Source of the DNA: Halobacterium jilantaiense
GTDB taxonomy: Archaea > Halobacteriota > Halobacteria > Halobacteriales > Halobacteriaceae
DNA: 64,000 nt
Direction of reading: 5' to 3'
NCBI RefSeq assembly: GCF_900110535.1
Contig: NZ_FOJA01000001.1
Coordinates: 2,267,393-2,331,392, forward strand
Part shown: positions 1 through 64,000 of the stretch, in pieces
Layout: every line of letters starts with the position of its first letter
Numbering within the stretch: position 1 is the first letter of the stretch
The notes under the pieces: model-generated
The model's database searches: none
The model's input: only the letters and a program-made list of their open reading frames with translations
Told to the model about the DNA's origin: nothing
Translations under genes and position numbers: made by a program

Positions 1-216
1 TACGCCGACCACCACAGGCTCATCCGAGAGCGGAACTGCGACGTGCTCACCGAGACGCCGTCGCTGTCGACGACGCGGAAGCTCTGGCTGGTGGCGAAGA
101 CGCGCGCGCTCTGGGCGCTGAACTCCAACCCGGAGGCGGTGTTCTACCGGGCGACCGGGCTCGCGGAGACCGGCGACAACCGGCGGCCCCACGGCGGCCC
201 GCAGCCGATGCCGTAG
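1..216 (+). CDS. C-terminal fragment of an unrecognised protein
   Basis: An open frame enters from the left edge in frame 1 and stops at TAG 214-216, leaving 71 residues. It contains basic and aromatic residues (for example RKLWLVAKTRALWAL) and ends PHGGPQPMP. Codon use (G/C at third positions) is like the neighbouring genes, which supports real coding. I do not recognise the family from this tail, and no domain can be named. The start lies outside the window. Confidence 0.5.
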   Translation, partial: YADHHRLIRERNCDVLTETPSLSTTRKLWLVAKTRALWALNSNPEAVFYRATGLAETGDNRRPHGGPQPMP

Positions 217-319
217 CAGTCGCGAACCAGCCTCGCAGGGTCTCGGACACTACTCCGCGGCGGCACAGTTGCCCTCGGGTCGGCGCGCAAACGAGTCCCG
301 TTCTTTGACTCTACAAACT

Positions 320-327
320 GTATTTGT
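320..327 (+). promoter_or_regulatory. TATA-like box for the lipoprotein gene at 351
   Basis: TATTTGTA lies 24-31 bases before the GTG at 351, the spacing expected for a leaderless haloarchaeal transcript. It supports 351 over the upstream in-frame TTG at 324. Confidence 0.5.
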
Positions 328-350
328 ATCCGGGGGCTGTTGCTGCAGCC

Positions 351-935
351 GTGAACAGGCGGACGTACCTCACGACCGCGTGCGGTGTCGGCAGCGCAGC
401 ACTGGCGGGCTGCAGCGGAATCGCAGGCCACACGACGATCTCTGACCAGACGGTGGACGGGACACAGAGTGGGCGAACGACACTCACGTTCGCCGACGGC
501 GACACGGAAGTCGGCCATCTGAGTGTCAATGGCAGAGTCACGTCTGGCCAGCTCCGCCTTCCGATGGAAATCTGGCATCAGGACGGGACGAGCGTGGACT
601 CGATTGCGCTGCGAGTGTGGATGCCAGAGGTCGCCACTGAGTCTCCTGCAGAGGTGGCCGTCGTCTCACCAGTCGAGGGCGATAGCTCTCCGCCACCGTC
701 GGTGTCACTCTACACGCCCGAGCGGGACATCGGAACGACCATCGAGGTGACCGATCTGGACGATCTGGCAGACGAGACAATCAGCACGCTCGACCTCATC
801 GTGGTTCCCGGCGCGGAATCGGCGACGGACGTCAATATCCACGGGACACTCGAACTGTCCGGCAACAGCCTCACGAGCACTGACTACACCCTCGACGGGG
901 AACTCCAGTTGACGTACCCCGAGTTAGCCGACTGA
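351..935 (+). CDS. Tat-exported lipoprotein of unknown function
   Basis: 194 residues from GTG 351. The N-terminus has a twin-arginine signal (NRRTYL) followed by a short hydrophobic stretch and a lipobox LAGC with the Cys at residue 21, so the protein is probably Tat-exported and lipid-anchored on the outer face of the membrane. The rest is rich in Thr, Asp and Glu with beta-strand-like alternation; no catalytic motif is visible. An upstream in-frame TTG at 324 would put nine residues before the signal and overlaps the TATA-like box, so GTG 351 is preferred. It is a single gene, facing away from the cut-off gene's end and towards the carotenoid operon. Function unknown. Confidence 0.75.
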   Translation: MNRRTYLTTACGVGSAALAGCSGIAGHTTISDQTVDGTQSGRTTLTFADGDTEVGHLSVNGRVTSGQLRLPMEIWHQDGTSVDSIALRVWMPEVATESPAEVAVVSPVEGDSSPPPSVSLYTPERDIGTTIEVTDLDDLADETISTLDLIVVPGAESATDVNIHGTLELSGNSLTSTDYTLDGELQLTYPELAD

Positions 936-1010
936 CGACACCAGTCTGCTGCGAACGTCCGTGTCGGGGAGTCCGCGCCGCCGACTGCCACACGCGGCGC
1001 GACGCTGGCG

Positions 1011-1859
1011 CTACTGTCGGGTGGAGCGGATGCGGTCGCGGAGCACGGCGAAGTCGAAGCGGTCTGTTCGGAGGAGCGCGACCCCGAGGACGCCGGCCGC
1101 GACGGCCGGCGCGGCCTGACCGAACGCGAGATTGACGGCTCCCCAGAGGATGACGAAGCTCACCAGGTCGTCGAGGAGGTACGCACAGTCCGCGAGCCGG
1201 TCGCGGAGCGCGTCGGCGTCGAACCCCCAGTCGAGGAGCGCGACGGAGACCGCCGCGGACAGCACCCAGCCGGCGTAGTTCGAGAGCGGGACGCCGTGGT
1301 AGGTGCCGGGCGGGTAGTACTCCCAGAAACCGAGCGCGACCGCGGCGGGGTCGAGGACGACGTCCATCCAGACGACGGTGGCGGCGACGGCGACCAGGCG
1401 GAGGATGCGGCTGCGCGCCCGAGGGCCCGCCAGGAGGACGACGAGCAGGTAGCTGTTGAGGACCAGCGGGAAGAAGAACACGGGGAGGCCGAGTGGCACC
1501 TCGCCGGCGAGCATCGGCCCGAGTTCGATGAGGTACGCGAAGTCGCCGTACGGCCAGCCGGTCGTCACGCCGAACAGCTCGATACCGAACGCGTAGCCGG
1601 TGAGCGCGAGCAGCGCGACAGCGGCCTTCCTGTCGACCAGCGGCGCGAGGCCGGCGGCGAGCGGGAGCCGCATGACGAGCGTGCCGAAGAGGATGAAGTA
1701 CGGATTGAACGAGAGGAACGGTGGGAGCAGGTCCCACGCCGACGCGAGCAGCGTGACCGCACCCACCGCGGGGAAGACGACCGCGATTTCGAAGCGGTGG
1801 TCGGCGACCACGTCGTCGAGGCGCGCTTCCGCGCGGGCGCGGTCAAGCACGCACGACAC
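1011..1859 (-). CDS. cruF: Bisanhydrobacterioruberin hydratase CruF
   Basis: 282-residue polytopic membrane protein of the CruF / carotenoid biosynthesis family. In haloarchaea CruF adds water to the ends of bisanhydrobacterioruberin, the last step to the C50 carotenoid bacterioruberin. Visible features are about seven hydrophobic segments, the NPYF segment, and conserved polar patches within helices (GWPYGDF, WMDVVLDP, FWEYYPPGTYHGVPLSNYAGW), as expected for the active site. It is the last gene of the leftward crtD-lyeJ-cruF operon. Its GTG start at 1859 overlaps the end of lyeJ by 17 bases, so translation is probably coupled. An inner GTG at 1850 is a possible alternative start. The operon order matches characterised haloarchaeal bacterioruberin loci. 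Confidence 0.9.
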   Translation of the reverse strand: MSCVLDRARAEARLDDVVADHRFEIAVVFPAVGAVTLLASAWDLLPPFLSFNPYFILFGTLVMRLPLAAGLAPLVDRKAAVALLALTGYAFGIELFGVTTGWPYGDFAYLIELGPMLAGEVPLGLPVFFFPLVLNSYLLVVLLAGPRARSRILRLVAVAATVVWMDVVLDPAAVALGFWEYYPPGTYHGVPLSNYAGWVLSAAVSVALLDWGFDADALRDRLADCAYLLDDLVSFVILWGAVNLAFGQAAPAVAAGVLGVALLRTDRFDFAVLRDRIRSTRQ

Positions 1860-2670
1860 CCCAGAGGCCGCCGAGGGTGAACAGCGCGCCGACGAGCGTG
1901 TTCACGGCCGGGTACCACCAGTACGCGCGGTCGACGTCCACCTGGAGACGGCGGATACCGAACACGAGCACGGGGTACGCCAGCAGCAGCAGGCCGAATC
2001 GGTAATCGACGAACGCGAACACGCCCGCGGACAGCAGCCACGTCGACGCGCAGTACGCGAACGCGTTCTCTTTCCCGAGGACGGTGGCGGTGGTGGTGAT
2101 GCCGGCTTCCCGGTCCGGTTCGATGTCCGGAATCGCGGAGAAGGTGTGCATCCCCATCGCCCACAGCCAGCCGCCGGCGACCGCGAGCAGCGGCGGGTGG
2201 CTGCCCGCGATGGCGGCGTACGCGGCCGCGCCCGGGAGGATGTAGAGACCGTTCGAGAGCGAGTCGAACAGCGGCGTGGTCTTGAAGCGCAGGGGCGGCG
2301 CGCTGTACTCGGTCGCGAGCAGGAACCAGCCAGCGAGGTACGGCCACGCCTGCTCGGGGAGCGGGACGGCGACCGGGACCAGAAGCAGGCCACAGACCGC
2401 GACGACGACGGCGACAGCCGTCCCGCCCTGATAGCGCGCCTCCCTCCCCTCCTTCTTGGGATTGGTCTCGTCGACGTCGCGGTCGAAGACGTCGTTGACG
2501 CCGTAGAGGTAGACGTTCGCCGGCAGCAGGAAGTACGCGAACAGGACGACGGCCGCGGGTGCGAACAGTTCGCCGACGGTGTCGGCGGCGTAGGAGACGC
2601 CGACGAGCACCGGGCCGGCGAGGTAGAGCCAGAACCGCGGCCGCGAGAGGACGAGGAGGTACCGGAGCAT
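1843..2670 (-). CDS. lyeJ: Lycopene elongase/hydratase (UbiA-type prenyltransferase)
   Basis: 275 residues, an integral membrane UbiA-superfamily prenyltransferase. It carries the Mg-diphosphate motif NDVFDRDVD (residues 59-67) and a second acidic motif IPDIEPDREAG in the middle, both needed to bind the prenyl diphosphate donor. In haloarchaea this enzyme attaches C5 units to both ends of lycopene to make the C50 skeleton and hydrates them. It sits between crtD and cruF: crtD stops one base before its ATG (2670) and its 3' end overlaps cruF, so the three are one translationally coupled unit. A generic UbiA function is the alternative, but the flanking carotenoid genes make it unlikely. Confidence 0.92.
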   Translation of the reverse strand: MLRYLLVLSRPRFWLYLAGPVLVGVSYAADTVGELFAPAAVVLFAYFLLPANVYLYGVNDVFDRDVDETNPKKEGREARYQGGTAVAVVVAVCGLLLVPVAVPLPEQAWPYLAGWFLLATEYSAPPLRFKTTPLFDSLSNGLYILPGAAAYAAIAGSHPPLLAVAGGWLWAMGMHTFSAIPDIEPDREAGITTTATVLGKENAFAYCASTWLLSAGVFAFVDYRFGLLLLAYPVLVFGIRRLQVDVDRAYWWYPAVNTLVGALFTLGGLWGVVRA

Positions 2671-2671
2671 G

Positions 2672-4213
2672 TCAGACGGCGTCGTCGATCACGTAGTCCG
2701 CAGTGATGTCACCGCTGATGAGGCACATCGGCACGCCGATGCCGGGCGTGGTGAACGCGCCCGTGAAGTAGAGGCCGTCGAGGGCCGTCGAGCGGTGGGG
2801 CGGCCGGAACAGCGCGGTCTGCCGGAGCGTGTGCGCGAGGCCGAGCGCCGTCCCCTGGTAGCTGTTGTAGCGGTCCGCGAACTCGGAGACGGAGAACGTC
2901 TCCTCGACGACGATGCGGTCCCGGAGGTCGACGTCCGTGTTCTCCGCGATGTCGTCGAGCACGAGGTCGCGGTAGGACTCCCGAATCGCGGGGGTGTCGT
3001 CCAGCCCGGGCGCGACGGGCACGAGCGCGAAGAGATTGCTGTGGCCGTCGGGCGCGACGGTGTCGTCGGTCTTCGAGGGCACACAGAGGTAGTACGCGGG
3101 GTCGTCAGGCCACGCCGGCTGCTCGAAGATCTCGTCGAAGTGCTGCTGCCAGTCCGACGGCAGCACGAGCGTGTGGTGGGCGAGCTCGTCCACGTCGCCC
3201 TCGACGCCGAGGTACAGCAGGAACGCCGACGGCGCGTACGTCCGGGACTCCCAGTAGTCGGCGTCGTACTGGCGCTTCTGCGGCGGGAGGAGCTCCTGCT
3301 CGGTGTGGGCGTAGTCGGCGTCAGAGACGACCACGTCGGCGAGCACGGCACCGGTCTCGCCGTCGGTCTCGACTTTGAAGCCGCCGCGCCGGCCCTTGAT
3401 TTGCGTGACCGGGTGGTCCGTGAGGAACTCCGCGCCGAGTTCGCGGGCGAGGTCCGCCATCCCGACGGCGACGCCGTTCATGCCGCCCTCGGGGTAGTAG
3501 ACGCCGAGGTTGAAGTCGACGTGGCTCATGAGGTTGTAGAGCGCGGGCGTCGTGTTCGGCGACCCGCCGAGGAACACCAGCGTGTACTGCATCACCTGCT
3601 GGAGCTTCGGGTGGTCGAAGTAGTCCTCGACGTGGTCCTGCATCGACCCGAGGAGGCTGAGCCCGCGGGCGTACTCGGCCAGACTCGGGTCGAGCCAGTC
3701 CCGCACCCGGGGACGGTCGGTCTTCACGAAGTGCTCCATCCCGATTTCGTAGTTCTCCCGCGACTTCGCGAGGTAGTCGTCGAGCACGTCGCCGGCACCG
3801 GGCTCGTAAGCATCGAACACCTGCTTGACCTGCTCGCGGTCCGGCGTCACGTCGATGGTGTCACCGTCGGTGTCGACGTCGAGGCCGGGCACGTCGCGAC
3901 CCGGCCGCCGCCCGGCGTTGTCCTTGAAGAAGATGCGATAGTGGGGGTCGAGGTGCGTCAGCCCGTAGTAGTCGCTGGGCTGCTTCCCGAAGTCCGCGAA
4001 GAACTCCTCGAAGACGTCGGGCATCAGGTACCACGACGGCCCCATGTCGAACCGGAAGCCGTCCCGCTCCAGCACGCTCGCCCGCCCGCCGACCTGCTCG
4101 TTTTTCTCCACGACTGTCACGTCGGCCCCCGCGTCGGCGAGGTAGCACGCGGTCGACAGTCCACCGAACCCCGAACCGATGACTGCGACCGACGTTCCCG
4201 CGAGTTCGTCCAT
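2672..4213 (-). CDS. crtD: Carotenoid 3,4-desaturase CrtD (phytoene desaturase family)
   Basis: 513-residue FAD amine-oxidase/phytoene-desaturase protein. The N-terminal dinucleotide-binding fold is plain: VIGSGFGGLS (residues 11-20), then a beta strand ending in VVEK and QVGGRAS. The C-terminus has the family signature FTGAFTTPGIGVPMCLISGD. Size and motifs fit both CrtI and CrtD; the position directly before lyeJ and cruF favours CrtD, which desaturates C50 intermediates during bacterioruberin synthesis. The ATG at 4213 is chosen because a TATA-like box sits 26-31 bases before it. The open frame continues upstream only as an out-of-frame shadow of mch. First gene of the carotenoid operon, 46 bases after mch in the same direction. 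Confidence 0.9.
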   Translation of the reverse strand: MDELAGTSVAVIGSGFGGLSTACYLADAGADVTVVEKNEQVGGRASVLERDGFRFDMGPSWYLMPDVFEEFFADFGKQPSDYYGLTHLDPHYRIFFKDNAGRRPGRDVPGLDVDTDGDTIDVTPDREQVKQVFDAYEPGAGDVLDDYLAKSRENYEIGMEHFVKTDRPRVRDWLDPSLAEYARGLSLLGSMQDHVEDYFDHPKLQQVMQYTLVFLGGSPNTTPALYNLMSHVDFNLGVYYPEGGMNGVAVGMADLARELGAEFLTDHPVTQIKGRRGGFKVETDGETGAVLADVVVSDADYAHTEQELLPPQKRQYDADYWESRTYAPSAFLLYLGVEGDVDELAHHTLVLPSDWQQHFDEIFEQPAWPDDPAYYLCVPSKTDDTVAPDGHSNLFALVPVAPGLDDTPAIRESYRDLVLDDIAENTDVDLRDRIVVEETFSVSEFADRYNSYQGTALGLAHTLRQTALFRPPHRSTALDGLYFTGAFTTPGIGVPMCLISGDITADYVIDDAV

Positions 4214-4238
4214 GCCTCGAACGAGGAACGGACGGCAG

Positions 4239-4244
4239 ATAAAA
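4239..4244 (-). promoter_or_regulatory. TATA-like box for the crtD-lyeJ-cruF operon
   Basis: On the minus strand TTTTAT lies 26-31 bases before the crtD ATG (4213), in the 46-base gap after mch. It implies an internal promoter that lets the carotenoid genes be transcribed separately from mch as a leaderless message. Confidence 0.55.
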
Positions 4245-4259
4245 CGACGCCCTCCGGCG

Positions 4260-5195
4260 TTACGCGAGGCCGAAGCCGTCGGCGAGCAGGTCCTCGCGGA
4301 CCTCGCCGTAGGCGTACGTCGGGCCGTCGACCACGTCGACCGTGAGCTGCGCGGGCCCGAACGCGCCCTCGTCGATTTCGTCGTGGTCCCAGTCCTCGCT
4401 GCCGAACACCTCGGCGAACGGCTCGCCGTACAGCTCGGCCGCCGACGACGGCACCGCCTCGAAGACGTCCGAGTCCTCGGCGACTGTGAGGTGGACGCGG
4501 CCGCCGTACGCGAGCGCGTCGTTCGTCCGGCCGATGGCGGTCTGCTCGTCGCCCGCGACGGGCGCGACGGGCGCGCTCCCGGTCGCCGACAGCACGTCTG
4601 TCGGGTCGTAGCCGAGTTCGTACAGCCGGAAGACCGCCAGCTCGGCGGTCCGGGCCGCCGCGGAGACGCTGCCGGCGACGCTCGCGGTCCGGTACGCCGG
4701 CAGGAACACGCTGCCGGGCTCGACGCCGGACAGGTCCGCGACCTGCTCCGCGGCCGCTTCGGTCGGGAGGGCGTCGCCCTCCAGCGCGAGCACCGCGAAC
4801 TCGAAGGCGTCGACGTAGTCGATGGCCTGGAACTCGCCCTCGCGGGCGACGAGCGCGCGAGCCGGACCGCTCCCCAGGCCCTCGTAGTCGTCGACGGAGA
4901 GCTCCCAGCCCGCCTTCTGCGACCCAAGCATCGCCACGTCCGGCTGGTCGCAGGCCATCTCCACGTGCGGGAACGTCGCGCCCGCGACCTCGTCGACGCG
5001 GGTCTGGACCGTCGCCAGCCCCGCCGTCTGCAGTTCGGCGAGCAGCAGGCCCGCTTCCAGGCCGCCCTCGTGGCCCACGCCGAAATCGATGACCGTCGCA
5101 CCGCTGTCGAGCTCGAACGCGCCGATGTCGAGTTCCTCGGTGAACTCGAGGGCCTCGTCGGCGAGCTCCAGCGCCATCCGGTTCAGACTATCCAT
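4260..5195 (-). CDS. mch: Methenyltetrahydromethanopterin cyclohydrolase
   Basis: 311 residues, the usual length for Mch, which reversibly hydrolyses methenyl-tetrahydromethanopterin to the N5-formyl form in C1 metabolism. Family features are the N-terminus LNRMALELADEAL, the GVGHEGGLEAGLLLAELQ segment, and Gly/Ala-rich stretches with conserved acids such as FRLYELGYDPTDV and the PVAPVAGDEQTAIGRTND region. The ATG at 5195 gives the family N-terminus; the frame upstream of it is noncoding-like. Haloarchaea are not methanogens, so this enzyme presumably serves a C1 route using a methanopterin-like or folate carrier; the RFAP synthase at 45854-46822 supports a methanopterin-type one. It lies between an MFS gene and crtD, all leftward. 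Confidence 0.9.
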   Translation of the reverse strand: MDSLNRMALELADEALEFTEELDIGAFELDSGATVIDFGVGHEGGLEAGLLLAELQTAGLATVQTRVDEVAGATFPHVEMACDQPDVAMLGSQKAGWELSVDDYEGLGSGPARALVAREGEFQAIDYVDAFEFAVLALEGDALPTEAAAEQVADLSGVEPGSVFLPAYRTASVAGSVSAAARTAELAVFRLYELGYDPTDVLSATGSAPVAPVAGDEQTAIGRTNDALAYGGRVHLTVAEDSDVFEAVPSSAAELYGEPFAEVFGSEDWDHDEIDEGAFGPAQLTVDVVDGPTYAYGEVREDLLADGFGLA

Positions 5196-5262
5196 GCCGC
5201 GGGATTCGTCGCCCCCACACAAGAGGTTTCTCAGTACGACTGTGGCGGGTGCGACGGCCGTG

Positions 5263-6600
5263 TCAGTCCTCCGCTGCGCTCGATTCGGGCGACGCCGCCC
5301 CAGTCGTAGCGGACTCGTAGCCGCGCTCGACGGGCGAGCGGAACGCCCACAGCAGCGCCGCCGCCACGAGGAACACGCCACCGAGGATGGCGACGGCGTC
5401 GATGGTCGTGTAGGCGTCGGCGAGGACGCCGCTGCCCACGCGGAACGGAACGCCGGCGACCTGCCGGAGCATCGCGACCGACGACAGGAGGGTCGCACGC
5501 CCCACCGACTCGACGTGGTCGTTCAGGTACTGGTTCTGGATGGGGCCGAGCATGGCGCTGCCGCCCTTCATCGCGAACAGCATCACGAACACCATCACCG
5601 GCTCGAACGCCGCGACCACGTACGTGACCGCGATGAGCGACGGGACCAGCATGATAGCGTTTCGGACGCCGAGCAGGTCACGGAGGTTCCCCGAGAGGTC
5701 GCTCGCGACGGCGGACAGCAGCCTGAACGCGCCGTACAGGACGCCGATGAACACGATTTCGGGGTCCTTGATGGACACTGCCGGAATCGTGAGGCCGCCG
5801 ATTCCGAGTTCGGTCCGCGGAATCGCCAGCGACTGCAACTGCGGGAGGATGGTCGCCTCGATGGCGTCCCGAGCGATGGGCTGAATCCACATGTCCATTG
5901 TCCAGAGCGCGCCGCTGAACAGCGCGAGGTAGACGACGAACCACCGGAGCCGGGGCGCGGCAAGCTGGTCGCGGACGACGGGCAGCGCCTCGGCGATGCC
6001 CATGTTCTCCTGTTCGTGGTCGGAGTCGTCGTCGTAGGCCTCGTTCTGCGGGAGTCGCAGCACGAACACCATCGCCAGCGCGGCCGCAGCGATACCCGCG
6101 TAGAACGGGTAGTACCTGTTCACGGTGTAGAGGACCGCACCGAGGACGACACCGGCAGCGCCGACGTAGAGCCCGATTGCGCGGCCGCGCCCGCTGATGC
6201 GCGTGAACTCGTCCTCGATATCGTGTTCTTTCAGGGTGTCGTAGAGCCACGCGCTCCCGCTGCCGGAGATGAACGTCCCGCCGAACGAGAGCGTGATGAA
6301 CGTGAACGCGAACCCGACGAAGTCAGTGGCGACGAGGTAGCTCGCGTTCGACACGAGCATGATGCCCGCGCCGACCGCGAGGCTGTTCCGGCGGCCGATG
6401 CGGTCGCCGACGTAGCCGGTCGGCACCTCCGAGGTGACGACGACGATAGACTGGATAGACGCAATGAGGCCGATCTGCGTGTAGGTGAGGCCGTTGAACA
6501 GCAGGAAGAACGTGTAGATCGGGTAGTGGAACCCCGGCCGTGCGGTCGCGCGGTAGAGGTAGTACCGGCGGATGACCTGAGACTTGGAGAGACGACTCAT
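5263..6600 (-). CDS. MFS transporter
   Basis: 445 residues with about twelve predicted membrane helices in two halves, separated by a charged cytoplasmic loop near the middle (NEAYDDDSDHEQENMG). The loop between helices 2 and 3 carries the major-facilitator motif GYVGDRIGRRNSL. The ATG at 6600 starts directly before SRLSKSQVIRRYYLYRA, a typical cytoplasmic N-terminus; the longer frame upstream (to 6630) adds a basic shadow. An AT-rich element AAATAT at 6636-6641 may be its promoter. Substrate cannot be read; it resembles the drug or small-molecule exporters common in haloarchaea. It lies 67 bases upstream of mch in the same direction, so cotranscription is possible. Confidence 0.8.
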   Translation of the reverse strand: MSRLSKSQVIRRYYLYRATARPGFHYPIYTFFLLFNGLTYTQIGLIASIQSIVVVTSEVPTGYVGDRIGRRNSLAVGAGIMLVSNASYLVATDFVGFAFTFITLSFGGTFISGSGSAWLYDTLKEHDIEDEFTRISGRGRAIGLYVGAAGVVLGAVLYTVNRYYPFYAGIAAAALAMVFVLRLPQNEAYDDDSDHEQENMGIAEALPVVRDQLAAPRLRWFVVYLALFSGALWTMDMWIQPIARDAIEATILPQLQSLAIPRTELGIGGLTIPAVSIKDPEIVFIGVLYGAFRLLSAVASDLSGNLRDLLGVRNAIMLVPSLIAVTYVVAAFEPVMVFVMLFAMKGGSAMLGPIQNQYLNDHVESVGRATLLSSVAMLRQVAGVPFRVGSGVLADAYTTIDAVAILGGVFLVAAALLWAFRSPVERGYESATTGAASPESSAAED

Positions 6601-6800
6601 TGCGAGGGGTCGTCTGACAATTACGCTCACCCGACAAATATGCTTCGAGAGTGTGTCTCGGATTCACGTGAAAATTCTTATGCGGTCGTCTGAGGGCTGT
6701 GAGTGGCGTCGAGTACGCTGGCTGGCGCAAATCTGGTGAAACAATCTACAGTACGAAATGTGATACGTCTGGTTCTCGCTCGCTGCGAGCGCCACCCGGC

Positions 6801-6805
6801 TTTTA
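6801..6805 (+). promoter_or_regulatory. TATA-like box for the small membrane protein gene
   Basis: TTTTA within GGCTTTTACC lies 27-31 bases before the ATG at 6832, the leaderless spacing. It supports that start over longer in-frame alternatives. Confidence 0.5.
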
Positions 6806-6831
6806 CCAGACCGCGCGTCAACCGTTCGCAC

Positions 6832-7008
<177 letters not shown>

Positions 7009-7115
7009 CCGACGCATCCACGACAGCCCGACCCGTCCGAGGAACAGCGACGCCAGAAACAGACAGCCCCGCCGACGCCACGCGCACACCGCGTCGGCGA
7101 CCGCACTCTCCTGTG

Positions 7116-7301
7116 TTATTGCTCTGTCGACGGACGCAGGTCGTCCACCGTCCGGTCGTGGCGCTGCTTCGCGAGGAACGACCGAATCCGCGCCATGTCC
7201 TCGTCCGTGATGCCCAGATCGGACGAGTCGCACGCAGTCCTATCCGCCGACCGCCCTCCGTGACGGTTCTCGTCGTCGTGCGTCACTGATTTGTCGTTCA
7301 C
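7116..7301 (-). CDS. Small acidic hypothetical protein
   Basis: 61 residues from GTG 7301. The composition (many Asp, Arg, Ser) and the C-terminal segment DEDMARIRSFLAKQRHDRTVDDLRP resemble small haloarchaeal proteins with a short amphipathic helix and an acidic tail. There is no clear promoter, and the neighbouring region is gene-poor, so a chance open frame cannot be excluded. No function assigned. Confidence 0.4.
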   Translation of the reverse strand: MNDKSVTHDDENRHGGRSADRTACDSSDLGITDEDMARIRSFLAKQRHDRTVDDLRPSTEQ

Positions 7302-7640
7302 TCAATCTACTCCGCCACTCACAGGGATACAGAGCGTGCCTCGTGTACGAGGGTCGCCCGTTGCACGCCGTCCACTTCGACACCCTCGGAGACTCGACAC
7401 TCCGTGTTCTACTGGCACCCAAAACACTGCGACACGTGAGAGACACGGCCGTCTCTCGCCGGTGTCGTGCTGGTAGAAATACGGCGGCCGGGATTCGAAC
7501 CGGAGCCAGCCGCTCCTGCGCGTTCGCTACGCTCGTTCCCAAGTTCCGGCTGGTCACGTTCGAATTTCTCGTAGTCGCGCACGCCCACACTCGTACGGAG
7601 CGACAGCACCACCGCTCGGCGGCGAACGTGTGGAGAGAAA
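7302..7640. other. Gene-poor stretch before tRNA-Gly
   Basis: About 340 bases without a convincing gene; open frames here are short and basic. It contains an orphan tRNA T-arm-like sequence (7480-7503), a second TTCGAA at 7559-7564, and a 7-base inverted repeat, CCAGCCG at 7506-7512 with CGGCTGG at 7547-7553. It may be a relic of an element inserted next to a tRNA, or the gene for a structured RNA; neither can be decided from this sequence. Confidence 0.4.
7480..7503 (-). pseudogene. Orphan tRNA 3'-end-like sequence (T-arm remnant)
   Basis: The minus strand reads as a T-loop TTCGAAT flanked by GG and CCCGG, followed by a seven-base acceptor-like CCGCCGT and an A. No matching 5' acceptor (ACGGCGG) was found in the next 150 bases on that strand, and the T-stem has a mismatch, so this is not an intact tRNA gene. 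It looks like the 3' end of a tRNA, as left at attachment sites of integrated elements. It lies about 140 bases beyond the 3' end of tRNA-Gly. Confidence 0.35.
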
Positions 7641-7711
7641 TGCGCTGGCTGGGATTTGAACCCAGGTTGTGACCATGGCAAGGTCACGTGATACCACTAC
7701 ACTACCAGCGC
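7641..7711 (-). tRNA. tRNA-Gly (anticodon GCC)
   Basis: A 71-base cloverleaf on the minus strand. The acceptor GCGCTGG (7711-7705) pairs with CCAGCGC (7648-7642) and the discriminator is A. The D-arm begins TAGTGTAGTGG, the anticodon loop CTTGCCA carries GCC, and the T-arm is CTGGG-TTCAAAT-CCCAG. No intron; CCA is not encoded. A strong TATA element lies 30-38 bases upstream. Confidence 0.95.
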
Positions 7712-7740
7712 GCTTCGCATCCTGAACAACAACACGGTTG

Positions 7741-7749
7741 TATATAAAT
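7741..7749 (-). promoter_or_regulatory. TATA box of tRNA-Gly
   Basis: TATATAAAT on the plus strand (ATTTATATA on the minus strand) sits 30-38 bases before the 5' end of tRNA-Gly at 7711, in an otherwise GC-rich region. This is the expected place for the promoter of a stable RNA gene. Confidence 0.7.
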
Positions 7750-7914
7750 CCGTCCTTCGCGACCGACTGTGAGAACGAGGGACACGTGTGGGGCGGCGCT
7801 GGTCCGCAGTCTCGGCCCATTGTTTCGTCCGGTCGACGACTGACAACCACTCGCATACGATTCGGCAGCCTCGCAGGGTGAGAGGGCGGCACAGGGCCAT
7901 CTCGGAAACGCCAC

Positions 7915-7962
7915 CCTTTTTAGGGAGAGCTCTGTACGTACGCTACAGTCTCGTGACGAGAC
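7915..7962 (+). promoter_or_regulatory. Putative promoter and palindrome before the ribosomal operon
   Basis: CTTTTTAGG at 7915-7923 is a TATA-like element in the gap before the first gene (ATG 7979). About 27 bases on, where transcription should begin, is GTACGTAC (7934-7941) and then a perfect 15-base palindrome, GTCTCGT-G-ACGAGAC, at 7948-7962. The palindrome would lie in the leader of the 14-kb operon and could be an operator or RNA hairpin. Confidence 0.45.
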
Positions 7963-7978
7963 ACGGACGCGACACGGC

Positions 7979-8830
7979 ATGACACGCAGCGTACTCGTGC
8001 CGTCGTCCCTCGTCCGGGAAGCCGAGGACAAACGCGAGGCAACTCGCAAACTCGGTTACGTCGCCCGCGCGGCGGCGGTGTTCCGGATCGATCGCCTCGT
8101 CGTCTTCCCCGACGAAGACGGCGAGCGCGAGTGGGCCGGCGGGTTCGTCGAAACGGTGTTGCGGTACGCCGCGACGCCACCGTACCTCCGAAAGGAGGCC
8201 TTCGACACGCGCGACGAACTGGAGTACGCCGGTGTCCTGCCGCCGCTCCGTCTCTCGTCATGGACCGGCTCAGACTCGAGCGGGTCTGGGTCGTTACGAC
8301 AGGGAATTGTGACCAAGGTCGGATCTGAAGGGCGCGTTCGGGTCAATTGCGGCACGCAACACCCGATCTCGCTCCACGAGCCTCCCGGTATGGAGCTCGT
8401 GGAGGGAGAGCGCGTGACCATCAGGGTCTCTTCGCGACGACCGGTCCGTGCGAAACTGGTCGACGAACCCCTCCCGGGGTTCTCGGTCGAACGCACGGAC
8501 CTCGGTGACGCTCTCGACCGTTCCGACGCGGGCGTTCGCATCGCGACCTCCCGGCACGGGGAGCCGCTTTCGGTGGCTTCCCTCGGGGGGTACGCCGAAC
8601 GCGCCGCCCGGGACGGACTGACCGTCGCCTTCGGGGCACCGGAACGTGGGCTTCCGCCCATGCTCGGTGTCTCCGAGGACGCGGTCAGGGAGTCGGTCAC
8701 CGACTCATCCGCCGACGCACCCGCGCGATTCGACGCCTGGCTCAACACCATCCCCGATCAGGGGAGCGAGGTCGTACGCACCGAAGAAGCGGTGTTCGCG
8801 ACACTCGGCTCCCTGACGCTCACGGAGTGA
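7979..8830 (+). CDS. SPOUT-type RNA methyltransferase (DUF171 / COG2106)
   Basis: 283 residues, similar in plan to the COG2106 family of putative RNA methyltransferases, often encoded just before ribosomal protein L3 in archaea. The N-terminal half has the alpha/beta start VLVPSSLVREAEDKREATRKLGYVARAAAVFRID, then a region with TPPYLRKEAF and LPPLRLSSW. An OB/TRAM-like insert (GIVTKVGSEGRVRVNCG) follows, and the C-terminal part has the knot-like VAFGAPERGLPPML. It probably methylates rRNA using S-adenosylmethionine; the target is not shown by the sequence. It is the first gene of the ribosomal operon, four bases before rpl3. Confidence 0.8.
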   Translation: MTRSVLVPSSLVREAEDKREATRKLGYVARAAAVFRIDRLVVFPDEDGEREWAGGFVETVLRYAATPPYLRKEAFDTRDELEYAGVLPPLRLSSWTGSDSSGSGSLRQGIVTKVGSEGRVRVNCGTQHPISLHEPPGMELVEGERVTIRVSSRRPVRAKLVDEPLPGFSVERTDLGDALDRSDAGVRIATSRHGEPLSVASLGGYAERAARDGLTVAFGAPERGLPPMLGVSEDAVRESVTDSSADAPARFDAWLNTIPDQGSEVVRTEEAVFATLGSLTLTE

Positions 8831-8834
8831 TACG

Positions 8835-9842
8835 ATGCCACAGCCAAACCGACCACGCAAAGGCTCGATGGGGTTCAGTCCCCGCAAGCGCGCGGAGAGC
8901 GAAGTACCGCGCTTCAACTCGTGGCCCGCCGACGACGGTGAAGTCGGCCTCCAGGGCTTCGCTGGCTACAAAGCCGGCATGACCCACGTCGTCCTCGTCG
9001 ACGACAAGGCCAACGCACCGACCGAGGGCATGGAGACGACCGTCCCCGTGACGGTCGTCGAGACGCCGCCCATGCGGGCGGCCGCAGTCCGCCTGTACGA
9101 GGACACGCCGTACGGCAAGAAGCCGCTAACGGAAGTCTGGGCGGACGACACCCACGAGGCGCTCGACCGCACGCTCTCCGTTCCCGACGAGGGCGGAGAC
9201 ATTGAGGAATTGAACGAGGCGCTCGACACCGAGGAAGTCGCCGACGTCCGTGTCATCACGCACACGGCACCCGGCGACGCCCCGGGCGTCCCGAAGAAGA
9301 AGCCCGACGTCATGGAAACTCGCGTCGGCGGCGGTACGCTCGCCGACCGACTCGAGTTCGCCGCCGACCTCCTTGAGGACGGCGGTGCCCACGACTTCGG
9401 TGACGTGTTCCGCGCCGGCGAGTTCACGGACGTCGCGGGCGTCACGAAGGGCAAGGGCACCCAGGGCCCCGTCAAGCGCTGGGGCGTCCAGAAGCGGAAG
9501 GGCAAGCACGCCCGCCAGGGCTGGCGGCGCCGCATCGGTAACCTCGGCCCGTGGAACCCGAGCCGCGTTCGCTCGACGGTTCCCCAGCAGGGCCAGACCG
9601 GCTACCACCAGCGCACCGAACTGAACAAGCGCCTCATCGACATCAACGATGGGGACGAGCCGACGCCGGACGGCGGCTTCCCGAACTACGGCGAAGTCGA
9701 CGGCCCGTACACGCTCGTGAAAGGCTCGGTGCCCGGTCCGGAGCAGCGCCTCGTGCGCTTCCGGCCGGCCGTCCGGCCGAACGAATCGCCGCGCCTCGAT
9801 CCGGAGGTGCGGTACGTGAGCACCGCATCCAACCAGGGATAA
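8835..9842 (+). CDS. rpl3: Ribosomal protein L3 (uL3)
   Basis: 335 residues, the size of haloarchaeal L3. It begins MPQPNRPRKGSMGFSPRKRA, the known haloarchaeal N-terminus. A central loop, GVTKGKGTQGPVKRWG then KRKGKHARQGWRRRIGNLGPWNPSRV, reaches to the peptidyl-transferase centre in solved archaeal 50S structures. L3 is one of the early-assembling 23S-binding proteins. The ATG is placed four bases after the methyltransferase stop, and rpl4 follows three bases after its own stop, so it is part of a tightly packed operon. Confidence 0.97.
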   Translation: MPQPNRPRKGSMGFSPRKRAESEVPRFNSWPADDGEVGLQGFAGYKAGMTHVVLVDDKANAPTEGMETTVPVTVVETPPMRAAAVRLYEDTPYGKKPLTEVWADDTHEALDRTLSVPDEGGDIEELNEALDTEEVADVRVITHTAPGDAPGVPKKKPDVMETRVGGGTLADRLEFAADLLEDGGAHDFGDVFRAGEFTDVAGVTKGKGTQGPVKRWGVQKRKGKHARQGWRRRIGNLGPWNPSRVRSTVPQQGQTGYHQRTELNKRLIDINDGDEPTPDGGFPNYGEVDGPYTLVKGSVPGPEQRLVRFRPAVRPNESPRLDPEVRYVSTASNQG

Positions 9843-9845
9843 TCT

Positions 9846-10598
9846 ATGCAGGTAACCGTACGCGACCTGGACGGCGACGACGCTGGCACGCTCGACCTGC
9901 CGAGGGTCTTCGAGGAGCCGGTCCGACCGGACCTCGTGAAGCGTGCCGTGCTCGCCGCACAGGCCAACCGAACACAGGAGTACGGCGCCGACGAGTACGC
10001 GGGTCTGCGCACCACCGCAGAGTCGCCGGGGAGTGGGCGCGGCATGGCCCACGTCCCGCAGGCGAACGGGCAGGGAGCCCGCGTCCCGCAGACTGTCGGT
10101 GGCCGAGGCGCACACCCGCCGAAAGCCGAGAAAGACCACGGCCTCGACCTCAACGACAAGGAGCGAAAGGCCGCCGTTCGGTCCGCCGTCGCGGCGACGA
10201 CCGACACCGAGCTGGTGGCCGACCGCGGCCACAACTTCGACGAGGACGTCGAGCTCCCGCTCGTCGTGAGCGACGAGTTCGAGGACCTCGTGAAGACGAA
10301 GGAGGTCGCTGCCTTCCTCGAAGCGGTCGGCGTCCACGCGGACGTCGAGCGCGCCGACGAAGGCCGCACTGTCCGAGCCGGTCAGGGGAAGCTCCGCGGC
10401 CGCAAGTACAAGGAGCCGACCTCGATTCTGTTCGTCACGTCCAGCGAGCACGGGCCGTCGAAGGCCGCCCGCAACCTCGCCGGCGTCGACGTGGCGACGG
10501 GCCGAGAAGTGAACGCCGAAGACCTCGCACCGGGCGCAGAGCCGGGCCGACTGACGGCCTGGACGGAGAGCGCCGTCGAGGAGGTGGCCGAGCGATGA
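9846..10598 (+). CDS. rpl4: Ribosomal protein L4 (uL4, archaeal type)
   Basis: 250 residues. The family N-terminus [34 protein letters not shown] is present, and the extended loop ([36 protein letters not shown]) lines the peptide exit tunnel in archaeal ribosomes. The C-terminal part forms the Rossmann-like core ([41 protein letters not shown]). The last codon overlaps the rpl23 ATG in ATGA, so the two are translationally coupled. Confidence 0.97.
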
Positions 10599-10849
10599 GC
10601 TCCATCATCGACTACCCCCTCGTGACGGAGAAGGCGATGGACGAGATGGACTTCCAGAACAAGCTCCAGTTCGTCGTCGACATCGACGCGACGAAGCCCG
10701 AGATTCGGGACGTCGTGCAGGACGAGTACGAGGTCGACGTCGTCGACGTGAACACGCAGATCACCCCCGAAGCCAAGAAGAAGGCGACGGTGAAACTCTC
10801 CGAGGAGGACGACGCGCAGGACGTCGCCTCCCGCATCGGGGTGTTCTGA
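10595..10849 (+). CDS. rpl23: Ribosomal protein L23 (uL23)
   Basis: 84 residues, the short archaeal L23. The start [26 protein letters not shown] and the strand-helix pattern ([21 protein letters not shown]) are characteristic. L23 stands by the tunnel exit and is a docking site for signal recognition particle. Its ATG overlaps the rpl4 stop; rpl2 starts two bases after its TGA. Confidence 0.96.
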
Positions 10850-10851
10850 CA

Positions 10852-11574
10852 ATGGGACGCAGAATCCAGGGTCAGCGACGCGGGCGCGGGACGTCGACGT
10901 TCCGTGCGCCGTCGCACCGATACAAGGGCGAACTGTCGCACAAACGCACCGAGGACGCGGACGTGCTCGCCGGCGAAGTCGTCGACGTGGAGCACGACCC
11001 GGCGCGCAGCGCGCCGGTCGCTCGCGTCGAGTTCGAGGACGGCGACCAGCGCCTCGTCCTCGCCAGCGAGGGCGTCGGCGTCGGTGACACCCTCGAGATC
11101 GGTATCTCCGCGAACATCGAGCCGGGCAACACGCTCCCGCTCGCGGAGATTCCCGAGGGCGTCCCGGTCTGTAACGTCGAGCGTCAGCCGGGCGACGGTG
11201 GCAAGTTCGCTCGCGCGAGCGGGGTCAACGCCGACCTCGTCACGCACGAGCGCGACGCCGCCATCGTTCAGCTGCCGTCCGGTGAGATGAAGCGGCTCTC
11301 CCCGGACTGCCGCGCGACCATCGGCGTGGTCGCGGGCGGTGGCCGGACGGAGAAGCCGTTCGTGAAGGCCGGCAACAAGCACCACAAGATGAAGTCGCGC
11401 GGCACGAAGTGGCCGCGCGTGCGTGGTGTCGCGATGAACGCCGTCGACCACCCGTTCGGTGGCGGTGGCCGCCAGCACCCGGGCCGACCGAAGTCGGTCT
11501 CCCGAGACGCGGCACCCGGCCGGAAGGTCGGTGACATCGCCTCGAAGCGGACCGGCCGCGGAGGCAACAAGTAA
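10852..11574 (+). CDS. rpl2: Ribosomal protein L2 (uL2)
   Basis: 240 residues. The Gly/His-rich C-terminal region is diagnostic: [19 protein letters not shown] carries the conserved His needed for peptidyl-transferase centre assembly. The N-terminal [23 protein letters not shown] and the OB/SH3-like core also fit. It binds 23S rRNA domain IV at the subunit interface. Two bases separate its stop from the rps19 ATG. Confidence 0.97.
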
Positions 11575-11576
11575 CC

Positions 11577-11999
11577 ATGAGTACGGAATACCGAACCGGC
11601 CGCGAGGGTGAGTTCACCTACCGCGGTCACGACCTCGACGAGCTGCAGGACATGAGCCTGGAGGACGTCGCGGAACTGCTCCCCGCTCGCCAGCGGCGAA
11701 CCATCACCCGTGGCCTCTCCGACGAGCACGAGAAGGTGCTCGCAGAGGCTCGCGAGTCGACGGCCGAGGAGACGGCGAACGACCCGATCCGGACGCACCT
11801 GCGCGACATGCCGGTGCTGCCGGAGTTCGTCGGCCTGACGTTCGCGGTGTACACCGGCCAGGAGTTCGAGCGCGTCGAGGTCCAGCCCGAGATGATCGGG
11901 CACTACCTCGGCGAGTTCCAGCTCACGCGAACCTCGGTCGAACACGGGCAGGCGGGCATCGGCGCGACCCGCTCCTCGAAGTTCGTGCCGCTCAAATAA
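11577..11999 (+). CDS. rps19: Ribosomal protein S19 (uS19)
   Basis: 140 residues, longer than bacterial S19 because of an archaeal N-terminal extension ([44 protein letters not shown]). The conserved core includes [30 protein letters not shown] and the C-terminal [29 protein letters not shown], which contacts 16S rRNA at the head of the 30S subunit. Tightly spaced between rpl2 and rpl22. Confidence 0.96.
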
Positions 12000-12002
12000 C
12001 CC

Positions 12003-12479
12003 ATGGGAATCAGCTACAGCGTGGACGTGGACCCCGAGGAGTCGGCGAAGGCCATGCTCCGGGAGCGGTCCATCAGTCTGAAGCACAGCAAGGCCATCGC
12101 CCGCGAAATCAAGGGCGAGACGGTCGCCGACGCGGAGGACTACCTCCAGGCGGTCGTCGACGAGGAGCAGTCGGTGCCCTTCAAGCAGCACAACAGTGGC
12201 GTCGGCCACCGGAACGACATCGACGGCTGGGACGCGGGACGGTACCCCGAGAAGGCCTCGAAGGACTTCCTGAAGCTGCTCTCGAACGTGTCGAACAACG
12301 CCGAGCAGCAGGGTTTCGACCCGTCCGAGATGGTCATCGACCACGTCGCTCCCCACAAGGTCGGCGAGAGCCAGGGCCGCAAGCCCCGCGCGATGGGGCG
12401 GGCCAGCCCGTGGAACTCGACGCTCTGTGACGTGGAGATTGTCGTGACCGAGCCCGAGGAAGAGGAGGTGTCTGCCTGA
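12003..12479 (+). CDS. rpl22: Ribosomal protein L22 (uL22)
   Basis: 158 residues. The start GISYSVDVDPEESAKAMLRERSISLKHSKAIAREIKG is the archaeal L22 N-terminus. The beta-hairpin end, with ESQGRKPRAMGRASPWNSTLCDVEIVV, reaches into the exit tunnel. The TGA overlaps the rps3 ATG (TGATG at 12477-12481). Confidence 0.96.
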   Translation: MGISYSVDVDPEESAKAMLRERSISLKHSKAIAREIKGETVADAEDYLQAVVDEEQSVPFKQHNSGVGHRNDIDGWDAGRYPEKASKDFLKLLSNVSNNAEQQGFDPSEMVIDHVAPHKVGESQGRKPRAMGRASPWNSTLCDVEIVVTEPEEEEVSA

Positions 12480-13396
12480 TGGCGGACGAACTCGAGTTCA
12501 TCGAGCAGGGTCTCCAGCGGTCCCAGATCGACGAGTTCTTCGCCGAGGAGCTGGCGCGAGCCGGCTACGGCGGTATGGACCTCGCACCGACGCCGATGGG
12601 CATGCAGATCGTCCTCAAGGCCGAGAAGCCCGGGATGGTCATCGGCAAGGGCGGGAAGAACATCCGGAAAATCACCACCCAGCTCGAGGAGCGATTCGAC
12701 CTCGAGGACCCGCAGATCGACGTGCAGGAGGTCGACGAACCCGACCTGAACGCACAGATCGTCGCGGACCGCCTCGCGAACGCGCTCGAGCGCGGCTGGT
12801 ACTTCCGGAAGGCCGGCCACACGACCATCGACCGCATCATGGAGTCCGGCGCACTCGGTGCCGAGATCGTCCTGAGCGGGAAGGTCACCGGTAACCGCGG
12901 CCGCGTGGAGAAGTTCAACCGCGGCTACATCAAGCACAACGGCGAGCCCGCCGAGGAGATCGTCGACCACGGCAAGGGTGTCGCGGTGATGAAGCTCGGC
13001 ACCATCGGCGTGAACGTGAAGATCATCCCGCCGAACGCGGAACTCCCCGACGACTTCGAAATCCAGGAGGACGCGGACATCGAAGACCTCGTCGTGGACG
13101 AAGCCGAAGCCGGCGAGGACCTCGAAGAGCTCCTCGAAGGCGAGGGCGACGAGGTCGCGGCCGAGGACGACGAGGCCGCCGACGTCGAGGACGCCGCGGA
13201 GTCCGCGGAGTTCGACGACGAGGAAGTCATCGAGGAGGCCATCGAGGCCGACGACGAGGTCGAGGAGGAACTCGACGAACTCGCCGACGAGGTCGAGGGC
13301 GAGGACGACGAGTTCAGCGACGTCGACGAGGAGGCCGCCGAGACGGCGGAAGACCTGCTCGACGAGATGGACGACGAAGAGGGGGGTGAGGAGTAA
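12479..13396 (+). CDS. rps3: Ribosomal protein S3 (uS3) with long acidic tail
   Basis: 305 residues. An N-terminal KH domain with [20 protein letters not shown] (GXXG loop) binds 16S rRNA, and the second domain includes [25 protein letters not shown]. From about residue 195 the protein is almost only Glu, Asp, Ala and Val, an acidic extension of roughly 110 residues seen in haloarchaeal S3 and matching adaptation to molar KCl. The extension is also repetitive at the DNA level (GAGGACGACGAG-type runs), so its length may vary between strains. Its stop overlaps the rpl29 ATG (TAATG). Confidence 0.96.
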
Positions 13397-13620
13397 TGGC
13401 GATTCTCCACACGCAGGAGATTCGCGACATGACCCCTCCGGAGCGCGAGGCCGAACTGGAAGAGCTCGAGACCGAGCTCCTGAACTCGAAGGCAGTGAAG
13501 GCCGCCGGTGGTGCCCCGGACAACCCGGGTCGCATCGGCGAGCTCCGGAAGACGATCGCCCGCATCAAGACGATTCAGCGGGAAGAAGGCGACCTCGACG
13601 CCGACGACACCGAGGAATAA
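13396..13620 (+). CDS. rpl29: Ribosomal protein L29 (uL29)
   Basis: 74 residues forming the two-helix L29 fold: [37 protein letters not shown], then a [22 protein letters not shown] helix. It binds near the peptide exit and helps dock signal recognition particle. The ATG shares its first base with the rps3 stop. Four bases separate its stop from rnp1. Confidence 0.95.
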
Positions 13621-13624
13621 CACA

Positions 13625-13990
13625 ATGAGTCTGACACCCGAATCGCTACCGCGACACGAACTCCTCGGCCTGCACGTGCGGGTCGTCGAGGACACCGACC
13701 AGTCGCGGGTGGGCATCGAGGGTTGCGTCGTCCGTGAGACGATGCAGACCCTCTGTCTTGACACTGATTCGGGTGTCAGACAGGTCCCCAAGGCGGGGGC
13801 CACCTTCGAGTTCCGACTCACAGATGAAGCTGCGGCCCCGGACAACGGGGCCGGGACCGCGTTCAAACCTGCAGGTGGCGAGAGCCAAACCACTGGCGAG
13901 AGCGTGGCCTACGTTACGGTGGATGGAGTCAAACTGCTCTCACGACCCGAGCGACGCTCCGAGAACGGAGTTGATTCGAAATGGCGATAG
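13625..13990 (+). CDS. rnp1: RNase P protein component 1 (Rpp29/Pop4 homologue)
   Basis: 121 residues. The core [37 protein letters not shown] and the later strand [10 protein letters not shown] match archaeal Rnp1, an Sm-like barrel that binds the specificity part of RNase P RNA and helps mature tRNA 5' ends. Its position between rpl29 and rps17 is the normal archaeal one, linking tRNA processing to ribosome synthesis. The last ten bases overlap the start of rps17. A variable insert rich in Gly, Ala and Ser ([24 protein letters not shown]) lies before the C-terminal strand. Confidence 0.93.
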
Positions 13991-14310
13991 GACTGAACGT
14001 AACAGAACCGGAGGGCACCTGCTCCGACGAGAACTGTCCGTTCCACGGAAGTCTTTCCGTGCGCGGTCAGGTTCTCGAGGGAGAAGTGGCCTCCACAGAC
14101 ATGGAGAAAACCGTCGTCGTCGAACGCGAGTACGACGTGTTCGTGCCGAAGTACGACCGCTACATGAAGCGGCGGTCGCGCGTTCCGGCACACGCACCCG
14201 AGTGCTTCGACATCAGTGTCGGCGACACGGTGAGCATCGCAGAGACCCGACCGCTCTCGAAGACCAAGTCCCACGTTGTCGTGGAAGTCACCGACGGAGG
14301 TGACGCCTGA
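13981..14310 (+). CDS. rps17: Ribosomal protein S17 (uS17)
   Basis: 109 residues. The archaeal N-terminus [31 protein letters not shown] precedes the OB-fold core ([63 protein letters not shown]). The N-terminal pair of Cys (CSDENC) is typical of archaeal S17. Starts inside the end of rnp1; its TGA overlaps the rpl14 ATG. Confidence 0.96.
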
Positions 14311-14708
14311 TGGAAGCCATCAAGGCCGACGTCACGCAGGGACTGGAGAAGGGCTCGCTGATCACGTGCGCCGACAACACTGGCGCACGCGAGCTCAAAA
14401 TCACGAGCGTGAAGGGGTATCAGGGAACGAAGAACCGCCACCCGAAGGCCGGGCTGGGTGACACGATCACCGTCTCGGTGACGAAGGGCACGCCGGAGAT
14501 GCGCCGCCAGGTACTGGAGGCCGTCGTCGTGCGTCAGCGCAAGCCCATCCGTCGGCCGGACGGGACGCGCGTCAAGTTCGAGGACAACGCCGCCGTCATC
14601 ATCGACGACCTCGGCGAGCCTCGCGGGACCGAGATCAAGGGCCCGATTTCGCGCGAAGTGGCGGAACGGTACGGTACCATCGCGAGTACCGCGACGATGA
14701 TTGTATAG
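14310..14708 (+). CDS. rpl14: Ribosomal protein L14 (uL14)
   Basis: 132 residues with the L14 signature [19 protein letters not shown] near the N-terminus and [49 protein letters not shown] at the C-terminus. It binds 23S rRNA and forms an intersubunit bridge. TGATG overlap with rps17; three bases separate its stop from rpl24. Confidence 0.97.
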
Positions 14709-14711
14709 ACA

Positions 14712-15068
14712 ATGAGCGAACAACCACACAAACAGCGAACTCGCACGGAGCGCGCGTCGCTGCACGAGAAGCAGGACCAGGTGCGGGCGACCCTGGCCGA
14801 CGACCTCCGAGAGGAGTACGGCCAGCGGAACGTTCGCGTCAACGTCGGCGACACCGTCGAGGTCATGCGTGGCGACTACGCCGGCGAAGACGGCGAAGTC
14901 GTCGACGTGGACCTGCGTGACGCCGAGGTGTTCGTGGAGGATGTAACGGTGGAGGCCGCCGACGGCGAGGAGACGCCTCGTCCCGTCGACTCCAGCAACC
15001 TCCGCGTGACGGACCTCGACCTCGAGGACGACGTGCGCGCCGAGCGACTGGAGGGTGACAACGAATGA
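14712..15068 (+). CDS. rpl24: Ribosomal protein L24 (uL24)
   Basis: 118 residues. The N-terminal [60 protein letters not shown] holds the KOW motif, here in its usual archaeal form. It starts 50S assembly near the 5' end of 23S rRNA. Its stop overlaps the rps4e ATG (ATGA). Confidence 0.96.
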
Positions 15069-15766
15069 CGAACCACCAGAAGCGACTCTCGGTACCGAAG
15101 TCCTGGCCCGTCGAGCGGAAGACGGAGACGTTCACCGCGAAGGCCGGGGCCGGCCCGCACGGCGAGTCCGGCGTGCCGCTGGTCGTCGTGCTCCGGGACG
15201 TCCTGGGCTACGTCGACGACTCCAGCGAAGCACAGTACGCCATCAACACGGACGGCGTGCTCGTCAACGGCGGGAGCGTCGGCGACGTCAACCGCCCCAT
15301 CGGGATGTTCGACATCCTGGCGTTCCCGGCACGCGACGAGTACTACCGCGTGTTCCCGGACCAGGGCGGCCGACTCGGTCTCACGGAGATCGACGCCGAC
15401 GCGGCCGGCAGCAAGCTGAACAAGGTCACTGACAAGACGACCGTCTCCGGCGGTCGCACGCAGTTGAACTTCCACGACGGCACGAACCTCGTGGTCGACG
15501 AAGACGACTACGCGGGGGGCGACTCCGTGGTTGTCGACAACGAGACCAACGAGATCGTCGCGCACTTCGAGTACGAGGAGGGCGCGCTCGTCACGGCCGT
15601 CGCCGGCCAGCACGCCGGTGACATCGGCGAGATCGACGAGATCGACGTGCAGCCCGGCAGCGCGGACAACACGGTCCGCGTGGAGACCGACGACGACGGC
15701 TTCGAGACGGTCGAAGAGTACGTCGTCGTCATCGACGAGAACTTCGTCGAGGGTGATGACGAATGA
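15065..15766 (+). CDS. rps4e: Ribosomal protein S4e (eS4)
   Basis: 233 residues of the archaeal/eukaryotic eS4 family. An N-terminal S4-like RNA-binding region ([30 protein letters not shown], then [27 protein letters not shown]) is followed by the central domain and a C-terminal KOW-like part ([16 protein letters not shown]). It has no bacterial counterpart. ATGA overlaps join it to rpl24 on the left and rpl5 on the right. Confidence 0.96.
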
Positions 15767-16287
15767 GTGAGGCAGACGCCGACTTCCACGAGATGCGGGA
15801 GCCCCGCATCGAGAAGGTCGTCGTCCACATGGGCGTCGGCCAGGGCGGTGTCGAACTCCAGAACGCGGAGGGTATCCTCCAGGAGATCACCGGCCAGGAC
15901 ACGGTTCGCACGCAGGCGAAGCGTCCGGAACCTGAGTTCGGTCTCCGGAAGGGCGACCCGATCGGCGCGAAGGTCACGCTGCGGGGCGACGACGCCGAGG
16001 ACTTCCTCGGGCGCGCGCTCCCCGCTGCGGACATCGATCGTCGCCAGTTCGACGACACCGGGAACGTGAGCTTCGGTATCGAGGAGCACACGGACTTCCC
16101 GAGCCAGGAGTACGACCCGAACATCGGAATCTACGGGATGGACGTCACCGTGAACCTCACCCGTCCGGGCTACCGGGTCGCGAAGCGCGACCAGGTCTCC
16201 CGACAGATTCCCTCGAACCACCGACTCGACCCCGAGGACGCGGTCACGTACCTCGAATCCAACTTCGACGTGGAGGTCAACGAATGA
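15763..16287 (+). CDS. rpl5: Ribosomal protein L5 (uL5)
   Basis: 174 residues. Core motifs are [33 protein letters not shown] and [34 protein letters not shown]5 binds 5S rRNA and forms part of the central protuberance. Start overlaps the rps4e stop; stop overlaps the rps14 ATG. Confidence 0.97.
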
Positions 16288-16442
16288 GCGAGACGGACGC
16301 CGAGACAGCAGAGACAGGCCAGACGCACGAGTGCCGGCGCTGTGGCCGCGAACAGGGCCTCGTCGGCAAGTACGACATCTGGCTGTGTCGACAGTGCTTC
16401 CGCGAGATCGCCCGCTCGATGGGCTTCAAGAAGTACAGCTAA
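16284..16442 (+). CDS. rps14: Ribosomal protein S14 (uS14, zinc-binding)
   Basis: 52 residues, too short for simple ORF filters. It holds the S14 zinc motif CRRCG...CRQC (Cys 17, 20, 35, 38) and ends [13 protein letters not shown], the conserved 16S-binding tail. The first 15 residues are an acidic haloarchaeal leader ([15 protein letters not shown]). ATG 16284 overlaps the rpl5 TGA; rps8 begins two bases after its TAA. Confidence 0.96.
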
Positions 16443-16444
16443 CA

Positions 16445-16837
16445 ATGACGGCAAACGATCCACTGTCCGACGCACTCTCCGGCCTCGACAACGCCGAGAG
16501 CGTCGGGCATCTCACACACACGGTAGAGCCCGCCTCGAACATGGTCGGCTCCGTCCTCGAGGTCTTCTACGACCGCGGGTACATCGACGGCTTCGAGTTC
16601 GTCGACGACGGGAAGGCCGGCCGCTTCGAGGTCGAACTGAAGGGTGCCATCAACGAGTGCGGTCCCGTGAACCCGCGGTACTCCGTGGGCGCGGACGGCT
16701 TCGAGCAGTGGGAGAAGCGATACCTCCCGGCCCGGGACTACGGCGCGCTCGTTGTGACGACCAGCCACGGCATCATGAGCCACTACGAGGCCCGCGAGGA
16801 GGGCGTCGGTGGCCAGGTCATCGCGTACGTATACTGA
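16445..16837 (+). CDS. rps8: Ribosomal protein S8 (uS8)
   Basis: 130 residues. It has the S8 start DPLSDALSGLDNAESVG and the C-terminal core RYLPARDYGALVVTTSHGIMSHYEAREEGVGGQVIAYVY, which contacts the central domain of 16S rRNA. The ATG at 16445 is set by the rps14 stop two bases earlier; longer in-frame starts run into rps14 and are shadows. Confidence 0.97.
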   Translation: MTANDPLSDALSGLDNAESVGHLTHTVEPASNMVGSVLEVFYDRGYIDGFEFVDDGKAGRFEVELKGAINECGPVNPRYSVGADGFEQWEKRYLPARDYGALVVTTSHGIMSHYEAREEGVGGQVIAYVY

Positions 16838-16840
16838 ATC

Positions 16841-17377
16841 ATGGCACGAATCGAAATCGAAATTCCGGACGACGTGACGGCTGAGGTCGACCACCTCGAC
16901 CTCACCGTCGAGGGCCCCGAGGGCTCCGTCACGCGACGCCTCTGGTACCCCGACGTCGACGTCAGCGTCTCCGACGACGCGGTCGTCGTCGAGAGCGACG
17001 CGGAGGACGCGAAGACGAACTCGACCGTCGGCACCTTCGAGAGCCACGTGGAGAACATGTTCCACGGGGTCACCGAGGGCTGGGAGTACAAGCTCGAAGT
17101 GCACTACTCTCACTTCCCGATGCAGGTCGACGTGGAGGGCGACGAGGTCGTCATCCAGAACTTCCTCGGTGAGAAGGCGGCCCGCCGCACCACCATCCGT
17201 GGCGACACGGACGTCGAAGTGGACGGCGAGGACGTCACGCTCAGCGGCCCGAGTATCGAGGACGTCGGCCAGACGGCGGCCGACATCGAACAGCTGACGC
17301 GGGTCACCGACAAGGACACGCGCGTCTTCCAGGACGGCGTCTACATCGTCGAGAAGCCCGCGAAGGGAGGTGCCTGA
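16841..17377 (+). CDS. rpl6: Ribosomal protein L6 (uL6)
   Basis: 178 residues with the duplicated L6 fold. The second half carries PMQVDVEGDEVVIQNFLGEKAARRTTIRGDTDVEVDGEDVTLSGPSIEDVGQTAADIEQLTRVTDKDTRVFQDGVYIVEKP, the part that binds the sarcin-ricin region. It follows rps8 by three bases and precedes rpl32e by three. Confidence 0.97.
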   Translation: MARIEIEIPDDVTAEVDHLDLTVEGPEGSVTRRLWYPDVDVSVSDDAVVVESDAEDAKTNSTVGTFESHVENMFHGVTEGWEYKLEVHYSHFPMQVDVEGDEVVIQNFLGEKAARRTTIRGDTDVEVDGEDVTLSGPSIEDVGQTAADIEQLTRVTDKDTRVFQDGVYIVEKPAKGGA

Positions 17378-17380
17378 TAG

Positions 17381-18097
17381 ATGAGCGACGACACACCCCA
17401 GGAACTCTCGGACATCTCCGGTGTCGGCCCGTCGAAGGCCGAGGCGCTGGAGGAGGCCGGCTACGAGTCCGTCGAGGACGTGCAGGCGGCCAGCCAGAGC
17501 GACCTCGCGGAGGTCGACGGCGTCGGGAACGCCCTCGCGGCCCGTATCAAGGCCGACGTCGGCGGTCTCGAGGTCGAAGAGGACACCGAGGCGGAGGTCG
17601 AGGAGGCCGAACCCGAGGAGACCGAAGACGAGGAGGACGAAGACGTGGAGACGGAGCTCCGTCCCCGCGGTCTCTCCGAGAAGACGCCGGACCTCAGCGA
17701 CGAGGAGCAGCGGCTCCTCGAGAAGCGCCGGCGCGTCGGCAAGCCGCAGTTCAACCGTCAGGACTACCACAAGAAGAAGCGGACGCCGAAGTCGTGGCGT
17801 CGTCCGAAGGGCACGCTGTCCAAGCAGCGTCGCGGCGTGAAAGGCAAGGGCGACACCGTCCAGGCCGGATTCCGCACGCCGAAGGCGGTTCGAGGCAAGC
17901 ACCCGAGCGGCTTCGAGGAGGTCCGCGTCCACAACACGGACGACCTCGACGCCGTCGACCCGGACACGGAAGCGGCCCGCATCGCTTCGAAGGTCGGCGC
18001 TCGCAAGCGCGAGCGCATCGAGGAGCAGGCCGAAGAGCAGGGCATCCGCGTCCTGAACCCGACCTACGTGGAAGTGGAGGTCGAAGACAATGAGTGA
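17381..18097 (+). CDS. rpl32e: Ribosomal protein L32e (eL32) with helix-hairpin-helix extension
   Basis: 238 residues in two parts. Residues about 5-60 form a helix-hairpin-helix unit ([27 protein letters not shown] and [18 protein letters not shown]), then an acidic linker of about 35 residues. The C-terminal 130 residues are L32e proper ([51 protein letters not shown]). The extension is typical of haloarchaeal L32e; its role is unknown. The stop overlaps rpl19e by eight bases. Confidence 0.95.
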
Positions 18098-18539
18098 CCT
18101 GAGCGCACAGAAGCGGCTCGCAGCCGACGTCCTCGACGTCGGTGAGAACCGCGTCTGGTTCGACCCCGAGGCCCAGTCCGAGATCGCCGACGCGATCACG
18201 CGAGAGGACATCCGCGAGCTGGTCGCGGAGGGCACTATCGAAGCAGAGGACACGCAGGGCAACTCCCGCGGTCGCGCACGCGAGCGCGCCGCGAAGCGTG
18301 CCTACGGCCACCAGAAGGGAGCCGGTTCCCGGAAGGGGAAGTCCGGTGCGCGCGAAAACGAGAAGTCGGCGCACGTCGCCGGCATCCGCGCGCAGCGACA
18401 GAAGCTCCGCGAACTCCGCGACGACGGGACGCTGTCCCCGGCGGAGTACCGCGAGCTGTACAACATGGCGAAGGGCGGCGAGTTCGACAGCGTCCGTCGC
18501 CTCACGAACTACATCGACGAGAACTACGGTGATAGCTAA
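18090..18539 (+). CDS. rpl19e: Ribosomal protein L19e (eL19)
   Basis: 149 residues of the archaeal/eukaryotic eL19 family: [47 protein letters not shown], then the basic [29 protein letters not shown] linker and a helical C-terminus ([27 protein letters not shown]). It has no bacterial homologue. It overlaps both rpl32e and rpl18 (TAATG). Confidence 0.96.
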
Positions 18540-19090
18540 TGGCGACAGGACCTAGATACAAGGTGCCGATGCGGCGCCGCCGCGAGGTCCGGACGGACTA
18601 CCATCAGAGGTTGCGCCTCCTGAAGTCGGGGAAACCCCGGCTTGTGGCTCGCAAGAGCAACAAGCACGTTACGGCGCAGCTGGTCGCGACCGGACCCGAC
18701 GGCGACGAAACGATCGCGAGCGCGCACTCCAGTGACCTCGACGAGTACGACTGGGAGGCTCCCACGGGGAACCTGCCGGCGGCGTACCTGACGGGGCTGC
18801 TCGCTGGGCAGCGCGCAGTGAACGCGGGCGTCGAGGAGGCGGTCCTCGACATCGGCCTGAACACGGCCACCCCGGGTTCGAAGGTGTTCGCCGTCCAGGA
18901 GGGCGTCATCGACGCCGGACTGGACGTCCCGCACAACGACTCGGTCTTCGCGGACTGGTCGCGGACGCGTGGCGAACACGTCGCGGAGTACGCAGAGAGT
19001 CTCGACGAGCCGCTGTACAGCGGTGACTTCGACGCAACGGAGCTTCCCGAGCACTTCGACGAGACTCGGGAGGCCATCATGGAGGACTAA
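18539..19090 (+). CDS. rpl18: Ribosomal protein L18 (uL18, archaeal type)
   Basis: 183 residues. The start ATGPRYKVPMRRRREVRTDYHQRLRLLKSGKPRLVARKSNKHVTAQLV is the archaeal L18 signature for 5S rRNA binding. The later AAYLTGLLAGQRAVNAGVEEAVLDIGLNTATPGSKVFA also fits. Its ATG shares a base with the rpl19e stop; rps5 follows after three bases. Confidence 0.96.
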   Translation: MATGPRYKVPMRRRREVRTDYHQRLRLLKSGKPRLVARKSNKHVTAQLVATGPDGDETIASAHSSDLDEYDWEAPTGNLPAAYLTGLLAGQRAVNAGVEEAVLDIGLNTATPGSKVFAVQEGVIDAGLDVPHNDSVFADWSRTRGEHVAEYAESLDEPLYSGDFDATELPEHFDETREAIMED

Positions 19091-19093
19091 CAC

Positions 19094-19732
19094 ATGAGTT
19101 ACAACGACACCTGGCAACCGAAGACCCGCCTCGGCCGCCTCGTCCAGGACGGGGAGATCGAGGACATGTCGGAGGCCCTGAACTCCGGGCTGCCGCTGAA
19201 GGAGCCAGAAATCGTCGACCAGCTCCTGCCGGGGCTGGACGACGAAGTGCTGGACATCAACATGGTCCAGCGGATGACCGACTCCGGCCGACGCGTGAAG
19301 TTCCGCTGCGTCGTCGCCATCGGCAACCGCGACGGCTACGTCGGCTACGCGGAGGGCCGCGACGACCAGGTCGGCGGTGCCATCCAGAAGGCCATCGAGG
19401 TAGCGAAGCTGAACATCATCGACGTCTCCCGTGGCTGCGGGTCGTGGGAGTGTGGCTGTGGGCGTCCCCACACCGTCGCGCTCAAGTCGACCGGCAAGGC
19501 GGGCAGCGTCGACGTGGAGCTCATTCCTGCGCCGCGCGGCCTCGGGCTGGCGGGCGGTGAGACCGTCCGACACGTGCTCGAGCTCGCCGGCATCGAGGAC
19601 ATCTGGACGCGCTCCTCCGGGAAGACGCGGACGACCGTGAACTTCGCGAAGGCGACGTTCAACGCGCTCCGCGCGACCTCCGAGGCTCGCGTGCCCCAGT
19701 ACGCTCGCGAGCAGCGAGAGGTGATCGAGTGA
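19094..19732 (+). CDS. rps5: Ribosomal protein S5 (uS5)
   Basis: 212 residues. It has the archaeal S5 start [19 protein letters not shown], the double-stranded RNA-binding core [56 protein letters not shown], and the C-terminal half with [34 protein letters not shown]5 is important for decoding accuracy. Its TGA overlaps the rpl30 ATG. Confidence 0.97.
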
Positions 19733-20196
19733 TGCAGGCGGTTGTCCAGATCCGCGGCGAGGTCAACATGCAGCAGGACGTCGTCGACACGCTGGAGATG
19801 CTGAACATCCACAACGTCAACCACTGCGCGCTCGTTCCCGAGACCGAAACGTACTCGGGGATGGTCGCCAAGGTGAACGACTACGTGGCGTTCGGTGAGC
19901 CGAGCGAGGACGTCCTCGCGGAGCTGCTCGAGAAGCGCGCGGAGCCTGCCGAGGGGTCCGCCGACGTGGACGACGAGTGGCTCACTGAACACACCGAGTA
20001 CGACGACGTCGCCGACCTCGCGGGCGCGCTGCTCGACGAGGAGACGACGCTGCGTGACGCGGGCCTCGCGCCCGTGCTCCGTCTGCACCCGCCGCGGGGC
20101 GGCCACGACGGCATCAAGCAGCCCGTCAGCGACGGCGGCCAGCTCGGGAAACACACGACCGAGGAGATCGACAGTCTCCTCACCGAGATGCGATAA
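19732..20196 (+). CDS. rpl30: Ribosomal protein L30 (uL30, archaeal long form)
   Basis: 154 residues, the long archaeal/eukaryotic-type L30. The ferredoxin-like core is QAVVQIRGEVNMQQDVVDTLEMLNIHNVNHCALVPETETYSGMVAKVNDYVAFGEP, and the C-terminus ends with RLHPPRGGHDGIKQPVSDGGQLGKH, typical of the archaeal form. ATG 19732 is chosen because it makes the TGATG overlap with rps5; the GTG at 19729 adds only one residue. Confidence 0.95.
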   Translation: MQAVVQIRGEVNMQQDVVDTLEMLNIHNVNHCALVPETETYSGMVAKVNDYVAFGEPSEDVLAELLEKRAEPAEGSADVDDEWLTEHTEYDDVADLAGALLDEETTLRDAGLAPVLRLHPPRGGHDGIKQPVSDGGQLGKHTTEEIDSLLTEMR

Positions 20197-20198
20197 CC

Positions 20199-20660
20199 AT
20201 GACCGACAAGAAACGACGACAGCGCGGCTCTCGAACGCACGGCGGCGGGACGCACAAGAACCGCCGCGGCGCCGGTAACCGCGGCGGTCGCGGTCGTGCG
20301 GGTCGCAAGAAACACGAGCAACACAACTACGAGGACGTCGGCAAGAGCGGCTTCAAGCGGCCGGAGAAGACCGACCGAGATGTCGCGGAGGTCTCCGTCC
20401 AGGAGCTCGACGAGGACATCGCCCTGCTCGCGGAGGAGGGCATCGCCGAGGAGACGGAGTACGGCTACCGCGTCGACGCCCGTGACGTCGCCGACGACGG
20501 CTGGGACGCCGACGTGGTGAAGGTGCTCGGCGGCGGCCAGCTCTACGAACAGCTCGAAGTGACGGCGGACGCGTTCAGCGACACCGCCGTCGACCTCATC
20601 GAGGGCGAGGGCGGCGACGCCGTCGTCTCCGAGCGAGCGAGCGAGGACGACGAGGAGTAA
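20199..20660 (+). CDS. rpl15: Ribosomal protein L15 (uL15)
   Basis: 153 residues. The basic, Gly-rich N-terminal tail KKRRQRGSRTHGGGTHKNRRGAGNRGGRGRAGRKK threads into 23S rRNA, and the globular C-terminal part (GYRVDARDVADDGWDADVVKVLGGGQLYEQLEVTADAFSDTAVDLIEGEGG) is acidic, as expected for a halophile. It lies three bases before secY. Confidence 0.96.
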   Translation: MTDKKRRQRGSRTHGGGTHKNRRGAGNRGGRGRAGRKKHEQHNYEDVGKSGFKRPEKTDRDVAEVSVQELDEDIALLAEEGIAEETEYGYRVDARDVADDGWDADVVKVLGGGQLYEQLEVTADAFSDTAVDLIEGEGGDAVVSERASEDDEE

Positions 20661-20663
20661 CCT

Positions 20664-22139
20664 ATGGGATGGAAGGAGGCTGCTGCGCCGGTCCTCACGC
20701 GGATGCCCTCGGTCCAGCGACCGGAAGGGCACGTGCCGTTCCGCCGGAAGATGTACTGGACGGGGGGAATCCTCGTGCTGTACTTCTTCCTGACGAACGT
20801 CCCGCTCTGGGGCATCGAAACCGCGGGCGACGACTTCTTCGGGCAGTTCCGGAGTCTGCTCGCCGGTGGTCAGGGTACCGTGCTCCAGCTCGGTATCGGT
20901 CCGATCGTCACGGCGAGTATCGTCTTGCAGCTGCTCGGTGGCGCGAACCTCCTGGGCTTGGACACGGACAACGACCCGCGTGACCAGGCCATCTACCAGG
21001 GCCTCCAGAAGTTCCTGGTGTTCGTGATGATCGTGCTGACGGGCGCACCGATGGTGTTCCTCGGGAACTTCCTGCAGCCGAGCCAGCAGCTCGCCCAGTC
21101 GATTCCGGGCGGAGCGCTCGGTGTGGAGTTCCTCATTTTCGCCCAGATCGCGGTCGGTGGCATCCTCCTCCTGTTCATGGACGAGGTCATCTCGAAGTGG
21201 GGCGTCGGGTCCGGCATCGGGCTGTTCATCGTCGCCGGCGTGAGCCAGAGCCTGGTCGGCGGGCTCGTGTTCTGGGAGGGCGGCGTCGGTAGCCAGGGTC
21301 TGATTCCGACGTGGTTCGACATCGTCGCCGGGAACGTCTCGAACATCCCGCCGTTGCTGTCGATGGACGGGGTGTCGTTCCTGCTGATGCAGGCCGGGAT
21401 TCTCGGACTGCTGACGACGCTGTTCATCTACGTCGTCGTCGTGTACGCGGAGAGCGTGCGCGTCGAGATTCCCCTGAGCCACGCTCGCGTGAAGGGTGCC
21501 CGGGGCCGGTTCCCGGTGAAGCTCATCTACGCGAGCGTCCTGCCGATGATCCTGGTTCGCGCGCTGCAGGCGAACATCCAGTTCCTCGGCCAGATCCTGA
21601 ACTCGACGATGGCGTCGCTGCCGACGTGGCTCGGCGTCTACGACGGGAACGGACAGGTCGTGGGCGGGATATTCTACTACCTGGCACCCATCTACAACCC
21701 GCAGGCGTGGATGTGGTGGACGGCCGGGACGAGCGCCGAGCCGTGGCAGGTCCTCATCCGCATCGCGGTGGACCTGACGTTCATGATCGTCGGCGGTGCC
21801 GTCTTCGCGGTGTTCTGGGTGGAGACCGCGGACATGGGGCCGGACGCGACGGCACGCCAGATTCAGAACTCGGGGATGCAGATTCCCGGGTTCCGGAAGA
21901 ACCAGGGCGTCATCGAGAAGGTGATGGAGCGGTACATCCCGCAGGTCACCGTCATCGGTGGTGCGCTGGTCGGGCTGCTCGCCGTGATGGCGAACATGCT
22001 CGGAACTATCGGGAACGTCACCGGCACCGGCTTGCTGCTGACGATTTCCATCACCTACAAGCTCTACGAGGAGATCGCGGAAGAGCAGATGATGGAGATG
22101 CACCCGATGATGCGGGAGATGTTCGGCGGCGGCGACTGA
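20664..22139 (+). CDS. secY: Protein translocase subunit SecY
   Basis: 491 residues with ten predicted membrane helices, the channel of the Sec system. Family landmarks are the amphipathic N-terminal EAAAPVLTRMPSVQRPEGHVPFRRKMYWTGGILVLYFFLTNVPLWGI, GPIVTASIVLQLLGGANLLGLDTDNDPRDQAIYQG (plug and helix 2), the EVISKWGVGSGIGLFIVAGV segment, and the cytoplasmic loop VRVEIPLSHARVKGARGRFPVKLIYASVLPMIL that docks the ribosome. It is the last gene of the ribosomal operon, three bases after rpl15; after its stop there is a 105-base gap with a pyrimidine run (CTCTTTCTCTCC at 22149-22160) but no clear terminator hairpin. Confidence 0.97.
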   Translation: MGWKEAAAPVLTRMPSVQRPEGHVPFRRKMYWTGGILVLYFFLTNVPLWGIETAGDDFFGQFRSLLAGGQGTVLQLGIGPIVTASIVLQLLGGANLLGLDTDNDPRDQAIYQGLQKFLVFVMIVLTGAPMVFLGNFLQPSQQLAQSIPGGALGVEFLIFAQIAVGGILLLFMDEVISKWGVGSGIGLFIVAGVSQSLVGGLVFWEGGVGSQGLIPTWFDIVAGNVSNIPPLLSMDGVSFLLMQAGILGLLTTLFIYVVVVYAESVRVEIPLSHARVKGARGRFPVKLIYASVLPMILVRALQANIQFLGQILNSTMASLPTWLGVYDGNGQVVGGIFYYLAPIYNPQAWMWWTAGTSAEPWQVLIRIAVDLTFMIVGGAVFAVFWVETADMGPDATARQIQNSGMQIPGFRKNQGVIEKVMERYIPQVTVIGGALVGLLAVMANMLGTIGNVTGTGLLLTISITYKLYEEIAEEQMMEMHPMMREMFGGGD

Positions 22140-22214
22140 CCGCGGGACACTCTTTCTCTCCGTTCGCGCTGGCTGCGTAGCGATTACTGGGGCTAGCGGT
22201 CCCGAATCCGAACG

Positions 22215-22220
22215 CTTATC
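22215..22220 (+). promoter_or_regulatory. TATA-like box for the iron-type binding protein gene
   Basis: CTTATC lies 25-30 bases before the ATG at 22245, placing the transcript start at or next to the start codon (leaderless). The palindrome at 22223-22242 lies between this box and the start, where a bound repressor would block transcription. Confidence 0.5.
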
Positions 22221-22222
22221 CT

Positions 22223-22242
22223 ATTTTAGGGCTGCCTAAAAT
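22223..22242. promoter_or_regulatory. DtxR/IdeR-like iron-box palindrome
   Basis: ATTTTAGG-GCTG-CCTAAAAT: perfect 8-base arms around a 4-base centre. It closely resembles the TTAGG...CCTAA operators of the DtxR/IdeR/SirR family, whose members (SirR, Idr) control iron genes in haloarchaea. It ends three bases before the ATG of an iron-type substrate-binding lipoprotein, so iron-dependent repression is a natural inference. Confidence 0.65.
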
Positions 22243-22244
22243 CT

Positions 22245-23450
22245 ATGCGCGGGAGACTGACGCGCCGACGGTACCTGATGGGGGCGGCGGCCAGCAGTGC
22301 GCTGCTCGCCGGCTGTGCGAGCCCCGAGTCGGACGGCGACGAGAACACGGACGACCTGACCACGGCCGGCCAGCGAACGGACGCAACCACGACCACCGGG
22401 TCGGCGGACTACCAGGCGTCACTGGCTCCGATGGGCGATGTCACGTTCGAGCAGCCGCCGGAGAACGCCTTCGTGCTGTTCCCCCAGTACGCCGACATGG
22501 CGGTCGCACTCGGCCACGGTGACGCCGTCAACTCCATCTACGTCCCGCAGATGAGCGGTCCGACGATGAACAACTACTACGACCGCCTCGACGGCGTCGG
22601 CTTCGATTACGAGGGGCTGCCGGACCCGCTCGGTGACGGCCTCGACCCCGAGGAGTTCTATGACCTCGACAGCGACGTCCACTTCCTCGACCCCGCGTAC
22701 GTGCGCACGCAGGACGGCTGGGACGAAAGTGATATCGCGGACATCGCGTCGAGCATCGGCCCGTGGTTCGGGAACTTCTACAGCGGCACGCACGCCCAGC
22801 CTCACGAGGCCTACCGCGACGACTACGAGTACTACACGCTCTGGGAGCTGTTCGGCCGGGTCGCCGACGTGTTCCAGGAACGCGAGCGCTTCGAGGCGCT
22901 CCGGGGGGTCCACGAGGACCTGCTCGCGACCATCGAGTCGGAGCTGCCGCCAGAGAGCGAGCGTCCGACGGCCGTCCGCGTGACGTACAGCGAGGGCTCG
23001 TTCTACACGTACCACCTGAACAAGCCCGGGTACTGGCTGGCCGACACTCGGCCGCTGGCCGCCCACGACGCGTTCGCCGACGAGGACTGGTCGAGCCTCT
23101 GGGGGACGGTCGGTTACGAGACGATGCTGGACGCGGACCCGGACGTTATCCTCCACCTCTGGGGCGCGACTCCGAACTACGACATGACAGACGTCCGCGA
23201 GCGCCTCCGGAATAGCGAAACCGGCGGCCGGCTCTCCGCGGTGGAGAACGACCGTGTGTACGCGTCGGGAATGCGCTACCAGGGCCCCATCATGAACCTC
23301 TTCCAGCTCGAGATGACCGCCAAGCAGCTCTACCCGGACGTGTTCGGCGAGTGGCCCGAGTACGAGGGCGGCTCGTACCCCGAGATTCCCGAGGCCGAAC
23401 GCCTGTTCGACCGCGACGAGGTCGCGCGCATCGTCACCGACGGGGCCTGA
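22245..23450 (+). CDS. ABC-type substrate-binding lipoprotein, probably iron uptake
   Basis: 401 residues. The N-terminus has a Tat motif (RRRYLM) and lipobox LLAGC (Cys 24), then an acidic linker, so the mature protein is anchored outside the cell. The body is like class III (BtuF/FepB-type) binding proteins: a first lobe with FVLFPQYADMAVALGHGDAVNSIYVPQ, a long helix region (VFQERERFEALRGVHEDLLATIESEL), and a second lobe with YETMLDADPDVILHLWG and NDRVYASGMRYQGPIMNLF. Such proteins deliver iron complexes or cobalamin to ABC importers. The DtxR-like palindrome overlapping its start points to iron. No permease or ATPase gene is adjacent. It is the first gene after the ribosomal operon and is followed by a convergent gene one base later. 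Confidence 0.75.
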   Translation: MRGRLTRRRYLMGAAASSALLAGCASPESDGDENTDDLTTAGQRTDATTTTGSADYQASLAPMGDVTFEQPPENAFVLFPQYADMAVALGHGDAVNSIYVPQMSGPTMNNYYDRLDGVGFDYEGLPDPLGDGLDPEEFYDLDSDVHFLDPAYVRTQDGWDESDIADIASSIGPWFGNFYSGTHAQPHEAYRDDYEYYTLWELFGRVADVFQERERFEALRGVHEDLLATIESELPPESERPTAVRVTYSEGSFYTYHLNKPGYWLADTRPLAAHDAFADEDWSSLWGTVGYETMLDADPDVILHLWGATPNYDMTDVRERLRNSETGGRLSAVENDRVYASGMRYQGPIMNLFQLEMTAKQLYPDVFGEWPEYEGGSYPEIPEAERLFDRDEVARIVTDGA

Positions 23451-24092
23451 CTACCCGGAGTCGCCACTGGCCGTCGGGTTGCTGGTGCCGAGCGCGCGCC
23501 GGCCGAACCGAACCACGAGTCCCGCACCGAGCAGGTCGAAAACCAGGTCGCCGAGCGTGTCTCTCCGCCCGTAGTGGACGAGCAGCGGCTCGAACCCCAG
23601 TCGGTCGGCGACGGCGTGGACCGCGTACTCGAGCAGTTCCCAGAACACACCGAGCGCGAGTGTCACGGTCGTAATCGTCGCTGCGCGGGCCCGGGGGCCG
23701 GCCGCCGCGGTGTCGCCGTCACCGGACTCCGCGTGGAGGGCGAGGTCTGTCGCGCCCGCGACGACGACGCCAGAGAGCGTGTGCGCGAGGTGGTCCCACC
23801 ACCACACGCGGTCGTAGGGTCCGAGCATCCCGAGCGTGTGGACGAGCGCCGACAGGGACACCCAGAGCCGGTGCCAGGGCCGCAGTCGGACGCCGTACCT
23901 GGCTTCGAGCGCACGCGGCAGCGCAGTGAACGCGGCCGACACGACCGCGTTCACGACGACTGTCGGGTCGCGGCGGCGGACGCCCGCGGCGAGTGCGACA
24001 CCGATACCGGCCTTGACGACGCGGTTCGCCAGAGCAACGCCGTCGACGCCCGGTCTCGACCGCCTCGACGCCCCGGTATCGCCGTCGTTCAT
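23451..24092 (-). CDS. Integral membrane protein, DUF2238/YjdF-like
   Basis: 213 residues with about five hydrophobic segments. The middle carries HTLGMLGPYDRVWWWDHLAHTLSGVVVAG and later LGVFWELLEYAVH and YGRRDTLGDLVFDLLGA. The pattern of His, Trp, Glu and a C-terminal DTxxDLxxDxxGA motif is characteristic of the DUF2238/YjdF-like membrane family. Function of that family is not known. It ends one base after the convergent binding-protein gene, and starts seven bases after the end of the DsrE gene, so it is probably cotranscribed with it. Confidence 0.65.
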   Translation of the reverse strand: MNDGDTGASRRSRPGVDGVALANRVVKAGIGVALAAGVRRRDPTVVVNAVVSAAFTALPRALEARYGVRLRPWHRLWVSLSALVHTLGMLGPYDRVWWWDHLAHTLSGVVVAGATDLALHAESGDGDTAAAGPRARAATITTVTLALGVFWELLEYAVHAVADRLGFEPLLVHYGRRDTLGDLVFDLLGAGLVVRFGRRALGTSNPTASGDSG

Positions 24093-24099
24093 CGCTGCT

Positions 24100-24438
24100 T
24101 CAGGGTCGGAGGTACGCGTACCCGTCGTTCTGGAGGCGCGTCACCTCGACGGCACCCTCCGGCACTGTCTCGACGCCGTCGACGAGGTCCGACTCGTCGA
24201 GGCTCGCCGTCTCGAGGGTGTTCGCACAGCCCTTGAACGGGACGCCGTCGTCGAGCAGCGAGCGGACGCGGTCCGCGTACTCGCCGTCGGCGGTCACGGC
24301 TTCGATGCCACCGGACTGCGCGACGACCGCGACTTCGTCGATGCTGTCGCTCTCGTCGGCGAGCATGTTCTCCGCGACGGCCAGCGCGGTCTCCTGTTCG
24401 GCCTCGTCGCCGGAGCTCAGGTGTACGACGCTTCGCAT
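24100..24438 (-). CDS. DsrE-family protein
   Basis: 112 residues. The pattern VVHLSSGDEAEQETALAVAENMLAD, EVAVVAQSGGIEAV, GVPFKGCANTLE and a C-terminal VPEGAVEVTRLQNDGYAYLRP matches small DsrE/DsrF-like proteins. The single Cys (in FKGCANTL) sits where related sulfur-carrier proteins have their active or structural Cys, so a redox or sulfur-relay role is possible but not shown. It probably forms a two-gene operon with the downstream membrane protein gene. Confidence 0.75.
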   Translation of the reverse strand: MRSVVHLSSGDEAEQETALAVAENMLADESDSIDEVAVVAQSGGIEAVTADGEYADRVRSLLDDGVPFKGCANTLETASLDESDLVDGVETVPEGAVEVTRLQNDGYAYLRP

Positions 24439-24540
24439 ACGCGTACGACGGGCGAGAGCGACTAATGCCGACTGCCTGCACTGACCAGCACTCCTCCGTC
24501 CCGCAACTCGACGCGGTCGCGGCTGACGGGCGGGCTACAG

Positions 24541-27165
24541 TCACGTCTCGAACTCGAAGCGCGCGCCGCCGTCCGCGCTCTCCGTCAGCGTCACGTCCCA
24601 GCCGTGGTTCTCCGCGGTCGTGGCGACGATTGCGAGCCCGAACCCGGTGCCGCTCGTGGTCGTCGTGTACCCCATCTCGAAGACGTCTTCGCGGTTGGTC
24701 TCGCGGATACCGGGCCCGTCGTCCGCCACGTAGAACCCTCGCCGGTCGTCGAGTTCGCCGACGCGAACCGTCACCGCTGCGGACTCCCGGAACGCCCCGT
24801 CGGGCTGGACCGGCCGTTCGGACGGGACGACGCTCTCCGGGGTGCGCGACGCGTGGTCTGTCGAACCGTGTTCGACAGCGTTCCGGAAGAGGTTCTCGAA
24901 GAGCTCCTGGAGACGGCTGGGGACAGCCGTCACCCGGCAGTCGTCGGTGTCGATGTCGACGTTGGCGTCGCCGGTATCGACAGCGTTCCAGGCCGCAGCG
25001 GCGGCGTCCTGAAGCGGGACGGCCTCGGGGTCTCGGCTGTCGGGGCCGTCGCGGGCGAGCGTCAGCAGTTCGTCGAGTATCTCGTCGACGCGGTCGAGGG
25101 ACTCCTCGACAGTGACGAGCGTGTCCTCGTCGCCGGTCTGCCGGTAGCGCTGCAGCCACCCCGTGGCGACGTTCAGCGGGCTCCGGAGGTCGTGGCTGAC
25201 GACGCTCGCGAATTCGTCGAGGCGTTCGTTCTGGGCTTCCAGTTCGCGGCGTCGCCGGTTCCGTTCGGTGACGTCCCGGAGTACGCCGATGGCTCCCCGG
25301 AAGTCGCCGTCGTGGGGGCGGAGCGCGAGGTGGCACTCCACGACTCTGGTCTCGTCGCCGTCGGCCGGGTGGACGCGGAACTCGAATTTGCCCTTGTCGT
25401 GGTCGTTGTCCGAGGACAGCAACGCGGCGACTGTCTCCCGGTATCGAGGGACGACTTCGCGCTCGAAGATTCCGTCGTCGACGAGCTCGGGGACGCTGTG
25501 GTCGCTGAGTTCGTCGTAGGGGAGTCCGAGCAGGTCGGCCGCCTGACGGTTGCCGTCCACGTAGTTGGCCGCTTCGTCGAGGATGAACACCGCGTCCGGC
25601 GCGGTCTCCACGATGGTCTCGGCGCGCCGTCGCTGCCGTTCGCGCTCGCGGCGGTCGGCGACGTCTCGGCAGATGGCGAGCACGGCGGGGTCGTCCTCGT
25701 AGGTGATGGTGGCTGCAGTGAACTCGATTGGGGTTCGGTCGCCGTCGGTGGTCAGCGCCTCGAACTCGTAGCGCCGCTCGGGGTCGCCGCCGGCGAGTCG
25801 GCGTTCCAGCCGGGAGAGGACTGTCTCGCGGTATTCCGGCGCGACGACGTCCGCGACCGGCGTCCCTTCGAGGGACTCCGGGTCGGAGTCGAGGATGGCG
25901 GCACCCTCGGAGTTCGCGAACTTCAGGACGCCGTCCTGGGCGACGAACACGCCGTCGTTCGCCTCCTCGACGACGGTCGCGTACTTCTCCTCGCTCTCCC
26001 GGAGTTTGCGTTCGCGGCGGCGCTGCTCGGTGACGTCCCGGACGACGCCGGCTGTCCCCCGGAAGCCGCCGTCCTCCGGGAGCAGGCCGACGTGGACGTC
26101 GAGGTGGTCGACGCCGTCGGCCCAGTGCTCACCAGTCAACGACACGGTCGCGGACTCGCCGTCACCCTTCATGAGGCGTGAGACGACGCGGGTCCCCTCG
26201 GCGAAGTCGTCGTCGGTCATCAGCGTCGACGAGTGGCTGCCGACGAGGTCGTCTCGGTCGCGGCCGCTGAGTTCCTCGAAGGCGTCGTTGACGAACGTGA
26301 TGACGCCGTCTTCGTCGGTCGTGTAGACGGGGTCGCCGACGGCCTGAACGATGGTCTGGACGCGCGCGAGTTCGCGCTCTCGGCGTACGCGGTCGGTGAT
26401 GTCGGTGAACGAGGCGACGACCCGGTCGACGCCGCCGTCGTCGTCGAAGATGGGCGCGCAGTGCATCACGAGGTACTTCTCCCAGCCGTCCGGGAAGACG
26501 ACCGCGAGCCGTTCGCCGTGCAGCGGCTGGCCGCTGTCGGCGACCCGGCGGGCGGGATGGTCGTTCCCGCCGAGCGGGTCGCCGTCGAGGTCTGCGAGCG
26601 TCCAGTCGGGGTCGGCGGGGAACTGCGCGTCCTTCAGTCCGAGTGTCGCCTGCGCGCGGTCCGTGGCGGAGGCGACGCGGCCGTCGGGCTGGAAGACGAC
26701 GGACCCCGGAGTGGTGGCGAGGACCTGTTCGAGGAGGTGTTTCTCCTCGCGGAGCGCGGTCTGCGAGCGCCGCTTCTCGACGGCGTTGCGCACGCGGTTG
26801 GCGAGGACGGTGTACTGGTCGGTTCCGGTGTCCTTCTGGAGGTAGTCGGTGACGCCCGCGGAGATGGCGTCGCTCGCGATTTCCTCGTCGCCTTTCCCGG
26901 TGAACAGCATGAACGGGAGTTCGGAGTGGGCCTCGCGGACGACTTCGAGGAACTCCAGGCCGTTCATCCCGGGCATGTCGTGGTCCGAGACGATGCAGTC
27001 GACGGTCGCGTCCCCGAGATACTCGAGCGCGGATTCGGCGTCCGGCCGGGTCGTCACGTCGAAGTCGTCGTCTTCCCGTTCGAGGTACGTCGCGGTGAGG
27101 TCCGCGAGCGCGTCGTCGTCCTCGACGAGGAGGACGACGATGGGGTCCCCTGACACGGTCGTCAT
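24541..27165 (-). CDS. REC-4xPAS hybrid sensor histidine kinase
   Basis: 874 residues. Domains in order: receiver (9-125, phosphoacceptor D61 in IVSDHDMPGMNG, conserved K111), four PAS domains (about 140-255, 260-380, 385-505 and 510-630), a HisKA dimerisation domain with phospho-His H658 (VVSHDLRSPLN), and a HATPase_c domain (N-box NLFRNAVEH from 758, DDGPGI near 815, GTGFGL near 840). No membrane helices, so it senses inside the cell, perhaps redox, light or ligands bound by PAS. The ATG at 27165 gives a normal receiver start and has a TATA-like box 26-31 bases upstream; the longer frame is a shadow. The N-terminal receiver is very like that of the protein at 60309-61271. Divergent from trkA; no output regulator is adjacent. 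Confidence 0.9.
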   Translation of the reverse strand: MTTVSGDPIVVLLVEDDDALADLTATYLEREDDDFDVTTRPDAESALEYLGDATVDCIVSDHDMPGMNGLEFLEVVREAHSELPFMLFTGKGDEEIASDAISAGVTDYLQKDTGTDQYTVLANRVRNAVEKRRSQTALREEKHLLEQVLATTPGSVVFQPDGRVASATDRAQATLGLKDAQFPADPDWTLADLDGDPLGGNDHPARRVADSGQPLHGERLAVVFPDGWEKYLVMHCAPIFDDDGGVDRVVASFTDITDRVRRERELARVQTIVQAVGDPVYTTDEDGVITFVNDAFEELSGRDRDDLVGSHSSTLMTDDDFAEGTRVVSRLMKGDGESATVSLTGEHWADGVDHLDVHVGLLPEDGGFRGTAGVVRDVTEQRRRERKLRESEEKYATVVEEANDGVFVAQDGVLKFANSEGAAILDSDPESLEGTPVADVVAPEYRETVLSRLERRLAGGDPERRYEFEALTTDGDRTPIEFTAATITYEDDPAVLAICRDVADRRERERQRRRAETIVETAPDAVFILDEAANYVDGNRQAADLLGLPYDELSDHSVPELVDDGIFEREVVPRYRETVAALLSSDNDHDKGKFEFRVHPADGDETRVVECHLALRPHDGDFRGAIGVLRDVTERNRRRRELEAQNERLDEFASVVSHDLRSPLNVATGWLQRYRQTGDEDTLVTVEESLDRVDEILDELLTLARDGPDSRDPEAVPLQDAAAAAWNAVDTGDANVDIDTDDCRVTAVPSRLQELFENLFRNAVEHGSTDHASRTPESVVPSERPVQPDGAFRESAAVTVRVGELDDRRGFYVADDGPGIRETNREDVFEMGYTTTTSGTGFGLAIVATTAENHGWDVTLTESADGGARFEFET

Positions 27166-27190
27166 TTGTACCCGATGTATTCTGGGGGCC

Positions 27191-27196
27191 AATAAA
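27191..27196 (-). promoter_or_regulatory. TATA-like box for the histidine kinase gene
   Basis: TTTATT on the minus strand lies 26-31 bases before the ATG at 27165, consistent with a leaderless transcript. It is in the 106-base divergent gap between the kinase and trkA. Confidence 0.55.
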
Positions 27197-27271
27197 CGTT
27201 GCAGTCGCTTCCGACACGCACTTGACGGCGGCCGTCCAGTCACCGGACATGCAACGCGGGGGCCGAAACTA

Positions 27272-28615
27272 GTGCGCATCCTCATTGTCGGCGCCGGCGA
27301 GGTCGGGTCGAGTATCGCGGGCAGCCTCGCGGGCTCCCACGAAGTCGTCGTCGTGGACCGGGACGCCGACCGAGTCGAGTCTATCCAGTACAGCGAGGAC
27401 GTCCTCGGTGTCACCGGCGACGGGACCGACCTGGACGTGCTGCAGGAGGCCGAGGTGGCGGCGGCCGATGTCGTCATCTCGGTGACGAACAGCGAGGAGA
27501 CGAACCTCATCGTCTGTGCCACGGCGAAGACCCGGAGCGACGCGTTCACCATCGCGCGCGTCGAGCAGACGAACTACCTCGACACGTGGCAGGCCCACCA
27601 GGGAGCCTTCGGTGTGGACTTCCTCGTCTGCACGAACCTCCTGGCGGCCCAGACCATCGTCCGCATCGTGGGGCTGCCGTCGGCCCGCGACGTGAATCCG
27701 TTCGCGGACGGGCGCGTGGAGATGGCCGAGTTCGACGTGCCGGACGGGAGCCCGCTCGCGGGGCAGACCGTCGCGGAAGCCGACCGCTTCGACGAACTCA
27801 CGTTCGTCGCCGTGATTCCGGCCGACACGGACGACGCCCAGATTGCCGGCGGAGACACTGTCCTCGAGCCGGGGTCTCGCGTGGTCGTCGTGGGCCTGCC
27901 ACAGACCGTTCGGGAGTTCGCCCGGACGCTCTTCACCGACGGGGAACTCGACGAGGTCGAAGACGTGGTCGTCGTCGGCGGGTCGAAGACCGGTGAACTC
28001 ACCGCCCACCTGCTCGTAGAGCGCGGGCTGTCGCCGCGCGTCGTGGAGGTCGACGACGAGCGCGCCCGGGACCTCGCGGAGCGAGTGCCGAACGCGACTA
28101 TTCTCTCCCACGACGCCACCGACCCGGAGTTCCTGACGCGCGAACACGTCCAGGACGCGGACGTGGTGGTGGCGACGCTCGGCAGCGACGAGCGGTCGCT
28201 GCTGGCGGCGCTGCTCGCGAAGCGCGTGGGTGCGGACCGCGCCATCGCCGTCGTCGACCAGCCGCGGTACGTGGAGCTGTTCGAGGCGGTGGGCGTGGAC
28301 GTCGCTGTCAACCCCCGCGAGGTGACCGCGGAGGAAATCACCCGGTTCACGCGCGAGCGACGCGCGGAGAACGTCGCTATCGTCGGCTCCGGCGGCGCTG
28401 AAGTGCTGGAGGTCGAAATCACCGACGAGAGCGTGCTCGCGGGACGCACAATCGAGGCGGGCGTCGCCGACCTGCCGGCGGGCGTCGTGCTCGGAGCCAT
28501 CACGCGGGACGACGAACTCGTGACGCCGCGCGGAGACACAGTCGTGGAAGTCGGTGACCACGTCGTCGCGTTCGCGCAAGCGGACGCAGTCGACGAAGTC
28601 ACCTCGAAGCTATGA
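27272..28615 (+). CDS. trkA: Trk K+ uptake regulator TrkA (two RCK units)
   Basis: 447 residues from GTG 27272. Two tandem TrkA-N/TrkA-C units: first Rossmann motif LIVGAGEVGSSIAGSL with the acidic strand end VVVDRDADRV, second motif VVVVGGSKTGELTAHLL followed by VVEVDDERARDLAE. The C-terminal unit ends with GVVLGAITRDDELVTPRGDTVVEVGDHVVAFA. Such proteins gate the TrkH channel in response to nucleotides. The frame is open far upstream, but the family N-terminus begins exactly at this GTG. Its stop overlaps the trkH ATG (ATGA), so the two subunits are made together. K+ uptake fits the salt-in life style of a haloarchaeon. Confidence 0.92.
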   Translation: MRILIVGAGEVGSSIAGSLAGSHEVVVVDRDADRVESIQYSEDVLGVTGDGTDLDVLQEAEVAAADVVISVTNSEETNLIVCATAKTRSDAFTIARVEQTNYLDTWQAHQGAFGVDFLVCTNLLAAQTIVRIVGLPSARDVNPFADGRVEMAEFDVPDGSPLAGQTVAEADRFDELTFVAVIPADTDDAQIAGGDTVLEPGSRVVVVGLPQTVREFARTLFTDGELDEVEDVVVVGGSKTGELTAHLLVERGLSPRVVEVDDERARDLAERVPNATILSHDATDPEFLTREHVQDADVVVATLGSDERSLLAALLAKRVGADRAIAVVDQPRYVELFEAVGVDVAVNPREVTAEEITRFTRERRAENVAIVGSGGAEVLEVEITDESVLAGRTIEAGVADLPAGVVLGAITRDDELVTPRGDTVVEVGDHVVAFAQADAVDEVTSKL

Positions 28616-30174
28616 GGCTCAGAGTCGACTGGCGGGCGAGCGCGGCACTCGTCGGCACCGTTGTGAAGTGGCTCTCGGTGCCGCTGCTCGTGCCGCTGGC
28701 GGTGAGTCTCTACTACGGCGACGGCGGCGTGGCGGCGTTCGTCGTGACCATTCTGGTGGCGCTCGCGGTCGGTACCGCGATGGAGCGGGTCGGCGACATC
28801 CAGAATATCGGCAGCAGGGAGGGGTTCCTGATGGTTGCGGGCACGTGGCTCGCGGTGAGCATCGTCGGTGCCCTCCCGTACCTCGTGGCGGCCCACGGCA
28901 TCCCGGGCGTGGCGGCAGCGACGGCTCCCATGTCGAAGCTCGCGAATCCCGCGAACGCGCTGTTCGAGACGATGAGCGGCTTCACGACGACGGGGGCGAC
29001 CGTCCTCGGGGAGATATCGTTCGACAGGCACTCCCACGGCATCCTCATGTGGCGGCAGCTCACGCAGTGGCTCGGCGGCATGGGGATTGTCGTGCTCGCG
29101 GTCGCCATCCTCCCCGAACTCTCGGTCGGCGGCGCGCAACTGATGGACGCCGAAGCGCCCGGGCCGGGCATCCAGAAGCTCACGCCCCGCATCGCGGAGA
29201 CGGCGCGCGCGCTCTGGCTGGCGTACGCCGGCATCACGGCCGTCGAAGTGCTCCTGCTGTTTGGCCTCAATCAGGCCGGCTTCGCGGACAACATGGGGCT
29301 GTACAACGCCGTCGCCCACGGCTTCACGACGATGGCGACGGGCGGCTTCAGCCCGGAGGCGAAGTCTATCGAGGCGTTCACCGGTATCGTCCAGTGGGTC
29401 ATCGTGCCGTTCATGTTCGCGGCGGGGACGAACTTCGCGCTCATCTGGCAGGCGCTGACCGGCGATCTGGACGAACTGTTCGGGGACGCCGAGTTCCGGT
29501 TCTACGCCGGCGTCTCGGGCGTCTTCACGGCTGTCATCGCCGGCCTGCTGTTCGCCGGCCCGACCCTCGACGTCGCGGTCGGCCCGGTCGCGGGCGAGGC
29601 GGAGGTGTCGCTGCGACACGCCGCCTTCCAGGCTGTCTCCATCGTCACCACCACGGGGTACGCGAGCATGGACTTCGCCCAGTGGGGCGAGCCCGCGAAG
29701 TACGTCCTCTTCCTCGCCATCTTCGTCGGCGGGAGCGCGGGCAGCACCGGCGGCGCGGTGAAGATGGTGCGCTGGCTGGTCATCATCAAGAGCCTCAAAC
29801 GCGAGCTGTTCACGACCATCCACCCGGAGGCCGTCGAGCCGGTCCGGCTGGGCGGCCGAGCACTCGACGAGTCCGGCGTCCGCGGCATCTACGCGTTCAC
29901 CGCCGTCTACTTCGCGCTGTTCGCGTTCGGGACGGTGTTCGTCGCCATCGACGCGTCGCGCATCGACGAGACGCTGTCGGCCATCGAGGTGATGAGCGCC
30001 GTCGCCGCCACCCTCGGGAACGTCGGGCCGGGGTTCGGCATGGTCGGCCCAATGGGGAGCTACGAGCCGCTGACGAACGCCACAAAGCTCCTGATGGTCG
30101 GTCTGATGTGGGTGGGTCGACTAGAAGTCATCCCCGTGCTCGTCCTGTTCACGAAGTCCTACTGGCAGGACTGA
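28612..30174 (+). CDS. trkH: Trk-type K+ transporter, channel subunit TrkH
   Basis: 520 residues with ten or more membrane segments in four pore repeats. Selectivity-filter-like loops are visible: ETMSGFTTTGATV, GFTTMATGGFSP, VSIVTTTGYASMDFAQWG and AATLGNVGPGFGMVGP. The C-terminus VGRLEVIPVLVLFTKSYW is the family ending. It forms the K+ pathway and pairs with TrkA encoded directly upstream with an ATGA overlap. A second, divergent trkH lies at 35943-37637. Confidence 0.92.
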   Translation: MRLRVDWRASAALVGTVVKWLSVPLLVPLAVSLYYGDGGVAAFVVTILVALAVGTAMERVGDIQNIGSREGFLMVAGTWLAVSIVGALPYLVAAHGIPGVAAATAPMSKLANPANALFETMSGFTTTGATVLGEISFDRHSHGILMWRQLTQWLGGMGIVVLAVAILPELSVGGAQLMDAEAPGPGIQKLTPRIAETARALWLAYAGITAVEVLLLFGLNQAGFADNMGLYNAVAHGFTTMATGGFSPEAKSIEAFTGIVQWVIVPFMFAAGTNFALIWQALTGDLDELFGDAEFRFYAGVSGVFTAVIAGLLFAGPTLDVAVGPVAGEAEVSLRHAAFQAVSIVTTTGYASMDFAQWGEPAKYVLFLAIFVGGSAGSTGGAVKMVRWLVIIKSLKRELFTTIHPEAVEPVRLGGRALDESGVRGIYAFTAVYFALFAFGTVFVAIDASRIDETLSAIEVMSAVAATLGNVGPGFGMVGPMGSYEPLTNATKLLMVGLMWVGRLEVIPVLVLFTKSYWQD

Positions 30175-30370
30175 CAGGACGAATCTGGGAGTGCAGCCGG
30201 CCGCTGGGGGTGTGGCGCTGACGGGACCCCGTACCGTCGGCTAACGCTGGACAGAAGCTCTACGCTCTCGAGTGGAAGAGACACCAGCCGGTACCCCGGT
30301 ATCCCGCAGTTCGGCGACCACCACGGGTACGGTCCGGGTAACAAACCGCGGCGAGCGCCGGCGTAGTGGC

Positions 30371-30586
30371 ATGACCTCCGAAGAGACGACGCGGAGTCGA
30401 GCGAAGGGGGCGAGCGAGCGCGTCTACGCGGTCGCACTCCGCGCGCTGGCCGCCGTCGTCGTCCTCCTCTCGTTCGCCGGGCTCGCGTACCTCGTCTACG
30501 AGGGGCGAATCGACGGCGGCGCGCTCCTGCTGTACGCCGGCGTCATCCTCGGGTACGTGTTGAACATGGCGTGGCGGCAGCGGTAG
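30371..30586 (+). CDS. Small membrane protein, unknown
   Basis: 71 residues. A charged N-terminus of about 20 residues (TSEETTRSRAKGASERVY) is followed by two hydrophobic segments (ALRALAAVVVLLSFAGLAYLVYE and GALLLYAGVILGYVLNMAW) and a short basic tail, a helical hairpin. GTAACAAACC about 25-34 bases upstream may be its promoter. It is a lone gene facing the convergent gene at 30593. No function can be given. Confidence 0.65.
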   Translation: MTSEETTRSRAKGASERVYAVALRALAAVVVLLSFAGLAYLVYEGRIDGGALLLYAGVILGYVLNMAWRQR

Positions 30587-30592
30587 CCGGCG

Positions 30593-31003
30593 TCAGACCT
30601 CGACCGCCCACAGCCGGAAGTCCTCGGGGAGTCCGTAGACCTCTCGGAAGACGGCGTCGACGAACTGGGCGACGCGCTCGTCGTCGGCCTGCGCGTCGAC
30701 GCGGACGTTCGTCGACGGCGTCTCCTCCGCTGTCTCGGGGTCGACGGTCGTCCGCTCGGACACCGTGAACGCGCCGTACCGGCCGAGGAGGTCGCTCAGC
30801 GCGTCCAGCTCGGGCTGGGTGCAGTCGAGGTTCAGGGTGCCGTCGGCGAACTGCACCCACGGCGGCAGGAACTCTGGGTCGTCACTCGGGTCGTCGGCGG
30901 CCTCGACGGTGCAGAACTGGCTGTCGCGCTCGCGGTGGGCGGCGACCGTGTCGGCGACGAGGTCGATGCGGTCGGCCTCGCTGTCGGCGTCGAATCGCGT
31001 CAT
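30593..31003 (-). CDS. Conserved-looking haloarchaeal hypothetical protein
   Basis: 136 residues, soluble and acidic. The sequence shows alpha/beta alternation (IDLVADTVAAHRER, FADGTLNLDCTQPELDALSDLLGRYGAFTVSE, DERVAQFVDAVFREVYGLPEDFRLWAVEV), which looks like a small folded domain rather than a random frame. No catalytic motif was recognised. It is divergent from adk and convergent with the small membrane protein gene. Confidence 0.65.
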   Translation of the reverse strand: MTRFDADSEADRIDLVADTVAAHRERDSQFCTVEAADDPSDDPEFLPPWVQFADGTLNLDCTQPELDALSDLLGRYGAFTVSERTTVDPETAEETPSTNVRVDAQADDERVAQFVDAVFREVYGLPEDFRLWAVEV

Positions 31004-31087
31004 ACCGGGAGTTGGCGGCCCACACTCATATCAGGCCGGGTGTCCGCGTCGCGGTACTGCGACGATTCAGCCGGGAACGACACGCCC

Positions 31088-31092
31088 TTAAT
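31088..31092 (+). promoter_or_regulatory. TATA-like box for adk
   Basis: TTAAT within CCCTTAATCGG lies 22-26 bases before the adk ATG (31114). It suggests that adk and the genes after it have their own promoter rather than being read through from the secY operon. Confidence 0.5.
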
Positions 31093-31113
31093 CGGGGCGG
31101 CTGAAGGTGGCGT

Positions 31114-31764
31114 ATGAGCAACCCGAACCTACTCCTGCTGGGCGCACCGGGCGCTGGGAAAGGCACGCAGAGCCGACGACTCGTCGACGAGTTCGGCGTC
31201 GAGCACGTCACCACTGGCGACGCGCTCCGCGCGAACAAGCAGATGGACATCAGCCACCTCGACGTGGAGTACGAGACGCCGGGCGAGTACATGGACGCCG
31301 GCGAACTCGTGCCCGACGAAGTCGTCAACGAGATCGTCAAGAGCGCACTGGCGGACGCCGACGGCTACGTCCTCGACGGCTACCCCCGCAACGAGAGCCA
31401 GACGGAGTACCTCGACTCCATCACGGACCTCGACGCCGTGCTCTATCTGGACGTCGACGAGGAGGAGCTGGTGGGTCGGCTGACCGGCCGCCGGGTCTGC
31501 GAGGACTGCGGTGCGACCTTCCACGTGGACTTCGACCAGCCCGAGGAGGCCGGCGTCTGCGACGAGTGCGGCGGCGACCTCTACCAGCGCGAGGACGACA
31601 CGGAAGAGACAGCGCGAGAGCGCATCCAGGTGTACGAGGACAACACCGCGCCCGTCGTGGAGTACTTCCGGGAGGCGGGCGTGCTGGTCGAAATCGACGG
31701 CGAGCAGACGCCCGACGAGGTCTGGACTGACGTCCGGGACGCGGTCGCAGAGCGCGACGACTGA
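31114..31764 (+). CDS. adk: Adenylate kinase (zinc-lid type)
   Basis: 216 residues, the long bacterial/archaeal adenylate kinase that interconverts AMP, ADP and ATP. P-loop GAPGAGKGT at residues 10-18, AMP-binding TGDALRAN, and [10 protein letters not shown]. The LID carries four Cys (129, 132, 149, 152) in CEDCG...CDECG, a zinc knuckle not present in all family members. In many archaea adk directly follows secY; here about 9 kb separates them. Followed by a small BsuPI-domain gene. Confidence 0.96.
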
Positions 31765-31806
31765 CGGCCCCACAGGACTATACGCCACGGCGACGATTCG
31801 ACGGCC

Positions 31807-32157
31807 GTGCTGGACGCCAGCGTGACTGCCAGTGTCGTGGACGGCGACCTCGAACTCGCGTTCACCGTCCGGAATACGGGCGACGAGCCGGTCGAGTGTT
31901 CGTTTCGGGACGGCCAGCGCGTCGACGCCGTCGCCGAACGGGACGACGACAGCGAGCGTGACGCCGACGAAGTGTGGCGGTACGGCGACGGCCGACTGTT
32001 CTCGATGGCGCTCGGGACGGAGACGATTCCGACCGGGGGCGAGGCGACGTTCGACGCGACGTGGCACGACCCCGACCCCGGCGAGTACCGGGTCAGGGTG
32101 TGGCTCGCCGCGACCGACGCCGACGCCAGCGCCGAGACGCGAGTATCGGTCGCGTGA
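31807..32157 (+). CDS. BsuPI-domain protein (putative proteinase inhibitor)
   Basis: 116 residues from GTG 31807. It is a single immunoglobulin-like beta sandwich: ASVTASVVDGDLELAFTVRNTGDEPVECSFRDGQRVD, then a middle strand region and the end TFDATWHDPDPGEYRVRVWLAATDADASAETRVSV. These match the BsuPI intracellular proteinase-inhibitor domain. No signal peptide, so the protein acts in the cytoplasm. The inhibitor activity is known for the Bacillus protein only; here it is inference. Between adk and the DUF106 gene, same direction. Confidence 0.75.
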   Translation: MLDASVTASVVDGDLELAFTVRNTGDEPVECSFRDGQRVDAVAERDDDSERDADEVWRYGDGRLFSMALGTETIPTGGEATFDATWHDPDPGEYRVRVWLAATDADASAETRVSVA

Positions 32158-32245
32158 CCCTCCCGCGCGACCGACGGTCGCGAGCGCCGACTCCGGTCAG
32201 GGTTCCGTAAGCGATTCAAGCGGTCGTCGCTAAGACCCGGACGAG

Positions 32246-33118
32246 ATGGCACGAACCGCGGAGAAAGTACGGTCGCTGGTCCGCGAGGACCCCGAGATGG
32301 CGACCATCCTCGAGGACCTCCTCGACCACGACGGCGAGCTCCAGTGGCAGGACGTCAGCGGCGACGTTTCCAGCGGCCAGTGGGGTCGCCTCCTGGAGAA
32401 GGACATCCTCGTGGAGGGCGACGAGGGGTTCCGGTTCGCCGACCCCGAGGGCGTCGAGGACGGACTCGCACCCGACGACGGCGGCGACGACGACTCCCCC
32501 GAGAACACGTCGTGGTCGACGTACGACAAGCTCGCGGGCGTCGGCGCTGTCGGCGCGATGATCGGGTACAGCTACTCGCCAATCCGGAACGGCATCGGCA
32601 ACTCGATCGACATGCTGCTCGGCCCGCTCGACGCGATGCTGCCGTTCTACGTCGTGATTCTCGTTCTGGCGGTGCTCACGGGCCTGTACTCCACGCTCCT
32701 GCAGGCGAATCTGACGGACATGGACAAGATGTCGGAGTACCAGGAGCGCGCCCAGGCGCTTCAGGACAAGATGTCCGCCGCGAAGGAGCGCGGCGACGAG
32801 GCCGAGGTCGAACGCCTCCGCGAGGAGCAGATGGAAGCGTTCGGCGACCAGGCGGGCATGCTCAAGGAGCAGTTCCGGCCGATGGTGTGGATCATGCTGC
32901 TCACCATCCCGGTGTTCCTCTGGATGTACTGGAAGCTCGGCACCGGCCGCGTCCCCACCGAGGAGCTCAACATGACGCTCCCGCTCATGGGTAACGTCGA
33001 CCTCCAGAACGGCCAGGTCCTCGTGTTCCCGGCCTGGATTGTCTGGTACATGGTCTGCTCGTTCAGCTTCTCGAACGTCATCCGGAAGGCGCTGAACATC
33101 CAGACGTCGCCGACGTAA
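32246..33118 (+). CDS. DUF106 membrane protein (archaeal YidC/EMC3-like insertase)
   Basis: 290 residues. An N-terminal winged-helix-like acidic region ([33 protein letters not shown]...[15 protein letters not shown]) precedes the DUF106 body: a first membrane segment ([20 protein letters not shown]), a coiled-coil cytoplasmic loop ([40 protein letters not shown]), then [25 protein letters not shown] and a C-terminal segment. DUF106 is the archaeal branch of the Oxa1/YidC/EMC3 family that inserts membrane proteins. Its place near secY, adk and cmk is the usual archaeal one. Confidence 0.88.
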
Positions 33119-33228
33119 CGCGGTTCCTGTACGAGCCGCGACCGACGGCGGTCCTCGCCCCAAGACGTTCACTGTCGCCGCGACGCGCGGTTCAAAACCT
33201 CTTTGTCCCGGCCGCTCCCAGCACGGAT

Positions 33229-33807
33229 ATGTTAGTCACCATCTCCGGGCCACCGGGGAGCGGGAAGAGCACGGTCGCGTCGACACTCGCCGACCACCTC
33301 GGGTACGAACACATCTCGGGTGGCGACATCTTCCGCGGGCTCGCCGAGGAGCGCGGCATGAGCCTCGAAGAGTTCAACGAGCTCGCCGAGGACGACCCCC
33401 AGATCGACAAGGACCTCGACCGACAGCTCCGGGAGACCGCACGCAATCAGGACGACGTCGTTCTGGAGTCCCGGCTCGCGGGGTGGATGGCGGGCGAGTA
33501 CGCCGACATCAAAATCTGGCTGGACGCGCCGATGGGCGTGCGGGCGCGCCGCATCGCCGAGCGCGAGGACAAGACGCCGGCGGCGGCGCGCGCGGAGACC
33601 GAGAAGCGCGAGAACTCCGAGACGCAGCGATACGAGGAGTACTACGCCATCGACTTCGACGACATCACTATCTACGACCTCTCGGTGAACACTGCGCGCT
33701 GGGGGCCGGACGCTGTCACGGACATCGTTCTGGACGCCGTCGACGCCTATCAGGCCGAGCGCGACGAGGGCCCGACGCCCATCGAGAACGTCCAGTACCA
33801 GTTCTGA
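33229..33807 (+). CDS. cmk: Cytidylate kinase (archaeal type)
   Basis: 192 residues. The P-loop GPPGSGKS (7-14) follows LVTI, and the nucleoside part includes [75 protein letters not shown] and the LID-like [12 protein letters not shown] region complete the short archaeal Cmk. It phosphorylates CMP and dCMP. The last base of its stop is one base before the truB ATG, so they form an operon. Confidence 0.93.
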
Positions 33808-33808
33808 G

Positions 33809-34699
33809 ATGATTCGAGCCCCGCCCGAGGACCGCGACCCCGACGCCGTCCTAGAGTTCGGCGTCGTGAACCTCGACAAGCCGCCGGGACCCTCTGCCCA
33901 TCAGGTGTCCGCGTGGATTCGGGACATGGTCGGCGTCGAGAAGGCCGCCCACGCCGGCACCCTCGACCCGAAAGTCACGGGCTGTCTCCCAGTGCTCACC
34001 GGGGCTGCCACCAGACTCGCGCCCGCGCTGCTGGAAGGTCCGAAGGAGTACGTCGCCGTCCTCGAACTCCACGACGACCCGCCCCGGAACTTCGAGGCGG
34101 TCGTCGCCGACTTCGAGGGCGATGTCTACCAGAAACCGCCGAAGAAGTCCGCGGTCGCCCGCCGACTGCGCAGCCGCGAAGTGTACGCCCTCGACGTCCT
34201 CGACCTCGACGGTCGCCAAGCTCTGCTCCGCATCGAGTGCGAGTCCGGGACGTACGTCCGGAAGCTCTGTCACGACATCGGGCGCGCGCTCGGGACGAAC
34301 GCCCACATGGGTCACCTCCGTCGCACCGCCACCACGCCGTTCGACGACACCGGCCTCGTCACGCTCCACGGCCTCTCGGACGCGCTCGCGTGGCTGCGCG
34401 ACGAGGACGACACCGAACCACCGGGCACCGCGGAAGACGCGCTCCGCGCGGCCGTCCAGCCCGCCGAATGCGCGCTCACGCACCTGCCGAGTGTCACCAT
34501 CGCCGACTCCGCCGCCCGCGAGGTCGCGAACGGCGCGCCGGTGTACGCACCCGGCGTCCTCGCGGCCGACGACGCCGACCGCGGCGCGCTCGTCGCCTGC
34601 CACACCGAAGCCGGGTCCGCGGTCTGCCTCGGCCGCCTCGCCGGCGACCCCGACGCGGACTCGGGCACGGTCGTCGACCTGGAGCGCGTCCTCGTCTGA
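33809..34699 (+). CDS. truB: tRNA/rRNA pseudouridine synthase (Cbf5/TruB)
   Basis: 296 residues. The catalytic motif AHAGTLDPKVTGCLPV has the nucleophile Asp at residue 53, and GTYVRKLCHDIGRALGTNAHMGHLRRTATTPF is the second family signature. The C-terminal 70 residues (VTIADSAAREVANGAPVYAPGVL...GSAVCLGRLAG) form a PUA domain. The archaeal protein, Cbf5, works alone on tRNA U55 and with Nop10, Gar1 and L7Ae in H/ACA RNPs. Directly after cmk in an operon, as in other archaea; tRNA-Pro follows. Confidence 0.93.
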   Translation: MIRAPPEDRDPDAVLEFGVVNLDKPPGPSAHQVSAWIRDMVGVEKAAHAGTLDPKVTGCLPVLTGAATRLAPALLEGPKEYVAVLELHDDPPRNFEAVVADFEGDVYQKPPKKSAVARRLRSREVYALDVLDLDGRQALLRIECESGTYVRKLCHDIGRALGTNAHMGHLRRTATTPFDDTGLVTLHGLSDALAWLRDEDDTEPPGTAEDALRAAVQPAECALTHLPSVTIADSAAREVANGAPVYAPGVLAADDADRGALVACHTEAGSAVCLGRLAGDPDADSGTVVDLERVLV

Positions 34700-34726
34700 C
34701 GACGCTCGCCGCGCCGAAGCGAAGGC

Positions 34727-34732
34727 CTTAAT
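34727..34732 (+). promoter_or_regulatory. TATA-like box for tRNA-Pro
   Basis: CTTAAT lies 27-32 bases before the first base of tRNA-Pro at 34759, in the 59-base gap after truB. The spacing fits its use as the tRNA promoter. Confidence 0.6.
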
Positions 34733-34758
34733 GCCGGACCGCGCGTCGTTCCGAGTGC

Positions 34759-34829
34759 GGGACCGTGGGGTAGCGGTATCCTCGGCGCATGGGGTGCGTC
34801 GGACTCGAGTTCGAATCTCGACGGTCCCA
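34759..34829 (+). tRNA. tRNA-Pro (anticodon GGG)
   Basis: A 71-base cloverleaf. Acceptor GGGACCG (34759-34765) pairs with CGGTCCC (34822-34828); discriminator A at 34829. The anticodon stem GGCGC/GCGTC encloses loop ATGGGGT with GGG at the anticodon position, and the T-arm is TCGAG-TTCGAAT-CTCGA. No intron and no encoded CCA. Gene-poor sequence follows, then a lone archaellin. Confidence 0.93.
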
Positions 34830-35083
34830 CTCAATTCCGTACTGCTCCCACACAAGTAGCAGCAGCGACGCTGGCGAGGCAGGCGAGCCGGAGTTGGGAC
34901 ACACGCGGCTGTTGTATGGTGGATGGTGGTTGGCGTGACGGCCTCCAGCGAGTACTACGCGGGCCGCGAGGCGGATACAAACACGACAGACGCGAAGGAC
35001 CGCTGGAAGCGTTATCTGTCGTGATATCTCTGTCACCTCTCTGCCCACCCCAGTTTTCACTCCCGATAACCACGAGAGAGGAC

Positions 35084-35090
35084 TTATACG
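35084..35090 (+). promoter_or_regulatory. TATA-like box for the archaellin gene
   Basis: CTTATAC lies about 32-38 bases before the archaellin ATG (35122), which gives a short leader containing GGTGGTG. The gap between tRNA-Pro and this gene (34830-35121) has no other recognisable feature. Confidence 0.5.
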
Positions 35091-35121
35091 CGAGCGATTT
35101 CTCCCTTGGTGGTGTAGCTAG

Positions 35122-35712
35122 ATGTTCGAGTTTATCAACGACGAGGACGAGCGCGGTCAGGTCGGGATCGGCACACTCATCGTGTTCATCGCGATGGTGC
35201 TGGTCGCGGCGATCGCCGCCGGCGTCCTCATCAACACGGCCGGCTTCCTCCAGTCCAAAGGCGCAGCCACGGGCGAGGAAGCCAGCGCACAGGTCTCTAA
35301 CCGTATCGACGTCGTCTCCGCATACGGCAACGTAACCGGCGAACAGGTGGACTACGTGAATCTGACAGTGCGTCAGGCCGCCGGTGCTGACAACATCAAT
35401 CTCAGCAAGTCCACTATCCAGTGGATCGGCCCAGACAAGGCGACCACGCTGACGCACGACACGCTGGCAAATGCGACGGGTGGAAATAGTAAAGACAACT
35501 TCAACACCACCTCCGTCAAAGGCGACACCGACGTAGTGCTGGTGCAGCAGTCCGACCGTATTCAGGTCACCATGCATTCGGACACGCTCACCGGGAATCT
35601 CTCGGCGGGTGACGAGGTCCAGCTCACGCTGACCACCCAGTACGGCTCGAAAACCTCCTACTGGGCGAACGTCCCCGAGTCTCTGAAGGACAAGAACGCC
35701 GTCAAGCTGTAA
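35122..35712 (+). CDS. Archaellin (archaeal flagellin)
   Basis: 196 residues. The N-terminus [21 protein letters not shown] is a class III signal peptide cut after Gly 12 by the preflagellin peptidase, followed by the polymerising hydrophobic helix ([30 protein letters not shown]). It is nearly the same as Halobacterium archaellin N-termini. The variable part carries six N-glycosylation sequons (NVT, NLT, NLS, NAT, NTT, NLS). Archaellins build the rotating archaellum. No other arl/fla gene is nearby; the gene stands alone between tRNA-Pro and trkH. Codon choice has more A/T at third positions (for example AAT, AGT, AAA) than the ribosomal genes, perhaps a sign of exchange or diversification. 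Confidence 0.92.
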
Positions 35713-35942
35713 GGCGCGGAGTCGCCTCGCTGCGTACCGCTCAGCGAGACCAACTCCACCTGGTCCACTTCCGTTTTCACCGCCCGTCGCACAAGTTTCG
35801 AATAGCCGCGGCTGCACGCGCATCGCGGCTCTACCGACGCGGTGGTCGGCAGAGCGACCCACCGCATCCACCTCGTACTTGGGGCCGAAGCAGCTCCGGA
35901 AGGAAGTGAGCCAGCGCGGCCGTGGAGCCGAGTGCCGGCGTA

Positions 35943-37637
35943 TCAGGGGTTGAGTCCCGAGATGACGGCGCGAGCGAACACGAGGACGGGGATGATTTCG
36001 AGGCGGCCGATCCACATGTTCAGCGTGAACATCGCTTCGGCTATCGGTGACATCGACGGGCCCGTGATGCCCGAGGAGAGGCCGACGTTGCCCTGCGCGC
36101 TCGCCACCTCGAAGAGGGCGTCGGCGTAGCCGAATTCGGCACCGGTGAGGTTCACGAGGACGACGCTCGTCGCGACGAGGACGACCACCCAGAGCAGCGA
36201 GACGATGGCGGCTTCGCTGAACTCTCGTTCCATCGACTCGCGGTCGAGCGTGCGGTCGCCGATTCGCGCGGTGACGACCGCGCTCTCCGGGAGGAACACG
36301 CGGGAGAACTGCCAGAAGATGCCGCGGAGGACGGTGTACGCGCGGATGATTTTGATGCCGCCGACGGTGGATCCGGCCGCGCCACCGACGACCATCGCGC
36401 CGGCGACCAGCACTTTCGCGCCGGCGAGCCAGCGACCGATGGGGGCCGACTGGAATCCGGTACAGCTCAGGGCGCTCACCCACTGGAACGTCGAGTCACG
36501 GATGGCGTCCAGTTGCGCGGCGTCCAGTGACGGCACCGAAAACGGGAGGAACGACTGCGTGGCGAACGCGCCAGTCGTCGACGGCACGGTCAGGATGTTC
36601 TGGACCGAGAGGACCGCGACGCCGACCGCGAGCAGGGCCAACAGCCACCGCGTCTGGAGGTCGCTGACCAGCTCACCGAGGTCACGGTCCCTGAGTACCA
36701 CGTAGTGGACCGGGAACGCGATGGCTCCGAGAATCATGATCGGCAGGAGGACCGTCTCGACGAGCGGCGAGTTGTACGTCGCAATCGAGTTGTCCGTCAC
36801 CGAGAATCCGCCGGTCGTGAGCCCGGTCATCGCGTGGTTGAGCGCCTGCCACGCGATCTCGCCGAGGCCGAGCGACTGGCTGTACTCGCTGGTGCTGTAG
36901 TAGATGGCTCCGAACAGGAGCGCGAACGACAGCCCGGTGTAGCCGACGACGAGTTTCCAGACGGTACGGACGGTGGAGACGACGCTGGGGTGGATTTTCT
37001 CCTCGCGGGCTTCGCTCTGGTAGAGCGCGTAGCTCCCGCTGCCGGGGCGCGCGAGGATGGACACCGTGAGGACGATGACGCCGACGCCGCCCACCCACTG
37101 GATGAACGACCGCCACCACTGAATCGTCCGGGGCAGCGAGGGCTCGTGAATCGCCATCGTGAGCCCGCTGCCCGTCCACCCGCTCATGCTCTCGAAGAAC
37201 GCGTGCAGCGGGTCCCGGAAGTACGCGAGACTGGACAGCGTCGTGGTGCCGCCGACGCGGAGTGAGTCCCACGAGGCGGTGTCTGTGGCGGCCGGCACGA
37301 ACGCGTCCATCGCCGCGGGCGGCGTGAGCCACGCCGTCAGGAAGAACGGGAGCGCGCCGAAGACGGCGACCAGCAGCCAGCCGCTGGCGGCGATGACCAT
37401 CCCGTGTTTCATCTTCGGGGCCGGCGCGTCGGCGAACACGTGGTTCGCCGTCCCGCCGACGGCGGCCGTCACGCCCGCCGCGAGGAAGCACGCGAGCGCG
37501 GCGTGGTACTCCCCGAACCCCAGCGCGACGACTGTGGTGACGGCCATCAGCCCTGCCTCCATCAGCACGAGCGACCCGACGTCGCGCGCGATGGTCCGCA
37601 GGTCGGCCGGGAGCCGTGCGTCGTTCCGTCCGGCCAT
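35943..37637 (-). CDS. trkH: Trk-type K+ transporter, channel subunit TrkH (second copy)
   Basis: 564 residues, more distant from the copy at 28612-30174 than a recent duplicate would be. Pore loops: ESMSGWTGSGLTM, AMTGLTTGGFSV, SALSCTGFQSAPIGRW and ASAQGNVGLSSGITGPSMS. The C-terminus WIGRLEIIPVLVFARAVISGL is shared with the other copy. The first loop has WTGSG instead of FTTTG, which could change ion selectivity or affinity. It lies four bases downstream of a single-unit trkA and is translated from the same leftward message. Confidence 0.9.
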   Translation of the reverse strand: MAGRNDARLPADLRTIARDVGSLVLMEAGLMAVTTVVALGFGEYHAALACFLAAGVTAAVGGTANHVFADAPAPKMKHGMVIAASGWLLVAVFGALPFFLTAWLTPPAAMDAFVPAATDTASWDSLRVGGTTTLSSLAYFRDPLHAFFESMSGWTGSGLTMAIHEPSLPRTIQWWRSFIQWVGGVGVIVLTVSILARPGSGSYALYQSEAREEKIHPSVVSTVRTVWKLVVGYTGLSFALLFGAIYYSTSEYSQSLGLGEIAWQALNHAMTGLTTGGFSVTDNSIATYNSPLVETVLLPIMILGAIAFPVHYVVLRDRDLGELVSDLQTRWLLALLAVGVAVLSVQNILTVPSTTGAFATQSFLPFSVPSLDAAQLDAIRDSTFQWVSALSCTGFQSAPIGRWLAGAKVLVAGAMVVGGAAGSTVGGIKIIRAYTVLRGIFWQFSRVFLPESAVVTARIGDRTLDRESMEREFSEAAIVSLLWVVVLVATSVVLVNLTGAEFGYADALFEVASAQGNVGLSSGITGPSMSPIAEAMFTLNMWIGRLEIIPVLVFARAVISGLNP

Positions 37638-37641
37638 CGTC

Positions 37642-38322
37642 TTAGTGGTCCTCTGCGTGGCCGAAGACGTCGGTCACCTCGGGGGTCGCGCCGTTCCGCG
37701 AGTACACCGTGAGCACGTCGTCCGCCTCGATGGTGGTGTCGCCCCGTGGCGTAATCGGCGGGCTGTCGCCGTTGCGCTCGATGGCGACGACGAGCGTGTC
37801 CTGCCCGAGCAGCCCTTCGCTGTCGGCTTCGCCCAGCGTCCGCCCCGCAATCGGAGCCCCCGATTCGACCGTGATTTCGAACACTTCCGCCTCCTCGCCG
37901 ATGCGCATGAAGTCCACGATGGACGGCCGCTTGACGGCGCGGTACAGGTACTCCGCGATGAGGTGCTGGGGGTTCTGCATCGTGTTCACGCCGATCTGAC
38001 GGAACAGGCCCATGTGCTCGGGGTTGTGGACGACGGAGACGACGTCCGGCACTTCGAGTTCCTGCGCGAGCAGACACACCATGACGTTCGTGGCGTCCTG
38101 GTCGGTGGTCGAAATCAGCGCGTCCGCGCGGTCGGCACCGGCTTCCTCCAGCGTCTCTTTGGAGGTCGCGTCGTCGTTGAGCACCAGACAGTCGTAGTTC
38201 CGGGAGGCGCGTTCGGCGCGCTCGTCGTCGCGTTCGATGACGACGACTTCGTTGCCACCGGCGGTGGCAATCTCGATGAGGGGCGCGCCGATGTCGCCCG
38301 CGCCGACGATGACGAGATACAT
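37642..38322 (-). CDS. trkA: Trk K+ uptake regulator TrkA (single RCK unit)
   Basis: 226 residues: one TrkA-N domain (VIVGAGDIGAPLIEIATAGGNEVVVIERDDERAERA, with the NAD-type GxGxxG and acidic strand end) and one TrkA-C domain ending TPRGDTTIEADDVLTVYS. It is half the size of the TrkA at 27272-28615, which has two such units, so here the functional ring must form from more chains. It is the first gene of the trkA-trkH pair on the minus strand. Confidence 0.9.
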   Translation of the reverse strand: MYLVIVGAGDIGAPLIEIATAGGNEVVVIERDDERAERASRNYDCLVLNDDATSKETLEEAGADRADALISTTDQDATNVMVCLLAQELEVPDVVSVVHNPEHMGLFRQIGVNTMQNPQHLIAEYLYRAVKRPSIVDFMRIGEEAEVFEITVESGAPIAGRTLGEADSEGLLGQDTLVVAIERNGDSPPITPRGDTTIEADDVLTVYSRNGATPEVTDVFGHAEDH

Positions 38323-38477
38323 TACTGACCGTCTTCAGAACCGACACCCGAAAGGCTACCGTTCTGGGCGGCGATCCTCCGGGACCGTCCGGCGGGTGCC
38401 CAGGTCACGTCAGGGGCGGTCGGCCGGAGTCGCCGGAAGTCACCAGACACTTACTGGTGCGTGGCGGGACCGGACGT

Positions 38478-39011
38478 ATGTCTGCCCTCCACCGGAGCGC
38501 CGCGAGTCTGAGCGTCCTACTTGCTGTCGTCCCCGCGACCGTGGCCGCGCGGCCGGCTGCGGCCGCCCAGTCCACAGAGCTATCACCGCCCGTGCAGGCA
38601 GTCCTGGCGTTCGTCGCCACGCTGTTCGTCGGCGGCGTGCTGTTGTCGAAGGCCCCCCAGTTCGTGGACCAGAGCGTGGACCGCATCCGTGGCGAGAGCG
38701 CGGCGTGCTTCGTGTGGGGCGTGGTCGTACTCGTCATGTTCGTCGGTGTATCCGTGCTGCTGGTGTTGACCGGCTTCGGCATCGTGCTCTGGGTTCCACT
38801 CGCAGTCGGGTTCGTTGCGGTGGCGTTCGTCGGGAGCGCCGTAGGATACCTGGCGGTGTTTGACGGAATTCTGGACAGCCGTGTGCAGGCGCTCCTGGTG
38901 GGCGCAGTCGTCGCGGGCGCGACGAATCTGGTTCCGGTCCTGGGGAGCATCGTCGGGTTCGTCGTCGGGAGCCTGGGCCTCGGCGCAGTCGTCGAGTACT
39001 CCCGCGCGTAG
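38478..39011 (+). CDS. Membrane protein with signal peptide, unknown
   Basis: 177 residues from ATG 38478 (an in-frame GTG at 38457 adds seven residues). A signal-like N-terminus (SLSVLLAVVPATVAARPAAAAQ) is followed by a hydrophobic segment, a short polar stretch (SKAPQFVDQSVDRIRGES) and then three or four more membrane segments rich in Val and Gly. This resembles the small multi-helix membrane proteins of bactofilin-like and polymer-forming neighbourhoods, but no family was recognised. Faces away from trkA; followed by a GNAT gene. Confidence 0.6.
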   Translation: MSALHRSAASLSVLLAVVPATVAARPAAAAQSTELSPPVQAVLAFVATLFVGGVLLSKAPQFVDQSVDRIRGESAACFVWGVVVLVMFVGVSVLLVLTGFGIVLWVPLAVGFVAVAFVGSAVGYLAVFDGILDSRVQALLVGAVVAGATNLVPVLGSIVGFVVGSLGLGAVVEYSRA

Positions 39012-39076
39012 CTGACCGGCCGCTTGCGGGGGCGCGTCACCGAACGCCCCGAGAAATCCGCCGCAGAAACGCTAAT

Positions 39077-39089
39077 CACGGTTGCCGTG
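39077..39089. repeat. Short palindrome before the GNAT gene
   Basis: CACGG-TTG-CCGTG, 13 bases, lies 13-25 bases before the ATG at 39102, about where transcription would start. It may be an operator, but a 5-base arm is short enough to arise by chance in GC-rich DNA. Confidence 0.25.
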
Positions 39090-39101
39090 GTAACTAGGGG
39101 C

Positions 39102-39614
39102 ATGCGAGTGCGCGAGGCGACCACTGACGACGTCGCATCGGTTCGGGCGGTCGCCGAGGCGTCCTGGGAGCGGGACTACGCGGACCTCCTGACGCGGGAC
39201 ACGGTGGCCGCCGGCGTGAACGACTGGTACGACGAAGCGACCCTCGCCGACCTGGTGACCGACGAACGCACGCCGGTCTACGTGGCGGAGACGGAGTCCG
39301 CGGGAGCCGACAGCGGGCGCGGCGACATCGCGGCGTTCGCACACGGCTACGTCGACGGCGAGACGGGCCACGTGCTGCGGCTGTACGTCCACCCCGACGA
39401 GCGCCGGTCGGGCGTCGGGCGGCGGGTGCTGGACGCGACGGTGGCTGCGCTCTCGGCCCGCGGGAGCGAGCGCGTGGAGGCGACGGTGCTGGCGGCGAAC
39501 GAGCAGGGGCGGGCGTTCTACGAGGCCCAGGGGTTCGAGGAGGCGGGCGCGGCGGAGACCACTATCGGCGGGGAGACGTTCCCCGAGTGCCGGTACCGGC
39601 TCGACGACCCGTAG
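39102..39614 (+). CDS. GNAT-family N-acetyltransferase
   Basis: 170 residues from ATG 39102. The GNAT core is clear: RVREATTDDVASVRAVAEASWERDYADLL at the N-terminus, then HVLRLYVHPDERRSGVGRRVLDATVAAL with the acetyl-CoA pyrophosphate loop RRSGVGRR, and VLAANEQGRAFYEAQGFEEAG as motif B. It transfers an acetyl group from acetyl-CoA; the acceptor is unknown. Closest in plan to the RimI/acetyltransferase_1 proteins. The longer in-frame start at 39024 lies in a noncoding-like region. Confidence 0.85.
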   Translation: MRVREATTDDVASVRAVAEASWERDYADLLTRDTVAAGVNDWYDEATLADLVTDERTPVYVAETESAGADSGRGDIAAFAHGYVDGETGHVLRLYVHPDERRSGVGRRVLDATVAALSARGSERVEATVLAANEQGRAFYEAQGFEEAGAAETTIGGETFPECRYRLDDP

Positions 39615-39714
39615 CGGCGCGCGTGCAGCCACCGTCGGCGCTGGAAACCACGCTGTCCGCGTGCGGCACCCACTCTGCCACCACTACTACGGCCGTCTCG
39701 CCGGTCCGTTCGGT

Positions 39715-40053
39715 ATGAGAGACGACGAACCCAGCGGCACAGACGCGGACGTCGACGTCGACGTCGACGAGAACGGCATCCTCCAGTTCGGCATCGAGCC
39801 GGACCCGCAGACCGCCGAGTACGACCTGTTGACCGTGCTCGCCGACCACGAGGACATCGAGATGGACGACTTGCCCTCGCTGTACTCTGTCGTCGACCAG
39901 TTCGTCGGCGGGATGTTCGACGACCCGCCGAGCGAGTCCGCACAGCTCGAGATGACGTTCTCGTACGCTGGCTACCGAATCACGGTCACGCCGGGCGGCC
40001 ACGTCACGATGGTCCCGGTCAAGGACTCGATGGGAGAGGCGACCGACGCGTAG
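39715..40053 (+). CDS. HalOD1 output-domain protein
   Basis: 112 residues from ATG 39715. After an acidic start (DADVDVDVDENGIL) comes the HalOD1 pattern: EYDLLTVLADHEDIEMDDLPSLYSVVDQFVGGMFDDPP and the C-terminal strands QLEMTFSYAGYRITVTPGGHVTMVPV. HalOD1 is a haloarchaea-specific domain often joined to receivers or alone, presumed to be a signalling output; its mechanism is unknown. The gene is convergent with the oxidoreductase gene, 11 bases apart. Confidence 0.8.
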   Translation: MRDDEPSGTDADVDVDVDENGILQFGIEPDPQTAEYDLLTVLADHEDIEMDDLPSLYSVVDQFVGGMFDDPPSESAQLEMTFSYAGYRITVTPGGHVTMVPVKDSMGEATDA

Positions 40054-40064
40054 CCGGGCCGGCG

Positions 40065-41255
40065 TCAGGCGACGTTGCGTTCGACGAGGTCGCTGCCGTC
40101 GGCGAACCGCCGGCTCGCCAGCGGGCCGACGTCGACGAGCGACGCGTCGCCGTCGAGGCAGAGCTCCGAGACCACCTGTCCAGTGGCGGGGGCGTGCTGG
40201 AAACCGTGTCCGGAGAACCCGGCAGCCGTCACGAACCCGGGGACGGTCTCCTCGACGACCGGGTGGTGGTCGGGCGTGACGGCGTACAGGCCCGCCCAGC
40301 CGCGCTTGATGCCGGACTCCTCGTCGAAGTACGTGGTGTAGTCGGCGGCGTGTTCCACGGCGTCGGCGGCCCAGTCGAGGTCGATAGACTGCGAGTAGCG
40401 GTCGGGGTCGACGGCGGGGTCGTCGCCGCCGAAGTGGCCGCCGACGAGCGCGGCACCGTCCCGCTCGGGCCGGAAGTACGACCCCGTGTCGAGGTCGACA
40501 GTGAGCGGCACGTCCTCGGGCACGGGACGGCTCGGGTCGACGACGGCAATCTGGCGGCGACGGGGTTCGATGGGGAGGTCGATGCCCGCCAGCCCCGCGA
40601 GCCGGCCGGCCCACGCGCCCGCGGCGTTCACCACGTAGTCGGCGTCGAGGCGGCCGTCGTCGGTGTCGACGCCGACCACCGACCCGCCGGTCCAGTCGTC
40701 CGGCGTCTCGGTGTCACCACCGACGCACGCTTCGGTCAGCACGTCGGTGACGGCGGTCTTCGTCCGGACGTCGACGCCCGCCTCCCGGGCGGCGCTGGCG
40801 TACCCCTGGACGGCGAGGTTCGGGTCGGCGAAGCCGTCCTCGGCGTGGTAGGTCGCCGCGACGAACCCCTCGGGCTGGAGGCCCGGGCAGTGCTCGACGG
40901 CGTCCTCCGGGTCGAGCAGGACGCTGTCGACGCCCCGTTCGTTCTGCATCACGACGTTCGCGCGGAACTGGTCGGCTGTCGCGTCGTCGCGGGCGAGGAA
41001 GAGGTAGCCGGGTCTCCGGTACGCGATGTCGACGCCGAAGCGCGCCTCGAAGTCGTCCCAGACTCGTCGGCTCGTCACCGAGAGGTCGACGTTGACGGCG
41101 GTGGAGAACTGGCAGCGGATGCCGCCGGCGGCCCGTGCCGTGCTGGCGTCCCCGAGCGACCCCTGCTCGCAGAGCGTCACGTCGACACCGCGTTCGGCGA
41201 GCGAGTGCGCGGCGGCGAGCCCGACGATGCCGCCGCCGACGACGACCACGTTCAT
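40065..41255 (-). CDS. FAD-dependent amino-acid oxidoreductase (DAO family)
   Basis: 396 residues. The N-terminal FAD motif VVVVGGGIVGLAAAHSLAERGVDVTLCEQG and the following GDASTARAAGGIRCQFSTAVN are typical of the DAO/glycine oxidase/sarcosine oxidase beta-like group, as is the C-terminal WAGLYAVTPDHHPVVEETVPGFVTAAGFSGHGFQHAPATGQ. Such enzymes oxidise amines such as glycine, sarcosine, proline or D-amino acids. A TATA-like CTTATC (plus-strand GATAAG, 41281-41286) lies 26-31 bases upstream. It is divergent from an ornithine cyclodeaminase-like gene, which suggests proline, ornithine or cyclic-imine chemistry; the exact substrate is unknown. Confidence 0.85.
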   Translation of the reverse strand: MNVVVVGGGIVGLAAAHSLAERGVDVTLCEQGSLGDASTARAAGGIRCQFSTAVNVDLSVTSRRVWDDFEARFGVDIAYRRPGYLFLARDDATADQFRANVVMQNERGVDSVLLDPEDAVEHCPGLQPEGFVAATYHAEDGFADPNLAVQGYASAAREAGVDVRTKTAVTDVLTEACVGGDTETPDDWTGGSVVGVDTDDGRLDADYVVNAAGAWAGRLAGLAGIDLPIEPRRRQIAVVDPSRPVPEDVPLTVDLDTGSYFRPERDGAALVGGHFGGDDPAVDPDRYSQSIDLDWAADAVEHAADYTTYFDEESGIKRGWAGLYAVTPDHHPVVEETVPGFVTAAGFSGHGFQHAPATGQVVSELCLDGDASLVDVGPLASRRFADGSDLVERNVA

Positions 41256-41280
41256 GCGTGTAGTTCACACGACCCAGCCG

Positions 41281-41286
41281 AGATAA
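41281..41286 (-). promoter_or_regulatory. TATA-like box for the FAD oxidoreductase gene
   Basis: CTTATC on the minus strand is 26-31 bases before the ATG at 41255. It lies in the 85-base divergent gap shared with the ornithine cyclodeaminase-like gene. Confidence 0.5.
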
Positions 41287-41340
41287 GTGTGTGGTTCGGG
41301 CGGGCGAACAGCTAACTCGGTGGGCCGACACCACTCCCGC

Positions 41341-42318
41341 ATGGTTCTGGTACTGAACGACGGGGACGTCCGCGGCGTCCTCGACCTCGCGTCGCTGGCT
41401 CCGGTCGTAGAGCACGCGCTCGTCAAGCAGGGGGCCGGGGACGTCGAGCGTCCCGAGCGCCCGCACTACCCGGTCGGCGAGGGGCTCGGCGACGGGGACG
41501 AGCCCCTGGGGACGGGGCTCGCGATGCCGGCGTACGTCCACGGGGAACCGTACTTCGCGACGAAGCTGGTGAGTGTCCACGAGGACAACCCCGACCGCGG
41601 CCGCCCCACGGTCCACGCCCAGATTGTGCTCTCCGACGCCCGCACGGGCGAGCCAGTGGCCGTCCTCGACGGCTCGCACGTCACGAACGCCCGGACGGGC
41701 TGTGTCGGCGGGCTCGCCGCCCGCGACCTCGCCGTCGGCGACACCGTCACCCTGGGCGTGCTCGGCGCTGGCGCGCAGGCGCGCTGGCAGACCCGAGCAA
41801 TCGACGCCCTCACCGACCTCGACGCGGTCCGCGTCTACTCGCCGAGCGACTCGCGGGCCGAGTGCGCGAGCGACCTCCGCGAGGACGGCATCGACGCGAC
41901 GGCCGTCGGCTCGCCCCGCGACGCGGTTGTCGGCGCGAACGTCGTGGTGACGGCGACGACCAGCGCCGACCCGGTGTTCCCGGCCGACGCGCTGGCTGAC
42001 GGCGCGCTCGTCGTCGCCGTCGGCGCGTACACGGCCGAGATGCAGGAACTCGACCCCGCGGTGTTCGACCGCGCCGCCCGCGTGTTCGCGGACGTCCCCG
42101 AGGAGGTGGCGGCGACCGGCGACCTCACGGCGACAGACCTCGACGAGTCCGACCTGATTCCGTTCTCCGCCGTGCTGCGCGGCGAACGCGGCCGCGAGCG
42201 CGGCGACGAGGCGCTGGTCGTCGAGAGCGTCGGCTCCGCCGTGATGGACGTGGCCGCCGCCACCGAGGTGTACGAGACGGCTCGCGAGCGGGACGTGGGC
42301 AGCGAGCAGCCGCTGTGA
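41341..42318 (+). CDS. Ornithine cyclodeaminase / ketimine reductase family protein
   Basis: 325 residues from ATG 41341. Family features: the N-terminal dimer region with GLAMPAYVHGEPYFATKLVSVHEDNPDRGRPTVHAQIVLSDARTGEPVAVLDGSHVTNARTG, and the NAD(P) motif VTLGVLGAGAQARWQTRAID. The family includes ornithine cyclodeaminase, archaeal alanine dehydrogenase and cyclic-imine reductases; which of these applies cannot be read. The divergent DAO-family gene suggests a small amino-acid or imine pathway in which one enzyme makes an imine and the other reduces it. Confidence 0.85.
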   Translation: MVLVLNDGDVRGVLDLASLAPVVEHALVKQGAGDVERPERPHYPVGEGLGDGDEPLGTGLAMPAYVHGEPYFATKLVSVHEDNPDRGRPTVHAQIVLSDARTGEPVAVLDGSHVTNARTGCVGGLAARDLAVGDTVTLGVLGAGAQARWQTRAIDALTDLDAVRVYSPSDSRAECASDLREDGIDATAVGSPRDAVVGANVVVTATTSADPVFPADALADGALVVAVGAYTAEMQELDPAVFDRAARVFADVPEEVAATGDLTATDLDESDLIPFSAVLRGERGRERGDEALVVESVGSAVMDVAAATEVYETARERDVGSEQPL

Positions 42319-42381
42319 GTGGGGACGCGAGTTCGCGCCTCCGGGCCGCCGGGGTTCGTCGACGGACACCCAGAACGCCGC

Positions 42382-42636
42382 TCAGTCGCCACCGGGGGTC
42401 GCGGCCGACGGTGTGCCGACGCCATCGCTCGCGAGCACGTAGCACAGCGCCGTGAGCAGGGTCGTGTACCGGATGACCGCCGCCAGCAGCCCTTTGACGC
42501 CGTAGAGGAGGTCTAGCATGAACGTGTCGACGACGGCGACGAGGAGGTGCGCGAGCAGGAACCCGACCAGGACGATAGCCCCGATTCGGCGGCTCTCGGT
42601 CAGGAGCCGCGACGTGTCAACTGAATGGGTGCTCAT
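42382..42636 (-). CDS. Small membrane protein, unknown
   Basis: 84 residues from ATG 42636. Two hydrophobic segments (IGAIVLVGFLLAHLLVAVVDTFMLDLLYGV and GLLAAVIRYTTLLTALCYVLA) lie between a polar start and a Gly/Ala/Pro-rich tail. A TATA-like TTATTG (minus strand, 42661-42666) is 25-30 bases upstream, which supports the start. No family recognised. It is convergent with the ornithine cyclodeaminase-like gene. Confidence 0.6.
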   Translation of the reverse strand: MSTHSVDTSRLLTESRRIGAIVLVGFLLAHLLVAVVDTFMLDLLYGVKGLLAAVIRYTTLLTALCYVLASDGVGTPSAATPGGD

Positions 42637-42807
42637 ACCGCCACACTCTGTCTGCCGGTCAATAACTGTTCGGTTCGGGCGAGATGCGTGCTCTGCGTTT
42701 CGGCCCCACGCTCACACGGGGACGTAGCGCACCGAGAGACTGTATACTACCGGCTACCACACCGGGGTTGCGAACAGCTATACGCCAGCCGACACACCGT
42801 CCCGGTG

Positions 42808-43608
42808 ATGGCACACATCGCTGGCCTGCGCGTGTTCCCGGTGAAAGGCCTGGACGGCGAGGCCGTCGAACGGGCGGCGCTCCGGCCCGGCGGCACGCTC
42901 GCCGACGACCGCGCGTTCGCGCTGGTCGAGGGTGACGGCAACCCGGTCAACGCCAAGGAGTTCCCGGCGCTCCACGAGTTCCGCACCGACTACGACCCGG
43001 ACGCGGGGACGCTGGCCGTCACGGGGCCGGACGGCGACCACCGCGAGTTCGGCCTCGGCACCGACAGCGGGCGCGCGGCGGCCGGAGACTGGTTCGCTGA
43101 CCGGCTCGACGCGGCCCTCTCTCTGGTCCGAGCGGACGAGGATGCCGGGTTCGTGGACCGCCCGAGCATGGGGCCGTCGGTCGTCAGCACGGCAACGCTG
43201 GACACCGTCGCGTCGTGGTTCGACAGCCTCGGCACCGAGGGTGTGCGACGTCGCCTCCGCGCGAACGTCGAGGTCGGCGGCGTTCCGGCGTTCTGGGAGG
43301 ACCGGTTCGTCGGCGAAGACGCGCCCACCTTCGAGGCCGGCGGCGTGCGCTTCGCGGGCGTGACGCCGTGCAACCGCTGTGTCGTGCCCTCGCGGGACCC
43401 CGATACCGGCGAGTCGGTCGCGGACTTCCGGCAGACGTTCCTCCGGGAGCGCGAGCGGTCGTTCCCCGAGTGGGCCGACTGGGACGCGTTCGACCACTAC
43501 TACGCCGTGATGATTCTCGCGCGCGCCACCGGCCTCGACGGCGACGAGGTGCTCGCAGTGGGCGACGACGTGACGGTCCACGTCGAACCACCGGAGGGGC
43601 GCGAGTGA
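42808..43608 (+). CDS. MOSC-domain protein (YcbX-like)
   Basis: 266 residues from ATG 42808. The N-terminal beta-barrel HIAGLRVFPVKGLDGEAVERAALRPGGTLADDRAFALVE is the MOSC_N domain. The MOSC core has VRRRLRANVEVGGVPAFWEDRFVGE and the conserved FAGVTPCNRCVVPSRDPDTG, whose Cys pair (CNRC) is the likely cofactor or substrate ligand. MOSC proteins such as YcbX and mARC handle molybdenum cofactor-based reductions of N-hydroxylated compounds. A TATAC lies at 42780-42784, 24-28 bases upstream. Monocistronic. Confidence 0.85.
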   Translation: MAHIAGLRVFPVKGLDGEAVERAALRPGGTLADDRAFALVEGDGNPVNAKEFPALHEFRTDYDPDAGTLAVTGPDGDHREFGLGTDSGRAAAGDWFADRLDAALSLVRADEDAGFVDRPSMGPSVVSTATLDTVASWFDSLGTEGVRRRLRANVEVGGVPAFWEDRFVGEDAPTFEAGGVRFAGVTPCNRCVVPSRDPDTGESVADFRQTFLRERERSFPEWADWDAFDHYYAVMILARATGLDGDEVLAVGDDVTVHVEPPEGRE

Positions 43609-43630
43609 CCCAGTGACCATCCCGGGAGGC

Positions 43631-43635
43631 TATAC
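43631..43635 (+). promoter_or_regulatory. TATA-like box for the RAD55-like ATPase gene
   Basis: TATAC within GGCTATACG is 25-29 bases before the ATG at 43660, consistent with a leaderless transcript for the two-gene operon. Confidence 0.55.
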
Positions 43636-43659
43636 GTCTCCACCGTCTCTGAGCCGCCG

Positions 43660-44349
43660 ATGAGGATTTCGACTGGCGTCACGGGGCTCGACCGCTTGCT
43701 CGACGGTGGGCTGCCCGCGCGCCGGCTGTACACGCTGAGCGGGCCGCCCGGCAGCGGGAAGACGACGCTGGCCGCCCAGTACGTCACGGACGGCATCCGG
43801 AACGGCGACGACGTGCTGTACGTCACGATGCACGAGACGCGCAACGAACTCGTCGAGGACATGGCGAACTTCGAGTTCGGGTTCGAGCAGGCCGCCAGCA
43901 CCGACCGCTTCGAGTTCCTGAACCTCACGATGGAGCGCGCGCGGCGGTCGCTGTCGGGGTACGGCCGGGAATCCGGGCTGTCGGCCCGACTGGCGGCGAT
44001 GATTCGGCAGGAGGACTACGACCGCGTGGTCGTCGACTCCACGATGCTGCTCGATCACTTCACGGACGACCCCGACACCGAGGTGACGGAGTTCGCGACG
44101 AACCTCAAGCAGACGGACGCCACCGTCCTGCTCGTGTCCGAGATGACGGACCCGACGGCGTACGCAGAGGAGCACTACCTCGCACACGGCGTCATCTTCC
44201 TCCACAACTTCCTCGAAGAAGGAGGGATGACTCGCGGCGTCCAAGTGGTGAAGATGCGGGGGACGAACATCGACTGCGACATCCGCGACGTGGCGTTCAC
44301 GGGCTCGGGCCTGAACGTCGACCCGAGCCGCAAGGTCAGGCCAGAGTGA
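43660..44349 (+). CDS. RAD55/KaiC-like RecA-superfamily ATPase
   Basis: 229 residues, a single RecA-fold domain. Start [41 protein letters not shown] with an intact Walker A (GPPGSGKTT, 28-36), Walker B-like VVVDS (123-127), and HGVIFLHNF and MRGTNIDCDIRDVAFTGSGLNV near the end. This is the archaeal RAD55/KaiC-like group implicated in signal transduction. It is not a recombinase: the DNA-binding loops of RadA are missing. Its stop overlaps the ATG of the next gene (TGATG), so the two proteins are probably partners. Confidence 0.88.
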   Translation: MRISTGVTGLDRLLDGGLPARRLYTLSGPPGSGKTTLAAQYVTDGIRNGDDVLYVTMHETRNELVEDMANFEFGFEQAASTDRFEFLNLTMERARRSLSGYGRESGLSARLAAMIRQEDYDRVVVDSTMLLDHFTDDPDTEVTEFATNLKQTDATVLLVSEMTDPTAYAEEHYLAHGVIFLHNFLEEGGMTRGVQVVKMRGTNIDCDIRDVAFTGSGLNVDPSRKVRPE

Positions 44350-44789
44350 TGTACGACGACAGCTTCGACACGGACTGGGACCCCGAGGACGTCGGCCGCG
44401 AGGAGGCCGTCTGGCGGGCGTACGCGCTCGGTGCGGCCGCCGCCCTGGGTGAGACCCATCCCGGCGAGTACCGCAAGCTCGTCACTGCGACAGGTCGGTC
44501 GCTCGTCGAGATGGCCTACGACGAGGGGAAGTCGGAGGCCGCGAACCTCGACAGCGAACTGGCGTCGGGCAGCGACGAGGCCGAGCTCGACTTCCCGGAC
44601 CGCGAGACCGCGGTGTGGTCGAAGCTCATCACGTACCGCGAGGAGGAAGGCGACGAGATAGACGCCGACCGCGGCGGCGGCCGGGAGCGCGACGACCTCC
44701 CGGACCTCCTGCGGCGCATCGACCTCGACAGCCTGAACCGCGACGACCTCGACCGGCTCCGGCTCCCCGAGCTCCTCTCGAAGAAGTAG
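44349..44789 (+). CDS. Haloarchaeal hypothetical partner of the RAD55-like ATPase
   Basis: 146 residues from ATG 44349, which overlaps the ATPase stop. The N-terminal half contains EEAVWRAYALGAAAALGETHPGEYRKLVTATGRSLVEMAYDEGKSEA, a helical region. The second half has ETAVWSKLITYREEE and ends in LRRIDLDSLNRDDLDRLRLPELLSKK, a leucine-rich, likely amphipathic tail. No known domain was recognised. The ATGA-type coupling to a RAD55/KaiC-like ATPase suggests that it is that protein's regulator or target. Confidence 0.7.
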   Translation: MYDDSFDTDWDPEDVGREEAVWRAYALGAAAALGETHPGEYRKLVTATGRSLVEMAYDEGKSEAANLDSELASGSDEAELDFPDRETAVWSKLITYREEEGDEIDADRGGGRERDDLPDLLRRIDLDSLNRDDLDRLRLPELLSKK

Positions 44790-44834
44790 CCCGGCACCGA
44801 AACCGCCTTGCCCGGGCCGCGTGCAGGTCCGGGC

Positions 44835-45791
44835 ATGGACGCCACCGTCGCCGTCGTGCACTACCCGGAGGGTGCGGGCCACGCCACGCGGATGCTGGCG
44901 GTCGCCCGCGAACTCGAAGCCCGGGGGGCGACTGTGGAACTCGCGGGCGGCGGACCGGGCGAGCACTTCGTCGACCTGCTCGGCTACGAGGAGTACGTCC
45001 CCACCGTCGTGGACTTCATCGGCGACTACCAGGGCGGCGGCTCGCTCGCCGACGTGCTCACGGGGAGCATTCCCGACGCCGTCCGTCGCGTCCGTGACAT
45101 CGCTCGGTGGCTGCGCCGGGTGAACGCCGACTGCGTCGTCACGGACGACATGTTCGCGTCGATGGCCGCGCTCCTCGCCCGCGTCCCGCAGTTCGTCACC
45201 ACGCACAACACGCCCGGCTACTACGACGACCTCGCGGAGCGCGCCGGCGCGAAGCTGCTCACCCGCCAGCAGGTCGCCGCCAGCCGGGCGTTCTTCTACC
45301 CGGCCGTCTGGCCCGCGCTCTCGGGCGACCCTCGGGGCGTCGAGCGCGTCCCGCCGCTCGCCCTCGACGTGCCACTCGACGGCGACGTGCCCGACGTGGA
45401 CGTACTCATTTCGCCCAGCACGTACTCCGACGACCTGGACACGGTCGCCGGCCGGCTCCGCGAGCGCGGCCGGGACGTGACCGTCGTCGGCGGCGACGAC
45501 TGGACGACCGTCCGGTCGATGCTGCCCGTGCTGCGCGAGGCGAACGCCGTCGTCTGTCCGGGCTACTCGACGGTCATGGAGGCCGCCGTCGCGGGCACGC
45601 CCTGCGTCGTCTACCCGTTCACGAGCGAGCAGCGCGGCGTCGCACGGTTCGTCGAGGCCGGCGGCGAACCCGGCTTCGCCGTCGCCGACAATCCGGCCGA
45701 AGCGGTCCGCGCGGTCCAGAGTCCGCCCGCCGAGCCGGAGTTCGAGAACGGCGCGCCCGTGGTCGCCGAGCGCGTCGCTGACTGGCGCTGA
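44835..45791 (+). CDS. GT28/MurG-like glycosyltransferase
   Basis: 318 residues from ATG 44835, a GT-B fold. N-terminal domain ATVAVVHYPEGAGHATRMLAVARELEARGATVELAGGGPGEHF, then THNTPGYYDDLAERAG. C-terminal domain with DVLISPSTYSDDLDTVAGRLRERGRDVTVVGGDDW and the donor-binding CPGYSTVMEAAVAGTPCVVYPFTSEQRGVARFVEAGG. This is the pattern of MurG/UGT-type transferases using a nucleotide sugar. The acceptor is unknown; in a haloarchaeon a lipid or surface glycan is plausible. Between the RAD55 pair and RFAP synthase, same direction, with its own short gap. Confidence 0.8.
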   Translation: MDATVAVVHYPEGAGHATRMLAVARELEARGATVELAGGGPGEHFVDLLGYEEYVPTVVDFIGDYQGGGSLADVLTGSIPDAVRRVRDIARWLRRVNADCVVTDDMFASMAALLARVPQFVTTHNTPGYYDDLAERAGAKLLTRQQVAASRAFFYPAVWPALSGDPRGVERVPPLALDVPLDGDVPDVDVLISPSTYSDDLDTVAGRLRERGRDVTVVGGDDWTTVRSMLPVLREANAVVCPGYSTVMEAAVAGTPCVVYPFTSEQRGVARFVEAGGEPGFAVADNPAEAVRAVQSPPAEPEFENGAPVVAERVADWR

Positions 45792-45853
45792 GCATACCGG
45801 GAACGTTTGCCACCGTCACAACCCCCTTCGAGTCGGGTGGCGTGTGTGGTGGT

Positions 45854-46822
45854 ATGTCTGTGCGGGTGGCGGTCGGCCCCCGGCTGCACTTCGGATTCCT
45901 GAACCTCTCGCTGGCGCGCGAGCGGCTCTACGGCAGCCTCGGCGTCGCCCTCGACGGGCCACGCGTCGAGGTGTCGGCCGCGCCCGCCGACGGCGTCGAC
46001 TGCGACCACGCCCGCGCTCGCCCCCACGCCGCGCGAGCCTGCGAGCTGCTGGGCGTGTCCGGCGCGCGCGTCGCCGTCGAGTCCGAACTCCCGCCACACG
46101 TCGGCCTCGGCTCGGGAACCCAGCTCGCGCTTGCCGTGTTCGCTGCGGTCGCGCGCGCCCACGACCGCAACCCCACAGTCAGGGGACACGCCCCCGAACT
46201 CGGCCGCGGCGGCCGGAGCGGCGTCGGCGTCGCGACCTTCGAGTCCGGCGGCTTCGTCTTCGACGCCGGCCACCCGGCGAGCCAGTTCACTCCGGAGCGC
46301 CCCGCTCGCGGCGAGTGGACGGTGCCCCCGGTCGCCGCGCGCCACGACACCCCCGATGACTGGCGGTTTCTGCTCGTGCTCCCGGACGCCGACCCCGGGA
46401 AGGCCGGCAGCGAGGAGGACGACAGCATGCGCAGCGCGGTGGAGGGCGCGGACCCGGGGCTCGCAGACCGCATCTCCGCGGTGGTCACCGACCGCGTGCT
46501 GCCGGCGGTCGCGACCGGCGACGTGGACGCCTTCGGTGAGGGCGTCGCGGCGGTCGGGCGGCTGAACGGCGCGTGGTACGCGGCCGAGCAGGGCGGCGTC
46601 TACCGGCCGCCCGCCGGCGACGTAATCGAGGCTCTCGACGACAGTCCCGCGGTCGCTGGTGCCGGCCAGTCCTCGTGGGGGCCGGCGGTCTACGGCGTCA
46701 CCGACCGCGGGCGAGCCGACGCGGCCCGGGACGCGGGACAGCGAGCCCTCGACCACGCGGGCGTCGACGGCCGGGTCTGCATCGCCGCCCCTCGAAACAC
46801 CGGTGCCGCAATCGAGGACTGA
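45854..46822 (+). CDS. Beta-ribofuranosylaminobenzene 5'-phosphate synthase (RFAP synthase)
   Basis: 322 residues, GHMP-kinase fold. N-terminal RVAVGPRLHFGFLNLSL and the ATP-loop-like PPHVGLGSGTQLALAVFAAVARAHDRNPTV are diagnostic. GRGGRSGVGVATFESGGFVFDAGH and the C-terminal GAGQSSWGPAVYGVTD also fit RFAP synthase, which joins 4-hydroxybenzoate (or 4-aminobenzoate) to phosphoribosyl pyrophosphate in the first committed step of methanopterin synthesis. With mch at 4260-5195 it points to a methanopterin-type cofactor in this organism. It is not an intact kinase; the family lost kinase activity. Confidence 0.85.
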   Translation: MSVRVAVGPRLHFGFLNLSLARERLYGSLGVALDGPRVEVSAAPADGVDCDHARARPHAARACELLGVSGARVAVESELPPHVGLGSGTQLALAVFAAVARAHDRNPTVRGHAPELGRGGRSGVGVATFESGGFVFDAGHPASQFTPERPARGEWTVPPVAARHDTPDDWRFLLVLPDADPGKAGSEEDDSMRSAVEGADPGLADRISAVVTDRVLPAVATGDVDAFGEGVAAVGRLNGAWYAAEQGGVYRPPAGDVIEALDDSPAVAGAGQSSWGPAVYGVTDRGRADAARDAGQRALDHAGVDGRVCIAAPRNTGAAIED

Positions 46823-46965
46823 CTTCCGACCACGAACCCGCTCACTCGACAGCCGGTCGCGGACCGGGGCTTTCGGGCGGTCGTCGCGAGCCGCGAAACC
46901 TCCGACGCCTCACGAGCGACCGAGCCGGCAAAAGACGTAAGCCCGGACCTCACTACCGGGGAGAC

Positions 46966-47805
46966 ATGGCGACGATTCCGTTCGGCATCTCGCGGCTGGA
47001 CAGCCGCATCGGGGGTGGGGCACCGGAGGGGAGCGTGGTGCTCCTGTCGGGGGAGGCCGGTGCGGGAGCGCGGGAGTTCCTGTACACGGCGACGATGATG
47101 AACGCCGTGGAGTCGGCGGACCGGGAGCTGTTCGACCTGCACTACGGGGACCTCCACGAGAACGCAGTGCTGCCGGAGGAAATCCACTACGTGTCGTTCA
47201 CGGCCGACCAGTCGGAGCTCCAGCGCGAAATCGCGTTCACGATGGACCAGGAGATCGTGATGGCGGGGACGGACGCGGTGACGTTCACGGACCTCTCGCC
47301 GGAGTACTTCCAGCTGAGTCCGGTGCCCCGGGGGTGGTACGCAGGCGCACACCGGTCCGTTCAGGACCTCGGGCACACGGGCGAAGACAGCCGGGACGTG
47401 CTGGAGCGGTTCGCGGACTACCTCGACGAGCACGCGCGCGGCAGCCTCGTGGTCGTCGACTCGCTGAACGACCTCATCGGGGCGCGGTCCTCGGACATGG
47501 ACTTCGCGGACGTGGTGATGACGCTGAAGGGGCTGCGGAAGGCAGCCCGGGAGTGGGGTGGCCTGATTCTGCTGCACCTCACGCGGGACGCCGTGACACA
47601 GGAGGAGTTCGGGAGCCTGATGACGTCCGTCGACGGCACGGTGCAGTTCGCGTGGGAGAGCGGCGGGAACGAGCGCGTGCGGACGATGTTCGTCCGCGAG
47701 TTCCGCGGCGTCCTCGGGCGGCTGGAGGAAGAGGACATCGTGCAGTTCGAGACGGAGATTCACGACGCCGGGTTCGACGTCAGCGACGTGCGGAAGATTC
47801 GGTAG
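46966..47805 (+). CDS. RecA/KaiC-like protein with degenerate Walker A (pseudo-ATPase)
   Basis: 279 residues from ATG 46966. The start IPFGISRLDSRIGGGAPEGSVVLLSGEAGAGAREF aligns with RAD55/KaiC proteins, but the P-loop (residues 29-38) reads GEAGAGAREF: the essential Lys is Ala and the next Thr/Ser is Arg. The Walker B-like strand GSLVVVDSLNDLIG remains. ATP hydrolysis is therefore unlikely; nucleotide binding or a scaffold role is possible. Other parts of the fold are present (SPEYFQLSPVPRGWYAG, LRKAAREWGGLILLHLTRDA). Followed by a coiled-coil zinc-ribbon gene and then TFS. It has its own TATA-like region about 30 bases upstream. Confidence 0.85.
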   Translation: MATIPFGISRLDSRIGGGAPEGSVVLLSGEAGAGAREFLYTATMMNAVESADRELFDLHYGDLHENAVLPEEIHYVSFTADQSELQREIAFTMDQEIVMAGTDAVTFTDLSPEYFQLSPVPRGWYAGAHRSVQDLGHTGEDSRDVLERFADYLDEHARGSLVVVDSLNDLIGARSSDMDFADVVMTLKGLRKAAREWGGLILLHLTRDAVTQEEFGSLMTSVDGTVQFAWESGGNERVRTMFVREFRGVLGRLEEEDIVQFETEIHDAGFDVSDVRKIR

Positions 47806-47849
47806 TCTGCCCCGAACGGTTAAGGATACTGGCCGGTAAGGAGAGGTGA

Positions 47850-48875
47850 ATGGCCGACGGCACGTCGGATGGCGTCGAGGGGGCCACACTCGAAGGGCCG
47901 GCCGCGGCGTGGCTGGCGGAGCGAGCGGACGAACTCGGCCTCGACGAGGAGGTGTTCCTCAAGCGCGTCGTCGCCGCGTACCGGAGCGTCGAGGACAACG
48001 ACCTGGACGCGGACCTGGCGACGAGCGACGAGCACGCGGACCGGCTGGACGACCTCGTGGACCGCGTCGAGGACGTCGAGTCGCAGGTCGGCGAGGCCGA
48101 GTCCCGCGTCGCGGACGCGGAAGCCGACTTCGACGAGAAGCTCCAGGACGTCCGGGAGCGCGTGGTACAGGTCAAGCGGGAGGCCGACGGGAAGGCGGAC
48201 GCCGACCACGACCACCCCGACCTCTCCGAGGACGTGGCTGCGGCGCTCGACGCGGCCGAGCGCGTGGACGAGGAGACCGCCATGCTCACCGAGGACGTGG
48301 CGGAGCTGACCGACCGCGTGGACGCCGGCTTCGAGAACTTCGAGGCGGTTCTGGAGTTCCTCCGGGACGAGACCGACGACCTCTCGGAGAAGGTGACGAC
48401 GCTCGCGTCAGCGGTGGTGTCGATGCGGGAGGCCGTGCGGACGGTCGGCGCGGCGGAGGCCCGGCGGTCGCGCACGGACGCCCTGAAGCGCACGGCGAAC
48501 GTCGCGGGCGTCGAGGAGGCGGACTGCGGGGACTGCGGGCAGTCGGTGACGCTGGCGCTGTTGACCGCGCCGGAGTGCCCGTACTGCGGTGCGCCGTTCG
48601 AGGACGTCGAACCGGGGTCGGGCTGGTTCAACAGCCACACGCTGGAGACGGGCGCGACGCCCGCGCTGACCGCGGGTCGGTCGTGGCTGGACGACGACAG
48701 CGAGGACCGCGAGGGCGCGTGGCTCGGCGCGGAGACCGAGACGCTGGAGGAGATGGCCGCTGGCGACTCGCCGGCCGACGACGCGGACGACGACCGCGAC
48801 GCGCCCGTGGAGCCTGCGGAGGTTCTGGACGCGGACGGCGAGAGCCCGGGGCGTGCGGACGGTGGTGAGCCGTGA
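47850..48875 (+). CDS. Coiled-coil protein with zinc ribbon
   Basis: 341 residues. Residues about 45-110 and 130-200 are long helices with heptad-like spacing (DDLVDRVEDVESQVGEAESRVADAEADFDEKLQDVRERVVQVKREA and TEDVAELTDRVDAGFENFEAVLEFLRDETDDLSEKV). Then comes a four-Cys zinc ribbon, CGDCG...CPYCG (residues about 230-250), and a disordered acidic tail. The N-terminal AAAWLAERADELGLDEEVFLKRVVAAYRSVE resembles a ribbon-helix or short helix bundle. A strong ribosome-binding-like GGAGAGGTGA precedes ATG 47850. It could be a structural partner of the pseudo-ATPase 45 bases upstream. No known family recognised. Confidence 0.7.
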   Translation: MADGTSDGVEGATLEGPAAAWLAERADELGLDEEVFLKRVVAAYRSVEDNDLDADLATSDEHADRLDDLVDRVEDVESQVGEAESRVADAEADFDEKLQDVRERVVQVKREADGKADADHDHPDLSEDVAAALDAAERVDEETAMLTEDVAELTDRVDAGFENFEAVLEFLRDETDDLSEKVTTLASAVVSMREAVRTVGAAEARRSRTDALKRTANVAGVEEADCGDCGQSVTLALLTAPECPYCGAPFEDVEPGSGWFNSHTLETGATPALTAGRSWLDDDSEDREGAWLGAETETLEEMAAGDSPADDADDDRDAPVEPAEVLDADGESPGRADGGEP

Positions 48876-49366
48876 GCGGCGAGGGGCCGCGCCGCGACCG
48901 CGGGTCGGACGACGACGCCGAGCGCGGCGACGCGTCCGGGGAGTCGGCGGCCGCGGACGAGGACGACGCGCCGCTGTCGGACCTGCGTCGAGACGTCGAC
49001 GAGCGCCGCGACCGGGAGGACGACGACTTCGAGGAGCTGTTCGCGGAGATGGAGGTCGGTGACGTCGACGAGGCCGAGGTGTGGGCGGCGCTCGACGAGT
49101 CCGCCGACGAGCCGGTCGTCGACCCGGGCGTCGTGACCGACGCAGTCGGCGAGCCGGCGGACGACGACGGCGAGACGACGGTCGTGGAGAAGAGCCTCTG
49201 CCACGGCTGCCCGCACTTCGCGGACCCGCCGGAGACCGCCTGCACGCACGACGGCACGACCATCGAAGCGGAGGTCGACACCGGCCACTTCCGGGTGCGG
49301 GACTGTCCCGTCGTCGCCGAGCGCGAAGCCCGTGACCCGGGGGACTTTTCCCCGGACCCCGAGTAA
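48872..49366 (+). CDS. Acidic protein with C-terminal Cys motif
   Basis: 164 residues from GTG 48872, which overlaps the coiled-coil gene's TGA. The first 100 residues are acidic and likely disordered, with one helical patch (EDDDFEELFAEMEVGDVDEAEVWAALDE). The last 60 carry EKSLCHGCPHFADPPETACTHDGTTIEAEVDTGHFRVRDCPVV, four Cys and three His able to bind a metal. No family recognised. Translational coupling to the coiled-coil protein argues for a joint function. Confidence 0.7.
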   Translation: MSGEGPRRDRGSDDDAERGDASGESAAADEDDAPLSDLRRDVDERRDREDDDFEELFAEMEVGDVDEAEVWAALDESADEPVVDPGVVTDAVGEPADDDGETTVVEKSLCHGCPHFADPPETACTHDGTTIEAEVDTGHFRVRDCPVVAEREARDPGDFSPDPE

Positions 49367-49373
49367 TTCAAAT

Positions 49374-49688
49374 ATGCAGTTCTGCGACGAGTGCGGCTCG
49401 ATGATGCACAAGCAGGACGGCGAGATGGTGTGTCAGTCCTGTGGCGCGTCCGCCGAGTCCGAGGCCGACGAGGGGTTCGTGGAGACCGCGAGCCAGGACA
49501 CCAGCGACGTCATCGAGACGAGCGAGGACGCGAACTTCGAGGGCAAGCCCACGGCCGAGGAGACGTGTCCCGAGTGCGGGCACGACGAAGCCTGGTACAC
49601 GATTAAGCAGACCGGGAGCGCAGACGAGCCGCCGACGCGATTCTTCAAGTGCCAGGAGTGCGGGGCGCGCTGGCGGGACTACAGCTAG
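49374..49688 (+). CDS. tfs: Transcription factor S (TFIIS-like cleavage factor)
   Basis: 104 residues from ATG 49374. Two zinc ribbons: N-terminal FCDECG...CQSCG (Cys 4, 7, 20, 23) and C-terminal CPECG...CQECG (Cys 65, 68, 93, 96). The tip of the second ribbon keeps the acidic pair D84-E85 in SADEPPTRFFKC, which stimulates RNA cleavage by RNA polymerase. So it is a functional TFS that rescues backtracked polymerase, not a TFS-like inhibitor. A TATA-like TTTT (49345-49348) lies 26-29 bases upstream inside the previous gene, within a CCGGGG/CCCCGG inverted repeat. Confidence 0.95.
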   Translation: MQFCDECGSMMHKQDGEMVCQSCGASAESEADEGFVETASQDTSDVIETSEDANFEGKPTAEETCPECGHDEAWYTIKQTGSADEPPTRFFKCQECGARWRDYS

Positions 49689-49712
49689 TCCGGGGTCGAC
49701 GATACACGACCC

Positions 49713-49729
49713 AGAAACAATTTGTTTCT
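49713..49729. promoter_or_regulatory. Palindrome at the promoter of the lipoprotein gene at 49749
   Basis: AGAAACA-ATT-TGTTTCT: perfect 7-base arms, 17 bases in all. It is AT-rich in a GC-rich genome and ends 19 bases before the ATG, so it overlaps the expected TATA box. A transcription-factor operator is likely; it could also act as a terminator for tfs. Confidence 0.45.
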
Positions 49730-49748
49730 CGGCGCTGACCTGCGAGCT

Positions 49749-50186
49749 ATGCACCGCCGACGCGTTCTCGCGGCGACTGGGACAGCGGCAGCCGCGCTCG
49801 CTGGGACGAGCGGCTGCCTCGGCCGCGGCGGTGACAGTGAGGGCCCGCCGGCAGAGCTGTGCTGGGCTCGGTTGTTCAACGAGGACGACGAGAGCCGGAC
49901 GTTCGAGTTCGCCGTGGAGGCGACCCGTAGCGACGGGAACGGCACCGAGGACGTGTTCGCAGAGTCCTACGACCTGCCTGCCGGGTCGTTGAAGCGTATC
50001 GAGCCGGAACTAGGCGGTAGCGGCCGGTACGTGGTACGAGCGTCGGCAGCGGACGAGACAGTTCGCGTGTCGCTGCCCGAGCAGGTCGCTGCCGCGGACA
50101 GGCGGCCCGAGGGCGTGGCGCTGACGTTCCGGGTGGTCGGCGGCACTAACTTCCCGTGGGAGGCCACGCCGTTCCCGGAGTGTTGA
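49749..50186 (+). CDS. Tat-exported lipoprotein, unknown
   Basis: 145 residues from ATG 49749. Signal with HRRRVLAA and a small-residue stretch ending TSGC (Cys 23), a weaker lipobox than usual. The mature part (LCWARLFNEDDESRTFEFAVEATRSDG...SLKRIEPELGGSGRYVVRASAADETVRVSLPEQV) looks like a small beta-sandwich domain. Function unknown. A palindrome overlaps its promoter region. The in-frame start at 49722 adds nine residues before the Arg motif and is not preferred. Confidence 0.7.
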   Translation: MHRRRVLAATGTAAAALAGTSGCLGRGGDSEGPPAELCWARLFNEDDESRTFEFAVEATRSDGNGTEDVFAESYDLPAGSLKRIEPELGGSGRYVVRASAADETVRVSLPEQVAAADRRPEGVALTFRVVGGTNFPWEATPFPEC

Positions 50187-50255
50187 CCGCATTTCTCCTG
50201 TCGAGGTAATTCCCAGTGGCGGAAGCTTTTCCTGCGATTCGGTGGACGCCCAGCC

Positions 50256-50681
50256 ATGGACGACTACGCGCTGGTCGTGAACGTCGACGCCGCCGTCGTT
50301 CGCGGCGACGACTACCTTGTCGTCAGGCGGAGCGCCGCAGAGGACCACGCAGCGGGAACCCTGGCGTTCCCCGGCGGGAAGGTCGAGCCCGACGCGTCGG
50401 GTGACGCTATCTGGGAGACGGCCCGCCGCGAGGTCCGCGAGGAGGTCGGCGTTGAGGTGAGCGCGGTTGAGTACGTGACGAGCAGCACCTTCACCGCCGA
50501 CGAGGGCACGGAGTGCCTGAACGTCGTGGTGCGCTGCGAGTACGAGTCGGGCGAGCCCGAGGTCCGGGAGCCCGAAGAGGTGGCCGACGCGTTCTGGCTC
50601 GGGTACGACGACCTGGTCGGCCACGAAGACGTGCCCGAATACGTCGAAGTGTACGCGGACGCGGTCGAGGAGAGTCGCTGA
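50256..50681 (+). CDS. Nudix hydrolase
   Basis: 141 residues. The Nudix box is present with a small insertion: FPGGKVEPDASGDAIWETARREVREEVGVEV, with the metal-binding REVREEVG. These enzymes hydrolyse nucleoside diphosphates linked to another group; the substrate is not given by the motif. A TATA-like TTTT (50228-50233 region) is about 27 bases before the ATG. Single gene, convergent with the ZIP transporter gene. Confidence 0.88.
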   Translation: MDDYALVVNVDAAVVRGDDYLVVRRSAAEDHAAGTLAFPGGKVEPDASGDAIWETARREVREEVGVEVSAVEYVTSSTFTADEGTECLNVVVRCEYESGEPEVREPEEVADAFWLGYDDLVGHEDVPEYVEVYADAVEESR

Positions 50682-50692
50682 CGGGGCGCTGC

Positions 50693-51553
50693 TTACTGCA
50701 GGAGGAGCCATGCGGCGGCGACGAGGACGCCGCCGGTCGCGGTCGACAGCACCGCCTGCTGGCGGAGGCTGTCCAGCAGTTCGTGGTCGTGGCTGTTCTC
50801 GGAGCGCGTGACGGCCTCGTGGATGTCGCTGCCGGTCTCGCAGTGCGGCAGGAAGTCCATGGCGACGTGGAGGAAGATGCCGGCGGCGAACCCGAAGACG
50901 ACGGCGCGGAACGTCGGGTCCGTGGGGAACGACAGGACGGTGACGGCGAGCGCAGCGATACCGACGCCCGCGGCCGGGAGCAACAGCATCGTCGCGGAGC
51001 GACCGTTCCGGGCGAGGCGGCGGGCGGCGGCGTAGCCCGCGGGGCCCTTGTGGGAGACGATGGCGAGGCCGAGCAGCGGGCCGAGGTCGGGCATCGCGGT
51101 GTAGACGACGCCGATGATGGAGCCGGCGGCCAGCGAGTGCGCGGAGAGCTCGGCGGTGGTGCGGTCCAGCGGGAGGTCGAGGTGGGAGAGTCGGTGGCCG
51201 ACGGTGTGGGCGGCGAACCCGGAGAGGATGCCGGCGGCGACGCCGAAGCCGCCGGGTTTGGCGGCGTAGCCGATGGCCTGCGGGAGGAGGAAGGCGGCGG
51301 CGCTGGTGATCATCGCGCCGCTTGCGAGCCCGTACCCCCAGACCAGCCCGCGGGGGTGGTCGGAGGCGGTGCGGCCCCCGAGCGCGGCTGCGCCCGCCAT
51401 CGCGGCGAACGCGACCCAGGAGATGCCCAGCAGTTTCGGGGCGTCGCCCCGGAGGAAGACGTATGCGGAGAGCCCGACGAACGCGATGGCGCTGACTGCG
51501 CCCAGGCGGAGTGTTCGCGCACGAGTCACCTGCGTGGAGTGCGAGACCGACAT
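50693..51553 (-). CDS. ZIP-family metal transporter
   Basis: 286 residues, about eight membrane segments. Family residues are seen in SGFAAHTVGHRLSHLDL (His-rich helix), ELSAHSLAAGSIIGVVYTAMPDLGPLLGLAIVSHKGPAGYAAA with the HSLAAG and HKGPAG metal-site motifs, and the C-terminal GFAAGIFLHVAMDFLPHCE. ZIP proteins move Zn2+, Fe2+ or Mn2+ towards the cytoplasm. The ATG at 51553 is set by the promoter element TATTAAT at 51578-51584; the longer frame is a shadow. Divergent from the DUF2071 gene. Confidence 0.85.
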   Translation of the reverse strand: MSVSHSTQVTRARTLRLGAVSAIAFVGLSAYVFLRGDAPKLLGISWVAFAAMAGAAALGGRTASDHPRGLVWGYGLASGAMITSAAAFLLPQAIGYAAKPGGFGVAAGILSGFAAHTVGHRLSHLDLPLDRTTAELSAHSLAAGSIIGVVYTAMPDLGPLLGLAIVSHKGPAGYAAARRLARNGRSATMLLLPAAGVGIAALAVTVLSFPTDPTFRAVVFGFAAGIFLHVAMDFLPHCETGSDIHEAVTRSENSHDHELLDSLRQQAVLSTATGGVLVAAAWLLLQ

Positions 51554-51558
51554 TCGAT

Positions 51559-51584
51559 TATTAATTCTTCGCGGAATATTAATA
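51559..51584. promoter_or_regulatory. AT-rich promoter with inverted repeat for the ZIP gene
   Basis: TATTAAT at 51559-51565 and ATTAATA at 51578-51584 are 7-base inverted arms, 12 bases apart. The outer arm is 25-31 bases before the ZIP ATG (minus strand) and would be its TATA box; the inner arm lies next to the transcription start. This layout suits a metal-responsive repressor, but no factor is named. Confidence 0.45.
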
Positions 51585-51633
51585 GGCTGTCGGTTGTCGC
51601 CAGTCCCAAGCCGGAGCCGTCCCAACCACCGTC

Positions 51634-52320
51634 ATGGACGTCTTGTCGATGCGATGGGAGGACCTCCTCGTCGCGAGCTGGCCGGTCGACCCCGCCGTCG
51701 TCGCCGACCGGCTGCCAGACGCCCTCACGGTGGACACCTTCGAGGGCGACGCCTATCTCTCGGTCGTCCCGTTCGTGATGGCCGACGTCCGGCCGCGGGG
51801 GCTGCCGGCCGCCGTCGGGCGCACGTTCGGCGAACTGAACCTCCGCACGTACGTCACTGGGGACGACCAGCCCGGCATCTACTTCTTCAACCTCGACGCC
51901 ACCGACCCCGTCGGCGTCCGCATCGCTCGCGCGCTGTTCCGGCTGCCGTACTACGACGCCGACATGCGCGTCGAGCGCGGCCCCGACGGCGTCACCTTCG
52001 AGAGCGAGCGCACGCACGACGGCGCACCGCCGCTGGCCTTCGACGCGACCTACCGCGGGGGCAGCGACCTCGCGCGAGCCGAGCCCGGTTCGCTGACGGC
52101 GTTCCTCCTGGAGCGCTACCGCTTCTTCGTCGCCGGCCGCGGCGACACCGTCTACCGGGGCGAAGTCGACCACGCGCCCTGGGAACTCGCCGACGCGACC
52201 GTCGAGTTCCGCGAGAACGACCTGTTCGCGGCCAACGGCTTCGACCACCCCGACGGCGACCCCCACCTCGCGTACAGCCCCGGGGTCGATGTCACCGCCG
52301 CGCTCCCGCGCCGGCTCTGA
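51634..52320 (+). CDS. DUF2071 (YqjF-like) protein
   Basis: 228 residues. Conserved DUF2071 parts: MRWEDLLVASWPVDPAVVADRLPDALTVDTFEGDAYLSVVPFVMADVRPRGLP, FGELNLRTYVTGDDQPGIYFFNLDATDPVGVRIARALFRLPYYDADM, and SLTAFLLERYRFFVAGR. The fold is related to acetoacetate decarboxylase-like beta barrels; activity of this family is unknown. Divergent from ZIP and convergent with the SDR gene, which ends one base later. Confidence 0.85.
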   Translation: MDVLSMRWEDLLVASWPVDPAVVADRLPDALTVDTFEGDAYLSVVPFVMADVRPRGLPAAVGRTFGELNLRTYVTGDDQPGIYFFNLDATDPVGVRIARALFRLPYYDADMRVERGPDGVTFESERTHDGAPPLAFDATYRGGSDLARAEPGSLTAFLLERYRFFVAGRGDTVYRGEVDHAPWELADATVEFRENDLFAANGFDHPDGDPHLAYSPGVDVTAALPRRL

Positions 52321-52995
52321 CTACCGGGTCGCCTGCTTCCACGCCTTCAGTCCCAGCACGTCGCCGTCCAGTTCCTCGGGGACGGACGCCGCCCACGTGA
52401 ACAGGCCGCCGACGTCCTCGGGGTCGCGGCCGCCCATCCCGTGCAGGTCGGTGTCGACGGTGCCAGGGTCGACGCAGCCGACCGCCTGCTCGCAGTCCGC
52501 GGCGAACTGGCGGGCGACGCCCTCGACGGCCGCCTTCGAGACGGCGTACGCGCCGAACCCCTGTTTCGCCTCGCGGGCGACGCCGCCGGTCGGCAGAATC
52601 GCGCGCCCCGACTCGTCCATGTGCGGGAGCGCCTCCCGGACGGCCGCGAACACGCCCCGGACGTTCGTTCGCACGGTGTCGTCGAACGCGCTGTATGACT
52701 CCTCGCCGAGCGGCGTCTCGCCCGCCGAGCCGTGGTAGACGGCCGCGCACGGAACGACCACGTCGACGCCGGACTCCTCGCCCGCGCGGGACGCCGTCTC
52801 CATCAGGCGCTCCGCGTCGTACTCGTCGCGGGCGTCGGCCCGCATCCACTCGGCCCCGATGTCCTCGGCGAACGTCTCGACGGCGTCCCGGTTCCGGCCG
52901 CCCAGCACGACGGTCGCGCCTTCGTCTGCGAACGCGCGGGCGACCGCTTCGCCCACGCCGCCGGCCGCACCAGTCACGACGACAGTCTCGGTCAT
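52321..52995 (-). CDS. Short-chain dehydrogenase/reductase
   Basis: 224 residues. NAD(P)-binding TGAAGGVGEAVARAFADEGATVVLGGR (TGxxxGxG motif), active-site region ILPTGGVAREAKQGFGAYAVSKAAVEGVARQFA with the YxxxK pair, and CVDPGTVDTDLHGMG. The catalytic Ser is replaced in this stretch by Thr/Gly (LPTGGV), which is unusual, so activity may be altered. A TATA-like TTTTA (minus strand, 53021-53025) is 26-30 bases before the ATG. Substrate unknown. Confidence 0.88.
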   Translation of the reverse strand: MTETVVVTGAAGGVGEAVARAFADEGATVVLGGRNRDAVETFAEDIGAEWMRADARDEYDAERLMETASRAGEESGVDVVVPCAAVYHGSAGETPLGEESYSAFDDTVRTNVRGVFAAVREALPHMDESGRAILPTGGVAREAKQGFGAYAVSKAAVEGVARQFAADCEQAVGCVDPGTVDTDLHGMGGRDPEDVGGLFTWAASVPEELDGDVLGLKAWKQATR

Positions 52996-53020
52996 ACCGG
53001 AGTGTGGAGCGCCGCCAGCG

Positions 53021-53025
53021 TAAAA
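53021..53025 (-). promoter_or_regulatory. TATA-like box for the SDR gene
   Basis: TTTTA on the minus strand lies 26-30 bases before the ATG at 52995, the leaderless spacing. Confidence 0.45.
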
Positions 53026-53047
53026 CTCCCGTTACCGGGTGCGGCCG

Positions 53048-53830
53048 TCAGGCCGTCAGCGTCGTCTCGGTGAGTTCGCCGAGCGGCCGCGTCACGTCGA
53101 ACTCGGGCGTCGCCACGCGCACCTGCGTGTCGTCGGTCAGCCCCGTGAACCGCAGGTGGAGTTCGAAGCTGCCGTCGTCCCGAATCGGCGCGGCCTCCCG
53201 CTTGTCGGCGACTGTGGTCTCGGCCCACGCGTAGTCCCCGGCGTACTGCGCGGCGACCTCGCCGGCGACGACGTAGGACTGGTCGCTGTCGAACTCCCCG
53301 CCGCTCAGCGGGAGGTTCTGGTCGCGCCACTCGTAGAACCCCTCGTCGAAGACGTACACGTTCTCGTAGCCGGCTTTCTGGAGGCCGGCCGCGCGCAGCG
53401 ACGAGAGGTGGTGGGGACACCCGCAGTAGCACACGATTCGGTCGTCCTCGCTCCAGTCCGCGATACCGCCGCCGCTGGAGTTCCGGGTCGCGGGGCTCAA
53501 CACCGCGCCGTAGATGTGCGCGGACTCGTACTGGTCCGGGCCGCGCGCGTCGACGAACCGCGCGCCCTGAGTCTGGTGCCAGTACTGGACCGCGTCGAGC
53601 GGCGCGAGCGTGACTGTCTCCCCGTTGGTCTCTGTCGTCTGGAACTGGGACTCGTCGACGTCCCGGGACGCCGGGTCGCCGTACGCGGGCGCGTACCCGT
53701 CGGCCGGGTCGGGGTCGGCCGGGAGGTCCCACTCTTGTCCGGTGTCCGACGAGCCGAACAGCCCGAGACAGCCCGAGAGCGCGGCCGCGGACCCGGTCGC
53801 GCCCGCGGCGAGGAACGCACGTCGTCTCAT
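53048..53830 (-). CDS. Secreted rhodanese-domain lipoprotein
   Basis: 260 residues. N-terminal Tat signal RRRAFLAAG and lipobox ALSGC (Cys 21), then an acidic linker. The middle is a rhodanese-like domain: QTQGARFVDARGPDQYESAHIYGAV, then the active-site loop VCYCGCPHHLSSLRAAGLQKAGYENVYVFDEGFYEW, with Cys where sulfur-transferring rhodaneses have theirs. The C-terminal 75 residues (YVVAGEVAAQY...FELHLRFTGLTDDTQVRVATPEFDV) form a separate beta domain. The lipoprotein therefore acts outside the cell, where sulfur transfer or a redox function is possible. No operon partner. Confidence 0.82.
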   Translation of the reverse strand: MRRRAFLAAGATGSAAALSGCLGLFGSSDTGQEWDLPADPDPADGYAPAYGDPASRDVDESQFQTTETNGETVTLAPLDAVQYWHQTQGARFVDARGPDQYESAHIYGAVLSPATRNSSGGGIADWSEDDRIVCYCGCPHHLSSLRAAGLQKAGYENVYVFDEGFYEWRDQNLPLSGGEFDSDQSYVVAGEVAAQYAGDYAWAETTVADKREAAPIRDDGSFELHLRFTGLTDDTQVRVATPEFDVTRPLGELTETTLTA

Positions 53831-53944
53831 GGCCGAATCGTGGGCGCGTGGGAGGTTAGGCCTGTCGCTGCAGGCACCCGCGTCCGGGAGGCGTTCGCCG
53901 TCGTCTGTCGGGGGAGCGCTCGCAGGCCCTGCGACTCTGGACAG

Positions 53945-53952
53945 TACTTAAG
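53945..53952 (+). promoter_or_regulatory. TATA-like box for the DUF6159 gene
   Basis: TACTTAAG lies 27-34 bases before the ATG at 53979, consistent with a leaderless or near-leaderless transcript. Confidence 0.5.
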
Positions 53953-53978
53953 CCCGTCCGGACGGAGAACAGACACTG

Positions 53979-54860
53979 ATGGGACTTCGCAGCCGCCTCT
54001 GGACCGGCATCGCGCTCGCCCGCGACAGCGTCGACCTCCTTCGAGACAACCCGGGACTGCTGTGGTTCCCCGCCGCCGCCGGGGTCGCCGGGGTCGCGTT
54101 CGCGCTGCTGGCGTTCGGCGGCGCGGTCGGCCTCCTCCCGCTGGCGGCGCTCGCGGACGCCTCCGAGGTCGCGCTCTACGGCGGTCTGGCGGTCGGCTAC
54201 TTCGGCGCGTCGTTCGTCGTCGTGTTGTTCACGGCCGGACTGATGTTCGCGGCGCGGGAGGTCATGGCGGGCCGCGAACCGAGCGTCCGCGGCGGCCTCG
54301 CGGCGGCCTGGGAGCACAAGTCGACGCTGTTCGCGTGGGCGGTGGTGAGCACCGTCGTCGGCCTGGTCGTGCGCGCCATCCAGGAGTCCGACAACCTCGG
54401 CGCGGTGCTCGCCGGCGCGCTCCTGAGCGCCTCCTGGGCGGTCGTGACGTACTTCGTCGTCCCCGTCGCCGTCTTCGAGGACGAGGGCATTCGGGGCGTG
54501 TTCGGCCGCAGCGTCGACGTCGTCCGGGACACCTGGGGCGAGTCCATCGGGGCCGAGTTCGGCCTCGGCTTCGTTCACGGGATTCTCTTCCTCGGCGTCG
54601 TCGCCGTCGCCGCAGTCGTCTTCCTCGCCACCGGAAGCCCGCTCGCGGCGGCCGCCGTCGGCCTGCCGCTGGTCGCGCTGGCGTTCGTCGTCGCGTCGAC
54701 GCTCAACGGCGTCGCGAAGGTCGCGCTCTACGAGTACGCGACCACGGGTGAACCGCCGCAGTACTTCGAGAACGTGGACTTCGACGTCGGCGGCGACGGC
54801 GACGCCGGCCGGACCACTTCGCTGGGTCGGTTCGGCGGCGACCGCAACGACCGAATCTGA
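53979..54860 (+). CDS. DUF6159-type membrane protein
   Basis: 293 residues with about six membrane segments. The N-terminal GLRSRLWTGIALARDSVDLLRDNPGLLWFPAAAGVAGV, the central MFAAREVMAGREPSVRGGLAAAWEHKSTLFAWAVVST, and FEDEGIRGVFGRSVDVVRDTWGESIGAEFGLG match the DUF6159 pattern of haloarchaeal and bacterial membrane proteins. The soluble C-terminus (ATTGEPPQYFENVDFDVGGDG) is acidic and cytoplasmic. Function unknown. Convergent with the cupin gene, 12 bases apart. Confidence 0.8.
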   Translation: MGLRSRLWTGIALARDSVDLLRDNPGLLWFPAAAGVAGVAFALLAFGGAVGLLPLAALADASEVALYGGLAVGYFGASFVVVLFTAGLMFAAREVMAGREPSVRGGLAAAWEHKSTLFAWAVVSTVVGLVVRAIQESDNLGAVLAGALLSASWAVVTYFVVPVAVFEDEGIRGVFGRSVDVVRDTWGESIGAEFGLGFVHGILFLGVVAVAAVVFLATGSPLAAAAVGLPLVALAFVVASTLNGVAKVALYEYATTGEPPQYFENVDFDVGGDGDAGRTTSLGRFGGDRNDRI

Positions 54861-54872
54861 CCGGACAGCCCC

Positions 54873-55247
54873 TCAGACGCGCTCGACGTCCTCGACGGTT
54901 CGGTCGCTGTCCTCGGCGTCGCCCGTGTTCGTCGTGCCCGCGGGCTCGAACAGCACGACCTCGGTCTCCTCGTGGGCGACCGGGCGGTGTTCGACGCCCG
55001 CCGGTGCCACGGTCAGGTCGCCGGGGCCGAGCCGGACCGACCGCTCCTCGCTGTCCGCCCGGTACTCGATTGTGAGGTCGCCGTCCACGACGTAGAACAG
55101 TTCGTCGGCGTCGGGGTGGGCGTGCCAGACGAACTCGCCGTCGAGTCGGGCGACCTTGACGTGCTGGTCGTTCAGTTCGGCGAGCAGCCGGGGCTCCCAG
55201 GTGTCGTCGACGGCGTCGAAGGCGTCGGCGAGCGAGCGCGCGTCCAT
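54873..55247 (-). CDS. Cupin-domain protein
   Basis: 124 residues from ATG 55247. One cupin barrel: KVARLDGEFVWHAHPDADELFYVVDGDLTIEYR is motif 1, with two His and a Glu that bind a metal; GPGDLTVAPAGVEHRPVAHEETEVVLFEPAG is motif 2 with a further His. Small cupins of this type act as dioxygenases, isomerases or sensors; the substrate is unknown. The longer frame upstream (to 55304) is basic and unlike the rest. Confidence 0.85.
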   Translation of the reverse strand: MDARSLADAFDAVDDTWEPRLLAELNDQHVKVARLDGEFVWHAHPDADELFYVVDGDLTIEYRADSEERSVRLGPGDLTVAPAGVEHRPVAHEETEVVLFEPAGTTNTGDAEDSDRTVEDVERV

Positions 55248-55336
55248 ACCCCGACTCGGGACGCCGGCCCCTTGGCTGGTTCGACGCCGGCAGGCGACCG
55301 GCAACGACTAAGCGGCCGCCGGGCGAAGCCACCGCC

Positions 55337-56002
55337 GTGACCTACGACGCGGTCGTCTTCGACAACGACGGCGTGTTGACACACCCGACACCGCGCGACG
55401 TGCTCCGGGCCGCCACCGTCGAGGCGTTCGAGCGCGTCGGCGTCCCGGACCCGGACCCCGAGCACGTCGACGCCGTCCACCTCCACGTGACGCCCGAGGA
55501 CCTGCAGTCCGCGGCTGAGGCCTACGACCTCGACCCCGCCGCGCTCTGGCGCGCCCGCGACGAGACGTTCTCGGAGACGCAGGTCGCGGACATGGAGGCC
55601 GGCCGGAAGCCCCTCTACGAGGACTACGAGGCGGTCCGGGCGGTCGACGTGCCCCGGGGTATCGTCTCCACGAACCAGCACGCGACCATCGAGGCCATCC
55701 TCGACCACCACGGCATCCGCGGGGACTTCCGCTCGTACTACGGCCGCGAGATGGAGCCGGCGAGTCTCCACAAGAAGAAGCCCGAGAGCCACTACCTCGA
55801 CCGCGCGCTCGCGGACCTCGGGGTCGCCCCCGGGGACGCGCTGTTCGTCGGGGACTCCGAGAGCGACGTGCTCGCCGCCGAGAACGCCGGCACGGACTCG
55901 GCGTTCCTCTGGCGCGACCACCGCGAGGGCTACGACCTGAACGCGACCCCGGACTACGAACTCGACTCGCTGCACGACCTCGTGGACATCGCCCAGCCCT
56001 GA
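55337..56002 (+). CDS. HAD-superfamily hydrolase
   Basis: 221 residues from GTG 55337. Motif I FDNDGVL (Asp nucleophile pair), motif II GIVSTNQ, motif III KKKPESHY, motif IV GDSESDV; a helical cap lies between I and II. This is the phosphoglycolate phosphatase/PGP-like subfamily of HAD phosphatases. A TATA-like CTAAG is about 25-30 bases upstream. The DND motif (DNDG) in place of DxDG is normal. Substrate not determined. Confidence 0.9.
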   Translation: MTYDAVVFDNDGVLTHPTPRDVLRAATVEAFERVGVPDPDPEHVDAVHLHVTPEDLQSAAEAYDLDPAALWRARDETFSETQVADMEAGRKPLYEDYEAVRAVDVPRGIVSTNQHATIEAILDHHGIRGDFRSYYGREMEPASLHKKKPESHYLDRALADLGVAPGDALFVGDSESDVLAAENAGTDSAFLWRDHREGYDLNATPDYELDSLHDLVDIAQP

Positions 56003-56037
56003 CAGCAAGTCGCACACGACCCGCAGGTAGCAATCCG

Positions 56038-56041
56038 TTTA
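56038..56041 (+). promoter_or_regulatory. TATA-like box for the YchF-type GTPase gene
   Basis: TTTA within CCGTTTAGGC is 26-29 bases before the ATG at 56067, the leaderless spacing. Confidence 0.4.
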
Positions 56042-56066
56042 GGCGAGAGCCCCCTCCCCGTGAGCA

Positions 56067-57257
56067 ATGAGCTATCGCGTCGGTCTGGTGGGCAAGCCCT
56101 CGGTGGGCAAGTCCACGTTCTTCAACGCTGCGACCAACAACGACGTGCCCGAGGGCGCGTACCCGTTCACGACAATCGACCCGGCGGTCGGCGAGGCGTA
56201 CGTCCGCGTGGAGTGTGCCGCCCCCGAGTTCGGCGAGGAGTGCACGCCGTCGACCGGCTTCTGCGAGGACGGCACGCGGTTCGTCCCGACGAAACTGGTG
56301 GACGTCGCGGGTCTCATTCCGGGCGCTCACGAGGGCGCGGGCCTCGGCAACCAGTTCCTCACGGACCTGAACGAGGCGGACGTGCTCGTCCACGTCGTCG
56401 ACTTCTCGGGGACGACGGACCTCGAAGGCGAGCCGACGGAGGGCCACGACCCCCGCGAGGACATCGACTTCCTCGAAGCGGAACTCGACCAGTGGTACCT
56501 CGACGTGCTGGAGAAGGGCATCGAGCGCTACGAGAGCCAGCACATGGTCGAAGCGGATCTGGAGGCGGAACTCGCCGAGCAGATGAGCGCGTTCCGCACT
56601 AGCCCCGAGGAGGTCAAGCAAGTGGTGCTCGCGCTCGGCCTCGAACTCGACGCCGACACCTGGGACGAGGCCGACAGGCTGGAGCTCGCCCGGGAGATGC
56701 GCAAGCGCACGAAGCCGATGGTGGTCGCCGCGAACAAGATGGACACCCCGGCGGCCCAGGAAAACTGGGCCGAAATCACGAGCGACGAGGACTACGAACA
56801 CCTGGAGTTCGTGCCCGTGAGCGCGCACGCCGAGCAGGCGCTGAAGCAGGCCGACCAGGGCGACGTGGTGGACTACCGGCCGGGCGACGCCGAGTTCGAC
56901 ATCGTCGGCGACCCGAGCGACGACCAGCGCCAGGGCCTCGAATCCATCCGCGAGTTCGTCGGCGAGTTCGGCGGGACGGGCGTCCAGTCCGCCATCGAGA
57001 CGGCGCTGTTCGACGCGCTCGGCGTCAAGCCCGTCTTCCCGGGCTCCGCGAACGGCCTCGGCACGCACGACGGCCGCGTGCTCCCGGACGTCTTCCTCCT
57101 CGAACCGGACGCGACCGCCGAGGACTTCGCGTACGCCGTCCACTCCGACGTCGGCGAGGGGTTCCTGCACGCGCTGGACTGCCGGGAGAACCGCCAGATA
57201 GCGGCCGACCAGACCCTCGACCCGCGGGACGTCGTCGAAATCGTCTCCACGAACTAG
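56067..57257 (+). CDS. YchF/OLA1-type translation-associated NTPase
   Basis: 396 residues. G1 VGKPSVGKSTFFNAATN, G2-region YPFTTIDP, G3 LVDVAGLIPGAHEGAGLGNQFL, and a NKMD-type G4 (VVAANKMDTP), with a helical insert and a C-terminal TGS domain (DGRVLPDVFLLEPDATAEDFAYAVHSDVGEGFLHALDCRENRQI). The family binds ribosomes and is linked to stress; the G4 NKMD form favours GTP, unlike bacterial YchF, which has NxxE and uses ATP. ATG 56067 gives the normal N-terminus. No operon partner. Confidence 0.9.
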   Translation: MSYRVGLVGKPSVGKSTFFNAATNNDVPEGAYPFTTIDPAVGEAYVRVECAAPEFGEECTPSTGFCEDGTRFVPTKLVDVAGLIPGAHEGAGLGNQFLTDLNEADVLVHVVDFSGTTDLEGEPTEGHDPREDIDFLEAELDQWYLDVLEKGIERYESQHMVEADLEAELAEQMSAFRTSPEEVKQVVLALGLELDADTWDEADRLELAREMRKRTKPMVVAANKMDTPAAQENWAEITSDEDYEHLEFVPVSAHAEQALKQADQGDVVDYRPGDAEFDIVGDPSDDQRQGLESIREFVGEFGGTGVQSAIETALFDALGVKPVFPGSANGLGTHDGRVLPDVFLLEPDATAEDFAYAVHSDVGEGFLHALDCRENRQIAADQTLDPRDVVEIVSTN

Positions 57258-57266
57258 CAGCCTCCC

Positions 57267-58226
57267 TCAGAGGACCGCGCCGGACTGCAAGAGCGCGATG
57301 AGCAGCGTGAGCGCCGGGACGCCCAGCAGCGTGGTGACGAGCACGCTCGTGGAGACGAACTGGGGGACGCCGAGGCCGCCGTCGCGGGCGTCCGCGGCGA
57401 ACTCGGTCACGAGGATGACCGGCGTGACCGCGGCGGGCATCGCGGCCTCCAGCACGAAGACGCGCGCAACGTCTGGGTTCTGGAAGCCGAGCAGGACGGC
57501 GACGCCGAGCCCGACGGCGGGCGCGGCGACCAGCCGGAGCGCGACGGCCCACCCCGTCCGGGTGACAGCCGCGCCCGTGTTCGTCCGCGCGAGCTGGATG
57601 CCGAGGACGAGCAGCATCACCGGGATGGCGGCGTCGCCGACGAGCTGGACGGACTCCATGGCGGCGCTGTCGGCGGCCGGCACGACGCCGAGCGCGCGAG
57701 CGAGCAGCGCGGCGAGCACGGCGTACACCAGCGGGAGCCGGAACACGCGCCGGAGCCCCTCGCGGCCGGCCGACCCGCCGCTCCGGGACGCGGCGTAGAC
57801 GCCGAGCGTGTACATCAACACGGACTGCACGGAGAGGAAGACGACCGCCGTCTGGCGGCCGACATCGCCGAACGCGAAGTCGGAGACGGGGATGCCGAGG
57901 TTCCCCGAGTTCGAGAAGATGGCGACCAGCACGAGCGCGCTCAGGAGTGGCTCGCGTTCGCCCGTCGCGCGACCCACGAGCTCCGCGACCGCCCACATCG
58001 CGAGCGTGAACGCGACGACGCCGACGCCGAGTCGGGCCAGCGTGTCGGCGTCGAGGTCGGTGACGGCGAGGCTGTGGAAGACGAGCGCGGGAGCCAGCAC
58101 GTAGACGACGGCCGTGTTCAGCGCCCCCGGGTCGACGTCCTTCGTCGAGTCGAGCGCGTAGCCGACGCCGGCGATGGCGACGATGGGGCCGACCGCGCCG
58201 AGGAAGATGCCGGCGAGGTCGACCAT
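57267..58226 (-). CDS. AEC-family membrane transporter
   Basis: 319 residues with about ten membrane segments in two inverted halves, the auxin efflux carrier fold. Visible: ILGAVGPIVAIAGVGYAL-like start (FLGAVGPIVAIAGVGYAL), NTAVVYVLAPALVFHSL, FSNSGNLGIPVSDFAFG (conserved NSGNxGxP), and the C-terminal EAAMPAAVTPVILVTEFAAD. Such carriers move organic anions. The ATG at 58226 is chosen because it starts the hydrophobic N-terminus; the longer frame is basic. Substrate unknown. Confidence 0.88.
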   Translation of the reverse strand: MVDLAGIFLGAVGPIVAIAGVGYALDSTKDVDPGALNTAVVYVLAPALVFHSLAVTDLDADTLARLGVGVVAFTLAMWAVAELVGRATGEREPLLSALVLVAIFSNSGNLGIPVSDFAFGDVGRQTAVVFLSVQSVLMYTLGVYAASRSGGSAGREGLRRVFRLPLVYAVLAALLARALGVVPAADSAAMESVQLVGDAAIPVMLLVLGIQLARTNTGAAVTRTGWAVALRLVAAPAVGLGVAVLLGFQNPDVARVFVLEAAMPAAVTPVILVTEFAADARDGGLGVPQFVSTSVLVTTLLGVPALTLLIALLQSGAVL

Positions 58227-58399
58227 CAGGCCGCCCTCCGGAGCCGGCGGCCGGTCGACGCGACGCGATTCGAGCGCACGACCCGAGCGTCGTCGGTCGT
58301 GCATTTCACCGTTACGCCACCGGCACGCTGGACGGCCGCCAGCGCCCTCAGGTCGGCGGGACCGACGCGTTCACGGTGGTGGCTGCCGAGTCTCTCGAC

Positions 58400-58729
58400 G
58401 TGAACCCCTGGCTGGTGCTGTTCGTCGCGGGACTGTTCGAGGCGGTGTGGGCCGTCGGGCTGGCGTACGCGGACGGCTTCACCGAGCCGCTGCCGTCGGT
58501 CGTGACGCTCGCGGCGATGGCGGTCTCGGTCTACCTGCTCGCGCAGGCGGTCCAGGAGCTCCCCGTCGGCACGGCGTACGCCGTCTGGACGGGCATCGGC
58601 GCGGTGACGACCGCGGGCTTTGGCGTCTATCTCTTCGACGAGTCGGTGTCAGCGCTCCGGCTCGCCTGCATCCTCCTGGTCGTCGTCGGCATCGCGGGCC
58701 TCCAGGTGACTGGCAGCCACGCCGGGTAG
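58400..58729 (+). CDS. Small multidrug resistance (SMR) family transporter
   Basis: 109 residues from GTG 58400. This start puts the essential membrane-embedded Glu at residue 14 (VNPWLVLFVAGLFEAVWAVGL), as in EmrE and Gdx, and is therefore preferred over the in-frame GTGs at 58376 and 58379. Four membrane helices follow, with the GTAYAVWTGIGAVTTAGFGVYLFDESVSALRLACILLVVVGIAGL core. The sequence is closer to the SugE/Gdx branch, which exports guanidinium; a drug or quaternary-amine substrate remains possible. Single gene. Confidence 0.88.
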   Translation: MNPWLVLFVAGLFEAVWAVGLAYADGFTEPLPSVVTLAAMAVSVYLLAQAVQELPVGTAYAVWTGIGAVTTAGFGVYLFDESVSALRLACILLVVVGIAGLQVTGSHAG

Positions 58730-58740
58730 CCGGACGCGAA

Positions 58741-59421
58741 TCATTCCTCGAAGACCACTTCACGGACGGAGACGGCGGTGACGGCGGGCGTGCCGTCGTC
58801 GCCGCGCGCCCACTCCAGGTCGGGCCGGACGTCGTAGGTCTCCTCGCCGCCCGCGAGCTCGAGCGTGGCGGTCTCGCCCTGCGCGAACCGCCGGGCGACC
58901 GCTGCGCGCGCGCCGTCCGCGAACTCGTTCATGCCGTCGGTGTCCTTCCCGCTGCGAACGGCGACGACGTCCACGTCGAGTCCACTGGGACCGGTGTGCA
59001 GCGAGACGCGGAGCGGGACGCGCTCGCCTTCCTCGTCGCCGAGCACGAGCACGGCGTCCTCGGCGTCCTCCAGCCGGTCGATCTCCTCGTCGAGACTGTC
59101 GGCGACTCCGGAGACCGACTCGCCGACGCGGGAGAGCACGCGCTCGGCGAGGCGCTCGCCGAAGTCCGGGTCGAACGGCGAGGGGTCGCTGCCGGCGTCT
59201 CTCCCGGCGTCGGTCCCGCGACGGGCCGACCGGTCGCGGCCCGGACTGGGGTCGCGCTCCTGGCGCGCTTCCCCGGGGTCGGGGGCGCGCGGCGGCTGCT
59301 TGGAGTCCCGGAGGCCGCGGCGGAGCGCGTCCTCCCAGGAGAGGTCCAGCGCGTCCTTGCGGCGCTTCAGCCGCTCGAAGACCTCGTCGTCGTCGACGGT
59401 GATGCGTATCTGTCGGCTCAC
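58741..59421 (-). CDS. Ribbon-helix-helix-like hypothetical protein
   Basis: 226 residues from GTG 59421. The N-terminal SRQIRITVDDDEVFERLKRRKDALDLSWEDALRRGL has the strand-helix-helix pattern of ribbon-helix-helix DNA-binding proteins. A basic, Pro/Gly-rich linker follows, then a helix (FGERLAERVLSRVGESVSGVADSLDEEIDRLED) and a beta-rich C-terminal domain (DAVLVLGDEEGERVPLRVSLHTG). The start is supported by TTTATT 25-30 bases upstream. Divergent from the bactofilin-like gene, so it may regulate it. No family recognised beyond the N-terminus. Confidence 0.7.
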   Translation of the reverse strand: MSRQIRITVDDDEVFERLKRRKDALDLSWEDALRRGLRDSKQPPRAPDPGEARQERDPSPGRDRSARRGTDAGRDAGSDPSPFDPDFGERLAERVLSRVGESVSGVADSLDEEIDRLEDAEDAVLVLGDEEGERVPLRVSLHTGPSGLDVDVVAVRSGKDTDGMNEFADGARAAVARRFAQGETATLELAGGEETYDVRPDLEWARGDDGTPAVTAVSVREVVFEE

Positions 59422-59445
59422 ACCGCTGGCTACGACCCGATGTAC

Positions 59446-59451
59446 AATAAA
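59446..59451 (-). promoter_or_regulatory. TATA-like box for the RHH-like gene
   Basis: TTTATT on the minus strand is 25-30 bases before the GTG at 59421 and supports this start over the ATG at 59463, which lies upstream of the box. Confidence 0.55.
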
Positions 59452-59522
59452 TGTGCGCTTCAACGCACACCCGACTCACAATCGTCGCAAGTTTCATGGT
59501 GGGTGCCGTCGACGGTGGTGGT

Positions 59523-60299
59523 ATGAGCGACACCGCTCGCGGCGACCGAATCAGCGTCTCCGGGACGAGCAACTACGACAGCGTCGACTGCGGGACCTTC
59601 GACGTCAGCGGGAAAGCCACCGTGTCCAGAGACGTCCGAGCCGACGACGTGGACGTCAGCGGGAAGGCCACCGTCGGCGGCGACATGGAGAGCCAGGACG
59701 TCGAGGCCACGGGCAAACTCGAGGTGGACGGAAGCACCGCGGCCGACCAGTTGACGATCAGCGGGAAGCTCGCCGTCGGCGGGAACCTCGACGGCCACGA
59801 CGTCGACGCCAGCGGGAAGCTGTCCGTCGACGGGAGCCTCGTCGCGGCCGACGCCTCGGTCAGCGGCAAAGTTGAGATCGACGCGCTCACAGACGTCACC
59901 GACCTCACGGTCAGCGGCACGGCCGCGTTCGACGACGTGAACGCCGAGACCTTCACCGGCGCGGGGAGCGTGACGGCCGGCGACGTCCGCGCCGACAGCT
60001 TCGACCTGACCGTCGACGGCCGCTCGGCGGTCGACGCGCTGACCGCGACCGACGTGGTCGTCCGGGACAGCGCCCAGTCGGGGTCCTTCCTCCGTCGGCT
60101 CCTCCGCGGCGACGGCGTCCTCGATGTCGGTACCGTCGAAGCCGAGACGGCCGACCTCGACGCCACGCGCGCCGACACCGTCGCTGCGGAGACAGTCACT
60201 CTCGGCCCCGATGCGGAGGTCGGAACGGTGTACGCCGACACCCTCGACGCACACGCCGACGCCACCGTCGACGAGACCCGCGACTACGCGGCGTACTGA
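59523..60299 (+). CDS. Bactofilin-like polymer-forming repeat protein
   Basis: 258 residues. After a short start (SDTARGDRISVSGTSNYDSVDCG) the sequence is made of repeats of about 17-19 residues with a [V/A]SGK[A/L]xV pattern, for example VSGKATVSRDVRADDVD, VSGKATVGGDMESQDVE and ATGKLEVDGSTAADQLT. This is the signature of a right-handed beta-helix, the fold of bactofilins (polymer-forming cytoskeletal proteins, called halofilin HalA in a related haloarchaeon). Later repeats are more divergent, with an RRLLRGDG insert near residue 185. No signal peptide: cytoplasmic. Divergent from an RHH-like gene. Confidence 0.75.
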   Translation: MSDTARGDRISVSGTSNYDSVDCGTFDVSGKATVSRDVRADDVDVSGKATVGGDMESQDVEATGKLEVDGSTAADQLTISGKLAVGGNLDGHDVDASGKLSVDGSLVAADASVSGKVEIDALTDVTDLTVSGTAAFDDVNAETFTGAGSVTAGDVRADSFDLTVDGRSAVDALTATDVVVRDSAQSGSFLRRLLRGDGVLDVGTVEAETADLDATRADTVAAETVTLGPDAEVGTVYADTLDAHADATVDETRDYAAY

Positions 60300-60308
60300 G
60301 CCGCGGCC

Positions 60309-61271
60309 TCACTCCGCGTCGCCGAGCGACTCGCAGTCTCCGACGGCGTACGCGCGAGCGTCCTCCAGAATCGACTCCAGACGGTCGACGTCGGTGTCGT
60401 CGGCGTTCAGTTCGGCGAGCGCGTCCCCGATTCTCGTGGCAGCGCCCGCGAGCCGGTGGCGGCGCTCGTAGGACTCGGTGACGTCGGCGACCACGGTCAG
60501 CACGGCGGGCTCGTCGGTGCCCGGCGCGTCGAAGGGAATCTTGTGGACCTCCTCGACGCGCTCGCCGCCGTGTTCGTCGTCGACGTGCTGCTCGGGGACG
60601 TACAGCGGCTCCCCGGACTCGATTACCTGCTCGTCCTCCCGGCGGAACCGCTCCACGAGGTCGTCGGGCACCAGTTCGGACTCCATGCGGCCCTCGACCT
60701 CCTCGGGTGTCATCCCGTAGTTCTCAGCGCCCGACTCGTTCACGAGCAGGTACTCGCCGTCGAGCGTCTTCACGAGGACGCACTGCGGAAGGAGGTCGAG
60801 CGCCCGCCGCAGCCGCTGCTCGCCGCGCTCGGCGGCCTCGTGAGCGCGCCGCCGGCTGACCGCGTTCCGAACCGTGTTCGCCAGCACGGCGTACTGGTCG
60901 GTGCCGGTGTCTTTCTGGATGTAGTCGGTGACACCCGCCGAGATGGCGTCGCTCGCGATACCCTCGTTTCCGCGGCCGGTGAACAGCACGAACGGCAACT
61001 CGGGGTGGTCCTCGCGGACGGCCTCCAGTAACTCCAGCCCGTCCATCGAGTGCATCTCGTAGTCGGACACCACGCAGTCCACGTCCGCGACCAGACCGAG
61101 CGCAGCCTGCGGGTCCGTGACAGTCCGCACGGACAGCGGCGCGCCGCCGTCGTCGCGTTCGAGGTAGGTCGCAGTGAGGTCGGCGAACGCCTCGTCGTCC
61201 TCCACGTGGAGGACGCGAATCACGCTCGCGGCCGGGTCTCCGGTCTCAGACGCCCGGTTCCCGGTGTCCAT
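60309..61271 (-). CDS. REC-PAS response regulator without kinase domain
   Basis: 320 residues from ATG 61271. Receiver about residues 17-140 with phosphoacceptor D70 (VVSDYEMHSMDG) and the block ISAGVTDYIQKDTGTDQY, followed by a PAS domain (RRALDLLPQCVLVKTLDGEYLLVNESGAENYGMTPEEVEGR...EVHKIPFDAPGTDEPAVLTVVADVTESYERR). The C-terminal 55 residues are helical but lack HisKA and HATPase motifs, so it is not a kinase. The receiver is closely similar to that of the kinase at 24541-27165, pointing to duplication or a shared phosphorelay. It would relay a phosphoryl signal through PAS contacts. Confidence 0.88.
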   Translation of the reverse strand: MDTGNRASETGDPAASVIRVLHVEDDEAFADLTATYLERDDGGAPLSVRTVTDPQAALGLVADVDCVVSDYEMHSMDGLELLEAVREDHPELPFVLFTGRGNEGIASDAISAGVTDYIQKDTGTDQYAVLANTVRNAVSRRRAHEAAERGEQRLRRALDLLPQCVLVKTLDGEYLLVNESGAENYGMTPEEVEGRMESELVPDDLVERFRREDEQVIESGEPLYVPEQHVDDEHGGERVEEVHKIPFDAPGTDEPAVLTVVADVTESYERRHRLAGAATRIGDALAELNADDTDVDRLESILEDARAYAVGDCESLGDAE

Positions 61272-61333
61272 GTCGCGAGCCACGGCGACCGCAGGCAAAG
61301 GCGTTTCGCTCGCTCAACAGGTCTGGCGCGGTA

Positions 61334-61765
61334 TCACTCGTCGGCGACGGGCACCGTCAGCACCGGCGTCTCCGTGGACTCGACGACCTGCCGGGAGACG
61401 CTGCCAAGCATCGACTGCTCGAACTCGCCGCGCCGCGTCCCCATCACGACGAGGTCCGTGTGCCCGTCGTCGAGCGCCCCGAGAATCTCCTCCGCCGGGT
61501 CGCCCTCTCGCACGTCCGTGGTCACGGTGACGCCCGCGTCCTCCAGGCGCTCGGTGGTCTGCGAGACGGCGGCCTCGCCCTGCTCGTGGAGCTGTGCGGT
61601 CGCTTCGTCCTGCATCCCGTCGTCGAGCGTGAGGAACGCGCGGTCGTCGACGACGTAGAGAACGTCCACGGTCGCGTCGCGCCGGGCGGCGATGTCGGCG
61701 GCGTGGTCGACGACGCGCTCCATTGACTCGTGGCCGTCCGTCGGCAGCAGGATTCGGTCGTACAT
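61334..61765 (-). CDS. Universal stress protein (UspA family)
   Basis: 143 residues: DRILLPTDGHESMERVVDHAADIAARRDATVDVLYVVDDRAFL at the start and the ATP-binding VVMGTRRGEFEQSMLGSVSRQVVESTETPVLTV at the end (GxxGxxxxxxGSxxxxV pattern with a change in the first Gly). It is a stress-responsive nucleotide-binding protein of the cytoplasm. TAAAA at 61790-61794 (TTTTA on the minus strand) is 25-29 bases upstream. Downstream of it in the same direction is the REC-PAS gene, but a 62-base gap with a TATA-like region suggests separate transcription. Confidence 0.92.
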   Translation of the reverse strand: MYDRILLPTDGHESMERVVDHAADIAARRDATVDVLYVVDDRAFLTLDDGMQDEATAQLHEQGEAAVSQTTERLEDAGVTVTTDVREGDPAEEILGALDDGHTDLVVMGTRRGEFEQSMLGSVSRQVVESTETPVLTVPVADE

Positions 61766-62051
61766 GGGCGGCCGTACGGCGACCCGCGGTAAAACCGACG
61801 CGGATTCCGCGCAGCGTCGGGCTCCCCGTGTCCTCCAGCCGCCCGCTGGGGCCGCAGCGGGACAGCTATCAGTCGCCCGACGTGGTTCGTCGGGGTTACT
61901 CGTCGAACGGCACAGCCCGGGTTCGGCATCCCGACGACCCCCCGAAACGTCGCGGGCCGACGCGTATCAGCCGCCGAGGCGGCGGAAGTAACGCTCGCGT
62001 ACGAATCGGTGGTCGACACTGGCGGCGCTGCGGAGAAGTAGGGTCGAACAC

Positions 62052-62073
62052 GCCGAAGCTCGACGAGTTCGGC
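62052..62073. repeat. Bulged inverted repeat
   Basis: GCCGAA-G-CTCG-A-CGAG-TTCGGC: ten base pairs with one bulged G and a single-base loop. It may be a terminator-like hairpin, an operator, or chance. It lies about 115 bases before the probable glycoprotein promoter. Confidence 0.35.
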
Positions 62074-62186
62074 CCTAGTGCGGCCTTACGATTCGCGGCA
62101 CGCGACCCGCTCAGGAAAACACGTCGGCCACGAAACCAGTAGGGTCAGGGGCGCTGAAAGTAGCGCGCCGTTTGGTGATTCGGGCC

Positions 62187-62196
62187 AGATTATAAC
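62187..62196 (+). promoter_or_regulatory. Probable TATA region of the glycoprotein gene
   Basis: An AT-rich run, AGATTATAACA, lies 34-43 bases before the ATG at 62230, the only AT-rich segment in the last 100 bases of the gap. It predicts a short leader of about 10 bases. Confidence 0.45.
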
Positions 62197-62229
62197 AATG
62201 CGTGTGGCGGCCGACATGTTCTCTTGCGC

Positions 62230-64000
62230 ATGACAGGCACGAGTACCAGACGCAAAATCGGGGCCCTGCTGATGGCGCTGACAGTCGTTCTCTCCGCGGG
62301 AACGGCTGTCACAGCCACGTCTGGCGGGGTCTCGACACAGGCGAGTACAGTAGCGCAACAGGACGACGACGAGTCGCCGGCATCGGTCGCCACAGCCGAG
62401 GACGTCGAAGCCGACAGCATCGCGATGCAGAACGTCACCGTGACGGACCTGACGTTCCAGCTCGACGAGATCGAGGGCACCGAGGACGCCCTCCGTGACG
62501 GCTTCGCGTCCACGCTCGGCAACAACGTCGAGGGCTTCGACGCCGACGCCATTCAGATAGACAACATCCAGTCCGCTTCGATTACCATCGAGAACAACAC
62601 GGTCACCGTCGACGCCGACATCGGGTCTCTCGGGCTCGAAGGTGTTGAGGCCGACACCGTGAACTGGAACCGCTCGAACGGGAACGTCGTCGAGGGGATG
62701 CTCCTCGGCGGCAGCCTCACGTTCGAGTCGCTGTCCATCGAGGGGCTCAGCGTGGGTTCCCTGACAGTCGATGCGGGTCCGTCCGAGCCGGCGGAGCCAC
62801 CGGAGAACGAGACCACTGAGGAACCAACCACGGAAGAGCCGACCACGGAAGCACCGACGACTACCGAGGAGCCAACCACTACGGAGGAACCGACCACAGA
62901 AGAGCCGACCACCACCGAGGAGCCGACCACTACGGAGGAGCCGACCACTGAGGAGCCGACTACGGAAGAGCCGACTACGGAAGAGCCGACTACGGAAGAG
63001 CCGACGACTACCGAGGAGCCAACCACTACGGAGGAGCCGACCACTGAGGAGCCGACCACGGAAGAACCGACCACCGAGGAACCGACCACCGAGGAACCGA
63101 CCACCGAGGAACCGACCACCGAGGAACCGACCACCACCGAGGAGCCAACCACTACGGAGGAACCGACCACTGAGGAACCGACAACCACGGAAGAACCGAC
63201 GACCACCGAGGAACCGACCACTGAGGAGCCGACAACCACGGAAGAACCGACGACCACCGAGGAACCGACCACTGAGGAGCCGACGACCACCGAGGAGCCG
63301 ACCACTGAGGAGCCGACAACCACGGAAGAACCGACGACCTCCGAGGAACCGACCACTGAGGAGCCGACGACCACCGAGGAGCCGACCACCACCACGATGG
63401 CCCCACCCGGTGACGGGGACGGCGACGACGGTGGTGCCGGTGACGGCGACGAGAACGACACCGCGACCGTGACGTTCCAGAACCAGACGTCGAACGGGAC
63501 GGCTGTGAACGTCTCGTCCGTGACGCTGCCCGAGGACGGCTACGTGGCCGTCCACAACGACTCGCTGCTCGACGGTGACGTCACGGATAGCGTCATCGGC
63601 GTCTCGGAGTACCTCGAAGCCGGCACGCACGAGAACGTGACGGTGACGCTGTTCAACGTCTCTGGTGCCGACTTCAATGCCACGGGTGGTGAGAACATGA
63701 CTCTCGATGCGAACCAGACGCTCATCGCGATGCCGCACGAGGAGACCACTGGTGACGAGAGTTACGACTTCGTCTTCACCGGCGGAGTCGACGACGGGCC
63801 GTTCACCGCCGACGGTGAAGCGGTGACCGCGTCTGCGATGGTGTCCGTCGAGAACGCCACGGCGTCCGACGAGATGGACAACAACGAGACGACGACCAAC
63901 GACACCACCACGATGACGACCAACGGCAACGACACCACGACCGTCGCACCGCCGAACGGTGACGACGGCGACAACGGTGCCGGTGCCGGGGACGACAACG
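62230..64000 (+). CDS. Secreted glycoprotein with long Glu-Pro-Thr-Thr repeat (5' part)
   Basis: 590 codons are in the window with no stop; the gene runs past the right edge. A Sec-type signal peptide (TRRKIGALLMALTVVLSAGTAVTA) opens the protein. A folded N-terminal part of about 170 residues follows (VTDLTFQLDEIEGTEDALRD...), then a repeat of EPTTEEPTT/EPTTTEEPTT units from about residue 195 to 390. The third part resembles DUF7282 (VNVSSVTLPEDGYVAVHNDSLLDGDVTDSVIGVSEYLEAGTHENVTVTLF) with many N-glycosylation sequons. The Thr-rich repeat is a likely O-glycosylation stalk. A PGF-CTERM sorting signal would be expected beyond the edge. Confidence 0.85.
   Translation, partial: MTGTSTRRKIGALLMALTVVLSAGTAVTATSGGVSTQASTVAQQDDDESPASVATAEDVEADSIAMQNVTVTDLTFQLDEIEGTEDALRDGFASTLGNNVEGFDADAIQIDNIQSASITIENNTVTVDADIGSLGLEGVEADTVNWNRSNGNVVEGMLLGGSLTFESLSIEGLSVGSLTVDAGPSEPAEPPENETTEEPTTEEPTTEAPTTTEEPTTTEEPTTEEPTTTEEPTTTEEPTTEEPTTEEPTTEEPTTEEPTTTEEPTTTEEPTTEEPTTEEPTTEEPTTEEPTTEEPTTEEPTTTEEPTTTEEPTTEEPTTTEEPTTTEEPTTEEPTTTEEPTTTEEPTTEEPTTTEEPTTEEPTTTEEPTTSEEPTTEEPTTTEEPTTTTMAPPGDGDGDDGGAGDGDENDTATVTFQNQTSNGTAVNVSSVTLPEDGYVAVHNDSLLDGDVTDSVIGVSEYLEAGTHENVTVTLFNVSGADFNATGGENMTLDANQTLIAMPHEETTGDESYDFVFTGGVDDGPFTADGEAVTASAMVSVENATASDEMDNNETTTNDTTTMTTNGNDTTTVAPPNGDDGDNGAGAGDDN
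62815..63393 (+). repeat. Degenerate tandem repeat coding for EPTT(T)EEPTT
   Basis: About 580 bases of imperfect repeats built on GAGGAGCCGACCAC(T/C) and GAGGAACCGACCACC units of 12-15 bases. The register is kept in codons, and synonymous changes (CCA/CCG, GAA/GAG, ACT/ACC) are frequent, so the protein repeat is under selection while the DNA has drifted. The tandem layout makes length changes by slippage likely. The minus strand gives a long open frame of Ser/Val/Gly, which is only the shadow of the repeat. Confidence 0.9.

Follow-up and report, generated by a model that had tools for sequence, protein, structure and literature searches.

Four adjoining genes and the conservation of their order

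Why would a KaiC-like protein with a broken nucleotide-binding motif lie in one gene cluster with a coiled-coil zinc-ribbon protein, an acidic cysteine-rich protein and the transcript cleavage factor TFS? The question arises in the window, the 64,000-nucleotide stretch of Halobacterium jilantaiense DNA analysed here, for which a preliminary description had proposed a complex with a dead ATPase as scaffold, tied to transcription elongation or to chromosome or surface organisation. All four open reading frames were confirmed, head to tail on the + strand. They encode the KaiC-like protein (pseudo-KaiC; 279 aa, 46966..47805), the coiled-coil protein (341 aa, 47850..48875), an acidic protein with four cysteines (four-Cys protein; 164 aa, GTG start, 48872..49366) and TFS (49374..49688). 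Pseudo-KaiC and the coiled-coil gene are 44 bases apart, the coiled-coil and four-Cys genes overlap by 4 bases (spacing −4), and a 7-base gap precedes the TFS gene. We refer to the first three genes as the module. Upstream on the same strand lies a gene of the GHMP kinase family resembling beta-RFAP synthase (45842..46822; TIGR00144, 167.6 bits), and synteny revealed such a gene as the usual upstream neighbour of pseudo-KaiC across loci.

The order of the four genes was kept in most of 40 representative wide loci, and the overlap of the coiled-coil and four-Cys genes measured 4 or 8 bases in most of them. The longer order that starts with the beta-RFAP-synthase-like gene and ends with TFS was found in 41 of 80 named loci. 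In Halarchaeum the coiled-coil gene is lost and the four-Cys gene directly overlaps pseudo-KaiC, with the rest of the module kept, and in some genomes pseudo-KaiC and the coiled-coil/four-Cys pair have become separated, TFS usually staying with the pair. These results indicate that the cluster is more than a chance assembly, since both its order and motifs of the GEAGAGAREF type (described below) recur across Halobacteria, the neighbours being conserved together in most loci.

TFS is a true member of its family (TIGR01384, 80.6 bits against a cut-off of 64.75). Each of the 42 genomes tested has TFS, even where the module has been lost, which makes it a neighbour of the module and no co-inherited part of it. 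In several Halorubrum genomes TFS lies about 2 kb away or is inverted.

Pseudo-KaiC keeps the KaiC fold and has lost catalytic residues throughout its family

The fold of pseudo-KaiC is that of KaiC and ArlH. Its sequence matches PF06745 at 37.4 bits (cut-off 26.6), its AlphaFold model (pLDDT 81, pTM 0.82) matched the CI domain of KaiC in Foldseek (E 3.5e-11), and VIA-align gave Z scores of 20.5-22.3 with chains of KaiC, ArlH and PH0284. Read directly from the sequence, the Walker A segment is GEAGAGAREF (residues 29-38; codons at 47050..47079, + strand). Compared to the KaiC pattern GxxGxGKT, the Lys is replaced by Ala35 and the Thr by Arg36. Also gone is the pair of catalytic Glu residues found after strand 3 of KaiC, the sequence reading SFTAD at this place. 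Of the marks of an active KaiC, pseudo-KaiC thus lacks the Walker A Lys and Ser/Thr and the Glu pair and retains the Walker B Asp (D165), which is invariant in the family alignment, as is a C-terminal KIR.

A survey of motifs extended these observations to the whole family. Lys was absent from the Walker A position in all 150 Halobacteria loci and in all 20 loci that a search with the pseudo-KaiC family profile retrieved from other classes of the phylum. Among the first 70 loci fetched, in which some genomes occur twice, R36, E37 and F38 were invariant and position 35 was Ala, Gly or Ser; the 80 named haloarchaeal loci carried AR (76), GR (3) or AS (1) at the Lys/Thr positions. The motif takes the forms GAGAPEF and GAGANEF in deep-branching haloarchaea. 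In the 20 other-class loci it is mostly GxxGAGxxEF, the place of the Lys being taken by other residues of small or polar kind, and no EE pair was found in these other-class homologs. The P-loop glycines and the Walker B Asp were retained across the lineage despite the dead Walker A. Since Lys is lacking inside and outside Halobacteria, it must have been lost before Halobacteria arose; the constant Arg36 is a haloarchaeal trait. The claim of a dead ATPase was therefore borne out as a family-wide loss of the Walker A Lys. Relatives with an intact Walker A, which would have pointed to a local mutation, were looked for in the 150 and 20 loci and not found, and we reject that explanation.

The coiled-coil and four-Cys proteins represent two families new to Pfam and NCBIfam

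In the coiled-coil protein, the family alignment and the structure model place a zinc ribbon at residues 226-246, made of two CxxC pairs (C226/C229/C243/C246). AlphaFold predicts two helices at the N-terminus, a further pair of long helices and, at high confidence, the zinc ribbon; in the alignment the coiled coil is interrupted at a conserved KAxxxHxH motif, and the protein ends in an acidic tail. The four-Cys protein has a conserved C-terminal domain with the pattern CxxCxxF..PP...C.H.GT.I...V..CP. Searches of Pfam and NCBIfam left the four-Cys protein unassigned and yielded nothing specific to the coiled-coil protein; both are families new to these two collections. No homolog of either was found beside pseudo-KaiC in the 20 other-class loci, and as far as seen the two proteins appear to be specific to haloarchaea. 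The N-terminus appears truncated in some coiled-coil homologs (for example at locus L069).

Members of the module are co-inherited with the intact KaiC homolog CirB

We counted orthologs in 292 Halobacteria genomes. Pseudo-KaiC and the four-Cys protein were both present in 234, only one of them in 3 (G021, G217 and G121) and neither in 55, giving phi 0.97; paralogous matches in G155, G158, G194, G212 and G270 were excluded from this count. The co-occurrence persists where the two genes lie far apart. Five genera (g8, g10, g31, g47 and g49) show mixed states and wholly negative groups occur within families f2, f3, f8 and f9, from which we infer, by taxonomy labels, at least nine independent losses. 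For the coiled-coil protein, presence was surveyed in 80 genomes; of the 55 genomes negative for the module, only G014 and G119 gave matches above background. Remnants adjoin TFS in G119 and in G121, which has the four-Cys protein only. The archaellins followed the module far more loosely (phi 0.43), with 27 genomes carrying the module only and 25 the archaellins only, and we rejected a role in the archaellum or motility on these grounds.

A fourth gene shares this distribution. In deep-branching haloarchaea an intact KaiC homolog is the next gene after pseudo-KaiC (with a 4-base overlap at locus L182), and it follows pseudo-KaiC directly in 19 of the 20 other-class loci, mostly with a 4-base overlap. 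Published qPCR primers for cirB of Haloferax volcanii (PMC3941300) matched the corresponding gene of Haloferax marinum with 1 mismatch each, compared to 6 for the best shuffle. Because both primers matched and the gene has an NAD kinase neighbour, we name this homolog CirB. Its orthologs occur in 234 of the 292 genomes (phi 0.96 with pseudo-KaiC), the two sets differing by one genome with CirB in addition (G121) and three in which it is missing (G066, G231 and G143). In the genome of the window the cirB gene lies at contig positions 2252567-2253475, about 14 kb outside the window. CirB and pseudo-KaiC share the KaiC fold, as do other archaeal KaiC homologs, and also have the same phyletic profile and are adjacent in deep lineages, but the residues that pseudo-KaiC has lost are kept by CirB: GKTT and, except in the deepest lineages and G002, the Glu pair. 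Trees of the two proteins show similar groupings. This, with the pairing of an active and a dead KaiC over several classes, is the strongest hint that the two may form a hetero-oligomer.

The module co-occurs with a pilus machine, most likely PilB3-PilC3

The surroundings of the KaiC pair outside Halobacteria suggested what it may serve. At 16 of the 20 other-class loci it lies beside a divergent operon for a type IV pilus ATPase (PF00437, T2SSE) and platform protein (PF00482, T2SSF), which at locus L262 also includes a pilin (PF07790). We used the outgroup platform protein as query for haloarchaeal PilC proteins, which fall into groups. In a tree of 58 rows, all 16 outgroup PilCs and 23 haloarchaeal ones, here termed class A, formed a branch with support 100/100, and every class A protein in it belonged to a genome that carries the module or, in the case of G121 and G231, a part of it. 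BLAST assigned 39 further PilC copies from module-negative genomes to other groups, and those of G066 and G231 to class A. Compared to 21 of 22 module-positive genomes, none of 46 module-negative genomes had a class A PilC (p 1e-16, Fisher, a test that ignores shared ancestry). These 46 include 5 genomes with no PilC match at all, and 9 other negatives fall outside the sequence classification. The exception among the 22 is G143, which also lacks CirB and keeps pseudo-KaiC and the four-Cys protein.

The class A locus consists of pilB, pilC and then often a methyltransferase gene, spanning about 4.4 kb. It fits the pil-1 locus of Hbt. salinarum, which gives a 4.4-kb transcript of three open reading frames, also occurs in methanogens, has a role in adhesion ascribed to it and is related to pilB3-C3 of H. 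volcanii (PMC4292770); PilB3-C3 builds the PilA adhesion pili (PMC6491452; PMC4858521). Judged by gene order, by the length of the operon and by its phyletic spread, class A is most likely the PilC3 of the adhesive PilB3-C3 pilus. In haloarchaea the gene cluster, cirB and pilB-pilC occupy separate loci. Because the coiled-coil and four-Cys genes are missing from the outgroup loci, it is co-occurrence that ties these two proteins to the pilus. Among the alternatives offered for the cluster, surface organisation is thus the one to which the evidence points: the profile of CirB, the outgroup pilus operons and the class A co-occurrence all agree with it. A proteomic study of H. volcanii reported that CirB rises with the pilin PilA2 under quorum-signal conditions (PMC12240190), which is compatible with a link between module and pilus and is unspecific.

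A proposed accessory module of the adhesion pilus and its alternatives

The archaellum motor contains ArlH, a KaiC homolog that binds ATP and is placed beside ArlI, an ATPase of the T2SSE type. On this model, the reading towards which we lean is that haloarchaea have, in the first three genes, their own version of an accessory module for the PilB3/PilC3-type adhesion pilus. The linkage of module and pilus is well supported; the mechanism is what we infer. Pseudo-KaiC would be the non-hydrolysing partner of CirB, and the two would assemble into a KaiC-type ring or dimer of mixed subunits, docked on the PilB3 pilus motor as ArlH is on ArlI. A nucleotide- or phosphorylation-dependent switch would come from CirB and a fixed surface for docking from the dead subunit, and the coiled-coil zinc protein and the four-Cys protein would connect this ring with the motor or with a regulatory output. 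The outcome would be that pilus assembly is switched to match the state of the cell. Together, these results suggest that pseudo-KaiC, the coiled-coil protein, the four-Cys protein and CirB represent a previously unrecognised control complex for surface adhesion. A bolder version, which we offer tentatively, is a two-component KaiC switch: in several archaeal classes, active CirB and an obligate dead subunit would share one ring on the motor of a type IV pilus, haloarchaea would have added the coiled-coil and zinc-binding adaptors, and a nucleotide or phosphorylation cycle of the KaiC type would set the timing of adhesion.

The link to the pilus could also be regulatory and lie outside the machine. 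The coiled-coil protein would then bind DNA through a ribbon-helix-helix (RHH)-like N-terminus as the transcriptional output of CirB, modulated by pseudo-KaiC and the four-Cys protein, with pilus genes among its targets. Matches to RHH_1 (PF01402) with E up to 0.1 were obtained for 6 of 35 coiled-coil homologs (best 2.5e-5), the CirB paralog CirA influences cell shape and the expression of arl genes in H. volcanii (PMC13286277; PMC12240190), and the change of CirB abundance with the quorum signal would fit as well. However, in the model of the window's own coiled-coil protein the N-terminus is helix-helix and the RHH strand is absent, the truncated look of some homologs at this end weighs in the same direction, and in other classes the KaiC pair stands beside the pilus operon with no coiled-coil protein, which means that the ancestral link can do without it. 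We consider this explanation unlikely, though not negligible. That module, CirB and pilus genes merely disappear together, as dispensable functions shed in streamlining or with the loss of a surface lifestyle and with no physical or regulatory interaction, seems improbable. In its favour, the archaellin genes also correlate, though less strongly, but the module members stand at phi 0.96-0.97 against 0.43 for the archaellins, and the other-class KaiC genes are adjacent, usually overlapping, beside a pilus operon.

Two readings remain. As a transcription-elongation complex, the cluster would use the dead ATPase as scaffold for TFS and RNA polymerase, and the short distance between the four-Cys gene and TFS, their adjoining position in most loci and the tendency of TFS to remain with the coiled-coil/four-Cys pair after the pair has left pseudo-KaiC all speak for it. 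Yet every module-negative genome tested keeps TFS, the gene is displaced or inverted in the Halorubrum genomes mentioned, the outgroup pseudo-KaiC loci have neither a coiled-coil nor a four-Cys neighbour, and the partners inherited with the module are CirB and a pilus platform protein. We reject TFS as a co-inherited partner and regard the suggested link to elongation as very improbable. We give least credence of all to a chromosomal, SMC-like scaffold whose head would be the dead KaiC and whose arm, like that of Rad50 or ASRP, would be the coiled coil with its zinc ribbon. NCBIfam scores on the coiled coil of 36 bits for ASRP and 14-19 bits for Rad50 speak for this reading, but they lie far under the cut-offs (300, and 700 or more), at a background level that unrelated coiled coils also reach, and an ABC head domain is absent. 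The likeness to SMC and Rad50 was accordingly rejected.

Relation to described KaiC-type systems

Pseudo-KaiC resembles ArlH (FlaH) in its KaiC fold (VIA-align Z 21.6 to 4wia and 21.3 to 4yds), in having the ArlH family (NF052589) as its best NCBIfam match and in its linkage to a T2SSE/T2SSF pair. It differs in scoring only 48.2 bits against the 215-bit cut-off of that family, in lacking the GKS that haloarchaeal ArlH-like proteins keep, in its loose agreement with the archaellins and in being paired with a separate active KaiC.

The preliminary description knew of no described system with these parts, and this holds only in part. Possible co-transcription of the KaiC families arCOG01172 and arCOG01173 with VirB11/TadC operons in Methanomicrobia has already been noted (PMC4858521). 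These are probably the same two genes as pseudo-KaiC and active KaiC, and like the other-class pairs they stand for KaiC-family genes beside operons for a pilus ATPase and platform. In contrast, the inactivation, the haloarchaeal cluster and the co-inheritance with a PilB3-type machine do not appear in the available part of that account. The machine with which the module co-occurs is itself known, as PilB3-PilC3 of H. volcanii and pil-1 of Hbt. salinarum, but haloarchaea encode the module at other loci, and we found no description of the module as part of it and, among the papers available, none joining CirB, a dead KaiC and PilB3. What seems new here is the dead subunit, the haloarchaeal cluster, the co-inheritance and the scattered layout; KaiC-type accessories of type IV filament machines are known as a kind of system.

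Archaeal KaiC homologs are numerous and mostly have no known partner or output. CirB would gain a likely dead partner, two candidate adaptors and a target machine, and PilB3-type pili are predicted to carry an ArlH-like regulatory part, which would have been overlooked because haloarchaea scatter its genes over several loci.

Weak matches to pseudo-KaiC in module-negative genomes were to ArlH, to other KaiC proteins or to a second dead KaiC family, and were not counted as orthologs.

Module remnants and a conserved stretch in the coiled-coil protein

Partial copies of the module adjoin TFS, the transcript cleavage factor gene, at several loci: an N-terminal piece of the coiled-coil protein is left in G119 (L236), the four-Cys domain stands on its own in G121 (L243), and a coiled-coil piece lies beside an intact pseudo-KaiC in G091 (L237). 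These remnants look like module losses in progress. The best-conserved stretch of the coiled-coil protein (47850-48875), DVRxRVVQVKRExDxKAPADHDHP at residues about 100-122, sits at the break that separates its two long helices, and the HxH pair within this stretch could bind metal.

Neighboring genes and other KaiC-family proteins

A beta-RFAP synthase-like gene stands upstream of pseudo-KaiC (46966-47805) in the window (45842-46822) and in most genomes; PMC8305020 judges HVO_2628, the homolog in H. volcanii, unlikely to carry out that methanopterin step. The window encodes another, intact KaiC-family protein (43660-44349), assigned from KaiC_arch_3 and PRK09302 matches, whose gene overlaps a short gene downstream and is kept near the cluster in several Halobacterium.

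We also observed a further degenerate KaiC family (L163, L164, L170, L171, and L172), distinct from pseudo-KaiC, in which Walker A is replaced by GAPDAGTDAY or GASDAGGDAF. Both module-carrying and module-free genomes hold this family, and in the tree it nests within the group of KaiC-fold proteins without the Walker A Lys, close to the forms of deep-branching haloarchaea.

Elsewhere in the window, a match to the archaellin family (PF01917) was seen at about 35155-35664, and the rest of the genome holds 7 other PF01917 matches.
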